Part shown: positions 1 through 64,000 of the stretch, piece by piece
How positions within the stretch are numbered: the first letter of the stretch is position 1
How the letters are laid out: every line of letters starts with the position of its first letter
Notes under the pieces: generated by a model
The model's database searches: none
The model's input: the letters and a program-made list of their open reading frames with translations, nothing else
What the model was told of the DNA's origin: nothing
NCBI RefSeq assembly: GCF_007845675.1
Contig: NZ_VOBR01000021.1
Location: forward strand, 1-64,000
Origin: Lentzea tibetensis
GTDB taxonomy: Bacteria; Actinomycetota; Actinomycetes; Mycobacteriales; Pseudonocardiaceae
Length of the DNA: 64,000 bases
Direction: 5' to 3'
Position numbers and translations under genes: made by a program

Positions 1-8
1 CAGAGGTC

Positions 9-71
9 GCCACATCGACAATGCCCTGTCAAGGCGGAAAAGCTGCCTTGACAGGGCATTGTCGATGTGGC
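9..71. repeat. 27-bp perfect inverted repeat (hairpin)
   Basis: Positions 9-35 and 45-71 are exact reverse complements, leaving a 9-nt A-rich loop. A G-U and a G-C pair can close the loop further, to about 5 nt. No T-run follows on the + strand. The hairpin could be the terminator of a gene left of the window, or a small palindromic mobile repeat. The sequence alone does not decide. Confidence 0.85.
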
Positions 72-212
72 AAGGCTTCGCCTGATCAGCGAGACCCTCC
101 CCACCCCCTGCCCTCCGGGAAAGTTTGATCTGATCATTCGGCCGCCGGTTTGTGCTCGGGGGCCGCGCCCGCTTGGCAGTGCGGGGGTTGCTGGTGCGGC
201 GGGCGCTCTTTT

Positions 213-390
213 CTTTTGGTATCTGCCGGTTTCGCTGGGCTCTCTTGGTGCCTGCCGGTTTGGGCGGTGCTCTCTTGGTCCGCGCCGGTTTCGCTGGGCT
301 CTCTTGGTGCCTGCCGGTTTGGGCGGTGCTCTCTTGGCTCGCGCCGGTTCTCGCTGTGCTCTCTTGGTATCTGCCGGATCGTGGTGGGTC
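213..390. repeat. Tandem array of ~30-bp units, six copies
   Basis: The block CTCTTGGT followed by a GCCGGTT core recurs at 242, 272, 301, 331 and 361, with a degenerate first copy near 213. Spacing is 29-30 bp. Units alternate in two flavours, so 242-300 and 301-360 also read as a ~59-bp higher-order duplication. There are no unique spacers, so this is a direct tandem array and not CRISPR. Function is unknown. Confidence 0.8.
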
Positions 391-445
391 GCCGGGTGTG
401 CTGGCTTCGCTTCGCTCGCTCGTTCTCGGCTTGCGTGTCTGCGGG

Positions 446-527
446 GCCGGGGATTGTCGGTGTTGGCTGAGAGCATCGATTCGGGGGGTTCTCACTGCCA
501 GGGGACGCCTGCGTGAGCGTGGCCCAG
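446..527 (+). repeat. Dispersed repeat, copy 1 (intergenic, diverged)
   Basis: The stretch begins CCGGGGATTGTCGGTGTTGG and ends CAGGGGACGCCTGCGTGAGC. Both ends match the in-gene copies at 22612-22867, with a diverged middle. It is the same element found reversed near 11485-11545. Confidence 0.6.
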
Positions 528-662
528 CCCCAGCGAGCGACCGGGTACGTCGACACGCCCGAGTTGTGCCCGATCAGGCACACCCACGCCCGGCCAACCG
601 GCTCCACCCGCGCGAGAAGCGCAAGCGGGTGTGCGGGCACGGGCATCAACCCGCGCAAAGCA

Positions 663-698
663 GAAGCCGCCGCCGGGCCAAGGCCCAGCGGCGGCTTC
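663..698 (-). terminator. Terminator of the sdh operon
   Basis: An 11-bp perfect stem (663-673 with 688-698) encloses a second 5-bp GC stem and lies 14 nt beyond the sdhB stop codon. It has no strong T-run but is very GC-rich, as is common in this group. Confidence 0.7.
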
Positions 699-712
699 CG
701 CGAGCAAGCGGA

Positions 713-1492
713 TCAGACGCGCTTGAACAGCAGGGCGCGCTTCACTTCCTGGATCGCCTTCGTCACCTGGATGCCACGAGGGCAGGCGTCGGTGCAGTTG
801 AAGGTGGTGCGGCAACGCCACACGCCGTCGATGTCGTTGAGGATGTCGAGCCGCTCCTCAGCGCCCTCGTCGCGCGAGTCGAAGATGAAGCGGTGTGCGT
901 TGACGATCGCCGCCGGGCCGAAGTAGGAACCCTCGGCCCAGTAGACGGGGCACGACGTGGTGCAGCAGGCGCACAGGATGCACTTGGTCGTGTCGTCGAA
1001 GCGCTCGCGGTCGGCTGCCGACTGGATGCGTTCGCGCGTGGGCTCGTTGCCGTAGGTGATGAGGTACGGCTTGACCGCGCGGAAAGCCTCGAAGAACGGC
1101 TCCATGTCGACCAGCAGGTCCTTGTTCACCGGCAGGCCCTTGATGGGCTCGATGGTGATCGTGGTCGGCTTGCCCGACGCGGACAGCAGGTCCTTCAGCA
1201 GCACCTTGCACGCCAGGCGGTTGACGCCGTTGATGCGCATCGCGTCCGAGCCGCAGATGCCGTGGGCGCAGGATCGGCGGAACGTCAGGGTGCCGTCCAC
1301 GTACCACTTGACGTAGTGCAGCAGGTTCAGCACGCGGTCGGACGGCAGTGCCGGGATGTCGAACGTGTCCCAGCGCGGCTCGTCGTCGAACTCCGGGTTG
1401 AACCGACGGATCTTCACGGTGACCGTGACAGCGCCGTCCGGCACCGGCGGCTGCGCTCCGCGGGAACCGGTAGCAGTTTCGGTAGCGGTCAT
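713..1492 (-). CDS. sdhB: Succinate dehydrogenase iron-sulfur subunit
   Basis: This 259-residue protein passes electrons from the FAD subunit to quinone at the membrane. The [2Fe-2S] region reads CAHGICGSD with a later NRLACK; the third ligand is Asp, as in several bacterial enzymes. The C-terminal half has CILCACCTTSCP and FNCTDACPRGI, the [4Fe-4S] and [3Fe-4S] ligand sets. The ATG start at 1492 overlaps the sdhA stop codon, so the two are translationally coupled. It is the last gene of sdhCDAB and is followed by a hairpin. Length is normal for the family. Confidence 0.97.
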   Translation of the reverse strand: MTATETATGSRGAQPPVPDGAVTVTVKIRRFNPEFDDEPRWDTFDIPALPSDRVLNLLHYVKWYVDGTLTFRRSCAHGICGSDAMRINGVNRLACKVLLKDLLSASGKPTTITIEPIKGLPVNKDLLVDMEPFFEAFRAVKPYLITYGNEPTRERIQSAADRERFDDTTKCILCACCTTSCPVYWAEGSYFGPAAIVNAHRFIFDSRDEGAEERLDILNDIDGVWRCRTTFNCTDACPRGIQVTKAIQEVKRALLFKRV

Positions 1493-3243
1493 CAGTACTT
1501 GCGCTCCATCGGCTTGTACCGGGTAAAGGTGACGGGCTTGTAGTCCAGCCGGATGTCGGCGGCCAGATCGGTGCCCTGCTTGTAGAACATGCTGTGGCGC
1601 ATGAAGTTCGTGTCGTCGCGGTTCGGGTAGTCCTCGCGGGCGTGGCCGCCGCGGGACTCCTTGCGCGCGAGTGCGCCGTGCACCAGGACCTCGGCCAGCT
1701 CCAGCAGGAAGCCGAGCTCGACGGCCTCCAGCAGGTCCGTGTTGAAGCGCTTGCCCTTGTCCTGCACGGAGATGCGGCCGTAGCGCTCCTTCAGCGCCTG
1801 CACGTCGTGCAGCGCCTGCTTGAGCGTGTCCTCGGTGCGGTACACGGACGCGTTGGCGTCCATGGTCGCCTGCAGCTCGGTGCGGATGTCCGCTACGCGC
1901 TCGTGGCCGTGCTCGGACTTCACCAGGTCGACCTGCGCCACGACGGAAGCGGCGGGGTTCTCCGGCAGCTCCACGAACTCGTGGTTGACCGCGTACTCGG
2001 CGGCGGCGATGCCCGCGCGGCGGCCGAACACGTTGATGTCCAGCAGCGAGTTCGTGCCCAGGCGGTTCGCGCCGTGGACGGACACGCACGCGCACTCGCC
2101 GGCCGCGTACAGGCCCGGCACGATGTTGTCGTTGTCCCGCAACACCTCGCCGTGGATGTTGGTCGGGATGCCGCCCATCGCGTAGTGCGCGGTCGGGTAC
2201 ACCGGGACCGGCTCGACGACCGGGTCGACCGCCAGGTAGGTGCGGGCGAACTCGGTGATGTCCGGCAGCTTCGACTCCAGCACCTCGGCGCCGAGGTGCG
2301 TGCAGTCGAGCAGCACGTAGTCCTTGTTCGGACCGGCGCCGCGGCCTTCGAGCACCTCGAGCGCCATCGAGCGGGCGACGATGTCGCGCGGCGCGAGGTC
2401 CTTGATGGTGGGGGCGTAGCGCTCCATGAACCGCTCACCCGACGCGTTGCGCAGGATCGCGCCCTCGCCGCGGGCACCCTCGGTCAGCAGGATGCCGAGA
2501 CCGGCCAGACCGGTCGGGTGGAACTGGTAGAACTCCATGTCCTCAAGGGGAAGGCCCTTGCGGAAGATGATGCCCATGCCGTCACCGGTGAGCGTGTGCG
2601 CGTTCGACGTGGTCTTGAAGACCTTGCCGAAACCGCCCGTCGCGAACACGACGGACTTCGCCTGGAACACGTGGATCTCGCCGGTCGCGAGCTCGTACGC
2701 GACCGCGCCCGTGCAGACCGGGCCGTCCGCGGTCTCGGTGAGGCAGATGTCGAGCACGTAGAACTCGTTGAAGAACTCGATGCCGTGCTTGACGCAGTTC
2801 TGGTACAGCGTCTGGAGGATCATGTGACCGGTGCGGTCCGCGGCGTAGCACGCGCGGCGCACGGCGGCTTCACCGTGGTTGCGGGTGTGGCCGCCGAACC
2901 GGCGCTGGTCGATCTTGCCCTCGGGCGTCCGGTTGAACGGCAGGCCCATCTTCTCCAGGTCGAGAACGGCGTCGATGGCCTCCTTCGCCATGATCTCGGC
3001 GGCGTCCTGGTCGACCAGGTAGTCGCCGCCCTTGATCGTGTCGAAGGTGTGCCACTCCCAGTTGTCCTCCTCGACGTTCGCCAGCGCGGCGCACATGCCG
3101 CCCTGCGCGGCGCCCGTGTGGGAACGCGTGGGGTAGAGCTTGGTGAGCACCGCGGTGCGGGCGCGCTGACCGGACTCGATGGCCGCGCGCATCCCGGCGC
3201 CGCCGGCACCGATGATCACTACGTCGTACTTGTGGAACTGCAT
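1492..3243 (-). CDS. sdhA: Succinate dehydrogenase flavoprotein subunit
   Basis: The protein has 583 residues and oxidises succinate to fumarate. The N-terminus carries the dinucleotide-binding glycine motif GAGGAGMRAAIE. RSHTGAAQGG follows, with the His expected to bind FAD covalently. FGGHTRNHGEAA and the C-terminal PTAHYAMGG segment are typical active-site regions. The ATG at 3243 gives the canonical MQFHKYDVVIIG start. It lies 14 nt downstream of sdhD and overlaps sdhB by one base. Confidence 0.98.
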   Translation of the reverse strand: MQFHKYDVVIIGAGGAGMRAAIESGQRARTAVLTKLYPTRSHTGAAQGGMCAALANVEEDNWEWHTFDTIKGGDYLVDQDAAEIMAKEAIDAVLDLEKMGLPFNRTPEGKIDQRRFGGHTRNHGEAAVRRACYAADRTGHMILQTLYQNCVKHGIEFFNEFYVLDICLTETADGPVCTGAVAYELATGEIHVFQAKSVVFATGGFGKVFKTTSNAHTLTGDGMGIIFRKGLPLEDMEFYQFHPTGLAGLGILLTEGARGEGAILRNASGERFMERYAPTIKDLAPRDIVARSMALEVLEGRGAGPNKDYVLLDCTHLGAEVLESKLPDITEFARTYLAVDPVVEPVPVYPTAHYAMGGIPTNIHGEVLRDNDNIVPGLYAAGECACVSVHGANRLGTNSLLDINVFGRRAGIAAAEYAVNHEFVELPENPAASVVAQVDLVKSEHGHERVADIRTELQATMDANASVYRTEDTLKQALHDVQALKERYGRISVQDKGKRFNTDLLEAVELGFLLELAEVLVHGALARKESRGGHAREDYPNRDDTNFMRHSMFYKQGTDLAADIRLDYKPVTFTRYKPMERKY

Positions 3244-3257
3244 CGTGGTGGCTCCGG

Positions 3258-3668
3258 TCAGTCGTTCGTGATGTTCGGGTCGAAGGTGAAGATCACGAAC
3301 GTGCCGAGCGCCAGGATCAGCACCATCGAGACGTACAGCAGGATCTTCAACCAGAACCGGGTGGAGTCCTTGCGGGCGTAGTCGTTGATGACCGTCCGCA
3401 GGCCGTTGCCGCCGTGGATCTGCGCGAGCCACAGCATCGACAGATCCCAGAACTGCCAGAACGGCGACGCCCACCGACCGGCCACGAAACCGAAGTTGAT
3501 CTTGTGAACACCGCCGTCGAGGATGTTCATGATGAACAGGTGGCCGAGCACGAGCACGACCAGCATGAGCCCGGACAGCCGCATGAACAGCCAGCTGTAG
3601 AGCTCGCCGTTGCTCCGGCGAGCGGCCGGGCGGCGAGGTGAACGGGGCTTGTCGAGAGCGAGAGACAT
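3258..3668 (-). CDS. sdhD: Succinate dehydrogenase membrane anchor subunit
   Basis: The protein has 136 residues, a basic N-terminal tail and three predicted hydrophobic segments (about residues 28-50, 68-86 and 105-128). It sits between sdhC and sdhA and has features of the actinobacterial SdhD anchor, such as GHLFIMN and HGGNGLRTVINDY. The anchor pair binds quinone and, in many enzymes, heme. The ATG lies one base after the sdhC stop, so coupling is likely. Confidence 0.93.
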   Translation of the reverse strand: MSLALDKPRSPRRPAARRSNGELYSWLFMRLSGLMLVVLVLGHLFIMNILDGGVHKINFGFVAGRWASPFWQFWDLSMLWLAQIHGGNGLRTVINDYARKDSTRFWLKILLYVSMVLILALGTFVIFTFDPNITND

Positions 3669-3669
3669 A

Positions 3670-4086
3670 TCAGTGCCCCAGTTCCGAGATCGTGCGCTCC
3701 ATCATGAAGTAGAAGCCGGGGATCATCACGACGACCCAGACGGCCACGACGATCCAGAGCATCAGGCGCTGGTACTTCGCGCCCTTCTCCCAGAAGTCGA
3801 CGAGCATGACCCGGATGCCGTTCAGCGCGTGGTAGAGCACCGCGCCGACGAGGCCGACCTCGAAGAGGTTCACGACCGGGTTCTTGTACGTCTCGATGAC
3901 CGAGTCGTACGCGTTAGGCGACACCCGCACGAGAGCGGTGTCGAGCACGTGGGTGAACAGGAAGAAGAACGTCAGGACACCGGTGATCCGGTGTGCGACC
4001 CAAGACCACATGCCCAGATCGCCGCGATAGAGCGTCCCGCCGCCTCGGGAGGTGCCCGACCGCTCGGATGCGGTGGTGCTGGCCAT
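3670..4086 (-). CDS. sdhC: Succinate dehydrogenase cytochrome b subunit
   Basis: This is the first gene of the sdh operon, 138 residues. It has three membrane segments and the conserved WVAHRITGV motif, a second His in FTHVLD, and LYHALNGIR, which carries the expected axial heme ligand. The ATG at 4086 is preceded by GGAGG at a good distance. A longer in-frame extension upstream is low complexity and was rejected. Confidence 0.94.
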   Translation of the reverse strand: MASTTASERSGTSRGGGTLYRGDLGMWSWVAHRITGVLTFFFLFTHVLDTALVRVSPNAYDSVIETYKNPVVNLFEVGLVGAVLYHALNGIRVMLVDFWEKGAKYQRLMLWIVVAVWVVVMIPGFYFMMERTISELGH

Positions 4087-4678
4087 GTGCCGGCCTCCAA
4101 CGTCAGTGGTGGACTGGTCGGTCGACTCCGACCATGACCCGGAAATGCTAGTCCCGCATGCTGGGGCCGACCCAATGACCCGCGTCGCTCTGTGATCGAC
4201 GAGACACGCTGTCGATCCTCCAAGCGGTCTTAACCGATCTAGGAACGAGACCGGGGACACAAAAGAGACGGCGACCGAGACCTCCGCCTTGGTCTCAGCC
4301 GCCGTCTTGGCAAGGGCACTTGCCACCCTCTACACGAGGGGCCCGCGGATCCGGTTCGAAGATCCACGAACTTTTTTGGAACTTTCTTTCCAGAAGGCCA
4401 GGGCTCCGCCGTGGCCCTGGCCCTCCTGGGCAGGTCACCCCGCCCACACAGGAAACGACGGCCTGACAGAAGTGGTTCGAGGCCCGTCTCAACACGCGCC
4501 GGTCATGCCGGATCACTTCGGGTGGCGAAGAGCATCGATCACGTAAACGATTGGGTCACGTGCCGTTGCGCGTGGGGCCGGGCGTGATTACCAGGAGGTA
4601 CGGTCCACCCCTTGGAACCCGACAGTCCCGGATCCCGATCTGGGGCCGCCGGGGCGACCTTCAGGGAGGAGACGAGCC
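4087..4678. promoter_or_regulatory. Divergent control region, sdhC / nucleoside transporter
   Basis: This 592-nt region separates sdhC (-) from the BMP lipoprotein gene (+), and I see no convincing gene in it. A TAGCAT hexamer on the minus strand at 4150-4145 is a possible sdh -10 element; its -35 is poor. A 9-bp perfect stem (4396-4404 with 4414-4422) lies near the middle, just after an A/T-rich stretch. The start-proximal end carries GGGAGGAG, the ribosome-binding site of the lipoprotein gene. Confidence 0.5.
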
Positions 4679-5824
4679 GTGCGTCGTCGTATGCGTGGCA
4701 TCGCCGTTGCCGCGATCGCGCTGACCAGCGTGATGTCCATGAGTGCTTGCGCAAAGGACTCGGGAGGCGGCAGCGCCGCTCAGAACAACAGCGGTGGTTC
4801 TGGTTGTGAGTACGCAGCCGCACCGCCGGCCGCACCCGCCGCGTCGACCTCCGCCGGTGCCGGCGACAAGGTGGACGGCAGTGCGCTGAAGGTCGGCCTG
4901 GCCTACGACATCGGTGGCCGTGGTGACGCTTCCTTCAACGACTCGGCCGCGGCCGGCCTGGACAAGGCCGTCAGCGACCTGGGCGTGAAGAAGGAGAACG
5001 TCAAGGAGCTCACCGCCGCGCCGAACGAGGCCGAGGACGCGAAGCAGACCCGTCTGCGCCAGCTCGCGACGGACGGCTACAGCCCGATCATCGCGGTCGG
5101 TTTCGCCTACGCGGAGTCGCTCAAGGTCGTCGCCCCGCAGTTCCCGAACGTCAAGTTCGGCCTGATCGACGCGGGTGTCGAGGGTGCGCCGAACGTGACC
5201 GCGCTGACCTTCGCCGAGCACGAGGGCTCGTTCCTCGCCGGCGTCATCGCGGCGTACCAGAGCAAGAGCTGCCACGTCGGCTTCGTCGGTGGCGTGGAGA
5301 TCCCGCTGATCCAGAAGTTCGAGGCGGGCTACTTCCAGGGCGCTAAGGCCGCCGCCCCGAAGATCGAGATCGAGAAGAAGTACCTCACCCCGGCCGGTGA
5401 CTTCACCGGTTTCCAGGACCCCGCGAAGGGCCAGGAGGCCGCGAAGGGCCAGATCGACAAGAAGGCCGACGTGATCTACCACGCGGCCGGTGCCTCGGGT
5501 AAGGGCGTCTTCTCGGCCGCCAAGGAGGCCGGGGTCAAGGCGATCGGCGTCGACTCCGACCAGTACAACCAGGCCACCGTCGCCAACGAGAAGGACGTCA
5601 TCGTGTCGTCCATGCTCAAGCGCGTCGACGTCGCGGTGTACACCTTCGTCAAGGCCGTCGCGAAGAACGACCTCGCGGCGCTGCCGAAGGTCTTCGACCT
5701 CAAGGTGGACGGTGTCGGTTACTCCACCACTGGTGGCAAGATCGACGACAAGCTGAAGGGCATCCTCGAGGGCTACAAGGCCCAGATCATCGAGGGCAAG
5801 ATCACGGTGAAGGACGCCCCGTAA
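4679..5824 (+). CDS. BMP/PnrA-family nucleoside-binding lipoprotein
   Basis: This 381-residue protein has a basic N-terminus, a hydrophobic stretch and the lipobox SMSAC (Cys near residue 24), so it should be lipid-anchored outside the membrane. The mature part matches the BMP family (GLAYDIGGRGDASFND; later VDSDQYNQA), which binds purine or pyrimidine nucleosides for ABC import. The GTG start is preceded by GGGAGGAG. It heads an operon with the ATPase, two permeases, cdd and deoA, which supports nucleosides as substrate. The exact ligand cannot be read from the sequence. Confidence 0.9.
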   Translation: MRRRMRGIAVAAIALTSVMSMSACAKDSGGGSAAQNNSGGSGCEYAAAPPAAPAASTSAGAGDKVDGSALKVGLAYDIGGRGDASFNDSAAAGLDKAVSDLGVKKENVKELTAAPNEAEDAKQTRLRQLATDGYSPIIAVGFAYAESLKVVAPQFPNVKFGLIDAGVEGAPNVTALTFAEHEGSFLAGVIAAYQSKSCHVGFVGGVEIPLIQKFEAGYFQGAKAAAPKIEIEKKYLTPAGDFTGFQDPAKGQEAAKGQIDKKADVIYHAAGASGKGVFSAAKEAGVKAIGVDSDQYNQATVANEKDVIVSSMLKRVDVAVYTFVKAVAKNDLAALPKVFDLKVDGVGYSTTGGKIDDKLKGILEGYKAQIIEGKITVKDAP

Positions 5825-5901
5825 CGCCGGACCGCAGTCCGCACCGGGCCCTGTGAGGATCACCTCACAGGGCCTGGTGCGTGGTAGGAGGAGCCTCGAC
5901 G

Positions 5902-7461
5902 ATGAGCAGTTCCACGTCCGTGCGCACGGACGCCCCCGCGGTGGTGCTCACCGGCATCACCAAGCGCTTCCCCGGTGTCGTCGCCAACAGCGACGTGCAT
6001 CTGACGGTGCGGACCGGCGAGGTCCACGCGCTCTGCGGTGAGAACGGCGCGGGCAAGTCGACCCTGATGAAGATCCTCTACGGCATGCAGCCGCCGGACG
6101 AGGGCACCATCGAGGTGAACGGCGAGCAGGTCCGCTTCAAGACGCCCGCGGACGCGATCAAGGCCGGTATCGGCATGGTGCACCAGCACTTCATGCTCGC
6201 CGACAACCTGACCGTGCAGGAGAACGTCGTGCTCGGCGCCGAGGCGCTGCACGGCATCGGCGCGAAGGCGCGCAGGAAGATCCAGGAGCTCGCCGGCCAG
6301 ACCGGCCTCAACGTCGACCCCGGTGTGCTCGTCGAGCAGCTGGGCGTCGCGGACCGGCAGCGCGTCGAGATCCTCAAGGTCCTCTTCCGCGGCGCCAAGG
6401 TGATCATCCTGGACGAGCCGACCGCCGTGCTCGTGCCGCAGGAGGTCGACGAGCTCTTCGCGACCGTCCGCGGCATGCAGGAGCAGGGCTTCACGTTCCT
6501 GTTCATCTCGCACAAGCTCGACGAGGTGCGCGCGATCGCCGACTCCGTCACGGTGATCCGGCGCGGCACCACCGTCGGCACCGCCGACCCGAAGACCGTC
6601 AGTTCGCGCCAGCTCGCCGAGATGATGGTCGGCAGCGAGCTGCCCAGCCCGGAGACGCGCACGTCCACGGTCACCGACATCCCGGTGCTGACCGTGTCCG
6701 GCCTGGTCCTCTCGGCGCCGGACGGCCGCGCGCTGCTCGACTCGATCGACCTCGTGGTGCACTCCGGCGAGGTCGTCGGCATCGCCGGTGTCGAGGGCAA
6801 CGGCCAGACCGAGCTCGTCGAGACGGTCATGGGCATGCGCAAGGCCAGCGCGGGCACGGTCACGCTCGGCGACGACGACCTGAGCAAGCTCGGCACGCTG
6901 GCCCGTCGCGAGGCGGGCATCGGCTACATCGCCGAGGACCGCCACCGGCACGGCCTGCTGCTCACGCAACCGTTGTGGTTCAACCGGATCCTCGGCTACC
7001 AGACGCGCAAGCCCACCGCGAAGGGCGCCTGGCTCGACCGCGAGGGCGCGAAGCGCGACACCGAGCGGATCGTCGAGGAGTTCGACGTCCGCACGCCCGG
7101 CATCGACGTGCCCGCCGCCGCGCTGTCCGGCGGCAACCAGCAGAAGCTGGTCGTCGGCCGCGAGCTGGCAGGCGACCCGAAGCTGCTGATCGCGTCGCAC
7201 CCGACGCGCGGCGTCGACGTCGGCGCGCAGGCGCTGATCTGGGACGAGATCAAGAACGCGCGCGCCCGCGGGCTCGCCGTGCTGCTCATCTCCGCCGACC
7301 TGGACGAGCTGATCGGGCTGTCGGACACGATCAAGGTCATGCTCCGCGGCCGCCTGGTGGCGGACGCGGATCCGAGCACGGTCACGCCCGAGGACCTGGG
7401 CAGTGCCATGACCGGTGCGGGCAGCACCAGCGCTGCCGTGCATGAGGAAGGCGAGAACTGA
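5902..7461 (+). CDS. Nucleoside ABC importer, twin ATP-binding protein
   Basis: The protein has 519 residues and two ABC domains in tandem, as in RbsA, YufO and NupO-type proteins. Domain 1 (about 10-245) has Walker A GENGAGKST and Walker B VIILDEPTAVL, with no classical LSGGQ. Domain 2 (about 260-500) has the degenerate P-loop GVEGNGQTE, the signature LSGGNQQK and a Walker B in which the Glu region reads IASHPTRG. One consensus and one degenerate site is typical of this family. The ATG at 5902 has AGGAGGAG upstream. The stop overlaps the next start (TGATG). Confidence 0.93.
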   Translation: MSSSTSVRTDAPAVVLTGITKRFPGVVANSDVHLTVRTGEVHALCGENGAGKSTLMKILYGMQPPDEGTIEVNGEQVRFKTPADAIKAGIGMVHQHFMLADNLTVQENVVLGAEALHGIGAKARRKIQELAGQTGLNVDPGVLVEQLGVADRQRVEILKVLFRGAKVIILDEPTAVLVPQEVDELFATVRGMQEQGFTFLFISHKLDEVRAIADSVTVIRRGTTVGTADPKTVSSRQLAEMMVGSELPSPETRTSTVTDIPVLTVSGLVLSAPDGRALLDSIDLVVHSGEVVGIAGVEGNGQTELVETVMGMRKASAGTVTLGDDDLSKLGTLARREAGIGYIAEDRHRHGLLLTQPLWFNRILGYQTRKPTAKGAWLDREGAKRDTERIVEEFDVRTPGIDVPAAALSGGNQQKLVVGRELAGDPKLLIASHPTRGVDVGAQALIWDEIKNARARGLAVLLISADLDELIGLSDTIKVMLRGRLVADADPSTVTPEDLGSAMTGAGSTSAAVHEEGEN

Positions 7462-8534
7462 TGGGAAAGCTGCGCGGCAACCTCCTGCCGCCCGCACTGG
7501 CGATCGTCTTCTCGGCGTTGTTGTGCGGCCTCGCGCTGGTGCTGTCCGGCGCGAACCCGTTGAAGGCCTTCGGCGCCATGGTGAACCAGGTCGGCGAAGG
7601 CAGCACGGCCGTCGACATCATCAACAGCACGGGCATCTACTACATCGCGGCGCTCGCGGTGGCGATCGGGTTCCAGATGAACCTGTTCAACATCGGTGTC
7701 GAGGGCCAGTACCGGATCGCGGCGGTCGTCGCGGCGATCTTCGGCGGCTCGGTCGCGCTGCCGCCCGGCATCCACTCGCTGGCGATCATCATCGTCGCCG
7801 CGGTCGCCGGTGCCGCGTGGGCCGCGATCCCGGCGATCCTCAAGGTGACCCGAGGCGTCAACGAGGTCATCTCGACGATCATGATGAACGGCATCGCGCT
7901 CGGCGTGGCCGCCTACCTGATCCGGCGGGACGTCTTCGGCGAGCTGCGCGGCAACAACATCCGCACCCCGGAGATCGCCGAGTCGGGCTGGGTGCCCGGC
8001 ATCCCGTTGGGAGACAACGGAACGCTCTTCGGCCTGGTGTTCCTCGCGATCGCTTTGGGCGTCGGCTACTGGGTCATGATGAACCGCACGCGCTTCGGCT
8101 TCGAGCTGCGCGCGTCCGGTGAGTCCGCGACCGCGGCCGCCGCCGGTGGTGTCAACGCCAAGAAGATGATCCTGGTGTCGATGCTGCTGTCCGGCGCGAT
8201 CGCCGGTCTCGTGTCGATGCCGGAGATCCTCGGCCGCGACCACACCTACAACCTGAACTTCCCAGGTGGCATCGGCTTCTCGGGCATCGCGATCGCGCTG
8301 CTCGGCCGCAACCACCCCGCCGGCATCGCGTTCGGCGCGCTGCTGTGGGCGTTCCTGGACAAGTCCGGACTGGCACTGGACAACGTCGGCGTGCCGAGGG
8401 AGATCGTGACGATCATGCAGGGAACGATCGTGCTGTCGGTCGTCGTCGCGTACGAGGTGGTGCGCCGCTTCGAGCTCGCGTCCGAGCAGCGCCGCGTCGG
8501 CCGTGAGCTCGCTTCCGCGGGAGGTGCGGCATGA
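7461..8534 (+). CDS. Nucleoside ABC importer, permease 1
   Basis: The protein has 357 residues and eight to ten hydrophobic segments, and belongs to the BPD_transp_2/RbsC-like branch used with BMP proteins. The ISTIMMNGIA and MNLFNIGVEGQ segments are characteristic of the NupP/YufP type. It overlaps the ATPase gene by one base at its start and the second permease by four bases at its end, so the three membrane components are expected in fixed stoichiometry. Confidence 0.92.
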   Translation: MGKLRGNLLPPALAIVFSALLCGLALVLSGANPLKAFGAMVNQVGEGSTAVDIINSTGIYYIAALAVAIGFQMNLFNIGVEGQYRIAAVVAAIFGGSVALPPGIHSLAIIIVAAVAGAAWAAIPAILKVTRGVNEVISTIMMNGIALGVAAYLIRRDVFGELRGNNIRTPEIAESGWVPGIPLGDNGTLFGLVFLAIALGVGYWVMMNRTRFGFELRASGESATAAAAGGVNAKKMILVSMLLSGAIAGLVSMPEILGRDHTYNLNFPGGIGFSGIAIALLGRNHPAGIAFGALLWAFLDKSGLALDNVGVPREIVTIMQGTIVLSVVVAYEVVRRFELASEQRRVGRELASAGGAA

Positions 8535-9778
8535 GCGTCATGACCAAGCCCGCCGCCGCCACGCCCAAGCGCGGCCGCAAGCTGCCCGGCTGGGCCATCG
8601 GCATGCTGGGCGTCGCCGGTGCGATCGCCCTGCTGTCCACGACCTCGTACCTGACGAACTTCCCGCAGCTGACCTCCAGCGGCACCACGCAGACCGCGGT
8701 GCGGCTCGCGCTGCCGATCCTGCTCGCCGGTCTCGGCGGTCTGTGGGCGGAACGCGCGGGCGTCGTGAACATCGGCCTCGAAGGCATGATGATCATGGGC
8801 ACGTGGGGTGCCGCGTGGGCCGGCTACCAGTGGGGTCCTTGGGCCGCCCTGGTCTCCGCGATGGTCTTCGGTGCTCTCGGCGGTCTGCTGCACGCGATCG
8901 CGACGGTGACGTTCGGCGTCAACCACATCGTGTCCGGTGTGGCGATCAACCTGCTCGGCGCCGGTGTCACTAAGTACCTGTCGACGCTGCTGTTCTTCCC
9001 GGTGTCGCACAACCCGCGCGAGTCGCCGCCGGTGCCGAAGTTCGACACGTACTCGGCGGCCGGGCTCACGGACTGGCTGGCCACGCTGGAGAACGAGCAG
9101 CGGGTCGTGCTGTCCGACGTCGCCGGCATCCTGCGCGGTCTGCTCACCGGTGTCTCGCCGCTGACGATGATCGCGATCCTGCTCGTGCCCGCGTCGTACC
9201 TGGTGCTGTGGAAGACCAGGTTCGGCCTGCGGCTGCGGTCGTGCGGTGAGAACCCGTGGGCGGCCGAGTCGCTCGGCGTGAACGTGTACGTGCACAAGTA
9301 CATCGCCGTCATCGCGTCCGGCGCGCTCGCCGGCATCGGTGGTGCCGCGCTGGTGCTCAACCCCGGCCAGCCCGGCTACCTCGAGGGCCAGACCGGTGGT
9401 CGCGGCTTCATCGGCCTCGCCGCGATGATCTTCGGCAACTGGCGGCCGGGTGGCCTGCTCGGTGGTGCGGCGCTGTTCGGCTACGCCGACGGCCTGCAGC
9501 TGCGTTCCGGCGGCGAAACCGTGCTGGCGCTGCTGTACGGCGCGGTGATCCTGCTCGGCGTGCTCGTGATCCTGCAGCTGGTGCGCCGCAAGTGGTTCGC
9601 GGCGGCGTTCGGGATCGCGGCGGCCGTGGTGCTGTACTTCCTGTACTACAGCCTCGACGAGATCCCGTCCGAGCTCACGTCGTACGCGCCGCACATGGTG
9701 ACGCTCGTCGTGCTGGCGGTCGCGTCCCAACGGCTGCGCATGCCCGCGGCCGACGGTGTGGTGTACCGCCGTGGTTGA
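8531..9778 (+). CDS. Nucleoside ABC importer, permease 2
   Basis: The protein has 415 residues and is the NupQ/YufQ-type partner permease, with ERAGVVNIGLEGMMIMG and FGLRLRSCGENPWAAESLG signatures. It has a basic cytoplasmic N-terminus and a C-terminal extension with two extra hydrophobic segments, slightly longer than usual. The start lies in an ATGA overlap with permease 1. The end overlaps the start of cdd. Confidence 0.92.
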   Translation: MSVMTKPAAATPKRGRKLPGWAIGMLGVAGAIALLSTTSYLTNFPQLTSSGTTQTAVRLALPILLAGLGGLWAERAGVVNIGLEGMMIMGTWGAAWAGYQWGPWAALVSAMVFGALGGLLHAIATVTFGVNHIVSGVAINLLGAGVTKYLSTLLFFPVSHNPRESPPVPKFDTYSAAGLTDWLATLENEQRVVLSDVAGILRGLLTGVSPLTMIAILLVPASYLVLWKTRFGLRLRSCGENPWAAESLGVNVYVHKYIAVIASGALAGIGGAALVLNPGQPGYLEGQTGGRGFIGLAAMIFGNWRPGGLLGGAALFGYADGLQLRSGGETVLALLYGAVILLGVLVILQLVRRKWFAAAFGIAAAVVLYFLYYSLDEIPSELTSYAPHMVTLVVLAVASQRLRMPAADGVVYRRG

Positions 9779-10160
9779 GGTTGACTGGGAGCTGCTCCGG
9801 GAACGGGCGGTGGCAGCGGCGCAGCTGGCCCACTGCCCGTACTCGGGGCTCCAGGTCGGTTCGGCCGCGCTGTGCGACGACGGCCGGATCGTCGTCGGCT
9901 GCAACGTGGAGAACGCGGCGTACGGCGTGGGTCTGTGCGCCGAGTGCACGATGGCCGGCCAGCTGCGGCTGACCGGCGGCGGCCGCTTCGTCGCGGTCGC
10001 CTGCCGCTCCGGCGCCGGCGAGCTGTTGATGCCGTGCGGCCGGTGCCGTCAGGTGCTGTACGAGCTCGGCGGTTCCTCCTGCCTGGTCGACACCCCGCGC
10101 GGTGTGTTGCCCATGTCGGAGGTGCTGCCGGACGCGTTCGGACCGGAGGACCTGCCATGA
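9771..10160 (+). CDS. cdd: Cytidine deaminase
   Basis: The protein has about 129 residues and deaminates cytidine and deoxycytidine to (deoxy)uridine. Zinc and catalytic residues are clear: CAEC (Cys-Ala-Glu) and PCGRCRQ. The N-terminal YSGLQVGSAA and CNVENAAYG motifs bind nucleoside. I chose the GTG at 9771, just inside the permease gene. A GTG at 9756 would add five residues; neither has a strong ribosome-binding site, consistent with coupling. Confidence 0.94.
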   Translation: MVEVDWELLRERAVAAAQLAHCPYSGLQVGSAALCDDGRIVVGCNVENAAYGVGLCAECTMAGQLRLTGGGRFVAVACRSGAGELLMPCGRCRQVLYELGGSSCLVDTPRGVLPMSEVLPDAFGPEDLP

Positions 10161-10195
10161 GCACGCGCCGACGTGCGTTTCCCAGCGGAGGCGCC

Positions 10196-11470
10196 ATGCA
10201 ACACAGTGCTGTGGACGTGATCCGCACCAAGCGCGATGGTCACGTGCTTTCCGATGAGCAGATCGACTGGGTGATCGACGCCTACACGCACGGCGTCGTC
10301 GCGGACGAGCAGATGTCCGCGCTCGCGATGGCGATCTTCCTGAACGGCATGACACCCGCGGAGACCGCTCGCTGGACCCGAGCGATGATCTCGTCGGGGG
10401 AGCGCCTGTCGCTGGACGTGTCCCGGCCGACCGTGGACAAGCACTCGACGGGCGGTGTCGGCGACAAGATCACGCTGCCGCTGGCTCCGCTGGTCGCGGC
10501 CTGCGGTGCCGCCGTGCCGCAGCTCTCCGGACGCGGTCTAGGGCACACCGGCGGAACCCTGGACAAGCTGGAGTCCATTCCGGGCTGGCGCGCCGCACTG
10601 TCCACTTCGGAGATTCTCGAGCAGCTTTCTTCGGTCGGTGCGGTCATTTGCGCCGCCACCGCGGGGCTGGCTCCCGCGGACCGCAAGCTCTACGCGTTGC
10701 GCGACGTCACCTCGACGGTCGAGGCGATTCCGCTGATCGCTTCCTCGATCATGTCGAAGAAGATCGCCGAGGGTGCTTCTTCACTGGTGTTGGACGTCAA
10801 GGTCGGCTCGGGCGCGTTCATGAAGTCCGTGGACGACGCGCGGGCGCTGGCGACCGCGCTGGTGTCGATCGGCGTGGATCACGGCGTGCGCATCTCCGCG
10901 ATGCTGACGGACATGTCCGTGCCGCTCGGCCGTGCGGTCGGCAACGCGGTCGAGGTGGCCGAGTCCGTCGACGTGCTGCGCGGCGGTGGTCCGTCCGACG
11001 TGGTCGAGCTGACCGTGGCGCTGGCCCGCGAGATGCTGTCGCTGGCGGGTATCTCCGCCGATCCCGCCGCGGTGCTCGCGTCCGGTGAGGCCTACGAGAC
11101 GTGGGCGCGGATGATCCGCGCGCAAGGTGGTGACCCCGAGGCTCCGCTTCCCGTTGGGACGCACAAGCACGTGGTGACCGCGCCTGCTTCCGGTGTTCTG
11201 TCCACTTTGGACGCCTACGCGGTGGGGGTTGCGGCGTGGCGGCTCGGTGCGGGGCGGGCTCGCAAGGAGGATCCGGTGCAGGCGGGTGCGGGCATCCTGT
11301 GCCTGGCCAAACCCGGTGACACCGTTGTTGAGGGGCAGCCGTTGCTCGAGCTGCACACCGACACGCCTGACGCGGTCGTCGGTGCGCTGCAGGCGTTGGA
11401 GGGCGGGTACGCGATCGGCGACTCCGCTCCCGAGCGCATGCCGCTGGTCATCGACACCATCCGGGGCTGA
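10196..11470 (+). CDS. deoA: Thymidine (pyrimidine-nucleoside) phosphorylase
   Basis: The protein has 424 residues and phosphorolyses thymidine, deoxyuridine or uridine to base plus (deoxy)ribose-1-phosphate. The phosphate-binding stretch KHSTGGVGDK, the LSGRGLGHTGGTLDKLE signature and DVKVGSGAFM are present. The C-terminal lipoyl-like domain ends with GYAIG. The start is chosen so that AVDVIRTKRDG follows within a few residues, as in homologues, with CGGAGG upstream. An ATG at 10157 in an ATGA overlap with cdd, preceded by GGAGGA, is a real alternative adding 13 residues. Confidence 0.94.
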   Translation: MQHSAVDVIRTKRDGHVLSDEQIDWVIDAYTHGVVADEQMSALAMAIFLNGMTPAETARWTRAMISSGERLSLDVSRPTVDKHSTGGVGDKITLPLAPLVAACGAAVPQLSGRGLGHTGGTLDKLESIPGWRAALSTSEILEQLSSVGAVICAATAGLAPADRKLYALRDVTSTVEAIPLIASSIMSKKIAEGASSLVLDVKVGSGAFMKSVDDARALATALVSIGVDHGVRISAMLTDMSVPLGRAVGNAVEVAESVDVLRGGGPSDVVELTVALAREMLSLAGISADPAAVLASGEAYETWARMIRAQGGDPEAPLPVGTHKHVVTAPASGVLSTLDAYAVGVAAWRLGAGRARKEDPVQAGAGILCLAKPGDTVVEGQPLLELHTDTPDAVVGALQALEGGYAIGDSAPERMPLVIDTIRG

Positions 11471-11484
11471 GCGGGGCATCGCTT

Positions 11485-11545
11485 CGCAGGGTCCCCGCCT
11501 AGGGGTCCCCTGATTTGATTTTCCTAGCCAGCACCGACAGTTTCG
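11485..11545 (-). repeat. Dispersed repeat, copy 2 (reverse orientation)
   Basis: Read on the minus strand this gives CTGTCGGTGCTGG, then ATCAGGGGACCCCTAGGCGG. These are the same two blocks, in the same order and spacing, as the three copies inside the permease gene near 22.7 kb. The copy lies between the deoA stop and the following terminator. Confidence 0.75.
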
Positions 11546-11575
11546 GTGCCTCAGCTGCAGGTAAGACCCAAATCA

Positions 11576-11622
11576 ACGCCGAAGGGCGCCTCCCCGGACT
11601 TCCGGGAGGCGCCCTTCGGCGT
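11576..11622. terminator. Bidirectional terminator between deoA and coiled-coil gene
   Basis: A 19-bp perfect stem (11576-11594 with 11604-11622) carries a 9-nt loop, in the short gap between two convergent genes. There is no pronounced T-run on either side. Confidence 0.85.
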
Positions 11623-11632
11623 GTGCGAACGA

Positions 11633-12997
11633 TCAGGCGCCCTCGGCGGCCATGTCGTCGTCGTCCACGTGCTCCTTGCCCGCGGGCTTGGGGCCGTTCT
11701 TGCGGGTGCGGCGCTGCGGACGGGGCAGCGCGGTGGGCGGCGGGGGCGGGGTCGGCGAGCCGCCGCCGAGGATGAGCTCGGCGAAGGTGGCCATGGCCTC
11801 GTCCAGCTGTCCGCCGATGCGGAGCTCGGACTCCTGGTTGCTCTTGCGCACCAGCGACTGCAGCGCGTCCGCGTCCGGGCGGGCGCCCACGGTCTCGGAG
11901 ACCTTGGTGAGGCCGGCGTCGACGGTGCCGCCCAGCTCGGCGATGCGAGCGGAGAAGTCGTCCTCGACCTTGTCCAGGCGGTCCGTCATGCCGTCGAGGC
12001 GCGACGTGACCTGCTCGAGGCGCTGAGCCAGTGCCTCGAGGCGGTCGGCCGCGTCGACCTGGTCGCGGGACTGCTCGATCGCCGCGTACAGGGCGGTGCG
12101 GGCCTCGTCCAGCTTGCCGGTGACCTCGGTGCGGTTGTCGGCGACGACGGACGTCAGCTGCTCGCGGGTGTCGGCGACCGCCGAGGTCAGCTGCTCACGG
12201 CTGTCGTTGACGGCCGCGGCGATCTGCTGGCGGGAGTCGGTGAGCGCGGACGACAGCTGGTCGCGGCTCTCGGCCACGGCGGACGCGATGGTCTCGCGGC
12301 TCTCGGCGACCGCGGACGAGACGTGCTCGCGGGTCGCGGCCAGCGAGTCGCGGTTCTCGTCCATGCGGCCGTGCAGGCCGGCGAAGGAGTCGTTGAGCGA
12401 CTTCTGCAGCGCCTCGCGGGTGCCGTCGAGGTGCTCGTGCACGCCCTCGTCCACCTCGTCGAGACGGCCGCGCAGGGCGGCTTCCAGCGCCTCGATGCGC
12501 TCGCGCAGCGGCGCGGTGACGAGGCCGGGGATCTGGTCGACCTTGCCGTCCTGCTTGTCCAGGTGCAGGTCGAGGTCGTCGATGCGCTTGTGGATGTGGG
12601 ACAGCTTGTCCTCGAGGCCGTCCATGCGACCCGCGACGCCTTCGAAGCGACCGGCGACACCGTCGAGGCGGCCGTCGAGCTGTGCGAAGGGCTTGGCGAG
12701 CTTGTCGACGAGACCGTCGACCGCGCGACCGATGTCCTGGACTGCGTTGTCCTGCGCCTCCAGCTTGGCGAGTGCCTCGTCAAGCCTCTCCGCCAGCACG
12801 CTGACCTCGGTGCGGTCCGGCAGCTCCGACAGGCGCTTGCGAACCGACCCCAGCGACTCCAGCGGGGACATTCGCGCGTGGATCTCGTCCAGTGCGTCGA
12901 AAATCTGCTGCTGCTCGCTCTCACGAATCTCCGCGGCACGCGTGAGCATGTTGCGCATGCGATCGAAGGACATCGTGGAGTTGTTGTTCTCTGTCAC
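11633..12997 (-). CDS. Long coiled-coil protein with 11-residue repeats
   Basis: I do not recognise a named family. The protein has about 454 residues, is almost wholly alpha-helical, and shows apolipoprotein-like amphipathic repeats. Residues about 110-160 have DGRLDG/DGVAGR-type repeats. Residues about 220-290 have eight near-identical 11-mers of the type SREQLTSAVAD. The tail has a Pro-rich stretch, a basic patch (RRTRKNG) and the acidic end DDDDMAAEGA. There is no signal peptide or membrane segment, so it is probably cytoplasmic and elongated, perhaps scaffold- or envelope-associated. The GTG at 12997 was chosen; an ATG at 12973 is possible. Confidence 0.8.
   Translation of the reverse strand: MTENNNSTMSFDRMRNMLTRAAEIRESEQQQIFDALDEIHARMSPLESLGSVRKRLSELPDRTEVSVLAERLDEALAKLEAQDNAVQDIGRAVDGLVDKLAKPFAQLDGRLDGVAGRFEGVAGRMDGLEDKLSHIHKRIDDLDLHLDKQDGKVDQIPGLVTAPLRERIEALEAALRGRLDEVDEGVHEHLDGTREALQKSLNDSFAGLHGRMDENRDSLAATREHVSSAVAESRETIASAVAESRDQLSSALTDSRQQIAAAVNDSREQLTSAVADTREQLTSVVADNRTEVTGKLDEARTALYAAIEQSRDQVDAADRLEALAQRLEQVTSRLDGMTDRLDKVEDDFSARIAELGGTVDAGLTKVSETVGARPDADALQSLVRKSNQESELRIGGQLDEAMATFAELILGGGSPTPPPPPTALPRPQRRTRKNGPKPAGKEHVDDDDMAAEGA
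12130..12340 (-). repeat. 33-bp tandem repeats inside the coiled-coil gene
   Basis: The DNA repeats every 33 bp, with recurring CAGCTGGTCGCGGCTCTCGG-like units, encoding the 11-residue helical repeats. The codon-level similarity suggests fairly recent duplication or gene conversion. Confidence 0.75.
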
Positions 12998-13261
12998 GGC
13001 TGAGTGCCTTCGTCCAGGGGAGGGGGAGACCACGGGAGCCTATCCGCGTCGGAGGACGTGTCAGTACCACCCCCGGTAGGAAACCGCCGGGTGCGGACAG
13101 GTGCCTAGCCCGATCAGGCTACAGGGTTGGTCCGTACGCCTCGGTAACACGGCGGAAGCGCGCAGTCGCGTGGGGTGAAGTTCCTACTTCGGGGTGACTA
13201 AAGCCTCGCAATTGGTCGCACAAAGTTGCTCATCACGAGTCGGCAACATGTGTGCCGATGC

Positions 13262-13290
13262 AATTGATCTTAGCGCAACCAAGATCAATT
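13262..13290. promoter_or_regulatory. Perfect inverted repeat, candidate operator of add
   Basis: AATTGATCTT and AAGATCAATT are exact reverse complements separated by 9 nt. The pair lies 72 nt upstream of the add start and just upstream of its expected -35 position. The low GC content in this genome and the perfect symmetry suggest a dimeric regulator site. The regulator is unknown. Confidence 0.6.
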
Positions 13291-13320
13291 CACTCCGACA
13301 GGACCCGGTGTGTCGCCAGG

Positions 13321-13326
13321 TATAAC
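13321..13326 (+). promoter_or_regulatory. -10 element of a leaderless add transcript
   Basis: TATAAC ends 8 nt before the ATG of add. Transcription starting about 7 nt downstream would begin at or within two bases of the start codon, and no ribosome-binding site is present. The -35 region is weak (CCGACA near 13295, long spacer). Confidence 0.6.
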
Positions 13327-13334
13327 GTGTCTCC

Positions 13335-14423
13335 ATGTCCACGCCCCTTACCTCGGAGACCATCCGCAGCGCTCCGAAGGTCCTGCTGCACGACCACCTC
13401 GACGGTGGACTCCGCCCGCAGACGGTGATCGACCTCGCCGAAGCGTCCGGCTACCGCGGCCTGTCCACCACCGACGCGGGTGAGCTCGGCATCTGGTTCC
13501 GCGACAACGCCAACTCCGGCTCGCTGGTCCGCTACCTCGAGGGCTTCGCCCACACGTGCGGCGTGATGCAGGACGAGGCCGCGCTCGTCCGCGTCGCCGC
13601 GGAGGCCGTCGAAGACCTGGCTCTCGACGGTGTCGTCTACGCCGAGGTGCGCTACGCGCCTGAGCTGTTCACCGAGCGCGGGCTCACGCTCGAGCAGATC
13701 GTCGAGGCCGTGCAGGAGGGCTTCCGCGTCGGCGTCGACCGCGTGGCCCAGACCGGTCGCCGGATCCGCATCGGCACGCTGCTCTGCGCGATGCGCCAGA
13801 ACGAGGGCTGGCTGCGCATCGCCGAGCTGGCCGTCCGCTACCGCGACCTGGGCGTCGTCGGGTTCGACATCGCGGGCCCCGAGGCCGGGTTCCCGCCCAC
13901 CCGCGGCCTGGACACGTTCGAGTACCTGCGCCAGCAGAACGCGCACTTCACCATCCACGCGGGCGAGGCGTTCGGCCTGCCGTCCATCTGGGAGGCGATC
14001 CAGCACTGCGGCGCCGAGCGGCTCGGGCACGGCGTGCGGATCGTCGACGACATCAAGGTGTCCGGCGACGGGACCGTCCAGCTGGGGCGGTTGGCGTCCT
14101 ACGTGCGCGACCGGCGGATCCCGCTGGAGATGTGCCCGACGTCCAACCTGCAGACCGGTGCGGCCACGTCCATCGCCGAGCACCCGATCGGGCTGCTGGC
14201 CAAGCTGCGCTTCCGGGTCACGGTCAACACCGACAACCGGCTGATGTCCTACTGCACGCTGTCCTCGGAGTTCGAGCGGCTCGTCGAGACGTTCGGCTAC
14301 GGGTGGACGGACCTGCAGTGGTTCACGGTCAACGCGATGAAGTCCGCGTTCATCGGGTTCGACGAGCGGCTGTCGATCATCAACGAGCTGATCAAGCCGG
14401 GCTACGCCTCCTTCACCTCGTGA
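13335..14423 (+). CDS. add: Adenosine deaminase
   Basis: The protein has 362 residues and converts adenosine and deoxyadenosine to inosine and deoxyinosine. Metal ligands and catalytic residues are visible: HDHLDGG near the N-terminus, [17 protein letters not shown] and the C-terminal VNTDNRLMS, with the metal-binding Asp. [12 protein letters not shown] is the substrate-loop signature. The gene lies downstream of cdd-deoA but is separated from them by an inverted coiled-coil gene, so it has its own promoter. Confidence 0.96.
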
Positions 14424-14433
14424 GGCGGGCGGA

Positions 14434-14462
14434 GCGGGCCATCCGGCGAGCGGGTGGCCCGC
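14434..14462. terminator. GC-rich hairpin after add
   Basis: The stretch between the add stop and the convergent secreted-protein stop can pair GCGGGCCAT with GTGGCCCGC (one G-U), flanked by additional GCGGGC/GCCCGC pairing. It is probably a shared terminator. Confidence 0.55.
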
Positions 14463-14468
14463 CCGCGA

Positions 14469-14906
14469 TCAGAACTCGGTGATCGGCGCGCCCGAGTAGA
14501 ACTGGCCGTTCGAATAGATCGCCATGGACGTGAATTCCGCGTTCGCCGCGAAACCGTTGCCTGAATCCAGTGAGCAGCCGGTCGGGATGGTGAACGCCTC
14601 CACCGCGGGCGGCGAGATCGTCACGCCGTCCATCTCGGTCGTGCACGGAACGCCGTTCACGAAGATGACGATCTGGTAGTCGTCGGGGTCGGAGCTGGCG
14701 AACCCGTCCGTGAAGGTGCCGGACAGTCGCATGCCCAGCAGGGGCACGTTCGTCCAGACGACCTCGCCGACGGCGCCTTGGGTGAAGGTCGCGGACCCCA
14801 CCGTGCTCGCGGAGGCGGGCGCGGCGAGCGCCACCGAAAGCGAGCCGGCTACACAAATGGCCGAAAAGAATACGAGCGTTCTTCGAACTGATCGGCTCAT
14901 GTTCAT
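14469..14906 (-). CDS. Small secreted protein of unknown function
   Basis: The protein has about 145 residues with a clear Sec signal peptide (Arg-rich start, hydrophobic core, cleavage near PASAS), giving a mature domain of about 110 residues. The mature part is beta-rich, with two Cys (VPCTTE and TGCSLD) that could form a disulfide. No family is recognised. The start region is unusual: the ATG at 14906, or an alternative at 14900, has no ribosome-binding site and lies directly behind the terminator of the upstream gene. TATTCT ending 6 nt before the ATG could give a leaderless message. Confidence 0.7.
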   Translation of the reverse strand: MNMSRSVRRTLVFFSAICVAGSLSVALAAPASASTVGSATFTQGAVGEVVWTNVPLLGMRLSGTFTDGFASSDPDDYQIVIFVNGVPCTTEMDGVTISPPAVEAFTIPTGCSLDSGNGFAANAEFTSMAIYSNGQFYSGAPITEF

Positions 14907-14948
14907 TGAAAAAGAATAGGAGCCCGCGGCGATTCGCCGCGGGCTCCT
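14907..14948 (-). terminator. Intrinsic terminator of the ESX-type substrate operon
   Basis: On the minus strand a GC-rich stem (14918-14932 with 14934-14948; about 12 bp effective) is followed by ATTCTTTTTC, a good U-tract. It closes the operon ending at 14963. The U-tract overlaps the candidate -10 element and start of the next gene. Confidence 0.85.
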
Positions 14949-14962
14949 GTTAATTCTGATAA

Positions 14963-16168
14963 TCAGTGCGTGGTCAGGCGGTCCTCGAAGGTGGCCGTCA
15001 GCGTGCGGAACGCGGTCACCTCGGCGTCGAACGGGGCCGACGGTGCGAGACGCGTGGGGTCCGGCCGCAGCACGAACGACACCAGCCAGCCGAGCGACTC
15101 CGACGACACCAGCGCGTCCTTGACCGACTCGTCCTCGGCCCACTCGGCGGCGTCCTCGAGCAGCTCGACGACGAGGTCGAGCTGGGTCGGGTCGATCGCG
15201 TCCGGGCCCTCCTCGATGTCCTCGGCGAGGCCGAGCAGCACGTAGACGTTGTCGTCGTCGACCTCGACGTCCAGCTCACCGGCGGTGGCCTTGACCTTGA
15301 CGTCGTTCCACGTCGTGACCTCGGCGAGGTCGTGGTCGTCGGTCTCCACCAGGTAGCGCGCCAGCGCGCGCGGCGAGGTGAACACGTCGATCTTGCCGCG
15401 GTGCCCGAGGAACAGCGGCTTGTCGTCGAGGTAGCAGCGCAGCGTGTAGAGCTCGCCGGTGCTCGTGATGATCTTGATGGGGTCGATGCCCGCCTCGGCC
15501 CAGAAACCGGTCGGCGCGGCCGCGTCCTCGGAGTCGTCGTCGGACGCCGTGTCGTCGGCGACCGCGGCCTCGAGCTCGGCCAGCTCCTCCTGCGCGACGG
15601 CGAGCGCCTTCTCGTCGACCTCGGGGGTGTTGACCACCTCGTCGATCGCGTCCAGCACCTCGTCCCACTTCTCGGAGACGACGGCGGACAGCTCGTTCCA
15701 CAGCGCCACGCCCTCGCGGCCGGTGAACGGCAGCGTGCCCTGCGGCAGCAGCGCGAAGCCCTCCGCCGAGTCGAGCACCTCGTGGACCTTCTCGAGCTCG
15801 CACACGTCCGCCAGCGACCGCACGATGGCGATCACGTCGGCCAGCTCGCCGATCACCCAGGTGTCGGGCTCCTCCGCGACCAGCTCGGGGACGCCGACCA
15901 GGTCGAACTGGTGGTTGTCGTCCGGCGAGAGGTCGCCGACGCCCAGGCCGGGCACCACGTGCCACGCCGGGTGGTCGGTGAGGTCGTGCTCCTCGGCGGT
16001 GCGCACGAAAGCGGCGAGGTTCGCGGCGTCGGGGAAGACGAACAACGCCTCCTCGTCACCGAGGAACGCCTCCCACTCCTCGCCTTCCTCCCGCCAGCGG
16101 GGTGCCCACAGGGTGACCACGTCACCCTGCGTCAGTCCCAGCTCGATCGGGACGATGTCCTGCGCCAT
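14963..16168 (-). CDS. Acidic conserved protein with two homologous halves
   Basis: The protein has 401 residues, is very acidic, and has no signal peptide or membrane segment. I know no function; similar actinobacterial proteins carry uninformative labels such as 'primosomal protein'. The N-terminal half (about 20-75) and C-terminal half (about 225-300) share a pattern: a beta-rich strand, LFVFPDAANLAAFV versus IDVFTSPRALARYLV, then an H-D-L motif and a Trp. This indicates an internal duplication joined by an acidic helical linker (about 160-215). It is the last gene of the EspC/NlpC/YbaB operon and is followed by a strong terminator. Confidence 0.8.
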   Translation of the reverse strand: MAQDIVPIELGLTQGDVVTLWAPRWREEGEEWEAFLGDEEALFVFPDAANLAAFVRTAEEHDLTDHPAWHVVPGLGVGDLSPDDNHQFDLVGVPELVAEEPDTWVIGELADVIAIVRSLADVCELEKVHEVLDSAEGFALLPQGTLPFTGREGVALWNELSAVVSEKWDEVLDAIDEVVNTPEVDEKALAVAQEELAELEAAVADDTASDDDSEDAAAPTGFWAEAGIDPIKIITSTGELYTLRCYLDDKPLFLGHRGKIDVFTSPRALARYLVETDDHDLAEVTTWNDVKVKATAGELDVEVDDDNVYVLLGLAEDIEEGPDAIDPTQLDLVVELLEDAAEWAEDESVKDALVSSESLGWLVSFVLRPDPTRLAPSAPFDAEVTAFRTLTATFEDRLTTH

Positions 16169-16225
16169 CCTGACCTCCCGGTCACGCCTGTAGATGTGCG
16201 TTCCGCAGCCTAACGGTGCCAGCGA

Positions 16226-16666
16226 TCACCGACGGCCGAAGGGGTCTTGGAAGAACGCGTCCTCGTCATCGTCGTCCACCGCCTGCCGGGGGCGACGGGC
16301 AGGGGTCGGTGGCGGCGGTGCGGGTGCCGCGACCGGTGCGACCACCGGCGGACCGGCCCGGAACGGCGCGTCGCCCGCGATGCCCTCGACGACCATCGCC
16401 ACGCCGTCACCCAGCGACTTCGCGATCTCGTTGAAGCTCGTCTGCACGGCCGCGGACGTCGCGAGCCGCGCGGTCTCCGCGACGACCTGGCCGACCGCGA
16501 CGTGTCCCTGGTTCAGCAGCGCCGGGTGCAGGTACACCGCCCGCAGCTCGCCGCGTGCGGTCGCGTGCACGGTCGCCAGCCCCGACGGGTGCTCGGCGAC
16601 GCCGACCGTCGACGCGAGCACCTGCTGGAGCTTCGCGGTCTCCTGGAGACGTTCCTCGCTCACCAC
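16226..16666 (-). CDS. YbaB/EbfC-family protein with Pro-rich acidic tail
   Basis: The protein has 146 residues. Residues 1-95 match the YbaB/EbfC fold (small nucleoid- or DNA-associated dimers). The family includes EspL-type proteins of mycobacterial ESX-1 loci. The tail is Pro-rich, then DDDDEDAFFQDPFGRR. The GTG start has GGGAGG at ideal spacing and overlaps the end of the preceding gene by 7 nt. Its place next to an EspC-like and an NlpC/P60 gene favours an ESX accessory or chaperone role over a nucleoid role; that is inference. Confidence 0.8.
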   Translation of the reverse strand: MVSEERLQETAKLQQVLASTVGVAEHPSGLATVHATARGELRAVYLHPALLNQGHVAVGQVVAETARLATSAAVQTSFNEIAKSLGDGVAMVVEGIAGDAPFRAGPPVVAPVAAPAPPPPTPARRPRQAVDDDDEDAFFQDPFGRR

Positions 16667-16995
16667 GACTGACCTCCCGGCTCGAACCCGAGCGCGGACA
16701 GCTGGTTCGGCGGTACGACCTGCCCGAGCGTGCGGTGCAGCTGCGCGGCCGCGTCACGCGACGCCGCCGCGGCGACGCGCACGATCTCGTCGCCCAGCGC
16801 GGACGGGCCCATCCGCAGCGCGGCCGGTGACACCTGGATCGACTGCGGCGCACCGCCCGCTGGCACCACGACCGTCACCGCACCGTCCGAAGAGGACGCC
16901 CGGCCCAGCACGGGACCGGTGCGCGCCACCAGGTCGGACACCTGGTTCTCGACGAAGGCCACCTGCTCGGCGGCGCGTTCGACTTCGTTGCTCAT
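16660..16995 (-). CDS. YbaB/EbfC-family protein, second paralogue
   Basis: The protein has 111 residues and the same fold class as the downstream gene: an N-terminal helix (VERAAEQVAFVENQV), a beta-sheet core with VTVVVPAGG, and a C-terminal helix rich in Ala. The two overlap and probably form a heterodimer (inference). It starts 8 nt after the NlpC/P60 stop. Confidence 0.75.
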   Translation of the reverse strand: MSNEVERAAEQVAFVENQVSDLVARTGPVLGRASSSDGAVTVVVPAGGAPQSIQVSPAALRMGPSALGDEIVRVAAAASRDAAAQLHRTLGQVVPPNQLSALGFEPGGQSW

Positions 16996-17003
16996 CCGCT
17001 AGC

Positions 17004-18185
17004 TCACCCCGTCGGCCGGTAGAAGCCCATGAAACCCATGCCGCAGTTCGAGGTGCGGATGGGGTTGACCTGAACCGGGTCGCCAGCCTCGACCATCTGC
17101 CCGTTGCCGATGACCATCGCGACGTGGCCGTCCCACACCACGAGGTCGCCGGGCAGCAGCTGGTTCTGCGGCACGGACGCGCCCATCGCCTGCGACGAAG
17201 CCGGGCGCGGGATGTCGAAGCCGGCACCCTTGTAGGCCCACTGCGTCAGGCCGCTGCAGTCCGTGCCCTGCGGCGGGTTCGCGCCGCCCCACACGTACGG
17301 CGTGCCGAGCGCGGACAGCGCCTGGCGCACGGCCTGCGCGGCGGTCTCGTTCGGCGCCTCGGCGCTCGACCCGTCCGGCAGGTTCACGCCGACGCCGGTG
17401 CCGGGCTGCAGCGGGATCGCCTGCGGGAGCCGCGGTCCGGACGCACCGCCACCGCCTCCGCCGCCTCCACCACCGCCGCCGGAACCGCCTCCGCCGCCAC
17501 CACCGCTGCCGCCTCCGGACGATCCGCCGGAGGAGCCGTTGCCGCCGGTGTCCGGCGGGCTCTTCGGGTCCTTGCCGTCGGCTCCGGAGATCGACGTCGT
17601 GTCGTCGCCACCGCCCAGCGGTTCGTCGAGGCCCTTGACCTCGGGCTTCTGCAGCCCGTTCAGCTGGCCGACGAGCTGGGACAGCTGGTCGCGCACCTTC
17701 TGGATCTCGGTGTCCGTGCGGGACGTGTACTCGTCGGCCTTGCCGGACAGCTCGGCCAGCACGGCGAGCACGACGCCGATGCCACCGATCGCGCCCAGTG
17801 CCATCGCGGCGGCGAGCCGGGGCGTCGCGTAGCCGACGAACTCGTCGATCAGGCCCTGGATGGCGGTGCGTCCGCCGGTCACCGCAGACACCCCGGTCGA
17901 GGCGGCGGTCTGCGCCGTGGAACTGTTGGTGGCCAACGTCTTCACCGCGCCGGAGAAGGCGGCCACCCGGCCCTGGAACGAGGTCGCCCGGTCGCCGTAC
18001 CAGTTCGCCATGGCGGCGTTGGCGGCGCCGGTGTGCCTGCCTTCGAGGTCGGTCAGCGCCGTGTTGGCCTTGCCGAACGAGTCGGCGGCGCGTGTGGCGC
18101 TGCCGGTGTCACCGTCGAGCTTGGCCAGGTTCTCCTTCATCGGGGCGATCAGGCCACCGATGAAGCCCGCGACATCTCCGCTCAC
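17004..18185 (-). CDS. WXG100-like / NlpC-P60 cell-wall peptidase fusion
   Basis: The protein has 393 residues. The N-terminal ~120 residues are helical and contain NWYGDRATSFQG, resembling WXG100/ESX effector heads. A hydrophobic segment (about 128-145) and a coiled region follow. A Gly/Ser linker (about 215-252) leads to an NlpC/P60 domain with catalytic Cys in GTDCSGLTQW and His in GHVAMVIG. Such enzymes cut peptidoglycan stem peptides. There is no Sec signal, so ESX-type export together with the adjacent EspC-like protein is likely. The start is GTG. Confidence 0.85.
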   Translation of the reverse strand: MSGDVAGFIGGLIAPMKENLAKLDGDTGSATRAADSFGKANTALTDLEGRHTGAANAAMANWYGDRATSFQGRVAAFSGAVKTLATNSSTAQTAASTGVSAVTGGRTAIQGLIDEFVGYATPRLAAAMALGAIGGIGVVLAVLAELSGKADEYTSRTDTEIQKVRDQLSQLVGQLNGLQKPEVKGLDEPLGGGDDTTSISGADGKDPKSPPDTGGNGSSGGSSGGGSGGGGGGGSGGGGGGGGGGGGASGPRLPQAIPLQPGTGVGVNLPDGSSAEAPNETAAQAVRQALSALGTPYVWGGANPPQGTDCSGLTQWAYKGAGFDIPRPASSQAMGASVPQNQLLPGDLVVWDGHVAMVIGNGQMVEAGDPVQVNPIRTSNCGMGFMGFYRPTG

Positions 18186-18205
18186 GGAAGTGCTTCCCCC
18201 TGCTG

Positions 18206-18532
18206 TCAGACCTGGTACGTGCGCTCGAGCGACGCCTTGGTGGCTTCCTCGCCCGCGATGTAGGCCTCGCGGGCCTTCGCGACGGCGGTGCCGAGCCCGG
18301 CGAGCCCGTTCGACGCCTCGCGGAGGCCGTCCAGCTGCCGCTGCGCGGCCTGCTGGAACGCGGCGTTGAGCCCGACCTCGTTGCCGATCTTGCCGAACGC
18401 GTCGCCCGGCAGCGACGTGACGCCGTTGAGCGTCGCCGTGCCGACGGAGCCGACCTCGCTCGACAACCCGCTCGCCGCGGACGCGTAGGCGGTCAACGCG
18501 TCGAGGTCGACCTTGACACCCTTGGCGGTCAT
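18206..18532 (-). CDS. EspC-like ESX (type VII) substrate
   Basis: The protein has 108 residues, is helical, and opens with VDLDALTAYASAASGL, the pattern of the EspC family. Near the C-terminus YIAGE fits the YxxxD/E type VII secretion signal. It is the first gene of a minus-strand operon with the NlpC/P60 fusion 20 nt downstream. It probably pairs with that protein as a helical heterodimer for export (inference). Confidence 0.8.
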   Translation of the reverse strand: MTAKGVKVDLDALTAYASAASGLSSEVGSVGTATLNGVTSLPGDAFGKIGNEVGLNAAFQQAAQRQLDGLREASNGLAGLGTAVAKAREAYIAGEEATKASLERTYQV

Positions 18533-18611
18533 CGCTTCCCCCTCGTGTTCACCAGAGATCCTGCCCCGATGAGCGGTACCTCGCCCGTCTTTCCCACAAG
18601 ATCATGGAACC

Positions 18612-19151
18612 GTGGGTGTGATCGAGCACTGGAACCGGATCCTGGCATGGCTGGCGGAGCACGCGCCGACCACGCGGGCCGCGCTCCGTCCGGGATCTGA
18701 CGCACGGCCGGACCTGGAGGTTCCCGCCGAGCTGGGCCAGTGGTGGAGCGTCTTCGGCGGCACCGGGGAGCACACGTTCGCGGAGATCCTGCCGCCCTTC
18801 TACACACCCATCGGCCCCGAGCGCGCGCTGTCGCTGCGCGAGCGCAACAGCGCGTTCTTCACGACCCTGCCCGGCGAGGCGGGCGCGCCGGTGTCGGGGT
18901 TCCACCCGGACTGGCTGCCGATCGCGACCGACGGCACCGGTGACGTGCTGGCACTCGACCTGCGGCCGGGCGTGCTGCGCGGCTGCGTCGTCGAGTGGGA
19001 TCGCGAGCGCCGCGAGATGGTCAAGCCGGAGTGGCCGGGCCTGGTGGAGATGTTCGACCAGGTCGCGACGGCACTGGAGACCGTGTCGAGGCTCGGTCAC
19101 TGCCAGCCCGTGGTCAACTCGGCGGGCGAGCTCAGCTGGTTCACCGACTAG
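18612..19151 (+). CDS. SMI1/KNR4 (SUKH)-domain protein
   Basis: The protein has 179 residues. IEHWNRILAWLAEHAP, then LPAELG-like VPAELGQWWSVFGG, and later PDWLPIATDGTGDVLALDL form the SUKH pattern. Many bacterial SUKH proteins are immunity proteins against contact-dependent or ESX-delivered toxins. It is divergent from the EspC-like gene, so an immunity or regulatory link to that cassette is conceivable; no toxin domain is visible nearby. GTG start; a second GTG lies 6 nt later. Confidence 0.8.
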   Translation: MGVIEHWNRILAWLAEHAPTTRAALRPGSDARPDLEVPAELGQWWSVFGGTGEHTFAEILPPFYTPIGPERALSLRERNSAFFTTLPGEAGAPVSGFHPDWLPIATDGTGDVLALDLRPGVLRGCVVEWDRERREMVKPEWPGLVEMFDQVATALETVSRLGHCQPVVNSAGELSWFTD

Positions 19152-19187
19152 GTGCCGGCCGCGAGCGCGGCCGACATGATCAGCCGA

Positions 19188-19814
19188 TCAGCTGTTGACC
19201 AGCCCCGCGCGCCACGCCCAGGACGCGATCTCCACCCGGTTGCGCACGCCGAGCTTGCCCTGCACGGACGCGAGGTGCGTCTTCACCGTCGACAGGGACA
19301 GGTAGAGCGCGGCCGCGATCTCCTGGTTGGTGAGCCCGCGCGCCACCTCGCGCACGACGTCCTGCTCGCGTGCGGTGAGCTGCCCGGTGTCCGGCTTCTC
19401 CGCGGGACGGGAGAAGTGCTCCAGCATCCGGACGGTCACCTGCGGCGAGATCAGCGCGTTGCCCTGCGCCGCGGCGCGCACGGCCTCGACGAGCAGGGCC
19501 GGTCCGGCGTCCTTGGTGAGGAAGCCGCTCGCGCCGTTCTCCAGCGCCGTGTGCACGTACTCGTCGAGGTCGAACGTGGTCACGACGACCACCTTCGTGC
19601 TGCCCGACAGGCGTTTGGTGACCTCGAGACCGTCCAAACCGGGCATGCGGATGTCGAGCAGGCACACGTCCGGCTGGAGCTCGCGCGCCTTCGTGACGGC
19701 CTGGACGCCGTCCGCGACGTCGGCGACGACCGTGATGTCCTGTTGCTTCTCCAGGATCATCCGGAAGCCGACGCGCACCATCTCCTGGTCGTCGGCGATC
19801 AGGACCGAGATCAC
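19188..19814 (-). CDS. NarL/LuxR-family response regulator
   Basis: The protein has 208 residues. The receiver domain (1-120) has the acidic pair DD near residue 8, the phosphoacceptor Asp in CLLDIRMPG, and the switch Lys in LTKDAG. The C-terminal HTH_LuxR domain (about 145-205) has LTAREQDVVREVARGL and STVKTHLASVQGKLG. It overlaps the kinase gene by 4 nt and is divergent from an ABC exporter, its probable target. Confidence 0.95.
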   Translation of the reverse strand: MISVLIADDQEMVRVGFRMILEKQQDITVVADVADGVQAVTKARELQPDVCLLDIRMPGLDGLEVTKRLSGSTKVVVVTTFDLDEYVHTALENGASGFLTKDAGPALLVEAVRAAAQGNALISPQVTVRMLEHFSRPAEKPDTGQLTAREQDVVREVARGLTNQEIAAALYLSLSTVKTHLASVQGKLGVRNRVEIASWAWRAGLVNS

Positions 19815-20959
19815 TTGTCCCCTTCCAGCGGTAGTTCGGCGAGCACCTGCCAGCCCTTCTCACGAGGCCCGGCGGAGAAGAGCCCGCCGAGCAGGTCGAC
19901 GCGTTCCCGCATGCCGACGAGCCCGTAGCCGCCTGCCTGCACGGGACCGCCCCGGCCGTCGTCGGCGACGACGACGCGCAGCGCCTTCGGCGTGCGGGAC
20001 AGTTCCACCTCGATCATGGTCGGGGACACCGCGTGCTTGTGCACGTTGGTGAGCGACTCCTGGACCAGCCGCAGCACCGAGCGACCCAGCTCGGGCGCCA
20101 GGTCGGCGGGCAGGTCGATCCGGGCGCGCACGTCGAGGCCCAGCTCGCGCGTCCGCTCGACGAGCGCCAGCACGTCCGCGCCGAGGTCGGTGGTCGCGAC
20201 GTCCGTCTCGCCCTGGCGCAGCGTGCCGACGAGCCTGCGCATCGCGCCCAGCGCGTCCGTTCCGCTGCGCACGATGCCGGGCAGCAGCCGGTGCGCGGCC
20301 CGCGGGTCCTCGTCGGACACCTCCAGCGCGGCCTGCGCCTGCACGAGCATGCCCGTGACGTGGTGCGCGACGACGTCGTGCAGCTCACGGGCGAGCGAGA
20401 TGCGCTCTTCGCGCTGCGCACCGGACACCGCGGTCGTGATCAGCCGCTCGCGCTCGGCGTCGCGCGCCCTGAAGTAGAGGCCGGCGCCGATCGAGAGCAC
20501 GCCGAGGAGCACCGCCCCGGCGATGTCCGAGTTGCTCCGCATGAAGTTGCCCTCGCGGACGAACGCGGCGTGCGTGCTCACCGCGATGAGCGCGACGACC
20601 ACGACCGCGGACTCTTTGACCGACCCGTGCCGCACGGTGACCGCGACGATCACCATGCACGCCATCGTCTCGGCGATGGTGATCGGACTGAGCAGGCTCA
20701 TCGTGAAGATGTTCAGCGCACCGGCGGCGACCGACGTCACGAAGATCGACCCGACGGCCAGCACCAGTGCCGTGGTGCGGTGCTTCAGCGCCAGCACCGC
20801 GGCGCCGCACGTGGGGACCATCAACAGCCACACGAACCCCTCTCGGGCGCTGCTCGCGTTGTACAGCAGCAGCTGGCCGACCAGCGCGATCCCGAGCACC
20901 ACCGCGAGGGGCCACTGCTGCCCCTTGAACCTGTCCAGCCACCTGTCCACGATGGACAA
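19811..20959 (-). CDS. Sensor histidine kinase (HisKA_3 type)
   Basis: The protein has 382 residues. The N-terminal ~150 residues are hydrophobic, with about five membrane segments and hardly any extracytoplasmic loop, like intramembrane-sensing kinases. The dimerisation/His domain has RELHDVVAHHVTGM with the phosphoryl His. A HATPase_c domain follows, with VVADDGRGG and GLVGMRERV. It partners the regulator at 19188, and its start codon sits inside one of the over-represented GTCCA-N3-TGGAC palindromes. Confidence 0.93.
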   Translation of the reverse strand: MSIVDRWLDRFKGQQWPLAVVLGIALVGQLLLYNASSAREGFVWLLMVPTCGAAVLALKHRTTALVLAVGSIFVTSVAAGALNIFTMSLLSPITIAETMACMVIVAVTVRHGSVKESAVVVVALIAVSTHAAFVREGNFMRSNSDIAGAVLLGVLSIGAGLYFRARDAERERLITTAVSGAQREERISLARELHDVVAHHVTGMLVQAQAALEVSDEDPRAAHRLLPGIVRSGTDALGAMRRLVGTLRQGETDVATTDLGADVLALVERTRELGLDVRARIDLPADLAPELGRSVLRLVQESLTNVHKHAVSPTMIEVELSRTPKALRVVVADDGRGGPVQAGGYGLVGMRERVDLLGGLFSAGPREKGWQVLAELPLEGDK

Positions 20960-21058
20960 GGTAGGGGCTGTCCTGCCTGCCTGCCTCGGTCATCCGGCCG
21001 ACCCGGAGTGTCGTTCCGGCTGAAGTTTTGTCCCCCTCGCCGGGGCACGTTGGACGGC

Positions 21059-21727
21059 ATGACTTCGTTGCTGGCCGCTCGCGGCCTGGTCAAGACCTAC
21101 GGATCGGTGCGCGCACTGGACGGCGTGGACGTCGACGTCCACGCGGGTGACGTGATCGCCGTCGTCGGTCCGTCCGGCTCGGGCAAGACCACCCTGCTGC
21201 ACGTCCTGTCCGGCATCCGGACCGCCGACCTGGGCGACGTGTTCCTCGACGGCGCACCGATCGGCGTGCTCTCCGAGACCCGGCGCAGCAAGCTCCGCCG
21301 CACCTCGTTCGGCTTCGTCTTCCAGTCGGGCATGCTCGTCGCCGAGCTCTCCGCTCTCGAGAACGCCGCCCTGCCTTCGCTGCTGGCCGGTGCTGACCGT
21401 TCGTCGGCACTCTCCGCGGCGTCCTCGTGGCTGGACCGGCTGGGGCTCTCCGGTCTGGGTGCGCGGCGTCCGGGGTCCTTGTCCGGCGGGCAGGCGCAGC
21501 GCGTCGCCATCGCCCGTGCTCTCGCACACCAGCCGCGGGTGATCTTCGCCGACGAGCCGACGGGTGCTCTGGACAGCCGCACTGGTCAGGACATGATGAC
21601 GGCCCTGCTGGAGTCCGCTGCCGCTTCGCGGGCCGCTGTCGTCGTGGTGACGCACGACCAGGCGATCGCCGCTCGGGCCGACCGGGTCGTCGAGATGCGG
21701 GACGGGCGCATCGGGGTGTTCGCGTGA
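21059..21727 (+). CDS. ABC exporter ATP-binding protein (MacB/LolD type)
   Basis: The protein has 222 residues. Walker [10 protein letters not shown], a Q-loop in FVFQSGM, signature LSGGQAQR, Walker [13 protein letters not shown] and switch His in VVTHD are all intact. The subfamily works with FtsX-like permeases in export or antibiotic resistance. It is divergent from the two-component system across 99 nt and overlaps the permease start (GTGA). The ATG lies 3 nt after TGGACGG; the ribosome-binding site is poor. Confidence 0.94.
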
Positions 21728-24096
21728 GGCTCGCTTTCGCCGTGCTGCGCGGGGACGGGCGCAGCCGGGTCGCTGCTCTTCTGGTCGCTCTGGGTGTGGC
21801 CGTTGGGGTTTCGCTGGTGCTGTGGCTCGTGTCGTCGCCGCACGCCTTGCAGGCCAGGGCTGATCGTGCCGCGTGGCGCAGTCCTGATGCAGCTGTCTCC
21901 TCGTCTGCCGCTCGGTTGACGCTCGCGGTCAACCGGGACTCCTACCGCGGGCTGGTGATCTCGCGGTTCGACGTGGCCGGTGCCGTGGACGTGCCGGTTG
22001 CGCCTGGTATTCCTCGGGTTCCTGCTGCCGGCGAGGTGTTGTTGTCGCCCGCGTTGGCCTCGTTGGTGGCGTCGGAGCCTCGGGACGTGCTGGGGGATCG
22101 GTTTCCCGGCAAGGTGATCGGGGAGCTCGGGCCTGCCGCGTTGCAGTACCCCGATGAGCTCGTGGCGATCGTGGGGCACGCGCCTGGTTCGCTGCGGGGG
22201 TATCCGCTGGTGTCGTTGACCGGGGTCGGGGGATCGGTCGACGAGCTGTTGTTGTTGCTCACGCGGGTTGGGCTCGTCGTGCTCGTGGTGCCCTGTCTCG
22301 TGTTGGTGGGGTCCGCTGCTCGGTTGACCGCTGCTCGGCGGGCTCGGCGGTTGGCTGCTCTGCGGTTGGCCGGGGCCACTCCTTGGCAGACCGTTGTCGT
22401 CACCGCTGCGGAGACCGCTGTCGGGGCTGTCGTCGGCAGTGTTGTGGGGGTTGTGGTTGCTCGGCCGTTGAGTTCCTTGACCGCCCGGATTCCTTGGGGT
22501 GGTGGGACTTGGTTTCCCGGTGACTTCACGCCGCCCGCGTCCGTTGTGGTCGTTGTGGCGGTGCTGGCGCCTCTGCTGACTGTGGGAGCTGCGCTGGCCG
22601 GGCTGCTTCGGGGCCCGGAATTGTCGGTGGTGCCTGGGAGAATTAAGTCAGGGGACCCCCAGGCGGGGACTTCTGCGCGAGCGCGCGGCGGTTTCGGCAG
22701 CCCGGAATTGTCGGTGCTGTCTGGGAAACTTGAATCAGGGGACCCCCAGGAGGGGACGCCTGCGGGAGCGCGGGTTCGTGCGCGCGGCGCTGGTCGCGGG
22801 CCGGGATTGTCGGTGCTGCGTGGGAGAATGAAAGCAGGGGACCCCCTGGGCGGGGACGCCCGCGGCAGCGTGTCCAAGGCGCGGCTCTGGCTCGTCGTCG
22901 GTGCCTGCGCCCTCTTCTTCTTCGGCCTCTCGACCGCGCGTGACCACGGCAGCGGCGACCGGTTCACCGTGCTGGTGCTGGGCGTCGGCGCGGTGTCACT
23001 GGCGCTGGTGTTCGCGGGCCCGGTGGTGACGAAGCTCGTCGGTGTGGTCTTCGTCCGCCGGTGGCGCGGGCCGGCGACGCTCCTCGCCGGCCGCAGGCTC
23101 GCGGGTGACCCGGTGGCGGCGTTCCGCGGCAGCGCGGGGCTCGTGGTCGCCGTCTTCACCGGCTCGATGGCGCTCACGATGCTGCCCGGCCTCGCCGACC
23201 AGGTCCCGTACAGCGACGACACGTGGCGCGCCGAGGCGATCGTCGCCACCGGCATCGGCGACCCAAGACAGGCCGAGACGCTGCAAACACAGACCGAGAC
23301 GGGCCAGGCCGTTCCCATCACCGAAGGGGAGCTCGGCGGCTACGCGGCACTGGTCGCCCGGTGCGCGGACCTCGCGCCGCTGCTCAACGGCCTCACCTGC
23401 CAGCCAGGACCCGCGATCTACCACCCAACGGGCATGTCCCAGGTGACCGGCGACTTCCAACCGCACACCGGCGACCGGTCCGCCCCAAGGCCCGACGCGC
23501 CGGCCCGCACGTATCCGGCGCGCGGCCGGAACTACATCGTCATCGACCCCGAACTGCTGCCGCCGCAACGACCGACCGCCGCCGCGGCGCTCACGAACGA
23601 GGCCAACCGCGAACAGGTGCACACGGCCGTGGTGCGCGCATTGCCGGGCGCACACCTCCAGGGCAAGGAGCGGGACTTCTGGGCCGACACGCTCATGGAG
23701 GACCTGAACCGCGCGACGGTCATCGGGCTCGGCATCGCCGCGCTCGTCGGCGGTGCGGCCGCGGCGGTGGCGGCGGCCGGGTCGGTGATCGACCGGCGGC
23801 AGACGTTCGCGGCGTTGATCGCGGCGGGTACGCCGGTGAAGACGCTGGGCCGCGCGCTGCGGCGCGAGGTGGTGCTGCCGGTGCTCGCCGCGACGGCCGG
23901 GGCGTGTGCCGCGGGGCTGGTCGTCGGACTCGGGTTGGTGGAGATCACCCGTGAGATCACCGAGCGCGGTGGCTTCGTGCTGACGCCGTGGTTCCTCGTG
24001 CCCGTCGCGGTCGGGCTCGTGGTCGCGCTGGTCGCGGCCTCGGCGTGCGGGCCGGTACTACGCGGCATCCGACCTGGGGACTACGCGTCCGAATAG
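21724..24096 (+). CDS. FtsX-like ABC permease carrying a triple in-frame repeat insert
   Basis: The protein has about 790 residues: one membrane segment at the N-terminus, an extracytoplasmic domain, then FtsX-type segments (LLLLLTRVGLVVLVVPCLV and following), a second domain and a C-terminal membrane bundle. It pairs with the ATPase at 21059. About residues 297-382, between the first and second permease halves, contain three copies of the dispersed repeat, encoding PELSVLSGKLESGDP-like units. Spacings of 87 and 99 nt keep the frame open. The linker should be cytoplasmic and disordered. The GTG start lies in a GTGA overlap. Confidence 0.88.
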   Translation: MRLAFAVLRGDGRSRVAALLVALGVAVGVSLVLWLVSSPHALQARADRAAWRSPDAAVSSSAARLTLAVNRDSYRGLVISRFDVAGAVDVPVAPGIPRVPAAGEVLLSPALASLVASEPRDVLGDRFPGKVIGELGPAALQYPDELVAIVGHAPGSLRGYPLVSLTGVGGSVDELLLLLTRVGLVVLVVPCLVLVGSAARLTAARRARRLAALRLAGATPWQTVVVTAAETAVGAVVGSVVGVVVARPLSSLTARIPWGGGTWFPGDFTPPASVVVVVAVLAPLLTVGAALAGLLRGPELSVVPGRIKSGDPQAGTSARARGGFGSPELSVLSGKLESGDPQEGTPAGARVRARGAGRGPGLSVLRGRMKAGDPLGGDARGSVSKARLWLVVGACALFFFGLSTARDHGSGDRFTVLVLGVGAVSLALVFAGPVVTKLVGVVFVRRWRGPATLLAGRRLAGDPVAAFRGSAGLVVAVFTGSMALTMLPGLADQVPYSDDTWRAEAIVATGIGDPRQAETLQTQTETGQAVPITEGELGGYAALVARCADLAPLLNGLTCQPGPAIYHPTGMSQVTGDFQPHTGDRSAPRPDAPARTYPARGRNYIVIDPELLPPQRPTAAAALTNEANREQVHTAVVRALPGAHLQGKERDFWADTLMEDLNRATVIGLGIAALVGGAAAAVAAAGSVIDRRQTFAALIAAGTPVKTLGRALRREVVLPVLAATAGACAAGLVVGLGLVEITREITERGGFVLTPWFLVPVAVGLVVALVAASACGPVLRGIRPGDYASE
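22612..22867 (+). repeat. Dispersed repeat, copies 3-5, in frame inside the permease
   Basis: Three units start at about 22612, 22699 and 22798. Each runs from CCGGAATTGTCGGTG through AATCAGGGGACCCCCAGG to a Gly/Arg-coding GC-rich tail. Start-to-start spacing is 87 and 99 nt, both multiples of three. Copies outside genes occur at 446-527 and, reversed, at 11485-11545. Confidence 0.85.
22698..22797 (+). other. Middle unit of the in-gene repeat (best-preserved copy)
   Basis: This ~100-bp unit contains every block of the element, including AGGGGACGCCTGCGGGAGCG, which also appears in the intergenic copy near 505. It is therefore the best reference for searching the genome. In the permease it encodes PELSVLSGKLESGDPQEGT followed by an Arg/Gly-rich stretch. 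Confidence 0.7.
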
Positions 24097-24121
24097 AACC
24101 TCGGCCGTGTGGCCGACCCCC

Positions 24122-24158
24122 ATCCGGCCCTCAGCGCGATGTGCGCTGAGGGCCGGAT
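24122..24158. terminator. Terminator after the ABC permease
   Basis: A 16-bp perfect stem (24122-24137 with 24143-24158) has a 5-nt loop and lies 26 nt after the permease stop. The VanZ-like gene begins 16 nt later, so it also forms part of that gene's 5' region. Confidence 0.8.
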
Positions 24159-24173
24159 TCCTAGGTTGGGTTC

Positions 24174-24692
24174 ATGACCAACGCACAACTCGTCAGCGTC
24201 CAATGGGGACTGTTCCTCAGTGTGGTTTTCATTCTGCCGCAACTGTTCTTCCGGCAGCTGACGTGGCGAAGTGCGTTGCTCACCGGATACTTCAGCATGC
24301 TGTTCGCCGCCGTTCTCCTGCCGCTCGGCGGACATCCGGACCAGGCCGTGCAGCCGGTGCCGTTCCAGTGGGTGGCGGACACTTTCCGGGACGGGCCCAT
24401 CGCCTTCGAGCAGATGCTGCTCAACGTGGCCCTGTTCGTGCCGCTCGGCGCGTTCCTGTGGCGTCAGAGGAACGCGGTCGCCATCGGCTTCACGCTGTCG
24501 CTCGCCATCGAGACCACGCAGCTGGTGCTCGGCCACCGGATCTTCGACGTCGACGACCTGATGACCAACACCACCGGCACGCTCGTCGGCTGGCTGGCCG
24601 TCAACTGGGCGACCGCGCTGCTCACCCAGGCGAAAAGGGGAGCTTTGCCAGCGGTCAGCGCTGGCAAAGCTCCCCACATGGCACAGCGTTAG
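24174..24692 (+). CDS. VanZ-like membrane protein
   Basis: The protein has 172 residues and about five membrane segments. The VanZ-family core is visible: NVALFVPLGAF, then ETTQLVLGHRIFDVDDLMTNTTG, with the conserved Glu, Arg and Asp residues. VanZ proteins confer low-level teicoplanin resistance in some settings; most members have no known role. The last ~20 codons run through a 17-bp terminator hairpin, and the stop overlaps the convergent aldehyde dehydrogenase gene by 4 nt. Confidence 0.85.
   Translation: MTNAQLVSVQWGLFLSVVFILPQLFFRQLTWRSALLTGYFSMLFAAVLLPLGGHPDQAVQPVPFQWVADTFRDGPIAFEQMLLNVALFVPLGAFLWRQRNAVAIGFTLSLAIETTQLVLGHRIFDVDDLMTNTTGTLVGWLAVNWATALLTQAKRGALPAVSAGKAPHMAQR
24637..24675 (-). 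terminator. Terminator hairpin embedded in the VanZ coding region
   Basis: A 17-bp perfect stem (24637-24653 with 24659-24675) has loop GTCAG. On the minus strand it is followed by TTTTCG and lies 14 nt beyond the stop of the aldehyde dehydrogenase gene, so it mainly terminates the deoC operon while encoding the VanZ C-terminus on the other strand. Confidence 0.8.
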
Positions 24693-25552
24693 ACACCCAT
24701 CGGGTGCCAGACGGTCTTCGTCTCCAGGTAGGCGCGGATGCGGGACATGTCCGGCTCGCGGGTGAAGTCCTCGGCCGCGCGCGAACGGAGCACGCGCTTG
24801 ACGGTGCCCGCGGCCGAGCGCTCCAGGTCGGCGCGGATCGAGTCCGGTGCGCCGGTCAGGTCGAGCGCGTTCACGTCGGCGTGCGAGGCCAGCCACGGTG
24901 CGATCTCGGCGGTGCGGCCGGTCAGCAGGTTCACCACGCCGCCCGGCAGGTCGGAGGTCGCCAGCACCTCGGACAGGGTGATCGCGGGCAGCGGGCGGTC
25001 CTGCGAGGTGACCACGACCGCGGTGTTGCCGGACGCGACCACCGGAGCCACCACGGACACCAGGCCCAGCAGCGACGACTGCTGCGGCGCCAGCACGGCC
25101 ACCACACCCGTCGGCTCCGGCGTCGAGAACGAGAAGTACGGGCCCGCAACGGGGTTCGCCGAACCCAGCACCGCGGCGATCTTGTCCGTCCAGCCCGCGT
25201 ACCAGACCCACCTGTCGATGGCCTGGTCCACAGTGGACTGAGCCTTCTTCAGCGGCACGCCCTCGGCGGCGGACACCTCGGTGATGAACTGCTCGCGGCG
25301 GCCTTCGAGCACCTCCGCGACCCGGTACAGCACCTGGCCGCGGTTGTACGCGGTGGCGCCGGACCAGCCGGGGAACGCCTTGCGCGCGGCCACGACCGCG
25401 TCGCGGGCGTCCTTGCGGGAGCCCTGGGCCGCGTTCGCCAGGAACGCGCCCTTCGAGTCGGTCACCGGGTAGCTGCGACCCGACTCGGAGCGCGGGAACG
25501 CGCCGCCGATGTAGAGCTTGTAGGTCTTCGCGACCGAGATCCGGTCAGACAT
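24689..25552 (-). CDS. Short aldehyde dehydrogenase-like protein
   Basis: The protein has 287 residues, against about 480 for a normal family member. It matches the N-terminal NAD-binding region (YIGGAFPRSESGRSYPV; PTGVVAVLAPQQSSLLGL). It lacks the catalytic Cys/Glu region and most of the C-terminal half, so it should not be catalytic alone. It overlaps the full-length enzyme gene by 8 nt, so it may act as a partner or regulatory subunit. This full-plus-short pairing downstream of deoC is, to my knowledge, recurrent in actinobacteria, so it looks fixed and not a random truncation. Confidence 0.85.
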   Translation of the reverse strand: MSDRISVAKTYKLYIGGAFPRSESGRSYPVTDSKGAFLANAAQGSRKDARDAVVAARKAFPGWSGATAYNRGQVLYRVAEVLEGRREQFITEVSAAEGVPLKKAQSTVDQAIDRWVWYAGWTDKIAAVLGSANPVAGPYFSFSTPEPTGVVAVLAPQQSSLLGLVSVVAPVVASGNTAVVVTSQDRPLPAITLSEVLATSDLPGGVVNLLTGRTAEIAPWLASHADVNALDLTGAPDSIRADLERSAAGTVKRVLRSRAAEDFTREPDMSRIRAYLETKTVWHPMGV

Positions 25553-26972
25553 CGAGGTACGCCTCCAGCCCGGTGCGGCCGCCCTCGCGACCGAAGCCCG
25601 ACTCCTGGTAGCCGCCGAACGGGGCGGTCGGGTCGAAGCGGTTGAACGTGTTGGACCACACCACGCCGGCGCGCATCCGTTGTGCCATCCAGAGAATCCG
25701 CGAGCCCTTCTCCGTCCACACACCGGCGGACAGACCGTACGGCGTGTTGTTCGCCTTGGCGACGGCCTCGTCCGGCGTGCGGAACGTCAGCACCGACAGC
25801 ACCGGGCCGAAGATCTCCTCGCGGGCGATGCGCATCGCCTGCGACACGTTGGAGAACACGGTCGGTGCGAAGAAGAAACCCTTGTCCGGCAACGGACACG
25901 ACGACGTCCAGCGCGAGGCGCCCTCGCCCTCACCGGACTCGACCAGCTCCTGGATCTTGGTGAGCTGTTCGCGCGAGTTGATCGCGCCGACGTCGGTGTT
26001 CTTGTCGAGCGGGTCACCCACGCGCAGCGTCGACACGCGCACGCGCAGCTTCTCCAGCAGCTCGTCCGCCACCGACTCCTGCACCAGCAGGCGGGACCCG
26101 GCGCAGCAGACGTGGCCCTGGTTGAAGAAGATGCCGTTGACGATGCCCTCGACGGCCTGGTCGAGCGGCGCATCGTCGAACACCACGTTCGCGGCCTTGC
26201 CGCCCAGCTCCAGGGTCAGCTTCTTGCGCGTCCCGGCCAGCTCGCGCTGGATGATCTTGCCGACGTCGGTGGAGCCGGTGAACGCGACCTTGTTGACGTC
26301 CGGGTGCTCGACGAGCGAGGCGCCGACGTCACCCGCGCCGGGGATGATGTTCACGACACCTGGGGGCAGGTCGGCCTGCTGGATGATCTCCGCGAGCACC
26401 AGTGCCGTCAGCGGCGTCGTCTCCGCGGGCTTCAGCACCACGGTGTTGCCGCACGCCAGCGCGGGCGCGATCTTCCACGCCGCCATCAGCAGCGGGAAGT
26501 TCCACGGGATCACCTGACCGGCGACGCCCAGCGGCCTGGGGTCCGGGCCGTAGCCCGCGTAGGACAGCTTGTCCGCCCACCCCGCGTGGTAGAAGAAGTG
26601 CGCCGCGGCCGTCGGCACGTCGACGTCGCGCGACTCCTTGATCGGCTTGCCGTTGTCCAGCGACTCCAGCACGGCCAGCTCGCGCGACCGCTCCTGGATC
26701 AGCCGGGCGATCCGGTAGATGTACTTGGCCCGCTCGGTGCCGGGCATCTTCGACCACACCCGGTCGTACGCGCGCCGGGCGGCCTTCACGGCCTTGTCCA
26801 CGTCGGCGGTCGAGGCGGTGCTGACTTCGGCGAGCACCTCCTCGGTGGCCGGGTTGACCGTCTTCAACGGCTCACCGGTGCCCTCGACGAACTGGCCGTC
26901 GGAGAACATCCGGTAGTTCGGCTTGAGGTTCGCGATGTCCCGCGACTCAGGGGCCGGGGCGTATTCCCACAT
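25545..26972 (-). CDS. Aldehyde dehydrogenase (full length)
   Basis: The protein has 475 residues and oxidises an aldehyde with NAD(P)+. The NAD site shows IPWNFPLLMAAWKIAPALA and GSTDVGK. Catalytic Glu lies in LTLELGGK and catalytic Cys in NQGHVCCAGSR. The C-terminal PFGGYQESGFGREGG is canonical. It sits 4 nt after deoC, so acetaldehyde from deoxyribose-5-phosphate cleavage is the likely substrate (inference). Confidence 0.93.
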   Translation of the reverse strand: MWEYAPAPESRDIANLKPNYRMFSDGQFVEGTGEPLKTVNPATEEVLAEVSTASTADVDKAVKAARRAYDRVWSKMPGTERAKYIYRIARLIQERSRELAVLESLDNGKPIKESRDVDVPTAAAHFFYHAGWADKLSYAGYGPDPRPLGVAGQVIPWNFPLLMAAWKIAPALACGNTVVLKPAETTPLTALVLAEIIQQADLPPGVVNIIPGAGDVGASLVEHPDVNKVAFTGSTDVGKIIQRELAGTRKKLTLELGGKAANVVFDDAPLDQAVEGIVNGIFFNQGHVCCAGSRLLVQESVADELLEKLRVRVSTLRVGDPLDKNTDVGAINSREQLTKIQELVESGEGEGASRWTSSCPLPDKGFFFAPTVFSNVSQAMRIAREEIFGPVLSVLTFRTPDEAVAKANNTPYGLSAGVWTEKGSRILWMAQRMRAGVVWSNTFNRFDPTAPFGGYQESGFGREGGRTGLEAYLDV

Positions 26973-26976
26973 GATC

Positions 26977-27933
26977 TCAGTCCACCGTCACGTAGTCCGG
27001 GCCGCTGTAGTGGCCGTCGGTCTGGGTCCGCCGCTGCATCAGCAGGTCGTTCAACAGGGTCGACGCGCCGAACCGGAACAGGTGGTTGTTCAGCCACTCC
27101 GCTCCCGCCACCTCGTGCACGGCCACCAGGTACTTGATCGCGTCCTTGGTCGTGCGGATGCCGCCGGCGGGCTTCACGCCGCGGCGCTCACCGGTCAGCG
27201 TGTGCCAGTCGCGCACGGCCTGCAGCATCACGTGCGTCACCGGGAGGGTCGCGGCGGGCGACACCTTGCCGGTCGAGGTCTTGATGAAGTCGCCACCGGC
27301 GAGCAGCGCGAGCCACGACGCGCGGCGCACGTTGTCGTACGTCACCAGCTCGCCGGTCTCGAGGATCACCTTGAGGTGCGCGTCGCCGCAGGCTTCCTTC
27401 ACGCGGACGATCTCGTCGAACACCAGGCCGTACCGGCCGGAGAGGAACGCGCCCCGGTCGATCACCATGTCGACCTCGGCCGCGCCCTGCTCGACGGCGA
27501 ACTTCGTGTCGGCCAGCTTGATGTCCATCGTCGACCGGCCGCTCGGGAACGCCGTCGCGACGCTGGCGACGTTGACCCCCGTGCCCTTCAGCTCGTCCGC
27601 GGCCGTCTTCACCATGTCCGGGTAGACGCAGACGGCGGCGACGCGCGGGGCGTCCGGCCGCTCCGGGTCGGGACGGCGCGCCTTCGCGGCGAGCGTGCGC
27701 ACCTTGCCGGGGGTGTCCGCCCCCTCCAGCGTGGTGAGGTCGACCATGCTGATCGCGGTGTCGATGGCCCACAGCTTCGAGGCCTTCTTGATGCTCCGCG
27801 TGCCGAGGCCCGCGGCGCGTTGCTCGACACCAACCTGGTCGACACCGGGAAGCCCGTGGAGGAAGCGCCGCAGCGACGACTCGTCGCGCACGGCGTCAGC
27901 CAAGGCCGACGGCAATGTCGTTGGAGCAGCCAT
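26977..27933 (-). CDS. deoC: Deoxyribose-phosphate aldolase
   Basis: The protein has 318 residues and cleaves 2-deoxyribose-5-phosphate to acetaldehyde and glyceraldehyde-3-phosphate. The Schiff-base Lys is in GGDFIKTSTGK; the second conserved Lys is in GVKPAGGIRT. VDMVIDRGAFLSG carries the conserved Asp. Length fits the longer, eukaryote-like DERA branch. It heads a three-gene operon with two aldehyde dehydrogenases and completes the route from the deoA product made elsewhere in the window. Confidence 0.95.
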   Translation of the reverse strand: MAAPTTLPSALADAVRDESSLRRFLHGLPGVDQVGVEQRAAGLGTRSIKKASKLWAIDTAISMVDLTTLEGADTPGKVRTLAAKARRPDPERPDAPRVAAVCVYPDMVKTAADELKGTGVNVASVATAFPSGRSTMDIKLADTKFAVEQGAAEVDMVIDRGAFLSGRYGLVFDEIVRVKEACGDAHLKVILETGELVTYDNVRRASWLALLAGGDFIKTSTGKVSPAATLPVTHVMLQAVRDWHTLTGERRGVKPAGGIRTTKDAIKYLVAVHEVAGAEWLNNHLFRFGASTLLNDLLMQRRTQTDGHYSGPDYVTVD

Positions 27934-28128
27934 GACCAGGAGTCTAGGCGGAATGGGACGCCCGTCCTAAGTGAGCGAGCGCCCACCGGCGTATGTGAGG
28001 GATCCTCGCAGGTCATCGCCTGTGCGTACGACCGAATAGTCGATTGACCCTGCGCCATTCCACCTGGTTCGGTGGTAGGCGATGCGGCTCTGGGGTTGGG
28101 GGCGCCGCACATCGCTGGGGGGCCTGTG

Positions 28129-31100
28129 ATGTTGGTGAAGCGCGCGCTTTTGGTCTGTCTTCTCGTCGCCGCACAGCTGGGCGTGGCCGTCGAGGCCAAC
28201 GCGGCTCCACCGCAACCGCCACCCGTCGCGCCCGCTCCGGTCGCACCGGCCGCGGTCGCGATGGACGTGCCCGAGGTCGAGCCCGTCACGGTGCCCGCCG
28301 ACGGCCAGGTCGACGTGAAGACCGCGCGGTCCAAGGCGTTGCAGCCGATCGACGCGCTGACGCACCTCGACCCGGCGCCGGGAACCGTCCCCGTCGACCG
28401 CCAGCCGGTCAAGCCGCAGCCGCCGTACAGCCCGTACCCGCTGACGATGCCGCAGCGCCCCGGCCAGGAGCTGGTCGACGCGACGGCCGCCGACGCGCTC
28501 GCCACGCTCGGCCGCGCGGGCAGGCTCACCCCGGACGGCAAGCCCGATCTCGACCCGAACAAGCTGCAGCCGCAGGTCCCGTCCGCGCAGGTCGTCGACC
28601 CGAGCAGGCCCGCGACGCTGCAGGAGCTGATCGACGCGCTCACCTCCGGCAACATCCCGCCGCCGCTGCCGGTCGACCCGCTGGCGCTGCTCCAGCAGCT
28701 GCCGGACGGCTTGCCGCGCATCACCTACCGCGTCTGCTCCGAGTCCCGCACCAAGCAGGTGAGCTGCTCGATCACGCTCCCGCTCGCCGTTCCCGCGATC
28801 GTGGACGTCACCGGTGACCGGACCCCGGACGTGCTGGCCGACCTGGTGCCCGCCGCCGGTGTCGGCGACGTCGTCGGTGCCGCCCGCCAGGTGCTCGACC
28901 TCGAACGGCAGATCGCCGACACCACGGCCCGGATCAACCGGCTGCTCGAGCTGATCGCCGACCCGGAGAACGTGCTCGACCTGCCCGCGCTGCTCGCGGA
29001 GCTGGTGTCGCAGCGCGGCCTGCTCGCCTCGCTCGGCGCCACGCTGCAGCAGAAGATCACCGCGCTGCTCGACGTCGTCCACCTGGGACTCGGACTCGTC
29101 ACGCTGCGCCTGCCGACCAGCGAGACGAGCGGCGCGGACCTGCCCGCGCACGTGTGGGCGGTCTACGACGTGCCGACCCACAAGCGCCTCTCGCTCGGCT
29201 TCGACGGCTTCCGGCGCGGCAGCAGCCTGCCGACCGGCGCGGTCGGCGTCTACACGTTCAGCCCGACCCAGCTGCTGCGCGGCATCTACGACATCAAGGC
29301 CACGCTGCTCCAGACCGGCGCGGGCGAGTCGATGGCGGTGACCGCGGGTCTCGCTTCGGTCCGCGAGGACGACCGGGGTGAGGCCTACGACGCCACCGTC
29401 GCCAGTGCCCGCTTCTCGCCGGTGCCGACGATCTTCAACGCGCACGCGTTCGTCGATCCGGGAGCACCCGACCGCGACCAGAAGGCGACCGTCGACGCGC
29501 GCACCGACAAGCGCACGCACCTCGACACCCAGGTCCTCTCGCCGGGCCGGTTCGACCAGCTCAAGGCCGACCAGCTGCCGACGTCCGTGCAGGTCGAGCT
29601 CAACCGCCCCAAGGAGGGCGGCGAGGCGAAGGTCGACTACCGCGCCGACTCGACGATCGACGACGTGCTGTTCGCCGACTTCGCCTACGACGGCGAGACG
29701 CTGGACGAGGCCGTGCTCACCACCGCCAAGGCACTCCCGGCGACGTGGAGCGGCGTGCTGAAGTCCGGCCAGGACAAGGTGACGCTCGACTACCAGGCCA
29801 GCAGCTCGTTGCAGGCGCTCGACGCCGCGTTCTACGACCGCGACCCGTCGATCGTGCTGCGCGGCGCGTTGCGCGGCCTGCCCACCAAGCTGAACCTGCT
29901 CGCCGACCAGCCCGCGAGCCACGTGAACTTCACCGGCGAGCAGGCGCTCGGCTCGGCCGAGGTCGCGCTGTCCCGCAACCTCGGCGCGTTCGCCCCGGTG
30001 CAGGGCGACCACGCCACGCTGATCACCAAGGGCGCCCAGCTCGGTGCGAGCGCCCGCGTGACCGGCATGAAGTCGGTCGACCTCTACTACGACTCGCACC
30101 CCAGGCTGAACTCCGTGTTCGAACCCGGCGGCCAGGCGTTCGTCGGCGCCGGTGACATCGAGGGCGTGCACAAGGCGCGGCTGGAGATCTCCAACCTGCC
30201 CAAGACGCTGTCGCTCGACGCGGACACGGCCAACCGCAAGATCGTCTACCAGGCGAGCGAGATCATCCACCGGGCGCACGTCGGCTACACCAACACGCAG
30301 TCCGGCCCGACCGTTTTCGCGGCGGTGCACGAGGTGCCGGCGAAGGTGACGCTCAACTACGACCTCGGCGAGAAGCCGAAGCTGCGCTACGAGGCGTCCA
30401 GCAGGGTCGCGAAGGTCGAGCTGTTCGGCAGCTTGCAGCACATCGAGAACCTGCGTCCCGAGGACGACCAGTACCTCTCGGCGGTCACCGTCGGCGTGCC
30501 GAAGCTGGTGGACGTGCTCGTCGACCTGCCGGCCAAGCACCTGCAGGGCGAGCTGGAGTCCCCGATGGACTCGATCAGCGCTGTCGCGCGGTTCCCGATG
30601 CAGGGCAGGGACTGGACCGCCATCGCGGACCTCACCGGCGTGCCCGCGAAGTTCGACGCCGACTGGCCGGACGGCACGTACCGCTTCCGCGGCGTCTCCG
30701 GGCCGCTCGGCTCGGCGCGCCTGGCGATCAGCAACCACCGCAACGCGATCGCCCCGAAGGACCTGCACGTGGCTGTCCACCACCGACAGTCCACCGGCGA
30801 CCTGGACGTGAGCGCGGCGACGCGGAACCTCTCGCACGTCGAGTACTCGCGCACACCGGAGAACCAGACGTTCCGCCTCGACACCGACACCGCGGGCGCA
30901 CCGGTGTTCGTCGACGTGGACGTGCTCCTCAACGGTGACCTGAAGCTCGCCGCGCTCGGCCGGGTCGACAACCTGCCCAGCACGCTGCGCGTCGACTACG
31001 GCGGCGGCAAGCTCACCTACGCCGCCGACCGGCGCATCGGACTCGCGCTGGGCGTCCAGTTCGGCAAGGTCGCCGCGCTGAACGGCAACGGCGCACCGCT

Positions 31101-33834
31101 CTTCGGCAACGGCGTCGCCGCGTCCGCACGCGGCTGCCAGGGCAACGGGTGCACCAAGGACGAGGGCCCGTTCTGCACCGGCTTCACCCGCTGCCTCGGC
31201 GTCGTCGGCACGATCAACCTGTCCGGGCTGCCGACGAGCGTCGTCGCCGACCTGGGCGCGCGGTCGGTCGTGCTGACCGGCTACCAGCCGCCGCAGGCAC
31301 CGCTGGAGACCTACCTGCGGCTGGACGGCCTGCTCGCCGACCTGCCCGACTTCCGGGCCAAGGCGACGCTGTCCGGCGTGCCGTCGCCGCTCAACCTGAC
31401 CGTCGGCCCGATCTCGGCCAGCACCGGCGTCGACGTCGGCTACACCGCGTCGGCACCGCTCGGCGCGCTCCAGGTCGACGTCGACACGACGACGACCAAC
31501 CAGACGTTCCCCGTGCTGCGCGGCAAGGTGACCGTGTCGAAGCTGCCGTCGATCATGCGGGTGACCGGCACGCTCGGCGACCGCACCTCGGTGGCGGTGC
31601 GGAACTCCGCGCCCATCGACGGCCTCGGCGTCACGGTCACCGGTACCCAGTCCGGGTACCTGCAGGCGTCGGCCGAGGGTCTGCCCGCGACCGCGGACGT
31701 GTTCGTCGACGTGCCCGCGAAGCACAGCGAGGTCACCATGTCCGCCCCGATCAGGGCCGTCACCGCGCTGATGCGGGACATCCCGGTGCAGGGCAGGCGC
31801 TGGTCCGCGCACCTGGCGCTGACCGGCATCCCGGCGAAGTTCCAGGCGGACTTCGGCAACGGCCGCTACCGCTTCTCCGGCGAGTCCGGCCCGCTCGGCT
31901 CGGCGGCGTTCGCGGTGACCAACCACGACGGCGCGACCTCGCCGGTCGACCCGTCGCACCTGGCCGCGCACGCCAACACCGGCAACGGCGACCTCGACGC
32001 GTCCCTGGCCGTCGTCGGCCTGCGCGGCGCCGAGTACGCCGAGACGCCCACGGGCTTCAAGGTGCTGGTCGACGCGGCGCAGCAGCCGGTCGCGGTGGAC
32101 GGCAACGCCATCACGCCCGGCGACATCCGCTACGGCGTGCTGGGCCGGATCTCCGACCTGCCCGGCACGATCGAGGTGTCCGCACCCAAGGGCGGGCCGC
32201 TCACGTACACCTCCGACAAGTCGCTCGACCTGCAGGCCAAGCTGTGGTTCGGCAAGGTCGGCGGCATCACCGCGGCCGGCGGCGCGCCGAAGTTCGACAA
32301 CGGCATCGCGCTGGTGGAGGGAAGCTGCGCGGAGGGCGCCGGCTGTCCCCGCGACGACAGCGCGTTCTGCAACGACAAGGGCTGCTACGGCATGGTCGGG
32401 TTCCTCAACCTGGTCGGCCTGCCGCAGAAGCTCACCGCGGACCTCGCCAACAAGACGTACGGCTTCGAGGGCTACCAGCCCGCGGGCAAGGACCTGAGGC
32501 TGTACCTGGCGGGCGACAAGGTGTTCTCGCCCGGCACGCTGACCGGGTTCAAGACGCTGGTCGACCTGATCGGGCTGCCGTCACCCATGACGTTCACCCT
32601 CGGGCCGATCAACACCGGCGACGACGTCGATGTGAAGTACACGTCCAACATCGGCAGCAACGCCAAGCTGAAGATCCACGCCGAGGCGTCGGGCGTGGAG
32701 AAGCTGGGCACGTTGCGCGCCAAGGTGGACCTCGACCCGATCCCGGCGTCGGTGCACGTGACCGGCAAGGTCGGCGCGACGACGAACCTGACCGTGGACA
32801 ACGCGGCGCCGGTGAACGCGCTGTCGCTGCGGGCGACCGGCACGTACAACAACAACCCCGCCTCCGGTGAGCTCGTCCTCACCGGCGTCCCGGCCAAGAC
32901 CAACTGGCAGGGCGGTGGGTTCACCCTGGGCGCGCCGCAGGTGTTCAACATGCCGACGCTCAAGTACCAGGCGTGGGAACCCGGTGGCACGCAAGGACCT
33001 GGCGCGGACACGCTCAGCGGCAGCGTCAAGGTCGAGGCCAAGGTGGCGATCGCTGAAGGCGTCGCGTCGGCCGACGACGTGGACCTCTCGTTCGACCGGC
33101 TGGGCCACGACACGACCATCACCGTTGACCGGGTGAGGGAACTGCTCGAGATCAAGTCGGTGCCGACGACCGGACGCCTCAGGGTGGGCGGAAACCTGGA
33201 GGTCGAGGTGCCGCGGGCCGAGTTCCCGAAGACGCGGATCCTCGACTGCTGGTACGCGCACGCCGACCTCTACGGGCACTTCCAGCTGGGCAAGAGCAAG
33301 ATCAAGGACCTCTACGTCGAGCTGTTCGACGTGAAGTCGCTGATCGCCGCGCCGGGAAAGCCCAACGATCCGCAGTTCCCGAAGATCGTCGGCTACCTGT
33401 TCCAGGCGTTCGACGGCGCCTACGACCGGCTCGAGGTCTCGGTCGCCGGTGTCGAGCTCGACGTCGACTTCCAGATCAAGATCGACACATCGATCCTGAC
33501 AGTGGAGGGCGGCCTGGAGGTCACCAGGCAAGGGCGGTTCGACCAGCTGAGGATGCACCGCTACGACCTGGCGCACGAGAGCACCATCACCATCGAGATC
33601 GACGACGCGCCCGACAAGGAGATGAAGGCGAGGCCGGGGCTCGCGCAGGACCCCACGATCAACCGGATCACCGTGCCAGGAGGCTCACCGCAGATGATCG
33701 CGATCATCGAGCCGACCCGCGCCGGCGACGACGAGGCCGGGTTGAAGCAGCGGCGCGAGATCATGAAGATGCTGGCGTACCACGTGTGGCCGTTCGGAGG
33801 CGGCACGATGGACGGCGGCGAAGGGGGATGCTGA
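28129..33834 (+). CDS. Giant secreted repeat protein, ~1,900 residues
   Basis: There is no recognised family. A signal peptide (MLVKRALLVCLL..., cleavage near EANA) is followed by a Pro-rich stretch (about 28-160) and a leucine-rich helical region (about 255-345). The rest is a very long beta-rich body. Two adjacent modules of about 396 residues are homologous: about 790-1186 and 1187-1590. Shared blocks include VPAKFDADWPDGTYRF versus IPAKFQADFGNGRYRF, SGPLGSA, four-Cys clusters near 1001 and 1399, and a GYQP block. Shorter GLP/GVP-type beta repeats pervade the protein. No membrane anchor or catalytic motif is seen. The ATG at 28129 follows a G-rich ribosome-binding site. It is probably an extracellular or cell-surface structural, adhesive or lipid-binding protein (inference). 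Confidence 0.85.
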   Translation: MLVKRALLVCLLVAAQLGVAVEANAAPPQPPPVAPAPVAPAAVAMDVPEVEPVTVPADGQVDVKTARSKALQPIDALTHLDPAPGTVPVDRQPVKPQPPYSPYPLTMPQRPGQELVDATAADALATLGRAGRLTPDGKPDLDPNKLQPQVPSAQVVDPSRPATLQELIDALTSGNIPPPLPVDPLALLQQLPDGLPRITYRVCSESRTKQVSCSITLPLAVPAIVDVTGDRTPDVLADLVPAAGVGDVVGAARQVLDLERQIADTTARINRLLELIADPENVLDLPALLAELVSQRGLLASLGATLQQKITALLDVVHLGLGLVTLRLPTSETSGADLPAHVWAVYDVPTHKRLSLGFDGFRRGSSLPTGAVGVYTFSPTQLLRGIYDIKATLLQTGAGESMAVTAGLASVREDDRGEAYDATVASARFSPVPTIFNAHAFVDPGAPDRDQKATVDARTDKRTHLDTQVLSPGRFDQLKADQLPTSVQVELNRPKEGGEAKVDYRADSTIDDVLFADFAYDGETLDEAVLTTAKALPATWSGVLKSGQDKVTLDYQASSSLQALDAAFYDRDPSIVLRGALRGLPTKLNLLADQPASHVNFTGEQALGSAEVALSRNLGAFAPVQGDHATLITKGAQLGASARVTGMKSVDLYYDSHPRLNSVFEPGGQAFVGAGDIEGVHKARLEISNLPKTLSLDADTANRKIVYQASEIIHRAHVGYTNTQSGPTVFAAVHEVPAKVTLNYDLGEKPKLRYEASSRVAKVELFGSLQHIENLRPEDDQYLSAVTVGVPKLVDVLVDLPAKHLQGELESPMDSISAVARFPMQGRDWTAIADLTGVPAKFDADWPDGTYRFRGVSGPLGSARLAISNHRNAIAPKDLHVAVHHRQSTGDLDVSAATRNLSHVEYSRTPENQTFRLDTDTAGAPVFVDVDVLLNGDLKLAALGRVDNLPSTLRVDYGGGKLTYAADRRIGLALGVQFGKVAALNGNGAPLFGNGVAASARGCQGNGCTKDEGPFCTGFTRCLGVVGTINLSGLPTSVVADLGARSVVLTGYQPPQAPLETYLRLDGLLADLPDFRAKATLSGVPSPLNLTVGPISASTGVDVGYTASAPLGALQVDVDTTTTNQTFPVLRGKVTVSKLPSIMRVTGTLGDRTSVAVRNSAPIDGLGVTVTGTQSGYLQASAEGLPATADVFVDVPAKHSEVTMSAPIRAVTALMRDIPVQGRRWSAHLALTGIPAKFQADFGNGRYRFSGESGPLGSAAFAVTNHDGATSPVDPSHLAAHANTGNGDLDASLAVVGLRGAEYAETPTGFKVLVDAAQQPVAVDGNAITPGDIRYGVLGRISDLPGTIEVSAPKGGPLTYTSDKSLDLQAKLWFGKVGGITAAGGAPKFDNGIALVEGSCAEGAGCPRDDSAFCNDKGCYGMVGFLNLVGLPQKLTADLANKTYGFEGYQPAGKDLRLYLAGDKVFSPGTLTGFKTLVDLIGLPSPMTFTLGPINTGDDVDVKYTSNIGSNAKLKIHAEASGVEKLGTLRAKVDLDPIPASVHVTGKVGATTNLTVDNAAPVNALSLRATGTYNNNPASGELVLTGVPAKTNWQGGGFTLGAPQVFNMPTLKYQAWEPGGTQGPGADTLSGSVKVEAKVAIAEGVASADDVDLSFDRLGHDTTITVDRVRELLEIKSVPTTGRLRVGGNLEVEVPRAEFPKTRILDCWYAHADLYGHFQLGKSKIKDLYVELFDVKSLIAAPGKPNDPQFPKIVGYLFQAFDGAYDRLEVSVAGVELDVDFQIKIDTSILTVEGGLEVTRQGRFDQLRMHRYDLAHESTITIEIDDAPDKEMKARPGLAQDPTINRITVPGGSPQMIAIIEPTRAGDDEAGLKQRREIMKMLAYHVWPFGGGTMDGGEGGC

Positions 33835-33838
33835 CATC

Positions 33839-34279
33839 GTGATCCGGTTGTGGCTCGTGGCGCTGCTGGCACTCCCCGTCGTGAGTTGCTCCAGCACGCC
33901 GGACTGCCTGCCGACCAAGCTCGAAGTGGCACCGATCGACGTGCCCGGCCCCACGGCGCCGATCACGCTCAGCGCTCGGTTGACCCAGGGTGACCGTCCG
34001 GTGGTGGGCGCCAAGGTGGGCTTGGCGTTCGCCATCAACACCGAGGGCATGCGAGGGGGCATGCCCACGAAGGTCGCGACTGACAGCGACGGTGTCGCCA
34101 CGATCGAGGAGCCGGGCGGCATCAACTCGGTGGGTGTGCAGGGTTCGCGCACGGAGGGCTACGAGGCGTCCTTCCAGCCGCTCACCACCGCGGACGGGTT
34201 CAACGACCACTGCTGGTCGAACGCGTCCGCGCCGATCACCTGCGCGGGCGCGGCCTGCCCGCCGGTGCCGAAGCCCTAG
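33839..34279 (+). CDS. Putative lipoprotein, partner of the giant secreted protein
   Basis: The protein has 146 residues with a lipobox near PVVSC (Cys about residue 17), so it is predicted membrane-anchored outside. The mature part looks like a single beta-sandwich with NTEGMRGG and later Cys residues (DHCWSN, ITCAGAAC) that could pair. It starts 4 nt after the giant gene, so the two are co-transcribed; an anchoring role is speculation. No family is recognised. Confidence 0.75.
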   Translation: MIRLWLVALLALPVVSCSSTPDCLPTKLEVAPIDVPGPTAPITLSARLTQGDRPVVGAKVGLAFAINTEGMRGGMPTKVATDSDGVATIEEPGGINSVGVQGSRTEGYEASFQPLTTADGFNDHCWSNASAPITCAGAACPPVPKP

Positions 34280-34281
34280 CT

Positions 34282-34905
34282 CTAGTCCTCGAGCTCGAGG
34301 CGGTCCTTGCGCTTCTTGCGCTTGGGCCCCTTGACCTCGACGCCGCCCATGATCGCCAGCCCGGTGATGCGGACGGTCGGCGCACCGGGGATGTGCCTGC
34401 CGACCGCGCTGTTCTCGAACGCGCCCATGAGCCCGAAGCCGTCGACCTTGACGTTGATGTCGTCGGGCACCCGGATGTCGACGCCGCCCCAGAACGCGAA
34501 CACGCTGATGGTCGTCTCGGCGGCGGCGAAGCGCGCCTCGGTGAGGTCGATGTCGACGCCACCCATCACGGCGACGGCCGTGTGCATCTGCGGCACCACC
34601 CAGGCGCCCTTGCGGTCGACGCCGGACATGACGCCGATGCTGACGGCCGAACCCGGCTCGCCACCGATCCTCGACGTCTGCGGTACCGGCTGCTGGGGGA
34701 TGCCGGTCAGCACGAGGTCGGCGGTGAGGGGGACGAGTTCGCCGTACGTCTTGGCCACGTAGACGGCCGCCAGTCGCTCATCCAGTTCGTGGATGTCGAG
34801 GCGCCCTTCGGCCGTTGCTTTCTGCAACAACTGCGCCACCCGTTCCCGGTCGGCGTCCGATGCGCGCAGGTTGCTCTGGTCGGCGGGTACCAGCTCGTCG
34901 CTCAC
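34282..34905 (-). CDS. DUF1707 / LiaF-like C-terminal domain protein
   Basis: The protein has 207 residues. The N-terminal ~60 residues (LRASDADRERVAQLLQKA...GRLDIHELDERLAAVYVAKTYGEL) are the DUF1707 signature. The C-terminal part has repeated hydrophobic GGVDI and GGVEVKG strands, like the LiaF-type 'cell wall-active antibiotic response' domain. It is cytoplasmic with a basic tail (KGPKRKKRKDRL). The role in envelope-stress sensing is family knowledge and not shown here. GTG start. Confidence 0.85.
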   Translation of the reverse strand: MSDELVPADQSNLRASDADRERVAQLLQKATAEGRLDIHELDERLAAVYVAKTYGELVPLTADLVLTGIPQQPVPQTSRIGGEPGSAVSIGVMSGVDRKGAWVVPQMHTAVAVMGGVDIDLTEARFAAAETTISVFAFWGGVDIRVPDDINVKVDGFGLMGAFENSAVGRHIPGAPTVRITGLAIMGGVEVKGPKRKKRKDRLELED

Positions 34906-34920
34906 CCGTCCGAGTTTAGG

Positions 34921-35127
34921 TCAGCACTTGCGCCCAGGGGCCAAAGCGACGGTGATGATCAGCGCTCCCACGAGAACACCCGCGACGACGAACGCCCACG
35001 AGGGGTTGTTCAGCCACAGGTGCGGCAGCACGCCGATCAGCACGGCCACCGCCGCGGACACCGAGAAGATCACTAGCGGGGACTCGCAGAGCGGCCTGAC
35101 CCTGGCCTGCTCCTGATCGACGTTCAC
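34921..35127 (-). CDS. Small two-helix membrane protein
   Basis: The protein has 68 residues with two hydrophobic helices (about 18-38 and 44-62) separated by a short loop, and a basic C-terminus. The GTG start is preceded by GGAGG. No function is known. It lies just upstream of the DUF1707 gene, with a 15-nt gap, and may be co-transcribed with it. Confidence 0.65.
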   Translation of the reverse strand: MNVDQEQARVRPLCESPLVIFSVSAAVAVLIGVLPHLWLNNPSWAFVVAGVLVGALIITVALAPGRKC

Positions 35128-35247
35128 CGTGGTACCTCCGGGGGTGATGTCTCAACTGGTCGTCTCTCTTCCTTGGTTCGGAGACGACTTGTCGACACTT
35201 GACACCCGGATCGGCTGATAGACGTACCGGATCAGGTGATCTTGGGT

Positions 35248-35263
35248 TACCGAAAATTCGGTA
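35248..35263. promoter_or_regulatory. Palindrome upstream of the subtilase gene
   Basis: TACCGAAAATTCGGTA has 7-bp arms around AA. It lies in an unusually AT-rich stretch (35240-35290, with CTACTACATATCTACTAATC) between the divergent small membrane protein and the protease, so it is a candidate operator/promoter. The regulator is unknown. Nothing else is seen in 35128-35370. Confidence 0.5.
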
Positions 35264-35385
35264 CCGCTACTACATATCTACTAATCCGATCAGCGGGTTG
35301 TCGACCCCGTGGCAACGAGACCACAATCGGGTGGTCCAGACCAGCACGCCGTCCGCCTGGTCATCCCGCGATGAAAGACGGGGTC

Positions 35386-38300
35386 ATGGCGGCGCGTTCA
35401 ACGGCACTGATCGCGGCGGCCACACTGGTCGCCGGACTGCTCGTCAGCGGCACACCCGCTGCGGCACAACAACTTCCCGAAGAGCACACGGTCACCCTGC
35501 TGACCGGTGACCGCGTGGCGCTCACGAAAGCGCCGGGCGGCAGGCAGATCGTCCGCATCCAGCCGGGACCGGGGCGCGCGGACCAGATCTTCTTCAAGCA
35601 GGCCAAGGGAGATCAGCTCACCGTGATGCCCGGTGACGTCGCCGGGCAGGTGCGGTCGGGACGGCTGGACCGCGCGCTGTTCGACGTCACCGGGCTCATC
35701 GAGCAGGGCTACGACGACACGTCGCGCAAGGACCTGCCGGTCATCATCTCCGGTGCGCTGCACGGAACCTCGGTCCACCGCGACCTGCCCAGCATCGGCG
35801 CCTATGCGACAACACTGGAGAAAGGCCGCTTCTGGGCCTCCGGTGACGCGCGGATCCGGCTGGACCGCAGGGTGAAGGCCAGTTTGGACCAGAGCGTGCC
35901 GCAGATCGGCGCACCCGCGGCGTGGCAGGCGGGCTACACCGGCAAGGGCGTCAAGGTCGCCGTCGTCGACACGGGCTACGACCACGCGCACCCGGACCTC
36001 AAGAACGTGGTGGCGGAGAAGGACTTCAGCGGTGACGGCGTGCAGGACGGCAACGGCCACGGCACGCACGTCGCGTCCACGGTCGCCGGATCCGGTGCGG
36101 CGTCGAACGGCAAGTACCGCGGCGTGGCGCCGGACGCGAGCCTGGTGATCGCGAAGGCACTCGACAACGACGGCGGCGGCTCGCTGTCCGACGTCATCGA
36201 CGCGGTCGAGTGGGCGGCCGACGAGGGCGCGAAGGTCATCAGCATGAGCCTCGGCACCTCCGAGCCGAGCGACGGAACGGACGACCTGGCGCTGGCGGTC
36301 AACAGGATCAGCCGCGAGAAGGGCGTCCTGTTCGTCGTCGCGGCGGGCAACGAGGGCGCGGACATGTCGATCGGCACGCCCGGTGCGGCGGACGCCGCGC
36401 TGACCGTCGGCAGCGTGTCCAAACAGGACGTTCTGTCCAAGTTCTCCAGCCGAGGCCCGCGCTTCGGCGACTTCGCGGTGAAGCCGGACGTGACCGCGCC
36501 CGGCGAGGAGATCGTCGCCGCCCGTGCCGGTCACGGTGACTACGTCGCGGGCACGGGCACCTCGATGGCCACCCCGCACGTCTCCGGCGCGGCCGCGCTG
36601 CTCGCGCAGCAGCATCCGCAGTGGACGGGTGAGCAGATCAAGACCGCGCTGACGTCGTCGGCGAAGCCGGGCTCGTACCCGGTGTACGCGCAGGGCACCG
36701 GACGCGTCGACGTGGCGCGGGCGGTCACGCAGGCCGTCACCGCCACCACGAACCTCAGCTTCAGCCTGGTGCGCTGGCCGCACTCGACCGGCAGGCCGGA
36801 GACCAAGGACGTCACCTACACCAACCAGGGCACGGCACCGGTCGAGCTGGCCCTGTCGTTCACCTCGGACGCCCCGGCAGGCCTGTTCACGGTGTCCGCG
36901 GACAAGGTCGTCGTGCCCGCTGGCGGCACCGCTGCTGTGTCCGTGCGCAGCAACCCGTCGGTGCTCAAGCCGGGCCAGTTCAGCGGCAGGTTGACGGCCA
37001 CCGGTGGCGGTGCGGTCGTGCAGACGGTCGTCGGGCTCTCCGGTGAGCGCGAGAGCTACGACGTGACCGTCGAGCTGATCGACCGCACCGGCGCCCCGGC
37101 CAGTGACGACCTGGAGCACGCCGTCGGGTTCTTCGGCGCGGAGTACGCACCGATCTACGTGCAGCAGGGGCAGGGCAAGGTGCGCCTGCCGAAGGGCGTG
37201 TACCGGCTGGCGTCGCTGATCAGCACGAAGGGCAGCGCGACGCTGGCGGGCGACCCGAACCTGTCCGTCACGAAGGACGTCACGATCACGCTGGACGCGC
37301 GGAAGGGCCGCAAGGTCTCCGTGCGTCCGGAGCGGAAGGCCGCGACCGACCTGTACCGCTCGTTCGGCGCGATCGTCGGCGACGGCAAGGGCAGCACGGC
37401 GGCCATCACCGCGTACGCGGAGGACCGCGCCGTCGAGTTCTACGCGGTGCCCGCGCCCTCCGGTGGCGTGCCGTACTCGTTCTCGACCGTGTACGACGCC
37501 CAGGCGACGGACTCGCTCGACGCCGACCTGGTGGCGCGGGGCCCCTTCTACAGCCTCGTGCACCACTGGCCGGGCCGGATCCCGAACGGCGTGAACCTCA
37601 CCGTGCGCGACCGCGACCTGGCGAAGGTGAAGGCGACGTTCGGCAGCAAGAACGGCAAGTCCGGCCTGGTCGCCCGCGTGATCAACGGGTTCTCGCCGAT
37701 GCAGGTGTTCGGCAACGCCGCGTTCGCGCGGGTGCACCAGCCCGGTGAGCGCACCGAGTACTACACGGCGGGCAAGGACGTCTTCTGGATCAACGCCCTG
37801 TACCGCGTGCCGGGTGACGGCACCAACGCGCCGTCACCGCTGGGCATCGTGTGGGCGACGGTGTACGGCTTCCACGCGGGTGCCCAGACCGAGCCGTGGA
37901 ACCACGCCGTCGAGGGACCAGGGCTGCCCGGCCCCGCGCAGGGCCTGTCCGGCTCGGAGGACATCCTGTGGGTCGGCCACTGGGGCGACACGATCGACGG
38001 CCGCCTCCCGCTGTTCGCCGACGTCGGCCAGTACCAGCACACCCGGTTCGACCCGGCTGTCACCGGCGGCTGGACCGTCTACCGGGACGGCGTGAAGGTC
38101 GAGGAGTCCAAGGACTACAGCGGGTTCTCCGGCCCGGCGGTGACCGGTCCGGCCGAGTACCGGGTGGACGGCTTCGCCGATCGCACCGTGCCGTGGTCCG
38201 AGCTGTCCACGCACGTCGAAGGCTCGTGGACCTTCCGCGCCTCCAACACGACCGGCGCGCGGTTCACACCGGCCCCGGTGATCGCGATCAAGTTCGCGCC

Positions 38301-38607
38301 CGCACTGGACGCCTACAACCGGGCTCCGGCCACCGCGCGGACTCTTGTCCCGTTGCGGCTGGAGCGGCAGGGCGGCACGCCCGACCTGCCGTTGACCGAG
38401 CTGGCCGTGCAGGCCTCGTTCGACGACGGCAAGACGTGGGCTCCCGCGCCGGTCGTGCGGACCGGGCGGGCCGGGTACGCGGTCGTGGCCAACCCGAAGG
38501 TCACCGGGAAGACGTTCGTCTCCTTGCAGGTCAAGGCGAAGGACAGCGGCGGCAGCTCGGTGACGACGAAGGTGATCCGCGCCTACCAGCTCGGAACGTC
38601 AGGCTGA
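35386..38607 (+). CDS. Secreted subtilisin-family (S8) serine protease
   Basis: The protein has about 1,073 residues. A signal peptide (cleavage near PAAAQQ) and a propeptide region lead to the peptidase domain. Catalytic residues are Asp in VVDTGYDH (about residue 195), His in GHGTHVAS (about 225) and Ser in GTSMATPHVSG (about 393). About 650 residues of beta-rich C-terminal region follow, without a visible sortase or membrane anchor. An ATG at 35371 would add five residues; neither start has a strong ribosome-binding site. The 3' end overlaps the convergent oxidoreductase gene by 9 nt. Confidence 0.92.
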   Translation: MAARSTALIAAATLVAGLLVSGTPAAAQQLPEEHTVTLLTGDRVALTKAPGGRQIVRIQPGPGRADQIFFKQAKGDQLTVMPGDVAGQVRSGRLDRALFDVTGLIEQGYDDTSRKDLPVIISGALHGTSVHRDLPSIGAYATTLEKGRFWASGDARIRLDRRVKASLDQSVPQIGAPAAWQAGYTGKGVKVAVVDTGYDHAHPDLKNVVAEKDFSGDGVQDGNGHGTHVASTVAGSGAASNGKYRGVAPDASLVIAKALDNDGGGSLSDVIDAVEWAADEGAKVISMSLGTSEPSDGTDDLALAVNRISREKGVLFVVAAGNEGADMSIGTPGAADAALTVGSVSKQDVLSKFSSRGPRFGDFAVKPDVTAPGEEIVAARAGHGDYVAGTGTSMATPHVSGAAALLAQQHPQWTGEQIKTALTSSAKPGSYPVYAQGTGRVDVARAVTQAVTATTNLSFSLVRWPHSTGRPETKDVTYTNQGTAPVELALSFTSDAPAGLFTVSADKVVVPAGGTAAVSVRSNPSVLKPGQFSGRLTATGGGAVVQTVVGLSGERESYDVTVELIDRTGAPASDDLEHAVGFFGAEYAPIYVQQGQGKVRLPKGVYRLASLISTKGSATLAGDPNLSVTKDVTITLDARKGRKVSVRPERKAATDLYRSFGAIVGDGKGSTAAITAYAEDRAVEFYAVPAPSGGVPYSFSTVYDAQATDSLDADLVARGPFYSLVHHWPGRIPNGVNLTVRDRDLAKVKATFGSKNGKSGLVARVINGFSPMQVFGNAAFARVHQPGERTEYYTAGKDVFWINALYRVPGDGTNAPSPLGIVWATVYGFHAGAQTEPWNHAVEGPGLPGPAQGLSGSEDILWVGHWGDTIDGRLPLFADVGQYQHTRFDPAVTGGWTVYRDGVKVEESKDYSGFSGPAVTGPAEYRVDGFADRTVPWSELSTHVEGSWTFRASNTTGARFTPAPVIAIKFAPALDAYNRAPATARTLVPLRLERQGGTPDLPLTELAVQASFDDGKTWAPAPVVRTGRAGYAVVANPKVTGKTFVSLQVKAKDSGGSSVTTKVIRAYQLGTSG

Positions 38608-39591
38608 CGGTTCCCGCACGGGAAGCCCGGCCGCGGTGTAGATCGCATCGATGACGGCCATGTTCCTCACCGCGTCCTCGGGCGTGGTGGGGAACGGCTT
38701 GCCCTGCAGCACGGCGTCGGTGAACGCGTCGAGCTGGTAGGCGTAGGTCGGCCGCTTTCCGAACGTCTCGGAGGTGCGCCGGTCCTGGAGCCGCAACCAG
38801 AGCCGGTGCACGAACTGCGGCCCGAGCGGGTTGAACACGCGCACCGAGCCGTTCTCGCCGATCGCGCGGATCGAGATGTTCAGCAGCGAGCGCGACCACA
38901 TGGACGCGCGCACGGTTCCGGTGTGGCCCTCGGGGAAGCGCAGTGACGCGGTCATCGCGCGGTCGATCCGCGGGTCGCGCAGCAGCGCGTGCGCCGAGCG
39001 CACCTCGGGCTCGCCACCGCCGACCAGGCGCGCCATGTGCACCGCGTAGCAACCGGCGTCCATCAGGGCGCCACCGGCGAGCGACCAGTTGTAGCGGATG
39101 TCCGAGAACACCGGCAGCGGGAAGCAGACGGACGCCTGCACGTGCCGCAGCGGCCCGAGCACGCCGGACGACATGATCTCGGCCAGCCGCAGCGCCATCG
39201 GGTGGTAGCGGTAGTGGAAGGCCTCCATCACCACGAGACCCGACGCGGCCGCCGCGTCGGCGACCTGACGGGCTTCCGCGGCGTTGGCGGTGAACGGCTT
39301 CTCGCACAGCACGTGCTTGCCCGCGGCGAGTGCGGCGAGCGTCCACTTGCCGTGCAGGCCGTTCGGCAGCGGGTTGTAGACGGCGTCGACGGCCGGGTCT
39401 TCCAGCAGCTCCTGGTAGGTGTCGTGGACGCGCGGGATGCCGTGCTCGTCGGCGAACTCCTGCGCGCGGTGGCGCGAGCGGGCGGCGACGGCGACGATCT
39501 CGGCCGCCGTTGTCGAACGGGCGGGTTTGATCACCGCCCCCGGTGCGATGCGAGCTGCTCCGAGGATCCCGATGCGCACGTGGTCCGTCAC
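38599..39591 (-). CDS. Gfo/Idh/MocA-family NAD(P)-dependent oxidoreductase
   Basis: The protein has 330 residues. The N-terminal Rossmann fold has [14 protein letters not shown], and the family EKP motif is in [15 protein letters not shown]. The C-terminal alpha/beta domain contains [16 protein letters not shown], the usual catalytic region. Members act on sugars, inositols or related polyols; the substrate cannot be told. It is monocistronic and divergent from upp. Confidence 0.9.
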
Positions 39592-39764
39592 GAGTCCCGA
39601 TCATTCCACCAAATCGGCGTCCCGCGACGGGTAGACGGGACGAGCGCGCGCGTGGACGAGTCCCACGCCGCCATCTGGGCGCGGCCGCGTCGTCCGGTCC
39701 GCTCGGTCCACTCCGGACGTCACGTCGTACGCGTTCTGCTCCTGCACCGGTTACGGTGTCCGCC

Positions 39765-40388
39765 ATGGACGTGCTCGTCGTCGACCACCCGCTCGCCAGG
39801 GCGAGGCTCACCACCATGCGGGACGCCCGCACGGACAACGCGGCCTTCCGCGCCGCGTTGCACGAGCTCACCGTGATGCTGGTGTACGAGGCCACCCGCG
39901 ACGCCCCCCTCAAGGAGGAGCGGACGCACACGCCGGTCGCTCGCACCACCGGGTACCGGCTGGCCAACCCGCCGCTGCTGGTGCCGGTGCTGCGCGCCGG
40001 GCTCGGCATGGCGGACCAGGCGCACAAGCTCATCCCGGACGCGCAGATGGGCTTCGTCGGGCTCGCCCGCGACGAGGAGACGCTCCAGCCGACCCCGTAC
40101 ATGGAGTCGCTGCCGGAGAACCTCGAGGGCCGTCCGGTGTTCGTGCTGGACCCGATGCTCGCGACCGGCGGCTCGATGGCGTACACGATCCGGCTGCTGA
40201 CCCAGCGCGGCGCGACGGACGTGACCGCGATCTGCGCGCTCGCCGCCCCCGAGGGCATCAACCACCTGGAGGACTCCAAGCTCCCGGTGCGCCTGGTGAC
40301 GGCCAGCGTCGACGAGCGGCTCAACGACTCGGGGTTCATCGTCCCCGGCCTCGGTGACGCCGGTGACCGCCAGTACGGAGCCGTCTAG
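39765..40388 (+). CDS. upp: Uracil phosphoribosyltransferase
   Basis: The protein has 207 residues and makes UMP from uracil and PRPP. Motifs include [13 protein letters not shown], the PRPP loop [12 protein letters not shown] and the C-terminal uracil-binding [17 protein letters not shown] ends 7 nt before the ATG at 39765 and no ribosome-binding site is seen, so the message may be leaderless. It can salvage uracil released by thymidine/uridine phosphorolysis. Confidence 0.96.
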
Positions 40389-40446
40389 GAGCCGGCTAGC
40401 TGTCCGTGACCGCCGGGTAACGGACATTCCTCCGATCGGCCGTAGC

Positions 40447-40462
40447 AGTGGTCTAGACCTCA
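40447..40462. promoter_or_regulatory. DasR-type operator (dre) upstream of the chitinase
   Basis: AGTGGTCTAGACCTCA matches the dre consensus known for the GntR regulator DasR in streptomycetes (core TGGTCTAGACCA) in all but the last core base and flanks. It lies 56 nt upstream of the chitinase start, where DasR sites typically control chitin and GlcNAc genes. Confidence 0.85.
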
Positions 40463-40517
40463 GGCCTACCGTGCTGTGGACCACAACGCCGCTGCCGCCG
40501 TTGCCGCGAGGAGAACC

Positions 40518-41798
40518 ATGTCCAGATCCAGATGGGGCGTCGCCGCCTTCATGGTCGGCGCCCTGTCCGTGTCGCTCGCGCCCTTGGCGAGCGCCGACGC
40601 AGACAGCAACATCCAGGGCCACGGGCACAGCAGGGCCAAAGCGGTCGGTTACTTCACGCAGTGGGGTATCTACGACCGGAACTTCCTGGTCAAGAACATC
40701 GTCGACAACGGGACGGCCGCGCGGCTGACCCACCTGAACTACGCGTTCGGGTTCCTCGACGAGAAGGGCTCGTGCATCAGCGCGGACGCCTGGGCGGACT
40801 GGCAGAAGCCGTTCACCGCCGAGCAGAGCGTCAGCGGCAAGGCCGACGAGCCCGGCCAGGCGCTCAACGGCAACCTGAACCAGCTCAAGCAGCTCAAGGC
40901 CAAGTACCCCAAGCTGAGGATCAACATCTCGCTGGGCGGCTGGACGGGCTCCAAGTACTTCTCCAACGCCGCGCTGACCGCCGAGTCGCGCGCCGCGCAC
41001 GTCAAGTCGTGCGTCGACATGTGGATCAAGGGCAACCTGCCCGGCCTGCCAGCCGGTGCGGCCAAGGGCGTCTTCGACGGCATCGACCTGGACTGGGAGT
41101 GGCCATCGAGCGAGGGTGCGCCCGGCAACGTGGTGCGTCCCGAGGACAAGCCGAACTTCACCAAGCTGCTCGTCGAGTACCGCAAGCAGATGGGCTGGAG
41201 CCGCGACCTGACCGCGTTCCTGCCGGCCGACCCGGTGCAGGTGGACCGCGGCTTCGAGGTGCGCAGGGTGTTCAGCCTGCTCACGTTCGGCACGCTGCAG
41301 GGCTACGACTACCACGGTGCGTGGGATCCGACGGCGAACCAGCAGTCGGCGCTGCGCGTGCCGAAGGGCGACCCGTCCGAGTTCGAGTTCAGCTCGCAGG
41401 TGACCGTCGACGCGTACCTGTCGCGTGGCGCTCCGCGCTCGAAGGCCGTGCTCGGCGTCCCGTTCTACGGCCGCGGCTGGACCGATCTCGCCAACGTGAA
41501 CAAGGGCCTGTTCCAGAACGGCCCGGCGGCGCCCGCGACGTACGAGGCGGGCTACGAGGACTACCGGATCCTGAAGACCAAGCTGGACGCCGGTTTCAAG
41601 GTCTACCGCGACGAGCGCGCCGGCTTCGCGTGGCTGTTCGACGGCAAGACGTTCTGGACCTACGACGACCCGACTGAGATGAAGCGCAAGGCTCGTTACA
41701 TCACGGATCGACGGCTCGGCGGCGCGATGATCTGGTCGCTGGACGGCGATACCCCGCAGGGCGAGCTGATCAAGGCGCTCAGCAGCGGACTGTCCTAA
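40518..41798 (+). CDS. Secreted family-18 chitinase
   Basis: The protein has 426 residues. A signal peptide (cleavage near ASADA) is followed by a GH18 barrel with the catalytic DGIDLDWEWP motif (general acid Glu last). NISLGGWTGS and the insertion with QGYDYHG and PFYGRGW are typical of subfamily A enzymes. There is no chitin-binding or fibronectin domain. It has a GAGGAG ribosome-binding site and a dre operator upstream, so GlcNAc-responsive control by DasR is likely. Confidence 0.93.
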   Translation: MSRSRWGVAAFMVGALSVSLAPLASADADSNIQGHGHSRAKAVGYFTQWGIYDRNFLVKNIVDNGTAARLTHLNYAFGFLDEKGSCISADAWADWQKPFTAEQSVSGKADEPGQALNGNLNQLKQLKAKYPKLRINISLGGWTGSKYFSNAALTAESRAAHVKSCVDMWIKGNLPGLPAGAAKGVFDGIDLDWEWPSSEGAPGNVVRPEDKPNFTKLLVEYRKQMGWSRDLTAFLPADPVQVDRGFEVRRVFSLLTFGTLQGYDYHGAWDPTANQQSALRVPKGDPSEFEFSSQVTVDAYLSRGAPRSKAVLGVPFYGRGWTDLANVNKGLFQNGPAAPATYEAGYEDYRILKTKLDAGFKVYRDERAGFAWLFDGKTFWTYDDPTEMKRKARYITDRRLGGAMIWSLDGDTPQGELIKALSSGLS

Positions 41799-41807
41799 CC
41801 GGACAGT
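41789..41807. terminator. Short bidirectional hairpin at the chitinase stop
   Basis: ACTGTCC (41789-41795) pairs with GGACAGT (41801-41807) over a loop that includes the chitinase stop codon. A second, stronger stem (41817-41826 with 41841-41850) lies within the end of the convergent tetR-type gene. Confidence 0.5.
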
Positions 41808-42428
41808 TCAACGGGGTCCGGGGAGGTTTCGCGGCGGCCGCCTCCCCGGATTCCGCCACCCATCGGCGTGCGCCCGCATCGCGATCTCGTAGGACTGCGC
41901 GGCGTCGATCCCCGGTGGCAGGTTGCCGCCCAGCTCCAGGCTCACCAGCCCGTGCGCGAGTCCCCACGCGGACAACGCGATCTGCTCAGGATCGTCCGCG
42001 TGCAGCACGCCCTGCTCCACGCTGCGCCGCACGATCTCGATGACCGGCGCGAACGTGCGCATCGCGGCCCTGCTCATCTCGCGCGTCGGTTCCACGACCT
42101 TGCTGAACATGACCGCGTAGAACTGCGGGTCCGCCAGCGCGCTCTCCCGGTACGCGAGACCGATCCGCACCAGGTCCTCGGCCGGGTCGCCGGTGGGCGG
42201 CACGGCCGACAGCCGGGCGCCGAACCGGCTGAACGCCTCGTCGTACAGCGCTTCCAGCAGCGCGGGCTTGCCGCCGAACAGCGAGTACACCGCCGTGGTC
42301 GACGTGCTCACGTCCGCCGCGAGCCTGCGCAGACTGAGCGCGTTCGGCCCCTCGGTGCTCAGCAGTTCACCCGCCCGGTCCAGCAGGCGGTGACGCAGCG
42401 CGTCGTCGTGCGTCTTGGGACGGGGCAT
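41808..42428 (-). CDS. TetR-family transcriptional regulator
   Basis: The protein has 206 residues. The N-terminal HTH reads LRRLAADVSTSTTAVYSLFGGKPALLEALYDEAF, the standard TetR recognition region given here in abbreviated form: LRRLAADVS, TTAVYSLFG. The C-terminal domain has TetR_C-like WGLAHGLVSLELGG. It is divergent from the ribbon-helix-helix gene across 56 nt that contain the imperfect repeat GGTATC/GGTACC, a possible autoregulatory site. Confidence 0.9.
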   Translation of the reverse strand: MPRPKTHDDALRHRLLDRAGELLSTEGPNALSLRRLAADVSTSTTAVYSLFGGKPALLEALYDEAFSRFGARLSAVPPTGDPAEDLVRIGLAYRESALADPQFYAVMFSKVVEPTREMSRAAMRTFAPVIEIVRRSVEQGVLHADDPEQIALSAWGLAHGLVSLELGGNLPPGIDAAQSYEIAMRAHADGWRNPGRRPPRNLPGPR

Positions 42429-42484
42429 CTCGGAATCCTATCGGCGGCTGGTTTCCGTGGTATCAGGTTGGTACCGTCCGATGC

Positions 42485-42691
42485 ATGGCGATGACCTTGC
42501 GGTTGACCGACGAGGAGAACCAGCGGCTCGCTGAACTCGCCGAAGCGGAGGGGCGTTCCAAGCAGGAGATCATCCGGCTCGCGCTGGCCGACCGATGGGC
42601 CCGCATGCAGCAGGAGGAGAAGCTCGGAGAAGTACTCGGTCGGGTACTCCCCAAGTACCGGGGGCTTCTCGATAGGCTCGGGCCAGCCTGA
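42485..42691 (+). CDS. Ribbon-helix-helix antitoxin-like protein
   Basis: The protein has 68 residues. AMTLRLTDEENQRLAELAEAEG, here a short stretch with RLTDEEN and AEAEGRSKQEIIRLAL, is the CopG/RHH DNA-binding pattern. The C-terminal tail (about 45-68) would contact the toxin. It is followed by a Doc-like gene. TACCGT ends 7 nt before the ATG with no ribosome-binding site, so expression is probably leaderless. Confidence 0.8.
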   Translation: MAMTLRLTDEENQRLAELAEAEGRSKQEIIRLALADRWARMQQEEKLGEVLGRVLPKYRGLLDRLGPA

Positions 42692-42698
42692 TTCTCGT

Positions 42699-42715
42699 AC
42701 GGGCCCGAAATTGTC
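42699..42715 (+). repeat. Solo copy of the dispersed-repeat left end
   Basis: GGGCCCGAAATTGTCGG at this spot differs at one base from GGGCCCGGAATTGTCGG, the start of the in-gene repeat at 22612. The rest of the element is absent. It lies between the antitoxin and toxin genes. Confidence 0.45.
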
Positions 42716-42740
42716 GGACCCTTGTGATCAACTGGACTCC

Positions 42741-43127
42741 GTGATCAACTACCTGGATGCCGGTGACCTGCTCGTGCTGGCCACCGCGGTGACCGGCGGC
42801 GATCTCGTCGTGCGCGACCTCGGCTTACTCGACACGGCGGCGTACCGGCCTCGTGCCACGGTGCTCGGCGTCGAGGCGTACGACACCCTGTGGCTCAAGG
42901 CCTCCTCGGTGCTGGACTCGATCGTGCGCACCCGTCCCCTCGTCGAGGGGAACTGGCGCCTCGGCTGGGTGGCCGCCGTGACCATGTGCGACATCAACGG
43001 CTGGTGGATCGACGCCGAGGAGGACGACGCGCTGGACCTCGTCCGCGCGCTCGGCCGCGACAAGCTCGACGTTCCCCAGATGGCCGCCCACCTCGAAGCG
43101 TGGGGAATCCCGAAGGAATCGGGTTGA
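42741..43127 (+). CDS. Doc/Fic-family toxin-like protein, degenerate active site
   Basis: The protein has 128 residues. VINYLDAGDLL, RDLGLLDTAAYRPRATVLG and AYDTLWLKASSVLDSIV follow the death-on-curing (Doc) layout. In the Fic motif H-x-F/L-x-D/E-G-N-K-R the sequence reads RPLVEGNWR: the catalytic His is Arg and the Lys is Trp. Canonical kinase or AMP-transfer activity would therefore be lost. The pair with the RHH gene still looks like a toxin-antitoxin operon, possibly decayed or repurposed. GTG chosen to match homologues; an upstream TTG at 42711 would add ten residues. Confidence 0.75.
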   Translation: MINYLDAGDLLVLATAVTGGDLVVRDLGLLDTAAYRPRATVLGVEAYDTLWLKASSVLDSIVRTRPLVEGNWRLGWVAAVTMCDINGWWIDAEEDDALDLVRALGRDKLDVPQMAAHLEAWGIPKESG

Positions 43128-43154
43128 CCTGGAGCGCGCTCCAGGTTCTAGCGT
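43124..43154 (+). promoter_or_regulatory. MerR-type promoter-operator
   Basis: TTGACC (43124-43129) and TAGCGT (43149-43154) are separated by 19 bp, the long spacer typical of MerR-regulated promoters. A perfect 20-bp palindrome, ACCTGGAGCGCGCTCCAGGT (43127-43146), fills the spacer. The -10 element ends 7 nt before the GTG, so the message is probably leaderless. The merR gene is thus likely autoregulated with its downstream gene. Confidence 0.85.
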
Positions 43155-43161
43155 CTGGGGT

Positions 43162-43539
43162 GTGAGTTACTCGATCGCCCAGGCGGCGGAGCGCAGCGGG
43201 TTGTCCATCGACACCCTGCGCTACTACGAACGAATCGGGCTGGTCGACCCGCCTGCTCGGGACTCAGGTGGGCGACGCAGCTACTCCGACGACGACCTCG
43301 GCTGGCTCGCTTTCGTCACGCGACTGCGGATGACGGGCATGCCGATCCGGATGATGCGCGAGTACGCGCAGCTCAGGCACCGCGGCGACGTCGCGGCCGG
43401 CAGGCGCAAGCAGATCTTGGTGGACCAGCGCGCACAGGTGCGCGCCCGCATCGCCGAGCTGCAGTCGTGCCTGGAGATCCTCGACTACAAGATCGAGCAC
43501 TACGCGCAGATCGAACACGACTTGGAGGCCTCGGCGTGA
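43162..43539 (+). CDS. MerR-family transcriptional regulator
   Basis: The protein has 125 residues. The N-terminal winged HTH has [21 protein letters not shown], quoted in part: [12 protein letters not shown], and a second wing with [12 protein letters not shown] long dimerisation helix follows ([19 protein letters not shown]). There is no C-terminal Cys set for metals, so it senses a small molecule or redox signal. It overlaps the aldo/keto reductase start (GTGA) and has a MerR-type operator upstream. Confidence 0.93.
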
Positions 43540-44501
43540 GCCGTTTCTTGGGGAAGCTGGAAGTCGGCCCGCAGGGTCTCGGCTGCATGGGGATGAGCGA
43601 GTTCTACGGCGCGGGCTCCGAGGAGGAGTCGGTCGCCGTGATCCACCGGGCGCTGGAGCTCGGCGTGACGCTGCTCGACACGGCCGACATGTACGGGCCT
43701 TTCACGAACGAGGAACTGGTCGGGCGCGCGATCGCGGGCCGCCGCGACCAGGTCGTGCTGGCCACGAAGTTCGGCATCGTGCGCGGCCCCGACGGCAACG
43801 CGGTCCGCGGCGACGCGGAGTACGTGCGCTCGGCCGTCGAGGGCTCGCTGAAGCGCCTCGGCGTCGACCACATCGACCTCTACTACCTGCACCGGGTCGA
43901 CCCGCAGACGCCGATCGAGGAGACCGTCGGCGCGATGGCCGCGCTCGTCGAAGAGGGCAAGATCCGGCACATCGGACTGTCCGAGGCCGGTGCCGCGACC
44001 CTGCGCCGCGCCGCCGCCGTCGCACCGATCACGGCGCTGCAGAGCGAGTGGTCGCTGTGGTCGCGCGACATCGAGGCGGAGATCGTGCCGACGGCCCGTG
44101 AGCTGGGCATCGGCCTCGTGCCCTACTCGCCTTTGGGACGTGGCGTGCTGACCGGCCGCTACACCGCTGAGTCCTTCTCGGCCGGCGACTTCCGCGCGGT
44201 CGCACAGCCGCGGTTCGCTGCCGGCGCCATGGAGAAGAACCTCGAGATGGTGCGCGCTCTGGAGGCCGTCGCCGCCGGGCTCGGCGTCACCGCCGGTCAG
44301 CTGGCTTTGGCGTGGGTGCAGCACCGCGGCGCGGACGTCGTGCCGATTCCGGGGACCAAGCGGGTCAAGTACCTGGAGGAGAACGTCGCCGCGGCCGCGC
44401 TGACGTTGTCCGCCGCCGACCTGGAGGCGATCGAGGCGGCGGTTCCCGCTGCTGACGTCGTCGGCGACCGGTACGCCGACATGCGGGGCGTCGGCCGCTA
44501 G
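43536..44501 (+). CDS. Aldo/keto reductase
   Basis: The protein has 321 residues and belongs to the AKR superfamily. Catalytic residues are Asp and Tyr in [10 protein letters not shown], Lys in LATKFG and His in LYYLHRVDP. The C-terminal [14 protein letters not shown] binds NADPH. Probable role is reduction of reactive carbonyls under MerR control; this is inference from the shared operator. GGAGG lies upstream, inside merR. Confidence 0.93.
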
Positions 44502-44908
44502 TAGCGGTAGTAGATCCGCTGGTTGAAGGCCGACGCGGCCTGGGAGGCGGTGACCATCGAGATGACCACCGCGATCAGCCACAGCGGGAAGGCGACGAGC
44601 ATCCCGATGACCGTCCAGCCCAGGATGATCAGCGGGATGTTCACCAGCAGCAGCGCGATGCCCAGCCCCGTCTGGCCCGCGTAGACGTTGCCGACGCCGA
44701 GCCAGAGGAACGACAGGAACGCGGCGAGGCCCGGAGACTTCGGCGGGGCCATCGGGACCGGGTAGTACACCGGTTGCGGCATCGGCATGGGCTGCGGTGG
44801 CGGTTGGGCCCACTGGACGGTGCGGCAGACCGGGCACATCGGGTTCGGCGGCTGCAGGAAAGCGCCGCAGGAGCCGCACATCGGGATCGGGCCCAGTGGT
44901 CCAGTCAT
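44498..44908 (-). CDS. TM2-domain protein with N-terminal zinc ribbon
   Basis: The protein has 136 residues. Two CxxC pairs (CGSC and CPVC) form a small zinc-ribbon-like head, followed by a Pro/Met/Gln-rich linker. The TM2 module has [21 protein letters not shown], in part, and a second and third hydrophobic stretch. It ends in a tyrosine-rich IYYRY. It overlaps the convergent aldo/keto reductase gene by 4 nt. Function is unknown. Confidence 0.8.
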
Positions 44909-44951
44909 GCTCGGTTTTCGGCTGTGCCCGACGCGGTGTTACTCGGGGCTG

Positions 44952-45404
44952 TCAGGCCATGAGGCTGGCGGCGACCGTCGCGCCCAGTTCCCAAGCCTGC
45001 TCGAGATCCTGTTTGCCGGGCTGGCCCGTCAGCGGGAGGGGAGCGCTGACGGGCCGCCACTCCAGGCCCTTCGCGATGCTCTCCACGCTCTTGATCGCGC
45101 CCTCGGTGCCCAGGTTGCCGTGCACGTAGAACGCGTACGGCCGGCCCTTCGTGGCGTCCAGGCACGGGTAGTAGATCGTGTCGAAGAAGTGCTTCAGCGC
45201 GCCCGACATGTAGCCGATGTTGGCCGGGGTGCCGAGCAGGTAGCCGTCCGCTTCCAGTGCGTCGTAGGCCGTGGCGGAGAGTGCCGGTGTGCGGACCACG
45301 TCGACGTCCTCGATCTCCGGGGCGGTGGCACCGGCGACAACCGCCTCGAGGATCTCCTGCATCGCAGGTGACGGCGTGTGGTGAATGATCAACAAGCGCG
45401 GCAT
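44952..45404 (-). CDS. Flavodoxin-like / NAD(P)H-dependent FMN reductase-type protein
   Basis: The protein has 150 residues. LLIIHHTPSPAMQEI gives the FMN phosphate loop. YLLGTPANIGYMSGALKHFFDT is the flavodoxin-family central motif, quoted as GTPANIGYMSG. It is probably an FMN-binding reductase; the partner is unknown. It is monocistronic. Confidence 0.8.
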   Translation of the reverse strand: MPRLLIIHHTPSPAMQEILEAVVAGATAPEIEDVDVVRTPALSATAYDALEADGYLLGTPANIGYMSGALKHFFDTIYYPCLDATKGRPYAFYVHGNLGTEGAIKSVESIAKGLEWRPVSAPLPLTGQPGKQDLEQAWELGATVAASLMA

Positions 45405-45455
45405 GGGAACCAGTGTGGTCCACGCGCGTCATTGTTGGTGTACACAGGAGGGGAC

Positions 45456-45788
45456 ATGAAGACCACAGCCATCTTGACGACCAGCAGCCGGAGCCGACGC
45501 ATCACCTGGGGATTCGGGTTGTCGATCGCCATCGGGCTGATCGGCGTGCCTCTCGTGCTGCTCGCGATCTGGCCCGGTGCGGACCACAGCCCCTACGCGG
45601 CGAACACCGTGGTGCTCGCGCTCGGCGTGCTCCTGTCCAGCATCAGCTACCTCTTCGGACGCATCGCGCTCGCCGCGGTCACCGAAGGCAGGCGCAACGC
45701 GATCGCGCCGCCGACGAGGCGCCCGTACTACGTGGCAGCAGGGGCGCTCGTCGTCGGCGTGCTGTCGCTGCTGATCGCCATGGCGTGA
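45456..45788 (+). CDS. Small membrane protein, three helices
   Basis: The protein has 110 residues with hydrophobic segments at about 21-42, 51-75 and 90-110, and a basic N-terminus. AGGAGGGG precedes the ATG, so the start is firm. No family is recognised. Confidence 0.65.
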   Translation: MKTTAILTTSSRSRRITWGFGLSIAIGLIGVPLVLLAIWPGADHSPYAANTVVLALGVLLSSISYLFGRIALAAVTEGRRNAIAPPTRRPYYVAAGALVVGVLSLLIAMA

Positions 45789-45817
45789 CCAGGGTGATCG
45801 CCTGACCAGGCCGATCG

Positions 45818-47422
45818 CTACGGCGTGACCAGCTCCGTGACCCGCGTGCGCAGGTCGGCCAGTCGTTGACGAGCTCGGTCTCGGGACACGTCAAGTGACT
45901 CCGAGACCGGCTCGACGACCTCCAGGTACGCCTTGAGCTTCGGCTCGGTGCCCGACGGGCGCACGATCACGCGCACGCCCGGCGCGGTCAGCCGCAGCAC
46001 GTCGGCATCGGGCAGCAGGTCCTCGCACGAGAAGTCCGACGGCGGCGACGAACGCAGCCGGGCCATCACGGACCCGATCAGGCTGAGGTCGGTGAACCGC
46101 AACGACACCTGGTCGGTCAGGTGCAGGCCGTGCTCCACGGCGAGCGAGTCGAGCGCGTCCAGCAACGTGCGCCCGGACGCCTTCAGGCCGGCCGCCAGGT
46201 CGCACGCCACGACGGCCGCAGAGATGCCGTCCTTGTCACTCACGTACTCGGGGTCGACGCAGTTGCCCAGCGCCTCCTCGTACGCGAACACGAGGCCTTC
46301 GCCCGCGCGCACCAGCCACTTGAACCCGGTCAGCGTCTCCGCGTACCGGGCGCCGCGTGCGGCGGCGATCGACTTCAACAAGGACGACGACACGATCGTC
46401 GTGGCCACCAGCGGATCCGGCTTGTCCACAGTGGACAAGACGAGAGAACCGAGCAGCACGCCGGTCTCGTCGCCGCGCAGCATCCGCCACGACGCACCGT
46501 CGCGCACGCCCAAAGCACAGCGGTCCGCGTCGGGATCCAGCGCGATCGCCAGGTCCGCACCCACCGACGACGCCAGCGAGAGCAGCTGGTCGGCCGCACC
46601 GGGTTCCTCGGGGTTCGGGAAGTCGACCGTCGGGAAGTCCGGGTCGGGAACGGCCTGCGACCGCACCACGTGCACGTCGGTGAAACCGGCGCGCCGCAAC
46701 GCGTCCACGGCCATCTGGCCACCGACGCCGTGCATGGGCGTCAACGCGACCTTCAGCTCGCGGGACACCCCGCGCGGCAGCGAGGCCACCCGCTCCAGGT
46801 AGGACTCGATCTCGACATCGGGCACGACCGAATACGACGACGACAGCGGCACCGACACCGCGGCCGGGACGAGCGCGATCGCGCGTTCGATCTCGCGGTC
46901 CTCCGGCGGCACGATCTGCGAACCGCCGGTCAGGTACAGCTTGTAGCCGTTGTCCGCAGGCGGGTTGTGCGACGCGGTGATCTGCACCCCGGCGACCGCC
47001 TTGTGCTTGCGCACCAGGAAGGCCAGCACGGGCGTCGGCAGCGGGCCGGGCAGCACCCGCACGTCGTAACCGGCTCCGGCGAGCACGGATGCCGCGGCGG
47101 AAGCGAAGTCCTCTGAGCCGTGGCGCGCGTCGCGGCCGACGAACACCGTGCCGGAGCCGGGGAGCCACGACGCGAGGCCCGCGGTCGTGCGGATCACGAC
47201 GGCGCGGTTCATGCCGTTGGACCCGGCGCGCACCGGGCCGCGCAGCCCGGCGGTGCCGAACGTCAGCGGCCCGGCCATCCGGTCTTCCAGGTCCTCCAGC
47301 GCCGACGCGTCACCACCCATCGCCCGCGCCAGCACGCCCTGGAGCTCGGCGCGCGTGGCCTGGTCCGGGTCGTCCGCGATCCAGCGGAACGTCGCGTCCC
47401 GCAGGGCCGGGGTCAGGCTCAT
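45818..47422 (-). CDS. Alpha-D-phosphohexomutase (phosphopentomutase/phosphomannomutase-like)
   Basis: The protein has 534 residues. The catalytic phosphoserine loop is [13 protein letters not shown], the metal loop DPDADRC, sugar binding EEALGNC and phosphate binding [10 protein letters not shown]. It overlaps PNP by 4 nt (ATGA). In this neighbourhood it most likely interconverts (deoxy)ribose-1- and -5-phosphate, feeding DeoC. The M. tuberculosis counterpart in the same position is called pmmB. Substrate is not determinable from sequence alone. Confidence 0.9.
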
Positions 47423-48216
47423 GCCCTGGTCACCAGCTCACGCAGCAGCGCGCCCATGCGCGACGCGGCGGCGGCACCGGCCTCCAGCACCTCCTGGTGG
47501 TTCAGCGGCTCGCCGGTGATGCCCGCGGCCAGGTTCGTCACCAGCGACAGGCCGAACACCTCGACGCCCTCGGCGCGCGCGGCGATCGCCTCGTGCACCG
47601 TGGACATGCCGACCAGGTCGGCACCCAGACCGCGCAGCATGCGGATCTCGGCCGGGGTCTCGAAGTGCGGGCCCGGCAGCCCGGCGTACACGCCCTCCTC
47701 CAGCGAGGAGTCGATCTCGCGGGCGATCGCGCGCAGCCGCGGCGAGTACAGGTCGGTCAGGTCGACGAAGCGCGCACCGACGAGCGGCGACGCGGCCGTC
47801 AGGTTCAGGTGGTCGCTGATCAGCACGGGCTGGCCGACGGACATGCCCTGGCGCAGGCCACCGGCGGCGTTCGTCAGCACGACCGTCCGGACGCCGGCCG
47901 CGGCCGCCGTGCGGACGTTGTGCACGACCTTCGCGATGCCCTTGCCCTCGTAGCCGTGCGTGCGGCCCAGCACGACGAGCACGTTCTTGTCGCCGATCGG
48001 GACGGACCGGATGGTGCCGCCGTGGCCGACGGCCGTCGGCGCCTCGAAGCCGGTGAGCTCGCCGACCGGGATCTCCGTGGCGGCGTCACCGATCAGGTCG
48101 GCGGCGGGTCGCCAGCCGGAGCCGAGCACGACCGCGACGTCGTGCTTGGCCACCCCGGTGCGGTTCTGGATCTCTTCCGCGGCCTTGGCGGCCAGCTGTT
48201 CGGGAGTCTCAGTCAC
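47419..48216 (-). CDS. Purine nucleoside phosphorylase (trimeric type)
   Basis: The protein has 265 residues and splits inosine/guanosine-type nucleosides with phosphate. [33 protein letters not shown] and LVTNLAAGI followed by NHQEVL are the conserved phosphate and purine sites. It is co-transcribed with the mutase. It receives inosine made by the adenosine deaminase encoded at 13.3 kb. GTG start. Confidence 0.95.
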
Positions 48217-48253
48217 CGCGTGAGCCTAAACCGGAGGTCGTCAGAGCACCGCC

Positions 48254-49888
48254 TCACTCAGGGGCGAAGGTCGAGGCGATCGCGTCGAACAGCTTCGTGC
48301 GGCCGACGTCCTCCTGCTCGGTGGGCACGCTGACCTCCACCACCCACAGGTCCGACCGGAACGGCAGCACCCGCGAGAACCGCGTCCGCTGCACGGCGGA
48401 GGGCCCGTCGCCCTCGACCGTGCGGTAGGTCAGCCGCAGCGGGTCCTCCTGCGCCTGGCCCGCGAGCGGCGGCGTCTCGCCGCGGTCCTCGCCGAAGTAC
48501 CGCTGCGGCCAGCGCGACTTCACCAGCCTCAGGTAGGACGCGATGTCCAGCCCCTGCGCGTAGAACCCGGAGAACCGGTGCACGGCCACGTCGTACGCGC
48601 CGTTCGGTGACACGAAGTGCACGACGATCGACGTGGGGAAGTTCGGCTCGGTCCGCTTCTCGACGTACGTCGACCAGTCCGGCTCGATGCTGATCTTGAA
48701 CTGGCCGCCCTGGTCGCCCTCCAGCGTCCGCGCCGTCATCGGGCGCGGCTCCAGCCGCATCGTGGCCTCCAGCGACGGCAGCACGTGCGTCGTCTGCCCG
48801 GTCTGCGGCGGCAGCAGCCCGACGCCCGCGATCAACCTGGTCAGCACGAACCCGCCGCCGGTCGACACGCCGAACACCACGAACGCCAGCGCGATGACCA
48901 GCACCGACGCCACCCGTCCTCGCGGTGCCGGCAGCGGCGAGGTGCCCACCGCGAACGGCAGCGGGCCGGGGTCGTCGGCGAGCGGCGTCTCCGGGGCGAT
49001 CCTGGGCTTGGGCCGGGGGAGCACCGGCAACGGCGCCGCGGGCGGTTCGAGCCCGAACACCGACGTCCCCGGCGGCGGCAGCAGCGCGTGCACGGACCGG
49101 CGCACGTCCACGAGCGGCATCCGCTCCGCCGGGTCCTTCCGCATCAACCCGGTGATCACCGGCGCCAGCTCGCCCGCACCCTGCGGCTCCGGCACCGGGT
49201 CGTGCACGACCTGGTTGATCGTCCGCATGACGTTCGTGCCCTCGTACGGCGGCTGGCCCGCCATCGCCGCCCACAGCGTCGAGCCGAGCGACCACCGGTC
49301 CGCCGCGGCCGTCACGTCACCGCCGGACGCCACCTCGGGCGCGATGTACGCGGGCGTGCCGAGGGTGATCCCGCGGCTGGTCATCGTGGCTTCGGCGACG
49401 TTGCGGGCGATGCCGAAGTCCGTCAGCTTCACCCGGCCGTCGTCGGCGATCAGCACGTTGCCCGGCTTCACGTCGCGGTGCGTGATCCCGGCCCGGTGCG
49501 CGGCCTCCAGCGCCGCCGCGACCGCGTCCGCGACCATCGCCGCCTGCTGCTCGGTCAGCCTGCCGTGCTGCTTGAGGAACTCGCCGAGGCTGCGCGACGG
49601 GACGAGCTCCATCACCACGTAGGGCTCGTCCTCGTGCTGCACGACGTCGTACAGGGTCACCAGGTTCGGATGCGACAGCGCCGCGATCGCCCGCGCCTCG
49701 CGCATGGTGCGCTCGCGCAGCTCGTCGGCCTCCAGGTCCGGCATGCCGGGAGGGCGCAGCATCCCCTTCACGGCGACCTGCCTGCGCAGCACCTCGTCGT
49801 GCGCGGCCCAGACGGTTCCCATCGAGCCCTGGCCGAGCATGCGCTGCAGGCGGTAGCGGTCCGCGATGAGCCGCTCCTCGGTGTCCAT
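48254..49888 (-). CDS. Membrane-anchored Ser/Thr protein kinase
   Basis: The protein has 544 residues. The kinase domain (about 12-265) has GQGSMGTVW, Lys in [15 protein letters not shown] and DFG; activation-loop Thr residues ([13 protein letters not shown]) are available for autophosphorylation. A Pro-rich linker leads to one membrane helix (about 325-350). An external domain of about 190 residues follows, resembling no PASTA repeats. It is a Pkn/Hanks-type kinase with a private sensor; ligand unknown. It is adjacent to PNP but separated by 37 nt. Confidence 0.93.
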
Positions 49889-49978
49889 CCCCCTATTCTT
49901 CCTGGGACACCCCCTGCATCGCGCACGGCGGTGAACCTCACATAGCCGAAACAGAACCGGTCGGTAACACTGCGACGC

Positions 49979-51699
49979 ATGATGGAGTTGGCATTGGCCG
50001 CCGATTTCCCCTCAGCGACGAGGGAACAGTGGCGCGACTTGGTCGACGCCGTCCTCCGCAAGTCGGGCGCGAGCTACGACTCCCTGGTCACGCGCACGTA
50101 CGACGGCATCGACATCCAGCCGCTCTACACCGAGGCGTCCAGCGCGTTCCCCGGCCTCGCCCCCGCGAAGCAGGGCTGGGACGTGCGGCAGCGGCACGCC
50201 GTGCCGGACAAGCTCGCCGTGATGAACGACCTCGAGGGCGGTGTGACGAGCCTCTGGCTCGCGCTGCCCGCGGAGACGCTGCAGGACGTGCTGGCCGACG
50301 TCTACCTGGACCTCGCGCCGGTCGTCGTCGACGGCGGCGCCGAGTTCACCGAGACCGGCCGCGCCATGCTGCGCATCTACGACGAGGCGCCGCTGCTGCC
50401 CGAGCAGGTGCACGGCAACCTGGGCGCCGACCCGCTCGGCGTGCACGCGCGCACCGGCGCCGCACCCGACCTGAAAGCCGCGGTCGACCTCACGACTCGA
50501 GCGCGCAAGCTCTTCCCGCACCTGCGCACGATCGTCGTCGACGCCCAGCCGTACCACGACGCGGGCGGCTCGGACGCCGAGGAGCTGGGTGCGTCGATCG
50601 CCGCGGGCGTCGCCTACCTGCGCGCGCTCACCGAGGCCGGGCTGAGCGCGGACGAGGCGTTCGGGCAGCTGGAGTTCCGCTACGCCGCGACCGCCGACCA
50701 GTTCCTCACGATCGCCAAGCTCCGCGCGGCCCGCAGGCTGTGGGCCCGCGTCGCCGAGGTCTCCGGGGTCACCGCCAGGCAGGTCCAGCACGCGGTCACG
50801 TCCAGCGCGATGATGACCCGCCGCGACCCGTGGGTGAACATGCTGCGCACCACGGTCGCCTGCTTCGCCGCCGGTCTCGGCGGCGCGGACTCGGTCACCG
50901 TGCAGCCGTTCGACGCCGCGATCGGCCTGCCGGACGAGTTCGCCCGCCGCATCGCCCGCAACACGCAGAACCTGCTGCTGGAGGAGTCGCACCTCGGCGA
51001 GGTGATCGACCCCGCGGCCGGGTCCTGGTACGTCGAGCAGCTGACCGACGAGCTCGCGAAGACCGCCTGGGCCTGGTTCCAGGAGATCGAGCGCGCGGGC
51101 GGCCTGCCCGCCGCGCACGCACTGGTCGCGGACCGCATCGCGCGGACGTGGGACCAGCGTTCGAAGCGCATCGCGGACCGCGGCGACGCGATCACCGGCG
51201 TCAGCGAGTTCCCGAACATGACCGAGAAGGCCATCACCCGCGCCCCGGCGCCCGACGAGCCGTCGGGCGGGCTTCCCCGCATCCGGTACGCGCAGGCGTT
51301 CGAGCACCTCCGCGATCTGGCCGACGTGCAGGACGAACGCCCGCAGGTGTTCCTCGCGACGCTCGGCCCGGTGTCCGCGCACACCGCGCGCGCGACGTTC
51401 GCCGCGAACCTCTTCCAGGCCGGTGGCATCGCGACGCCCGCCGCCGGCGCCACCTCGACGCCCGAGCAGGTCGCCGAGGAGTTCCGGAAGTCCGGCGCGC
51501 GGATCGCCGTGCTGTGCGGCAGCGAGACCAGCTACGCCGAGCAGGCCGTGCCCGCCGTCGAGGCGCTGCGCGCCGCCGGTGCCGAGCGGATCCTGCTGGC
51601 GGGCAAGAAGACCGACGCGGAGGTGGACGGGTTCGTGTACGCGGGCTGCCCGGCTCTGGACATCCTCAACGACACGTACTCCTTCTTGGGGGTGACGAA

Positions 51700-51703
<4 letters not shown>
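49979..51703 (+). CDS. mutA: Methylmalonyl-CoA mutase small subunit
   Basis: The protein has 574 residues and is homologous to the large subunit but catalytically degenerate: the DxHxxG cobalamin motif is absent in the C-terminal domain ([12 protein letters not shown]). It forms the heterodimer that converts methylmalonyl-CoA to succinyl-CoA. It overlaps mutB by 4 nt (GTGA). TAACAC lies about 8 nt before the ATG and there is no ribosome-binding site; leaderless expression is possible. Confidence 0.95.
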
Positions 51704-53843
<2,140 letters not shown>

Positions 53844-53847
<4 letters not shown>

Positions 53848-54833
53848 CACAGAGGACGATCGACGTCGGCGAGTACGCGAAGGGCGTGCTCGCAGGCAAC
53901 CGGGGCGTGCTGGCGCGGGCGATCACGCTCGTCGAGTCGACCAGGGCCGACCACCGGGCGAAGGCGCAGGAGCTGCTGGTCGAGCTGCTGCCGAAGTCCG
54001 GCAACGCGATCAGGGTCGGCATCACCGGCGTGCCCGGTGTCGGCAAGTCGACTTTCATCGACGCGCTGGGCACCATGCTCACCGCCGCCGGTCATCGGGT
54101 CGCGGTGCTGGCGGTCGACCCGTCGTCGACCCGCTCGGGCGGCAGCATCCTCGGCGACAAGACCCGCATGGCGCGCCTCGCGGTCGACGAGAACGCCTAC
54201 ATCCGGCCGTCGCCGACGTCCGGCACGCTCGGCGGTGTCGCGCAGGCGACGCGCGAGACGATCGTGCTGGTCGAGGCCGCCGGGTACGACGTGGTGCTGG
54301 TCGAGACGGTCGGCGTGGGACAGTCCGAGGTGGCGGTCGCGAACATGACCGACTGCTCGTTGTTCCTGACCCTCGCCAGGACCGGTGACCAGCTCCAGGG
54401 CATCAAGAAGGGCGTGCTGGAGCTCGCGGACGTCATCGCGGTGAACAAGGCGGACGGTCCGTTCGAGCAGGACGCGCGCAAGGCCGCGCGGGAGCTCGCG
54501 GGCGCGCTGCGCATGCTGCGTCACCCGGAGGACCTGTGGCATCCCCCGGTTCTCACGTGCAGCGGCCTGTCCGGCGCCGGACTGGAAGCACTGTGGCAGA
54601 AGGTCCTGGAGCACCGCTCGACGCTGGCTGGTGCCGGCGAGCTGGAGGAGAAGCGCAGGCGTCAGCAGGTCGAGTGGACCTGGCAGATGGTGCGCGACCA
54701 GCTGTGGAACTCGGTGCGGACCAATCCCGGTGTGCGGGAGATGGTGCCCGAGTTGGAGCGTCAGGTCCGCGCGGGCGAACTCACTGCGACGCTTGCCGCG
54801 GAACGGATCCTGGCCGCATTCATTGCAAACTGA
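53844..54833 (+). CDS. meaB: MeaB-type G-protein chaperone of methylmalonyl-CoA mutase
   Basis: The protein has 329 residues. The P-loop is GVPGVGKST and the switch-like [18 protein letters not shown] region is present, with [10 protein letters not shown] and NKAD for guanine specificity. It loads and protects the cobalamin of MutAB. The ATGA overlap with mutB makes mutA-mutB-meaB one unit. Confidence 0.95.
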
Positions 54834-54895
54834 CTGTCACCGCATAGCTGGTTTGGGTGACCTTCTATCGTGGTAATCGAGGTAGAGTTCTGGCC

Positions 54896-55216
54896 ATGTC
54901 GAGGTTGTTGATGGCCTGCGTGCTCGTGTTGCTGGGTGTCTTCGCGGTCGGTGGAACAGCGACCGCCACCCCCGCCGGGCCAGGTACTGCCTCGGACTAC
55001 TCGGAGGTCCACGCGGCGGCGCAGCCGACGCCGACGAACGGTCCGGACCTCAACCCTCCGCAAGAGGTTTCGCCTGAACAGAAGGCTGAGACCAAGAAGA
55101 AGTTGTGGGTCGGCGCGATCGCCGTCGCCATGTTCGCGTTGGTCTACTACCGCAACAAGAAGCGCTGGGCGCGCTGGCGGAAGAGGCGCGCGGCCGCGAA
55201 GGCCGCCCAGGGGTGA
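54896..55216 (+). CDS. Small exported or membrane-tethered protein
   Basis: The protein has 106 residues: a hydrophobic N-terminal segment (about 3-22, signal-like, ending TATATP), a Pro-rich middle, then a second hydrophobic segment (about 70-85) and a very basic tail (KKRWARWRKRRAAAKAA). Either both ends are inserted or the signal is cleaved, leaving a single-span protein. TAGAGT ends 7 nt before the ATG with no ribosome-binding site, a leaderless arrangement. Function is unknown. Confidence 0.65.
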   Translation: MSRLLMACVLVLLGVFAVGGTATATPAGPGTASDYSEVHAAAQPTPTNGPDLNPPQEVSPEQKAETKKKLWVGAIAVAMFALVYYRNKKRWARWRKRRAAAKAAQG

Positions 55217-55401
55217 GGACGCGTATCTCACATCGTGAGAACGCATAGTCGAAATTTAGCACCCCGCCAGACCATTTGCGTCATGGTTGATCGGTACCAC
55301 CGAACATTGCTTCGCCGCTTGGCGCTTGGCCGTGACCGGCCGTCCGGTTGATCACGTGGACCGCGCCTCGCCCGCTGGGCGGTGATGCAGGATGGACGCA
55401 A

Positions 55402-56574
55402 ATGAGTACCGACTTGAAGATCAGCACTCGCTCGACCCTCGAGCGGTACTCGGACGCGCTGGTGCACCTGTCCCACTCGATTCACGCTGAACCCGAGCTC
55501 GCGTTCGCCGAGCACAAGAGCGTGGAGAAGATCGCGGGTCTGCTGGACGGTGAGGGTTTCAAGGTCGAACGCGGTGTCGCCGACCTGGAGACCGCGTTCA
55601 CGGCCACCTACGGCGACGGCGAGCTGGTGCTCGGCCTGTGCGCCGAGTACGACGCGTTGCCCGAGGTCGGGCACGCCTGCGGCCACAACGTCATCGCCGC
55701 GAGCTCGGTCGGAGCCGCTCTCGCGCTGCGCGACGTGGCCGACCGGCTCGGCATCACCGTGCGCGTCATCGGCACACCGGCCGAAGAGGTCGGCGGCGGC
55801 AAGGTGCTCATGCTGGAACGCGGTGTCTTCGACGACGTCTCGTTCTCGATGATGGTGCACCCGGCGCCGTACGAGTCGTGCGCGGCGGGCAGTCTCGCCA
55901 TCACCGATCTCGAAGTGCACTACAAAGGTCGTCCGTCCCACGCCGCCGCGGCGCCCCACCTGGGCGTGAACGCCGGCGACGCGATCACGGTCGCGCAGGT
56001 CGCGATCGGTTTGCTGCGCCCGCATCTCGAGCCCGGCCAGATGGTCAGCGGCATCGTGACGCGCGGCGGCACGGTGCCGAACGTAATACCCGCCCGGACA
56101 TCAGCGATGTTCGACTTGAGGGCGGAGAATCTGGAATCGTTGAAGCGTCTGGAGAACCGGATCCAGGACTGCTTCAAAGCCGGGGCTTTGGCCACCGGCT
56201 GTACCCATGAGGTCGTGCAGGTCTCTCCGATCTACGCCGAGCTGACTCCTGACCCGTGGCTCGCTGACGCCTACCGGCGTGCGGCCACCGAGCTGGGGAG
56301 ACGGCTGCTGAGTCCAGAACAGGAACAGCGCGAGAAGATCGGGAGCACCGACATGGGCAACGTGACACGTGTGTTGCCCGCAATCCACCCGACCATTGCC
56401 ATCGACTGCGGAGACGCGGTGAACCACCAATCTGAGTTCGCGACCGCCTGCGCGTCGCCGTCCGCCGACCGGGCGTTGCTCGAGGGAGCACTCGCCATGG
56501 CCTGGACGACGATCGCGACAGCCACAGACCCCGAGCAGCGATCGCGACTGCTCGCGCGCGGAGGTGTGGCATGA
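55402..56574 (+). CDS. M20-family amidohydrolase 1
   Basis: The protein has 390 residues. Metal and catalytic residues are visible: LCAEYDALPEVGHACGHN, cited as EYDALPEVGHACGHN, TPAEEVGGGK with catalytic Glu, and MMVHPAP. It resembles the AbgB/p-aminobenzoyl-glutamate utilisation branch and the amidohydrolase pair of mycobacteria (amiB1/amiA1). The N-acyl substrate is unknown. The stop overlaps the next start by 4 nt. Confidence 0.9.
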   Translation: MSTDLKISTRSTLERYSDALVHLSHSIHAEPELAFAEHKSVEKIAGLLDGEGFKVERGVADLETAFTATYGDGELVLGLCAEYDALPEVGHACGHNVIAASSVGAALALRDVADRLGITVRVIGTPAEEVGGGKVLMLERGVFDDVSFSMMVHPAPYESCAAGSLAITDLEVHYKGRPSHAAAAPHLGVNAGDAITVAQVAIGLLRPHLEPGQMVSGIVTRGGTVPNVIPARTSAMFDLRAENLESLKRLENRIQDCFKAGALATGCTHEVVQVSPIYAELTPDPWLADAYRRAATELGRRLLSPEQEQREKIGSTDMGNVTRVLPAIHPTIAIDCGDAVNHQSEFATACASPSADRALLEGALAMAWTTIATATDPEQRSRLLARGGVA

Positions 56575-57875
56575 CGGTTCTGGACTCCCGACCCGATCTG
56601 CCCGGAGGACCTGGGGATGCGCTTCCTTCGGCTGTGGCTGAGGGGGCTGCCAAGGTGCTGGTGACCGAGCGTGGGGTCAGCATGTCCCCTGTGGACGACC
56701 TCGGGGAAGGGCGAGGGCCTTCGTGGCTCGACGACTGGCTGACCGCGAACGCGGCCGACGTCGTCGCGTGGCGCAGGCACCTCCACGCCAACCCCGAGCT
56801 CTCCCGACGCGAGTACAACACCACCGAGCTGGTCGCGGGTCTGCTCCGCTCCGTCGGGCTGAAGCCACGCGTCCTCCCCGGCGGAACGGGCCTGATCTGC
56901 GACGTCGGCTCCGGCCCCCGTTGCGTCGCGCTGCGCGCGGACATGGACGCGCTGCCGTTGTCGGAGAACACCGGACTGGACTTCGCGTCCACAGTGGACG
57001 GTGTGTCGCACGCGTGCGGTCATGACGCGCACACGACGGTGCTGATCGGTGCCGCACTGGCCCTGGCCGCGGCGACCGAGCTGCCCGGCCGTGTGCGCCT
57101 GATCTTCCAGCCCGCCGAGGAGGTCATGCCGGGCGGCGCGCTGGACGTGCTCGCCGCGGGCGGCCTCGACGGCGTGGAGCGGATCTTCGGCCTGCACTGC
57201 GACCCGCGCCTGCAGGTCGGCCGGATCGGCACCCGCATCGGCGCCATCACCTCGGCGTCCGACCTGCTGGAGCTGCGGCTGACCTCGCCGGGCGGGCACA
57301 CGTCGCGCCCGCACCTGACCGCGGACCTCGTGCACGCGCTGGGCACCGTGATCACGGGCCTGCCGACCATGCTGTCCCGCCGGGTCGACCCGAGGTCTGC
57401 CACGGTGCTCGTCTGGGGTGCCGTGCACGCCGGTCAGGCGCCGAACGCGGTGCCGCAGGACGGCGTGCTGTCCGGGACGCTGCGCACCGGCGACCGCGAC
57501 ATCTGGGCCGAGCTGGAGCCGCTGGTCAAGGACCTGGTGACGGGTCTGCTGCTGCCCACCGGCGTCGGGTTCGACCTGCACCACCGGCGTGGCGTGCCTC
57601 CGGTCGTCAACGACCGCGAGTCGACCATGCTGCTGCGGGCGGGCATCGAGGCTGCTCTCGGCGACGACGCGCTGGCCGGCACGGAGCAGTCGTCGGGTGG
57701 CGAGGACTTCGGGTGGTACCTGGAGCACGTGCCCGGCTCGTTCGCCCGCCTCGGCGTGTGGAACGGCGTGGAGAAGCAGCGCGACCTGCACCAGCCGACG
57801 TTCGACCTCGATGAGCGCGCGCTGCTCGTCGGTGTCCGCGTGATGGTGCACGCCGCCCTGGCCGCGCTGGCCTGA
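56571..57875 (+). CDS. M20-family amidohydrolase 2
   Basis: The protein has 434 residues. RADMDALPL, SHACGHDAHT, FQPAEEVMPGG and GGEDFGWYL are the M20D signature. About 45 N-terminal residues before WLDDWL have no family match. An internal ATG at 56682 would remove most of them, but the ATGA overlap with the preceding gene supports the longer start. It is paired with amidohydrolase 1, so the two probably act on related amides or as a complex. Confidence 0.9.
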   Translation: MTVLDSRPDLPGGPGDALPSAVAEGAAKVLVTERGVSMSPVDDLGEGRGPSWLDDWLTANAADVVAWRRHLHANPELSRREYNTTELVAGLLRSVGLKPRVLPGGTGLICDVGSGPRCVALRADMDALPLSENTGLDFASTVDGVSHACGHDAHTTVLIGAALALAAATELPGRVRLIFQPAEEVMPGGALDVLAAGGLDGVERIFGLHCDPRLQVGRIGTRIGAITSASDLLELRLTSPGGHTSRPHLTADLVHALGTVITGLPTMLSRRVDPRSATVLVWGAVHAGQAPNAVPQDGVLSGTLRTGDRDIWAELEPLVKDLVTGLLLPTGVGFDLHHRRGVPPVVNDRESTMLLRAGIEAALGDDALAGTEQSSGGEDFGWYLEHVPGSFARLGVWNGVEKQRDLHQPTFDLDERALLVGVRVMVHAALAALA

Positions 57876-57885
57876 CGTTCTAGTG

Positions 57886-57922
57886 CTCAGGGCCACCTCC
57901 GCGCCGCGGAGGTGGCCCTGAG
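57886..57922. terminator. Bidirectional terminator
   Basis: A near-perfect stem of about 16 bp (57886-57901 with 57907-57922) lies between the amidohydrolase stop and the convergent cyclotransferase-like gene. Confidence 0.85.
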
Positions 57923-57938
57923 GCCGTTCTGGGGGTCT

Positions 57939-58388
57939 TTAGGGGCCGATTCCCCGGCACGGACGAGTGCGCAGGTCGGCGACGTAGTCGTCCGGCGCTC
58001 CCGCTGACTCGGCGGCGTCCGCGACCACGCCGATGTAGCGCGCCGACGGCAGGCCGCCCTCGTAGGCGTCCAGGACGTACAGCCAGGCCACCACCGAGCC
58101 TTCGAGGGTCTGCACCCTCAGGCGGATCTTCTTGTAGAGGCCCAGTGCACCTTCCCAGCGGTCCAGGCGCGACTCGTCCCGTGGGGACACGTCGTACAGG
58201 ACGGCGAATGTTTGGGCGTCCGGATCTTCGACGATGGTGGCGAGCGCGCCCTCCCAGCCGAGGTCCTCGCCACCGAACGTCAGACGCCAACCGACGAGCC
58301 AGCCGGTCCCCGCCATGGGGGAGTACGGGGCTCGCTCCATCATCTGGTTCGGATCCATGTTCGACCCGTACGCGGCATAGAGCGGCAC
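57939..58388 (-). CDS. Gamma-glutamylcyclotransferase-like protein
   Basis: The protein has 149 residues. YAAYGSNMDPNQM is the GGCT fold start motif, and the catalytic Glu is expected in RLDRWEG. Members cyclise gamma-glutamyl amines to 5-oxoproline or act in amino-group transfer; the exact activity is unknown. GTG start. It is divergent from the lpdA-type gene, an arrangement recalled from mycobacteria (Rv3304 / Rv3303c). Confidence 0.85.
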   Translation of the reverse strand: MPLYAAYGSNMDPNQMMERAPYSPMAGTGWLVGWRLTFGGEDLGWEGALATIVEDPDAQTFAVLYDVSPRDESRLDRWEGALGLYKKIRLRVQTLEGSVVAWLYVLDAYEGGLPSARYIGVVADAAESAGAPDDYVADLRTRPCRGIGP

Positions 58389-58508
58389 GTCCGACAGCGT
58401 AGCGACCCAACGATCAGCTTTTGGTACTGGAAGACCGGGCGACACGGACCAACACCTCACCGCGTACCGTGAGCACGGCTCGTCAAGCACCGAAAGAGGG
58501 GACTGATC

Positions 58509-59912
58509 GTGACCCGCATCGTCATCATGGGCGGCGGACCCGCAGGTTACGAGGCAGCTCTGGTCGCCGCGCAGCACGGCGCGGACGTGACCGTGGTGGA
58601 GAACGACGGCGCGGGTGGCGCGTGCGTCCTCTACGACTGCGTCCCGAGCAAGACCTTCATCGCCTCCGCCGGTGCGCGCAGCGCGTTCCGCAACGCCGGT
58701 GAGCTGGGCATTCAGACCAACAACGACCTCGCGAACGTGGACCTGCCGGTCGTGCACGGACGGGTGAAGGGCCTCGCGCTCGCCCAGTCCGCCGACGTCC
58801 GGGCGCGGCTCCAGCGCGAGGGCGTCCGCCTGATCAACGGCCGGGCGAAGTTCTGCGACGACAGCCGCGGCCTCGCCCAGCACCGGGTCGTCGCGACCAA
58901 GTCCGACGGCACCGACGAGATCCTCAGCGCGGACGTCGTGCTGATCGCCACCGGCGCCACGCCGCGGATCATCGAGGGCGCCGAGCCGGACGGCGAGCGC
59001 ATCCTCACCTGGCGCCAGATCTACGACCTGCCCGAGCTCCCCGAGCACCTGGCCGTCATCGGCTCCGGTGTGACGGGTGTCGAGTTCGCCAGCGCGTACA
59101 CCGAGATGGGCGTCAAGGTCACCATGGTGTCCAGCCGCGACCGCGTCCTGCCGCACGAGGACGCCGACGCGGCCGCCGTGCTGGAGGACGTGTTCGCCGA
59201 GCGCGGCACCGAGGTCGTCAAGCACGCCCGCGCGGACCGGGTCGAGAACACCGGCGAGGGCGTCAAGATCTACCTCGAGGACGGCCGCACGATCGAGGCC
59301 AGCCACGCGCTGATGACGGTCGGTTCCGTCCCGAACACCGGCGACATCGGCCTGGACAAGATCGGCATCGAGCTCGGGCGCGGCGGCTACATCCCGGTCG
59401 ACCGGGTCAGCCGCACGAACGTCAGCGGCGTCTACGCGGCGGGCGACTGCACCGGTCTGCTGCTGCTCGCCAGTGTCGCGGCCATGCAGGGCCGCATCGC
59501 GATGTGGCACGCGCTCGGCGAGGGCGTGAACCCGATCAGGCTCAAGACCGTCGCCGCGAACGTCTTCACCAACCCCGAGATCGCCACGGTCGGCATCAGC
59601 CAGCAGGTGATCGACTCGGGTGAGGTGCCCGCGCGCACGATCATGCTGCCGCTGGCGACGAACCCCCGCGCCAAGATGGAGGGTCTGCGCCGCGGCTTCG
59701 TGAAGCTGTTCTGCCGCCCGGCCACCGGTGTGGTGATCGGTGGCGTCGTCGTGGCGCCGAACGCCAGTGAGCTGATCCTGCCCATCGCTCTCGCTGTGCA
59801 GAACCAGCTCACTGTCGAGCACTTGGCGACCACGTTCTCGGTGTACCCGTCACTGTCGGGTTCGCTCACCGAGGCGGGCCGCCAGCTCATGCGGCACGAC
59901 GACCTGGACTAG
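58509..59912 (+). CDS. lpdA: LpdA-type NAD(P)H quinone/disulfide oxidoreductase
   Basis: The protein has 467 residues. FAD motif GGGPAGYEAA, NAD motif GSGVTGVEFA and the AAGDCTG segment are intact. It is closest in overall pattern to M. tuberculosis LpdA (Rv3303c), a flavoprotein described as a quinone reductase. The redox pair reads GGACVLYDCVPSK, so CxxxxC is complete here; I recall the mycobacterial protein lacking the first Cys. The C-terminal His-Glu dyad of true dihydrolipoamide dehydrogenases is absent (VYPSLSGSLTE). Start GTG with AGAGGGG. Confidence 0.88.
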   Translation: MTRIVIMGGGPAGYEAALVAAQHGADVTVVENDGAGGACVLYDCVPSKTFIASAGARSAFRNAGELGIQTNNDLANVDLPVVHGRVKGLALAQSADVRARLQREGVRLINGRAKFCDDSRGLAQHRVVATKSDGTDEILSADVVLIATGATPRIIEGAEPDGERILTWRQIYDLPELPEHLAVIGSGVTGVEFASAYTEMGVKVTMVSSRDRVLPHEDADAAAVLEDVFAERGTEVVKHARADRVENTGEGVKIYLEDGRTIEASHALMTVGSVPNTGDIGLDKIGIELGRGGYIPVDRVSRTNVSGVYAAGDCTGLLLLASVAAMQGRIAMWHALGEGVNPIRLKTVAANVFTNPEIATVGISQQVIDSGEVPARTIMLPLATNPRAKMEGLRRGFVKLFCRPATGVVIGGVVVAPNASELILPIALAVQNQLTVEHLATTFSVYPSLSGSLTEAGRQLMRHDDLD

Positions 59913-59915
59913 GAC

Positions 59916-61421
59916 CTACTCGACCCAGTCGAAGGTCTTGGTCACGGCCTTCTTCCAGTTGGCGTACTCGGCCGCGCGGCGGGTGTCGTCCATCGACGGC
60001 TCCCACTGCTTGTCCTGCGCCCAGTTCTCGCGGATGTCGTCCTCGCCCTTCCAGAAGTCGACCGCGAGCCCGGCCGCGTAGGCCGCGCCGAGTGCGGTCG
60101 TCTCCGCGACGACGGGACGGATCACCGGCACGCCGAGGATGTCCGCCTGGAACTGCATCAGCAGCTCGTTGACGACCATGCCGCCGTCGACCTTCAACGA
60201 CGTCAGCGCGACACCGGAGTCCGCGTTCATCGCGTCGATCACCTCGCGCGACTGGAAGGCCGTGGCCTCCAGTACGGCACGCGCCAGGTGTCCCTTGTTG
60301 ACGAACCGGGTGAGGCCGACGATCGCGCCGCGCGCGTCGGAACGCCAGTACGGCGCGAACAGGCCGGAGAACGCGGGCACGAAGTACGCGCCGCCGTTGT
60401 CCTCGACGGACCGCGCGTGCTCCTCGATCTCGGCTGCCGTGCCGATCATGTTGAGGTTGTCGCGCAGCCACTGGACGAGCGAGCCGGTCACCGCGATGGA
60501 GCCTTCGAGCGCGTAGACCGCCGCGTTGTCGCCGATCTTGTAGCAGACCGTCGTCAGCAGGCCGTTCTCGCTCATCACCTTCTCGGTGCCGGTGTTGAGC
60601 AGGACGAAGTTGCCGGTGCCGTAGGTGTTCTTGGCTTCACCGGGCGACAGGCAGGCCTGGCCGAACGTCGCGGCCTGCTGGTCGCCGAGGATGCCGGAGA
60701 TCGGCACACCGGCGAGCGCGCCGCGTTCGCGGACGTTGCCGTAGATCTCCGACGACGAGCGGATCTCCGGCAGCATGGACATCGGGATGCCCATGTCGGC
60801 GGCGATCGAGGAGTCCCACGCCAGCGTGTCCAGGTCCATGAGCATGGTGCGCGACGCGTTGGTCGGGTCGGTGGCGTGCACGCCACCGTCCGGGCCACCG
60901 GTCATGTTCCACAGGACCCAGGTGTCCATGTTGCCGAACACCAGGTCGCCCGCTTCGGCCTTCTCCCGCGCACCCTCGACGTTGTCGAGGATCCAGCGGA
61001 TCTTGGGGCCGGAGAAGTAGGTCGCCAGCGGCAGGCCGACCTTCGCCCGGTAGCGGTCCTGCCCGCCACCGAGCGCACCCAGCTCCTCGACGATCTTGTC
61101 GGTGCGCGTGTCCTGCCAGACGATCGCGTTGTACACCGGCTGCCCGGTGTTCTTGTCCCACACCACCGCGGTCTCGCGCTGGTTCGTGATGCCGACGGCG
61201 ACGATGTCGCCGGTGGTCAGGTCTGCCTTGGCCAGTGCGCCCGCGGCGACCTGCCTGGTGTTCTGCCAGACCTCCATCGGGTCGTGCTCGACCCAGCCCG
61301 CCTTCGGGAAGATCTGCTCGTGTTCCTTCTGGTCGACCGAAACCACCCGGCCGGAGTGGTCGAAGATCATGCAGCGGGTCGACGTCGTGCCCTGGTCGAT
61401 GGCGGCCACGTACTGGGGCAT
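59916..61421 (-). CDS. glpK: Glycerol kinase
   Basis: The protein has 501 residues. [14 protein letters not shown] is the phosphate-1 motif; [23 protein letters not shown] and [13 protein letters not shown] are family signatures. It makes glycerol-3-phosphate. AAAGGAAG lies 8 nt upstream of the ATG. It is transcribed after glpF (gap 28 nt) and convergent with the lpdA-type gene with only 3 nt between stops. Confidence 0.97.
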
Positions 61422-61449
61422 TACCGACTTCCTTTCGAAACGAACCGGG

Positions 61450-62190
61450 TCAGACCGGGAGAACCAGGTAGAGCAGCGCGGCGAGGGCGCCACCGATCAA
61501 CGGCCCGACGACCGGGATCCACGAGTAGCCCCACTCGGCGGAACCCTTGCCGCTGATGGGGAGCACCGCGTACGCGATGCGCGGACCGAGGTCACGTGCC
61601 GGGTTGATCGCGTAGCCCGTGGGACCACCCAGCGAGTTGCCGATGCCGATGACGAGGAACGCCACGGCCGCGTAACCCAGCGCCGAGTTGCCGAACTGCG
61701 GCACGCCTTCAGTGGCTTCCTTGGCGCCGGGGCTGAGGAGGATCCACAGCAGCAGCACGAACGTACCGATGATCTCCGAAACGAGGTTCCACGGCACGCT
61801 CGGCACCGTCGGTCCGGTGCAGAAGATCCCGCGGGTGTTCTGCGGTTCTTCGTGCGTGTCGAACTGCATCTTGTAGGTCAGCCACGCGAGCACCGCGCCG
61901 AGGAAGGCTCCGAGCATCTGTCCCGCCCAGTAGACGGGAACCTTGCTCCAGTCGAGCTTGTCCGCGATCGCGAGGCCGAACGTGACGGCCGGGTTGATGT
62001 GCGCGCCGCTCGGTGCGGCCACGCTGGCGCCCGCGAAGACCGCGAAACCCCAGCCGAAGTTGATGAGCAACCATCCGCCGCCGGTGCCGAGCGTGTCCTT
62101 CAGGACCACGTTCGCGACCACACCGGCACCCATCAGGATGAGAATCGCCGTGCCCAGCGTCTCCCATACGAAGATCGCGCCCAAGCTCAT
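61450..62190 (-). CDS. glpF: Glycerol facilitator (aquaglyceroporin)
   Basis: The protein has 246 residues, six membrane segments and two NPA motifs: HINPAVTF and [10 protein letters not shown]. The Asp after the second NPA marks the glycerol-conducting branch. AAGGAGG at ideal spacing fixes the ATG at 62190. It is the first gene of glpFK. Confidence 0.95.
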
Positions 62191-62422
62191 CCGCCGACCT
62201 CCTTGTGCCTGTTCAAGGCAGGAGCGCACTGTCCGGTCCGGGCCGCGCTGCCCACCCAACAATGTGCTCGGACGCTACTTCCCCCGCTGATCAGTTGTCT
62301 ACGTCAAGTACATGAGTAGGGGTCGTTTTTGGGCCATTGGGACCTGTCGTCCTCACCCGTGGGCGAACCCGTGTTGCTGCAGGTAACGTGAGGCGCGAGT
62401 CGTTCCCAGGGAGGCGTCTGTC
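62191..62422. promoter_or_regulatory. Divergent glpF / glpD control region
   Basis: This 232-nt region between divergent glycerol genes contains no gene. On the minus strand, TTGACG near 62310 and on the plus strand TAACGT near 62385 are the best promoter-like words, but neither has a convincing partner at normal spacing. GGGAGG at 62409-62414 serves glpD. Confidence 0.4.
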
Positions 62423-64000
62423 GTGGCAACGCGCAAGAACGCAGCTGCAGCACCGCAAACCCCATCAGCCCCTCCGATCACCGGCAGGCTCGGCCCGTCG
62501 GAGCGGGAGGAGGCGTGGTCGCGTCTGGGGTCGGAGACGTTCGACCTGGTGGTCATCGGCGGTGGTGTGGTCGGTGTGGGCGCCGCGCTCGACGCCGCGA
62601 CGCGCGGCCTGCGGGTCGCGCTCGTCGAGGCGCGCGACCTCGCGTCCGGCACGTCGAGCCGGTCGAGCAAGTTGTTCCACGGCGGACTGCGCTACCTGGA
62701 GCAGCTGGAGTTCGGTCTGGTGCGGGAAGCGTTGCGGGAGCGGGAACTCCTGCTCAACCGCATCGCGCCGCACCTGGTGAAGCCGGTGGCGTTCCTGTAC
62801 CCGCTGACCAACCGGATCTGGGAGCGGCCGTACACCGCGGCCGGCCTGTTCCTCTACGACTCCATGGGCGGCGCGCGGTCCGTGCCGGGCCAGAAGCACT
62901 TCACGCGGGCAGGCGCGCTACGCCTCGTGCCCGCGTTGAAACGCGACGTGCTCATCGGCGGGATCCAGTACTACGACGCACAAGCCGACGACGCGCGGCA
63001 CACGATGATGGTCGGCCGCACCGCCGCGCACTACGGCGCCGTCGTGCGAACCTCGACCCAGGTCGTCGGTTTCCTGCGCGAGGCGGACCGGGTGTCCGGT
63101 GTGCGCGTGCGCGACGTCGAGGACGGCCGCGAGACCGAGGTGCGCGCGCACGCGGTGATCAACGCGACCGGCGTGTGGACCGACGAGCTGCAACGGCTTT
63201 CGGGTTCTCGCGGCAGGTTCCGGGTGCGCGCGTCGAAGGGCGTGCACATCGTCGTGCCGCGCGACCGCATCGTCGCCGAGTCCGGGATGATCCTGCGCAC
63301 CGAGAAGTCCGTCCTGTTCGTCATCCCGTGGCGCAACCACTGGATCATCGGCACCACCGACACGGACTGGAACCTCGACCTCGCGCACCCGGCCGCGACC
63401 AAGAAGGACATCGACTACCTGCTGGAACACGTGAACTCCGTGCTCGCGACACCGTTGACGGTCGACGACATCGAGGGCGTCTACGCGGGACTGCGGCCGC
63501 TGCTGGCCGGTGAGTCCGAGTCGACGTCGAAGCTCTCGCGCGAGCACGCTGTCGCGCGCGTCTCGCCGGGCCTGGTCGCGATCGCGGGCGGCAAGTACAC
63601 GACGTACCGCGTGATGGGCGCGGACGCCGTGGACGCCGCGTCGGTCGACGTGCCCGGCCGCATCCAGCCGTCCATCACGGACAAGGTCCCGCTCGTCGGC
63701 GCGGACGGCTACCACGCGCTGGTGAACCAGGCGGACCAGCTGGCGACCAAGCACGGCCTGCACCCGTACCGCGTGCGGCACCTGCTGGACCGCTACGGCT
63801 CGCTGGTGCACGAGGTGCTCGGCATGGCGTCGGGCAACCCCGAGCTGCTCAAGCCGATCCCGGCCGCACCGGACTACCTCCAGGTCGAGGCCGTCTACGC
63901 CGCGTCGCACGAGGGCGCCATGCACCTCGAGGACGTGCTGACCCGGCGCACCCGCATCTCCATCGAGTACCCGCACCGCGGCGTCGACTCGGCGGAGGCG
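62423..64000 (+). CDS. glpD: Glycerol-3-phosphate dehydrogenase, FAD-dependent (3' end outside window)
   Basis: At least 526 residues; the gene runs off the right edge. An N-terminal Pro/Ala-rich lead is followed by the FAD motif VVIGGGVVGVGAALDAATRG, cited as GGGVVGVG. SRSSKLFHGGLRYLE and GKYTTYRVMG are hallmark GlpD motifs. It oxidises glycerol-3-phosphate to dihydroxyacetone phosphate at the membrane. GTG start with GGGAGG 8 nt upstream. In mycobacteria the gene in the same place is glpD2. Confidence 0.94.
   Translation, partial: MATRKNAAAAPQTPSAPPITGRLGPSEREEAWSRLGSETFDLVVIGGGVVGVGAALDAATRGLRVALVEARDLASGTSSRSSKLFHGGLRYLEQLEFGLVREALRERELLLNRIAPHLVKPVAFLYPLTNRIWERPYTAAGLFLYDSMGGARSVPGQKHFTRAGALRLVPALKRDVLIGGIQYYDAQADDARHTMMVGRTAAHYGAVVRTSTQVVGFLREADRVSGVRVRDVEDGRETEVRAHAVINATGVWTDELQRLSGSRGRFRVRASKGVHIVVPRDRIVAESGMILRTEKSVLFVIPWRNHWIIGTTDTDWNLDLAHPAATKKDIDYLLEHVNSVLATPLTVDDIEGVYAGLRPLLAGESESTSKLSREHAVARVSPGLVAIAGGKYTTYRVMGADAVDAASVDVPGRIQPSITDKVPLVGADGYHALVNQADQLATKHGLHPYRVRHLLDRYGSLVHEVLGMASGNPELLKPIPAAPDYLQVEAVYAASHEGAMHLEDVLTRRTRISIEYPHRGVDSAEA

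Follow-up and report, generated by a model that had tools for sequence, protein, structure and literature searches.

Positions 21724 to 24096 (+) of a 64,000-nucleotide stretch of the Lentzea tibetensis genome (contig NZ_VOBR01000021.1, positions 1 to 64,000; the window) encode an FtsX-like ABC permease of 790 amino acids. An upstream called open reading frame (21050 to 21727, +), which resembles an ABC transporter ATP-binding protein, ends at the permease start. The permease contains an insert made of three copies of one short DNA unit, which follows the first FtsX domain of the protein (residues 184-294 are the best Pfam FtsX stretch). Is this insert a feature of the protein or of the DNA, and does it affect the sequence around it? 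A first-pass annotation of the window described it as a mobile palindromic element able to colonise coding regions as a protein linker.

Results

A dispersed element is read in frame within an FtsX-type permease

The three copies, each ~73 bp long, lie in one open frame between 22613 and 22871, and both the in-frame arrangement in the permease linker and the start-to-start spacings of 87 and 99 nt agree with the first-pass annotation. Copy 1 (22613 to 22685, +) is read as GPELSVVPGRIKSGDPQAGTSARA, copy 2 (22700 to 22772, +) as SPELSVLSGKLESGDPQEGTPAGA, and copy 3 (22799 to 22871, +) as GPGLSVLRGRMKAGDPLGGDARGS. A covariance model derived from 47 copies across the genome, the three permease copies among them, scores them at 91.3, 91.1, and 84.7 bits, respectively (E-values of 2e-21 to 1e-19). 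For comparison with orthologous permeases, which the annotation had recommended, 29 loci were fetched, four were left out, and 25 were aligned (23 from Lentzea and two from other genera). The insert is absent from all 25 proteins, and the covariance model finds no element in any of these 25 loci. Divergence of the orthologues around the insertion leaves its ends located only approximately.

The unit is present at many other sites. A BLAST search with the 22698 to 22797 unit led to 45 places in the whole genome (9.4 Mb), and the covariance model yields at least 149 matches at E ≤ 1, with the best 150 of 5435 first-look candidates scored. Of these matches, 146 reach E ≤ 2.2e-4, far more than chance would produce. 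Matches occur inside genes in either orientation, and an alignment of 47 copies defines a conserved core of ~65 to 70 bp. Within the window, an intergenic copy that had been placed at 446-527 is real and extends from 437 to 525 (+, 64.2 bits), as is a reversed copy placed at 11485-11545, a solo short-type copy between genes that extends from 11473 to 11557 (-, 75.5 bits). A proposed 'solo end' at 42699 scores 13.3 bits (E = 0.057), which falls short of significance. The three in-frame copies would suit an ordinary repeat of the protein, without a mobile element behind it, but the genomic matches in both orientations inside genes and the absence from orthologues leave that reading with almost no credibility. 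The annotation had itself associated such a repeat with a linker shared by all orthologues and no other genomic copies, and the data contradict it on both counts.

In a search of 61 genomes at E ≤ 1e-4, the element was present in 25 of 25 Lentzea genomes, none of 12 other genomes of the same family, and, outside the family, one of 24 genomes, which has 11 weak matches. A search of 150 family genomes with stricter filters (E ≤ 1e-8, 29 candidates scored per genome) found it in at least 12: seven Lentzea, three of genus g21, one of g15, and one of g50. In the g21 genome G044, this search found no element. The second Lentzea species G024 is copy-rich, with 73 matches at E ≤ 1e-3. This pattern of presence and absence between species suggests that the element is mobile.

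Solo and composite copies

Downstream analyses used 144 copies, the 149 matches minus three with E above 2.2e-4 and two without fetched sequence. A pattern that we wrote divides them into 90 solo units (sub1, the short type) and 54 variant units (sub2, the long type). Each sub2 unit forms the right end of a composite in which a hairpin is followed by a conserved block, a degenerate ~30-bp array, and the unit. The copy at 437 to 525 is of this type, and its composite includes a long near-perfect hairpin (7 to 74, +), whose stem letters vary among genomic copies with complementarity kept, and a degenerate tandem array with a period of about 30 bp (212 to 377, +). A hairpin with arms of at least 20 bp lies within 900 bp to the left of 44 of the 54 sub2 copies. 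It is not always the same hairpin, and in the commonest one the stem varies between composites and pairing is preserved. A composite stretch searched against 81 genomes gave strong matches in this genome alone (best eight candidates per genome scored).

The unit itself is not palindromic. There is no inverted repeat of 12 nt or longer in 22400 to 23100, and no terminal inverted repeats were found in the three-copy region or, by eye, between the consensus ends. The consensus structure has seven pairs, none of which changed on both sides, fold z-scores range from -1.5 to +1.0 among seven copies, and Rfam gives no match at gathering score in the 64-kb window. A conserved RNA fold, which the annotation had suggested looking for, is therefore rejected; four composite loci compared with Rfam gave sub-threshold microRNA-hairpin matches only. 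Of the earlier description, the dispersed element placed in frame within genes and absent from orthologues stands, and the palindrome falls. The genome (assembly 98.7% complete) has no match to the Y1 transposase of the RAYT type (PF01797; present in five of 14 control genomes) or to reverse transcriptase (PF00078; present in three of 14), and so mobilisation by either is rejected, as is a retron, DGR, or group II intron-type retroelement. A link to DUF222/HNH genes is also rejected, with no copy detected on scanning the loci of eight such genes for TTGTCRG strings.

Copies in other genes and their genomic placement

We aligned five further genes of the window genome with their counterparts in five other Lentzea genomes (G024, G002, G009, G011, and G022). 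The names of these genes rest on the look of their sequences; a family search was done for the permease, a hydrolase, and a MarR regulator. In an ABC transporter, a glycerate kinase, an HrpB-like helicase, and an EamA-like transporter, the in-frame element peptide is common to the window genome and G024 and is absent from the other four genomes. A ScpB-like protein is a fifth, less clear case, with partial similarity in two of those four genomes. The element is read antisense in all five genes, and their G024 counterparts all overlap a model match. The insert sits between the membrane and ATP-binding parts of the ABC transporter, forms the tail of the EamA-like transporter, and is present as two units in the glycerate kinase of G024. 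Further candidate in-frame hosts are a LanC-like and a carboxypeptidase-like gene. The permease frame is open in 63 of 88 short copies.

With genes called by our own codon scorer, the 79 intergenic short copies fall in 29 convergent, 47 tandem, and three divergent gaps, compared with 11 convergent, 116 tandem, and 66 divergent copy-free gaps in the fetched stretches. Short copies thus come after genes and avoid promoters. Divergent gaps hold three of 79 short and one of 38 composite intergenic copies, which leads us to reject the idea that copies serve as promoters of the gene that follows. Short copies often have TTGTCCACA or TGTGGACAA close upstream, with 43 cases within 150 bp, and also the palindrome GTGAACGGSCCGTTCAC, with 23 cases, compared with 10 and nine, respectively, in all of the remaining 2.65 kb of flank per short copy. 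Together, the data show a dispersed Lentzea element that lies mostly just after genes and is also kept in frame inside several of them as a linker or tail.

A strand-specific C-to-T footprint beside the element

The codon usage of the permease shifts abruptly at the array. Thymine accounts for 68 of 148 third-position pyrimidines on the left side, compared with 12 of 207 on the right, and adenine for three of 148 third-position purines on the left. Third-position T/(T+C) left of the array is 0.27 to 0.67, compared with 0.05 to 0.09 in orthologues. This left footprint, seen in third-position composition, covers 21290 to 22612 (+), so that the C-to-T trail extends past the permease into the end of the ATPase gene, where the last four bins give 0.19, 0.24, 0.33, and 0.08 (values without an orthologue control). 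A weaker mirror footprint lies to the right of the array at 23284 to 23643 (+), with A3/(A3+G3) of 0.22 to 0.28 compared with 0.04 to 0.09 in orthologues. T3 is not raised there, and the A3 signal is missing from the 400 bp adjoining the array. The orthologues are themselves not flat throughout, with T3 of 0.19 to 0.27 and A3 of 0.20 to 0.25 across the last 110 codons. The strand-specific footprint had gone unnoticed in the first-pass annotation.

The average over the 144 copies shows an element strand that is rich in T and poor in A upstream, in a graded manner, and near neutral downstream. The permease gene was left out of the gene-level comparisons and of the gap-type-matched test described below. 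In 31 genes followed by a sub2 copy, third-position T/(T+C), taken in 100-bp bins from the stop codon backwards, is 0.407, 0.320, 0.255, 0.185, and 0.117, and falls to 0.094 at 500 to 700 bp and 0.076 at 700 to 1000 bp. In 114 genes far from copies, it is 0.113 in the last 100 bp and 0.063 to 0.076 before. The per-gene medians are 0.298 for sub2-adjoining genes and 0.073 for far genes (Mann-Whitney p = 1.1e-10). The 60 genes that end before short copies show a small rise (median 0.084, p = 0.051). Among 75 genes that have an antisense sub1 or sub2 copy after them, there is no rise (median 0.070, p = 0.47). To the left of composite copies, A makes up 4.1 to 6.9% of bases at -300 to -50. Footprint strength differs widely between copies.

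As an orthologue control, six genes picked for strong footprints, a choice that inflates the effect size, were each compared with seven Lentzea genomes, with distance counted from the gene end facing the element and changes turned to the element strand. Within 300 bp, 77 of 192 conserved third-position C sites changed to T and none of 161 G sites changed to A. The corresponding counts are 41/210 and 2/162 at 300 to 600 bp, 5/91 and 0/89 at 600 to 900 bp, and 3/96 and 6/62 beyond 900 bp. G-to-T changes are also raised near the element (23/161 within 300 bp). At first and second codon positions, C-to-T changes number 24 of 281, and this far lower frequency fits gradual accumulation with selection removing harmful changes. 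The proteins of the footprint genes are 57 to 95% identical to their orthologues. No element was found in the 42 orthologue loci of the six genes, twelve of which are short stretches. In the first 150 bp next to the element, orthologues have T3 of 0.01 to 0.05 for four genes and A3 of 0.06 for the fifth; for the sixth, the orthologues already have T3 of 0.25 and 0.19.

Together, these results show a strand-specific C-to-T footprint in the DNA beside the element, with a strength that falls off over about 1 kb. We regard this footprint as the larger finding, one that matters more than the in-frame insertion. C is affected after each of the four 5' neighbours (0.19 to 0.34), and a narrow sequence context is therefore rejected. 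A long hairpin as a requirement is likewise rejected: a composite on contig C18 that has no hairpin shows the strongest footprint (T3 0.62). We also looked at whether the contig sets the affected side, as replication direction would, and this was not evident.

The affected strand flips at short copies

Strand asymmetry was calculated as log2[(T/C)/(A/G)] around isolated copies, with those that have a neighbour within 2.5 kb excluded (100 of 144 kept). For 64 isolated short copies, it climbs through +0.72 and +1.21 to +1.56 toward the copy on the left and is -1.47, -1.16, -0.69, and -0.55 with growing distance on the right, with intervals in the nearest bins of 1.03 to 2.16 on the left and -2.07 to -0.95 on the right. 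Around short copies, the affected strand is thus shown to be the one with its 3' end at the element, so that the sign flips. At 750 to 2000 bp on the left, the asymmetry stays at +0.28 to +0.77 and does not return to zero, which partly reflects the coding-strand baseline. In G024 (26 loci: 30 minus four second copies of pairs), the values are +1.74 and +1.67 on the left and -0.84 and -1.04 on the right, the last with an interval touching zero. For single copies, left and right strengths are uncorrelated (rho -0.15, 58 elements).

An initial set of 182 control anchors took both strands at each place and is a weak control, and was replaced by one matched for gap type. Over the first 250 bp, 24 convergent gaps with a copy have asymmetries of +2.47 and -2.57, and the eight without a copy, a small control, have +0.16 and -0.12. 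In tandem gaps where copy and genes run the same way (18 copies), the values are +1.72 and -0.89 (-1.74 to -0.14), compared with +0.07 and +0.19 in 60 gaps without a copy. Where the copy in a tandem gap runs against the genes (13 copies), the left side gives -0.20 (-1.84 to 0.98) and the right -2.35; the left gene at these copies is transcribed away, and the footprint is absent there. The side reached by transcription is therefore always marked, and the other side is marked in one of the two arrangements. Over all short copies, genes transcribed away from the copy have asymmetries of 0.95 (0.05 to 1.86) and -0.88 (-1.65 to -0.23), compared with 1.67 and -1.48 for genes transcribed toward it. 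Transcription toward a copy therefore appears to strengthen the footprint, but it does not explain all cases.

One such case adjoins a sub2 copy on contig C1, where the gene transcribed away is a real gene, identified by family search as an alpha/beta hydrolase. On its coding strand, G-to-A changes number 19/49, 39/107, and 32/96 and C-to-T changes 0/50, 0/87, and 0/85. This signature is mirrored relative to the coding strand, which means that the same strand of DNA is affected. Across the four sub2 genes transcribed away that had enough data, the values are 0.50, 0.24, 0.07, and 0.00, so that two of the four agree. Composite copies themselves are not mirrored: the strong footprint lies on the left only, and the right side is mildly C-to-T on the same strand at 500 to 1500 bp. 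A two-ended break alone is thus rejected for composites, and their one-sidedness needs a directional process or a second source.

Discussion

At short copies, a mutated strand that ends 3' at the copy has the geometry of 5'-to-3' resection, of held forks, or of transcription stopping from both sides. Our tentative preference, in which doubt slightly outweighs conviction, is that single strands are recurrently exposed at the element, with the 3'-ended strand left single and its C slowly becoming T. At the element, the 5'-ended strand would be removed or kept apart, either through resection in the 5'-to-3' direction from a break or nick or through a stalled fork, and the 3'-ended strand would thereby be left single. 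Damage to the exposed strand, or error-prone refilling, could then slowly turn C into T, with selection weeding out harmful changes and transcription running toward the copy strengthening exposure. The left half of the element resembles a PafBC (RecA-NDp) promoter box, which, as a similarity of sequence, would fit a link to single-stranded DNA.

The footprint could instead come from transcription, with R-loops forming where RNA polymerase runs into the element and the single coding strand mutating; the element would then be a stop or pause site and no break would be needed. The position of short copies after genes (29 convergent, 47 tandem, and three divergent gaps, against 11, 116, and 66 copy-free ones), the stronger footprint in genes transcribed toward a copy, and its absence to the left of the 13 copies whose left gene is transcribed away all favour this explanation. 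Like gaps without a copy show no footprint, however, so transcription alone is insufficient, and both the full mirror signature in the alpha/beta hydrolase gene and the asymmetry to the right of the 18 tandem copies, where genes are transcribed away (-0.89, against +0.19 in copy-free gaps), argue against it. We consider it possible but somewhat unlikely. Error-prone synthesis, in which a low-fidelity polymerase refills the gap left once a strand has been removed at the element and G.T mispairs give C-to-T together with A-to-G changes on the new strand, would explain why A is depleted besides C to the left of composites (4.1 to 6.9%) and in the permease (three of 148 purines). The A-to-G component is known mainly from base composition, with one conserved A site scorable within 900 bp, and the raised G-to-T changes (23/161) are left unexplained by G.T mispairs, and we view this account as doubtful.

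Two further explanations fare worse. If each insertion had hypermutated its flank once, copies could vary as widely in strength as they do, but a single event of such density would be expected to wreck genes, and the excess of C-to-T changes at third positions (77/192) over first and second positions (24/281) points to accumulation under selection; such a one-off scar is improbable. The abrupt change in codon usage at the array might suggest DNA of lower G+C content, either foreign or decaying, in the first half of the permease and in the other tracts. G-to-A changes are not raised (0/161 within 300 bp), on which ground we reject a low-G+C foreign gene half, and the proteins remain 57 to 95% identical to orthologues; the broader idea deserves very little belief.

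The box in the element bears on what recurrent single-strand exposure might do. The RecA-NDp consensus is tTGTCRgtg - 8 nt - TannnT (PMC5656591). A [T/C]TGTCRGTG box occurs in 122 of the 144 copies, which share ancestry and are not independent. Of these 122, 120 have nAnnnT 8 nt after the box and one has the full TAnnnT. Unlike a PafBC/RecA-NDp promoter, therefore, the element has the first T of the -10 motif in one of 122 copies, and copies lie after genes rather than before them. According to PMC11804915, PafBC is activated by single-stranded DNA, with poly(dT) the best of the homopolymers tested, and the authors judge a local source of single-stranded DNA more plausible than a distant one. 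The PafBC link is suggestive only. A more speculative possibility, which we think probably incorrect as a whole, is a mobile family whose copies create, or settle at, programmed sites where single strands are exposed. Each copy would bring about resection, stalling, or opening of the adjoining DNA and would feed local T-rich single-stranded DNA to its own PafBC-type box. It would act as a cis-acting damage sensor and a directional mutator of nearby genes, and its strand-switching footprint would map fragile sites over evolutionary time.

Places where bacterial chromosomes repeatedly become single-stranded are difficult to observe; the repeat family described here keeps a record of them, with both sign and distance. 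The element may be a natural marker of chromosome breakage, stalling, or opening. If confirmed, it would offer natural, mappable strand-exposure sites and a directional mutator of neighbouring genes, and would make it possible to test PafBC for a response to single-stranded DNA that arises beside its own promoter.

Comparison with known systems

Searches on Lentzea repeats, in-frame actinobacterial elements, and strand-biased mutation at bacterial repeats returned no title or abstract start that describes this family or footprint, in a literature coverage outside which most subscription journals lie. The closest parallel is the Rickettsia palindromic elements (RPE), which are described as 105 to 146 bp long, with insertions in 19 reading frames, and as having 12-bp terminal inverted repeats and a long stem-loop (PMC2229807). 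Like RPE, the Lentzea element forms a small family that is both intergenic and in frame inside conserved protein genes, here the permease, four clear cases, and a fifth less clear one, and that is tolerated by the protein. Unlike RPE, it is shorter, has shown no terminal inverted repeats or stable fold, and occurs in a G+C-rich actinomycete. The passages on RPE in PMC2229807 mention no strand-specific mutation footprint. In-frame colonisation by a small element is known from Rickettsia and a few others, and an actinomycete family in which no terminal inverted repeats are seen widens the class.

Like REP elements, the Lentzea element is short, present in many copies, and found mostly at the 3' ends of genes. 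REP elements are mobilised by RAYT, which are Y1-type transposases; in contrast, the Lentzea genome has no Y1_Tnp match, and its element is not palindromic. Bacterial MITEs such as ERIC, Correia/NEMIS, and RUP are described as non-autonomous and dispersed, with some giving in-frame fusions (PMC2229807). The Lentzea element differs in that no terminal inverted repeats were seen and no parent transposon was identified.

For the footprint, the nearest known pattern is clustered mutation beside breaks, in which opposite strands are mutated on the two sides of a point. Strand-coordinated clusters of this kind beside double-strand breaks are described in yeast and tumours (PMC6786661). Those clusters are bursts associated with APOBEC or damage, whereas the Lentzea footprint is an evolutionary trail at a bacterial repeat family, and is one-sided at composite copies.

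Structure of the composite copies

The composite copy in the window, in which the variant unit sub2 forms the right end, carries a long, near-perfect hairpin (positions 7-74). Such a hairpin is also found to the left of many sub2 copies, for example on contigs C1, C16, C30, C31, C33, C49, and C66, with a stem that varies in sequence among composites while its complementarity is kept. When up to 900 bp to the left was searched for arms of at least 20 bp, no hairpin was detected at 10 of the 54 sub2 copies. A degenerate tandem array with a period of ~30 bp occupies positions 212-377 and the 300 bp to the left of sub2 copies, where one strand contains just 4-7% A. Assembly contigs frequently terminate at a distance of 300-500 bp from a sub2 copy (in genome G000, for example, C24, C28, C33, C42, C48, C49, C54, and C59), so composites may interrupt the assembly and their number may be underestimated.

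Downstream of isolated sub2 copies, the same strand is C-to-T biased again at 500-1500 bp, this time more weakly; the bias climbs with distance and later drops. Separately, in the last 110 codons of the 25 permease orthologues, T and A at third positions (0.19-0.27 and 0.20-0.25, respectively) are both raised without the element.

Other forms of the unit and motifs near short copies

In G024, a second copy-rich Lentzea species, the glycerate kinase gene (C33, locus L325) carries two tandem in-frame units, compared with one in the window genome. Element matches of ~115 bases in other Lentzea (e.g. G007:C46:312627-312742) suggest a third, longer unit type. The solo end proposed at 42699 by the first-pass annotation did not hold up, with positions 42694-42784 resembling the element in only the first ~14 bases (E = 0.057).

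Across the genome, two motifs cluster in the 150 bp upstream of short copies, are seldom found in the remaining flanks of these copies and are absent near sub2 copies: the palindrome GTGAACGGSCCGTTCAC (23 clustered) and the DnaA-box-like TTGTCCACA/TGTGGACAA (43 clustered).
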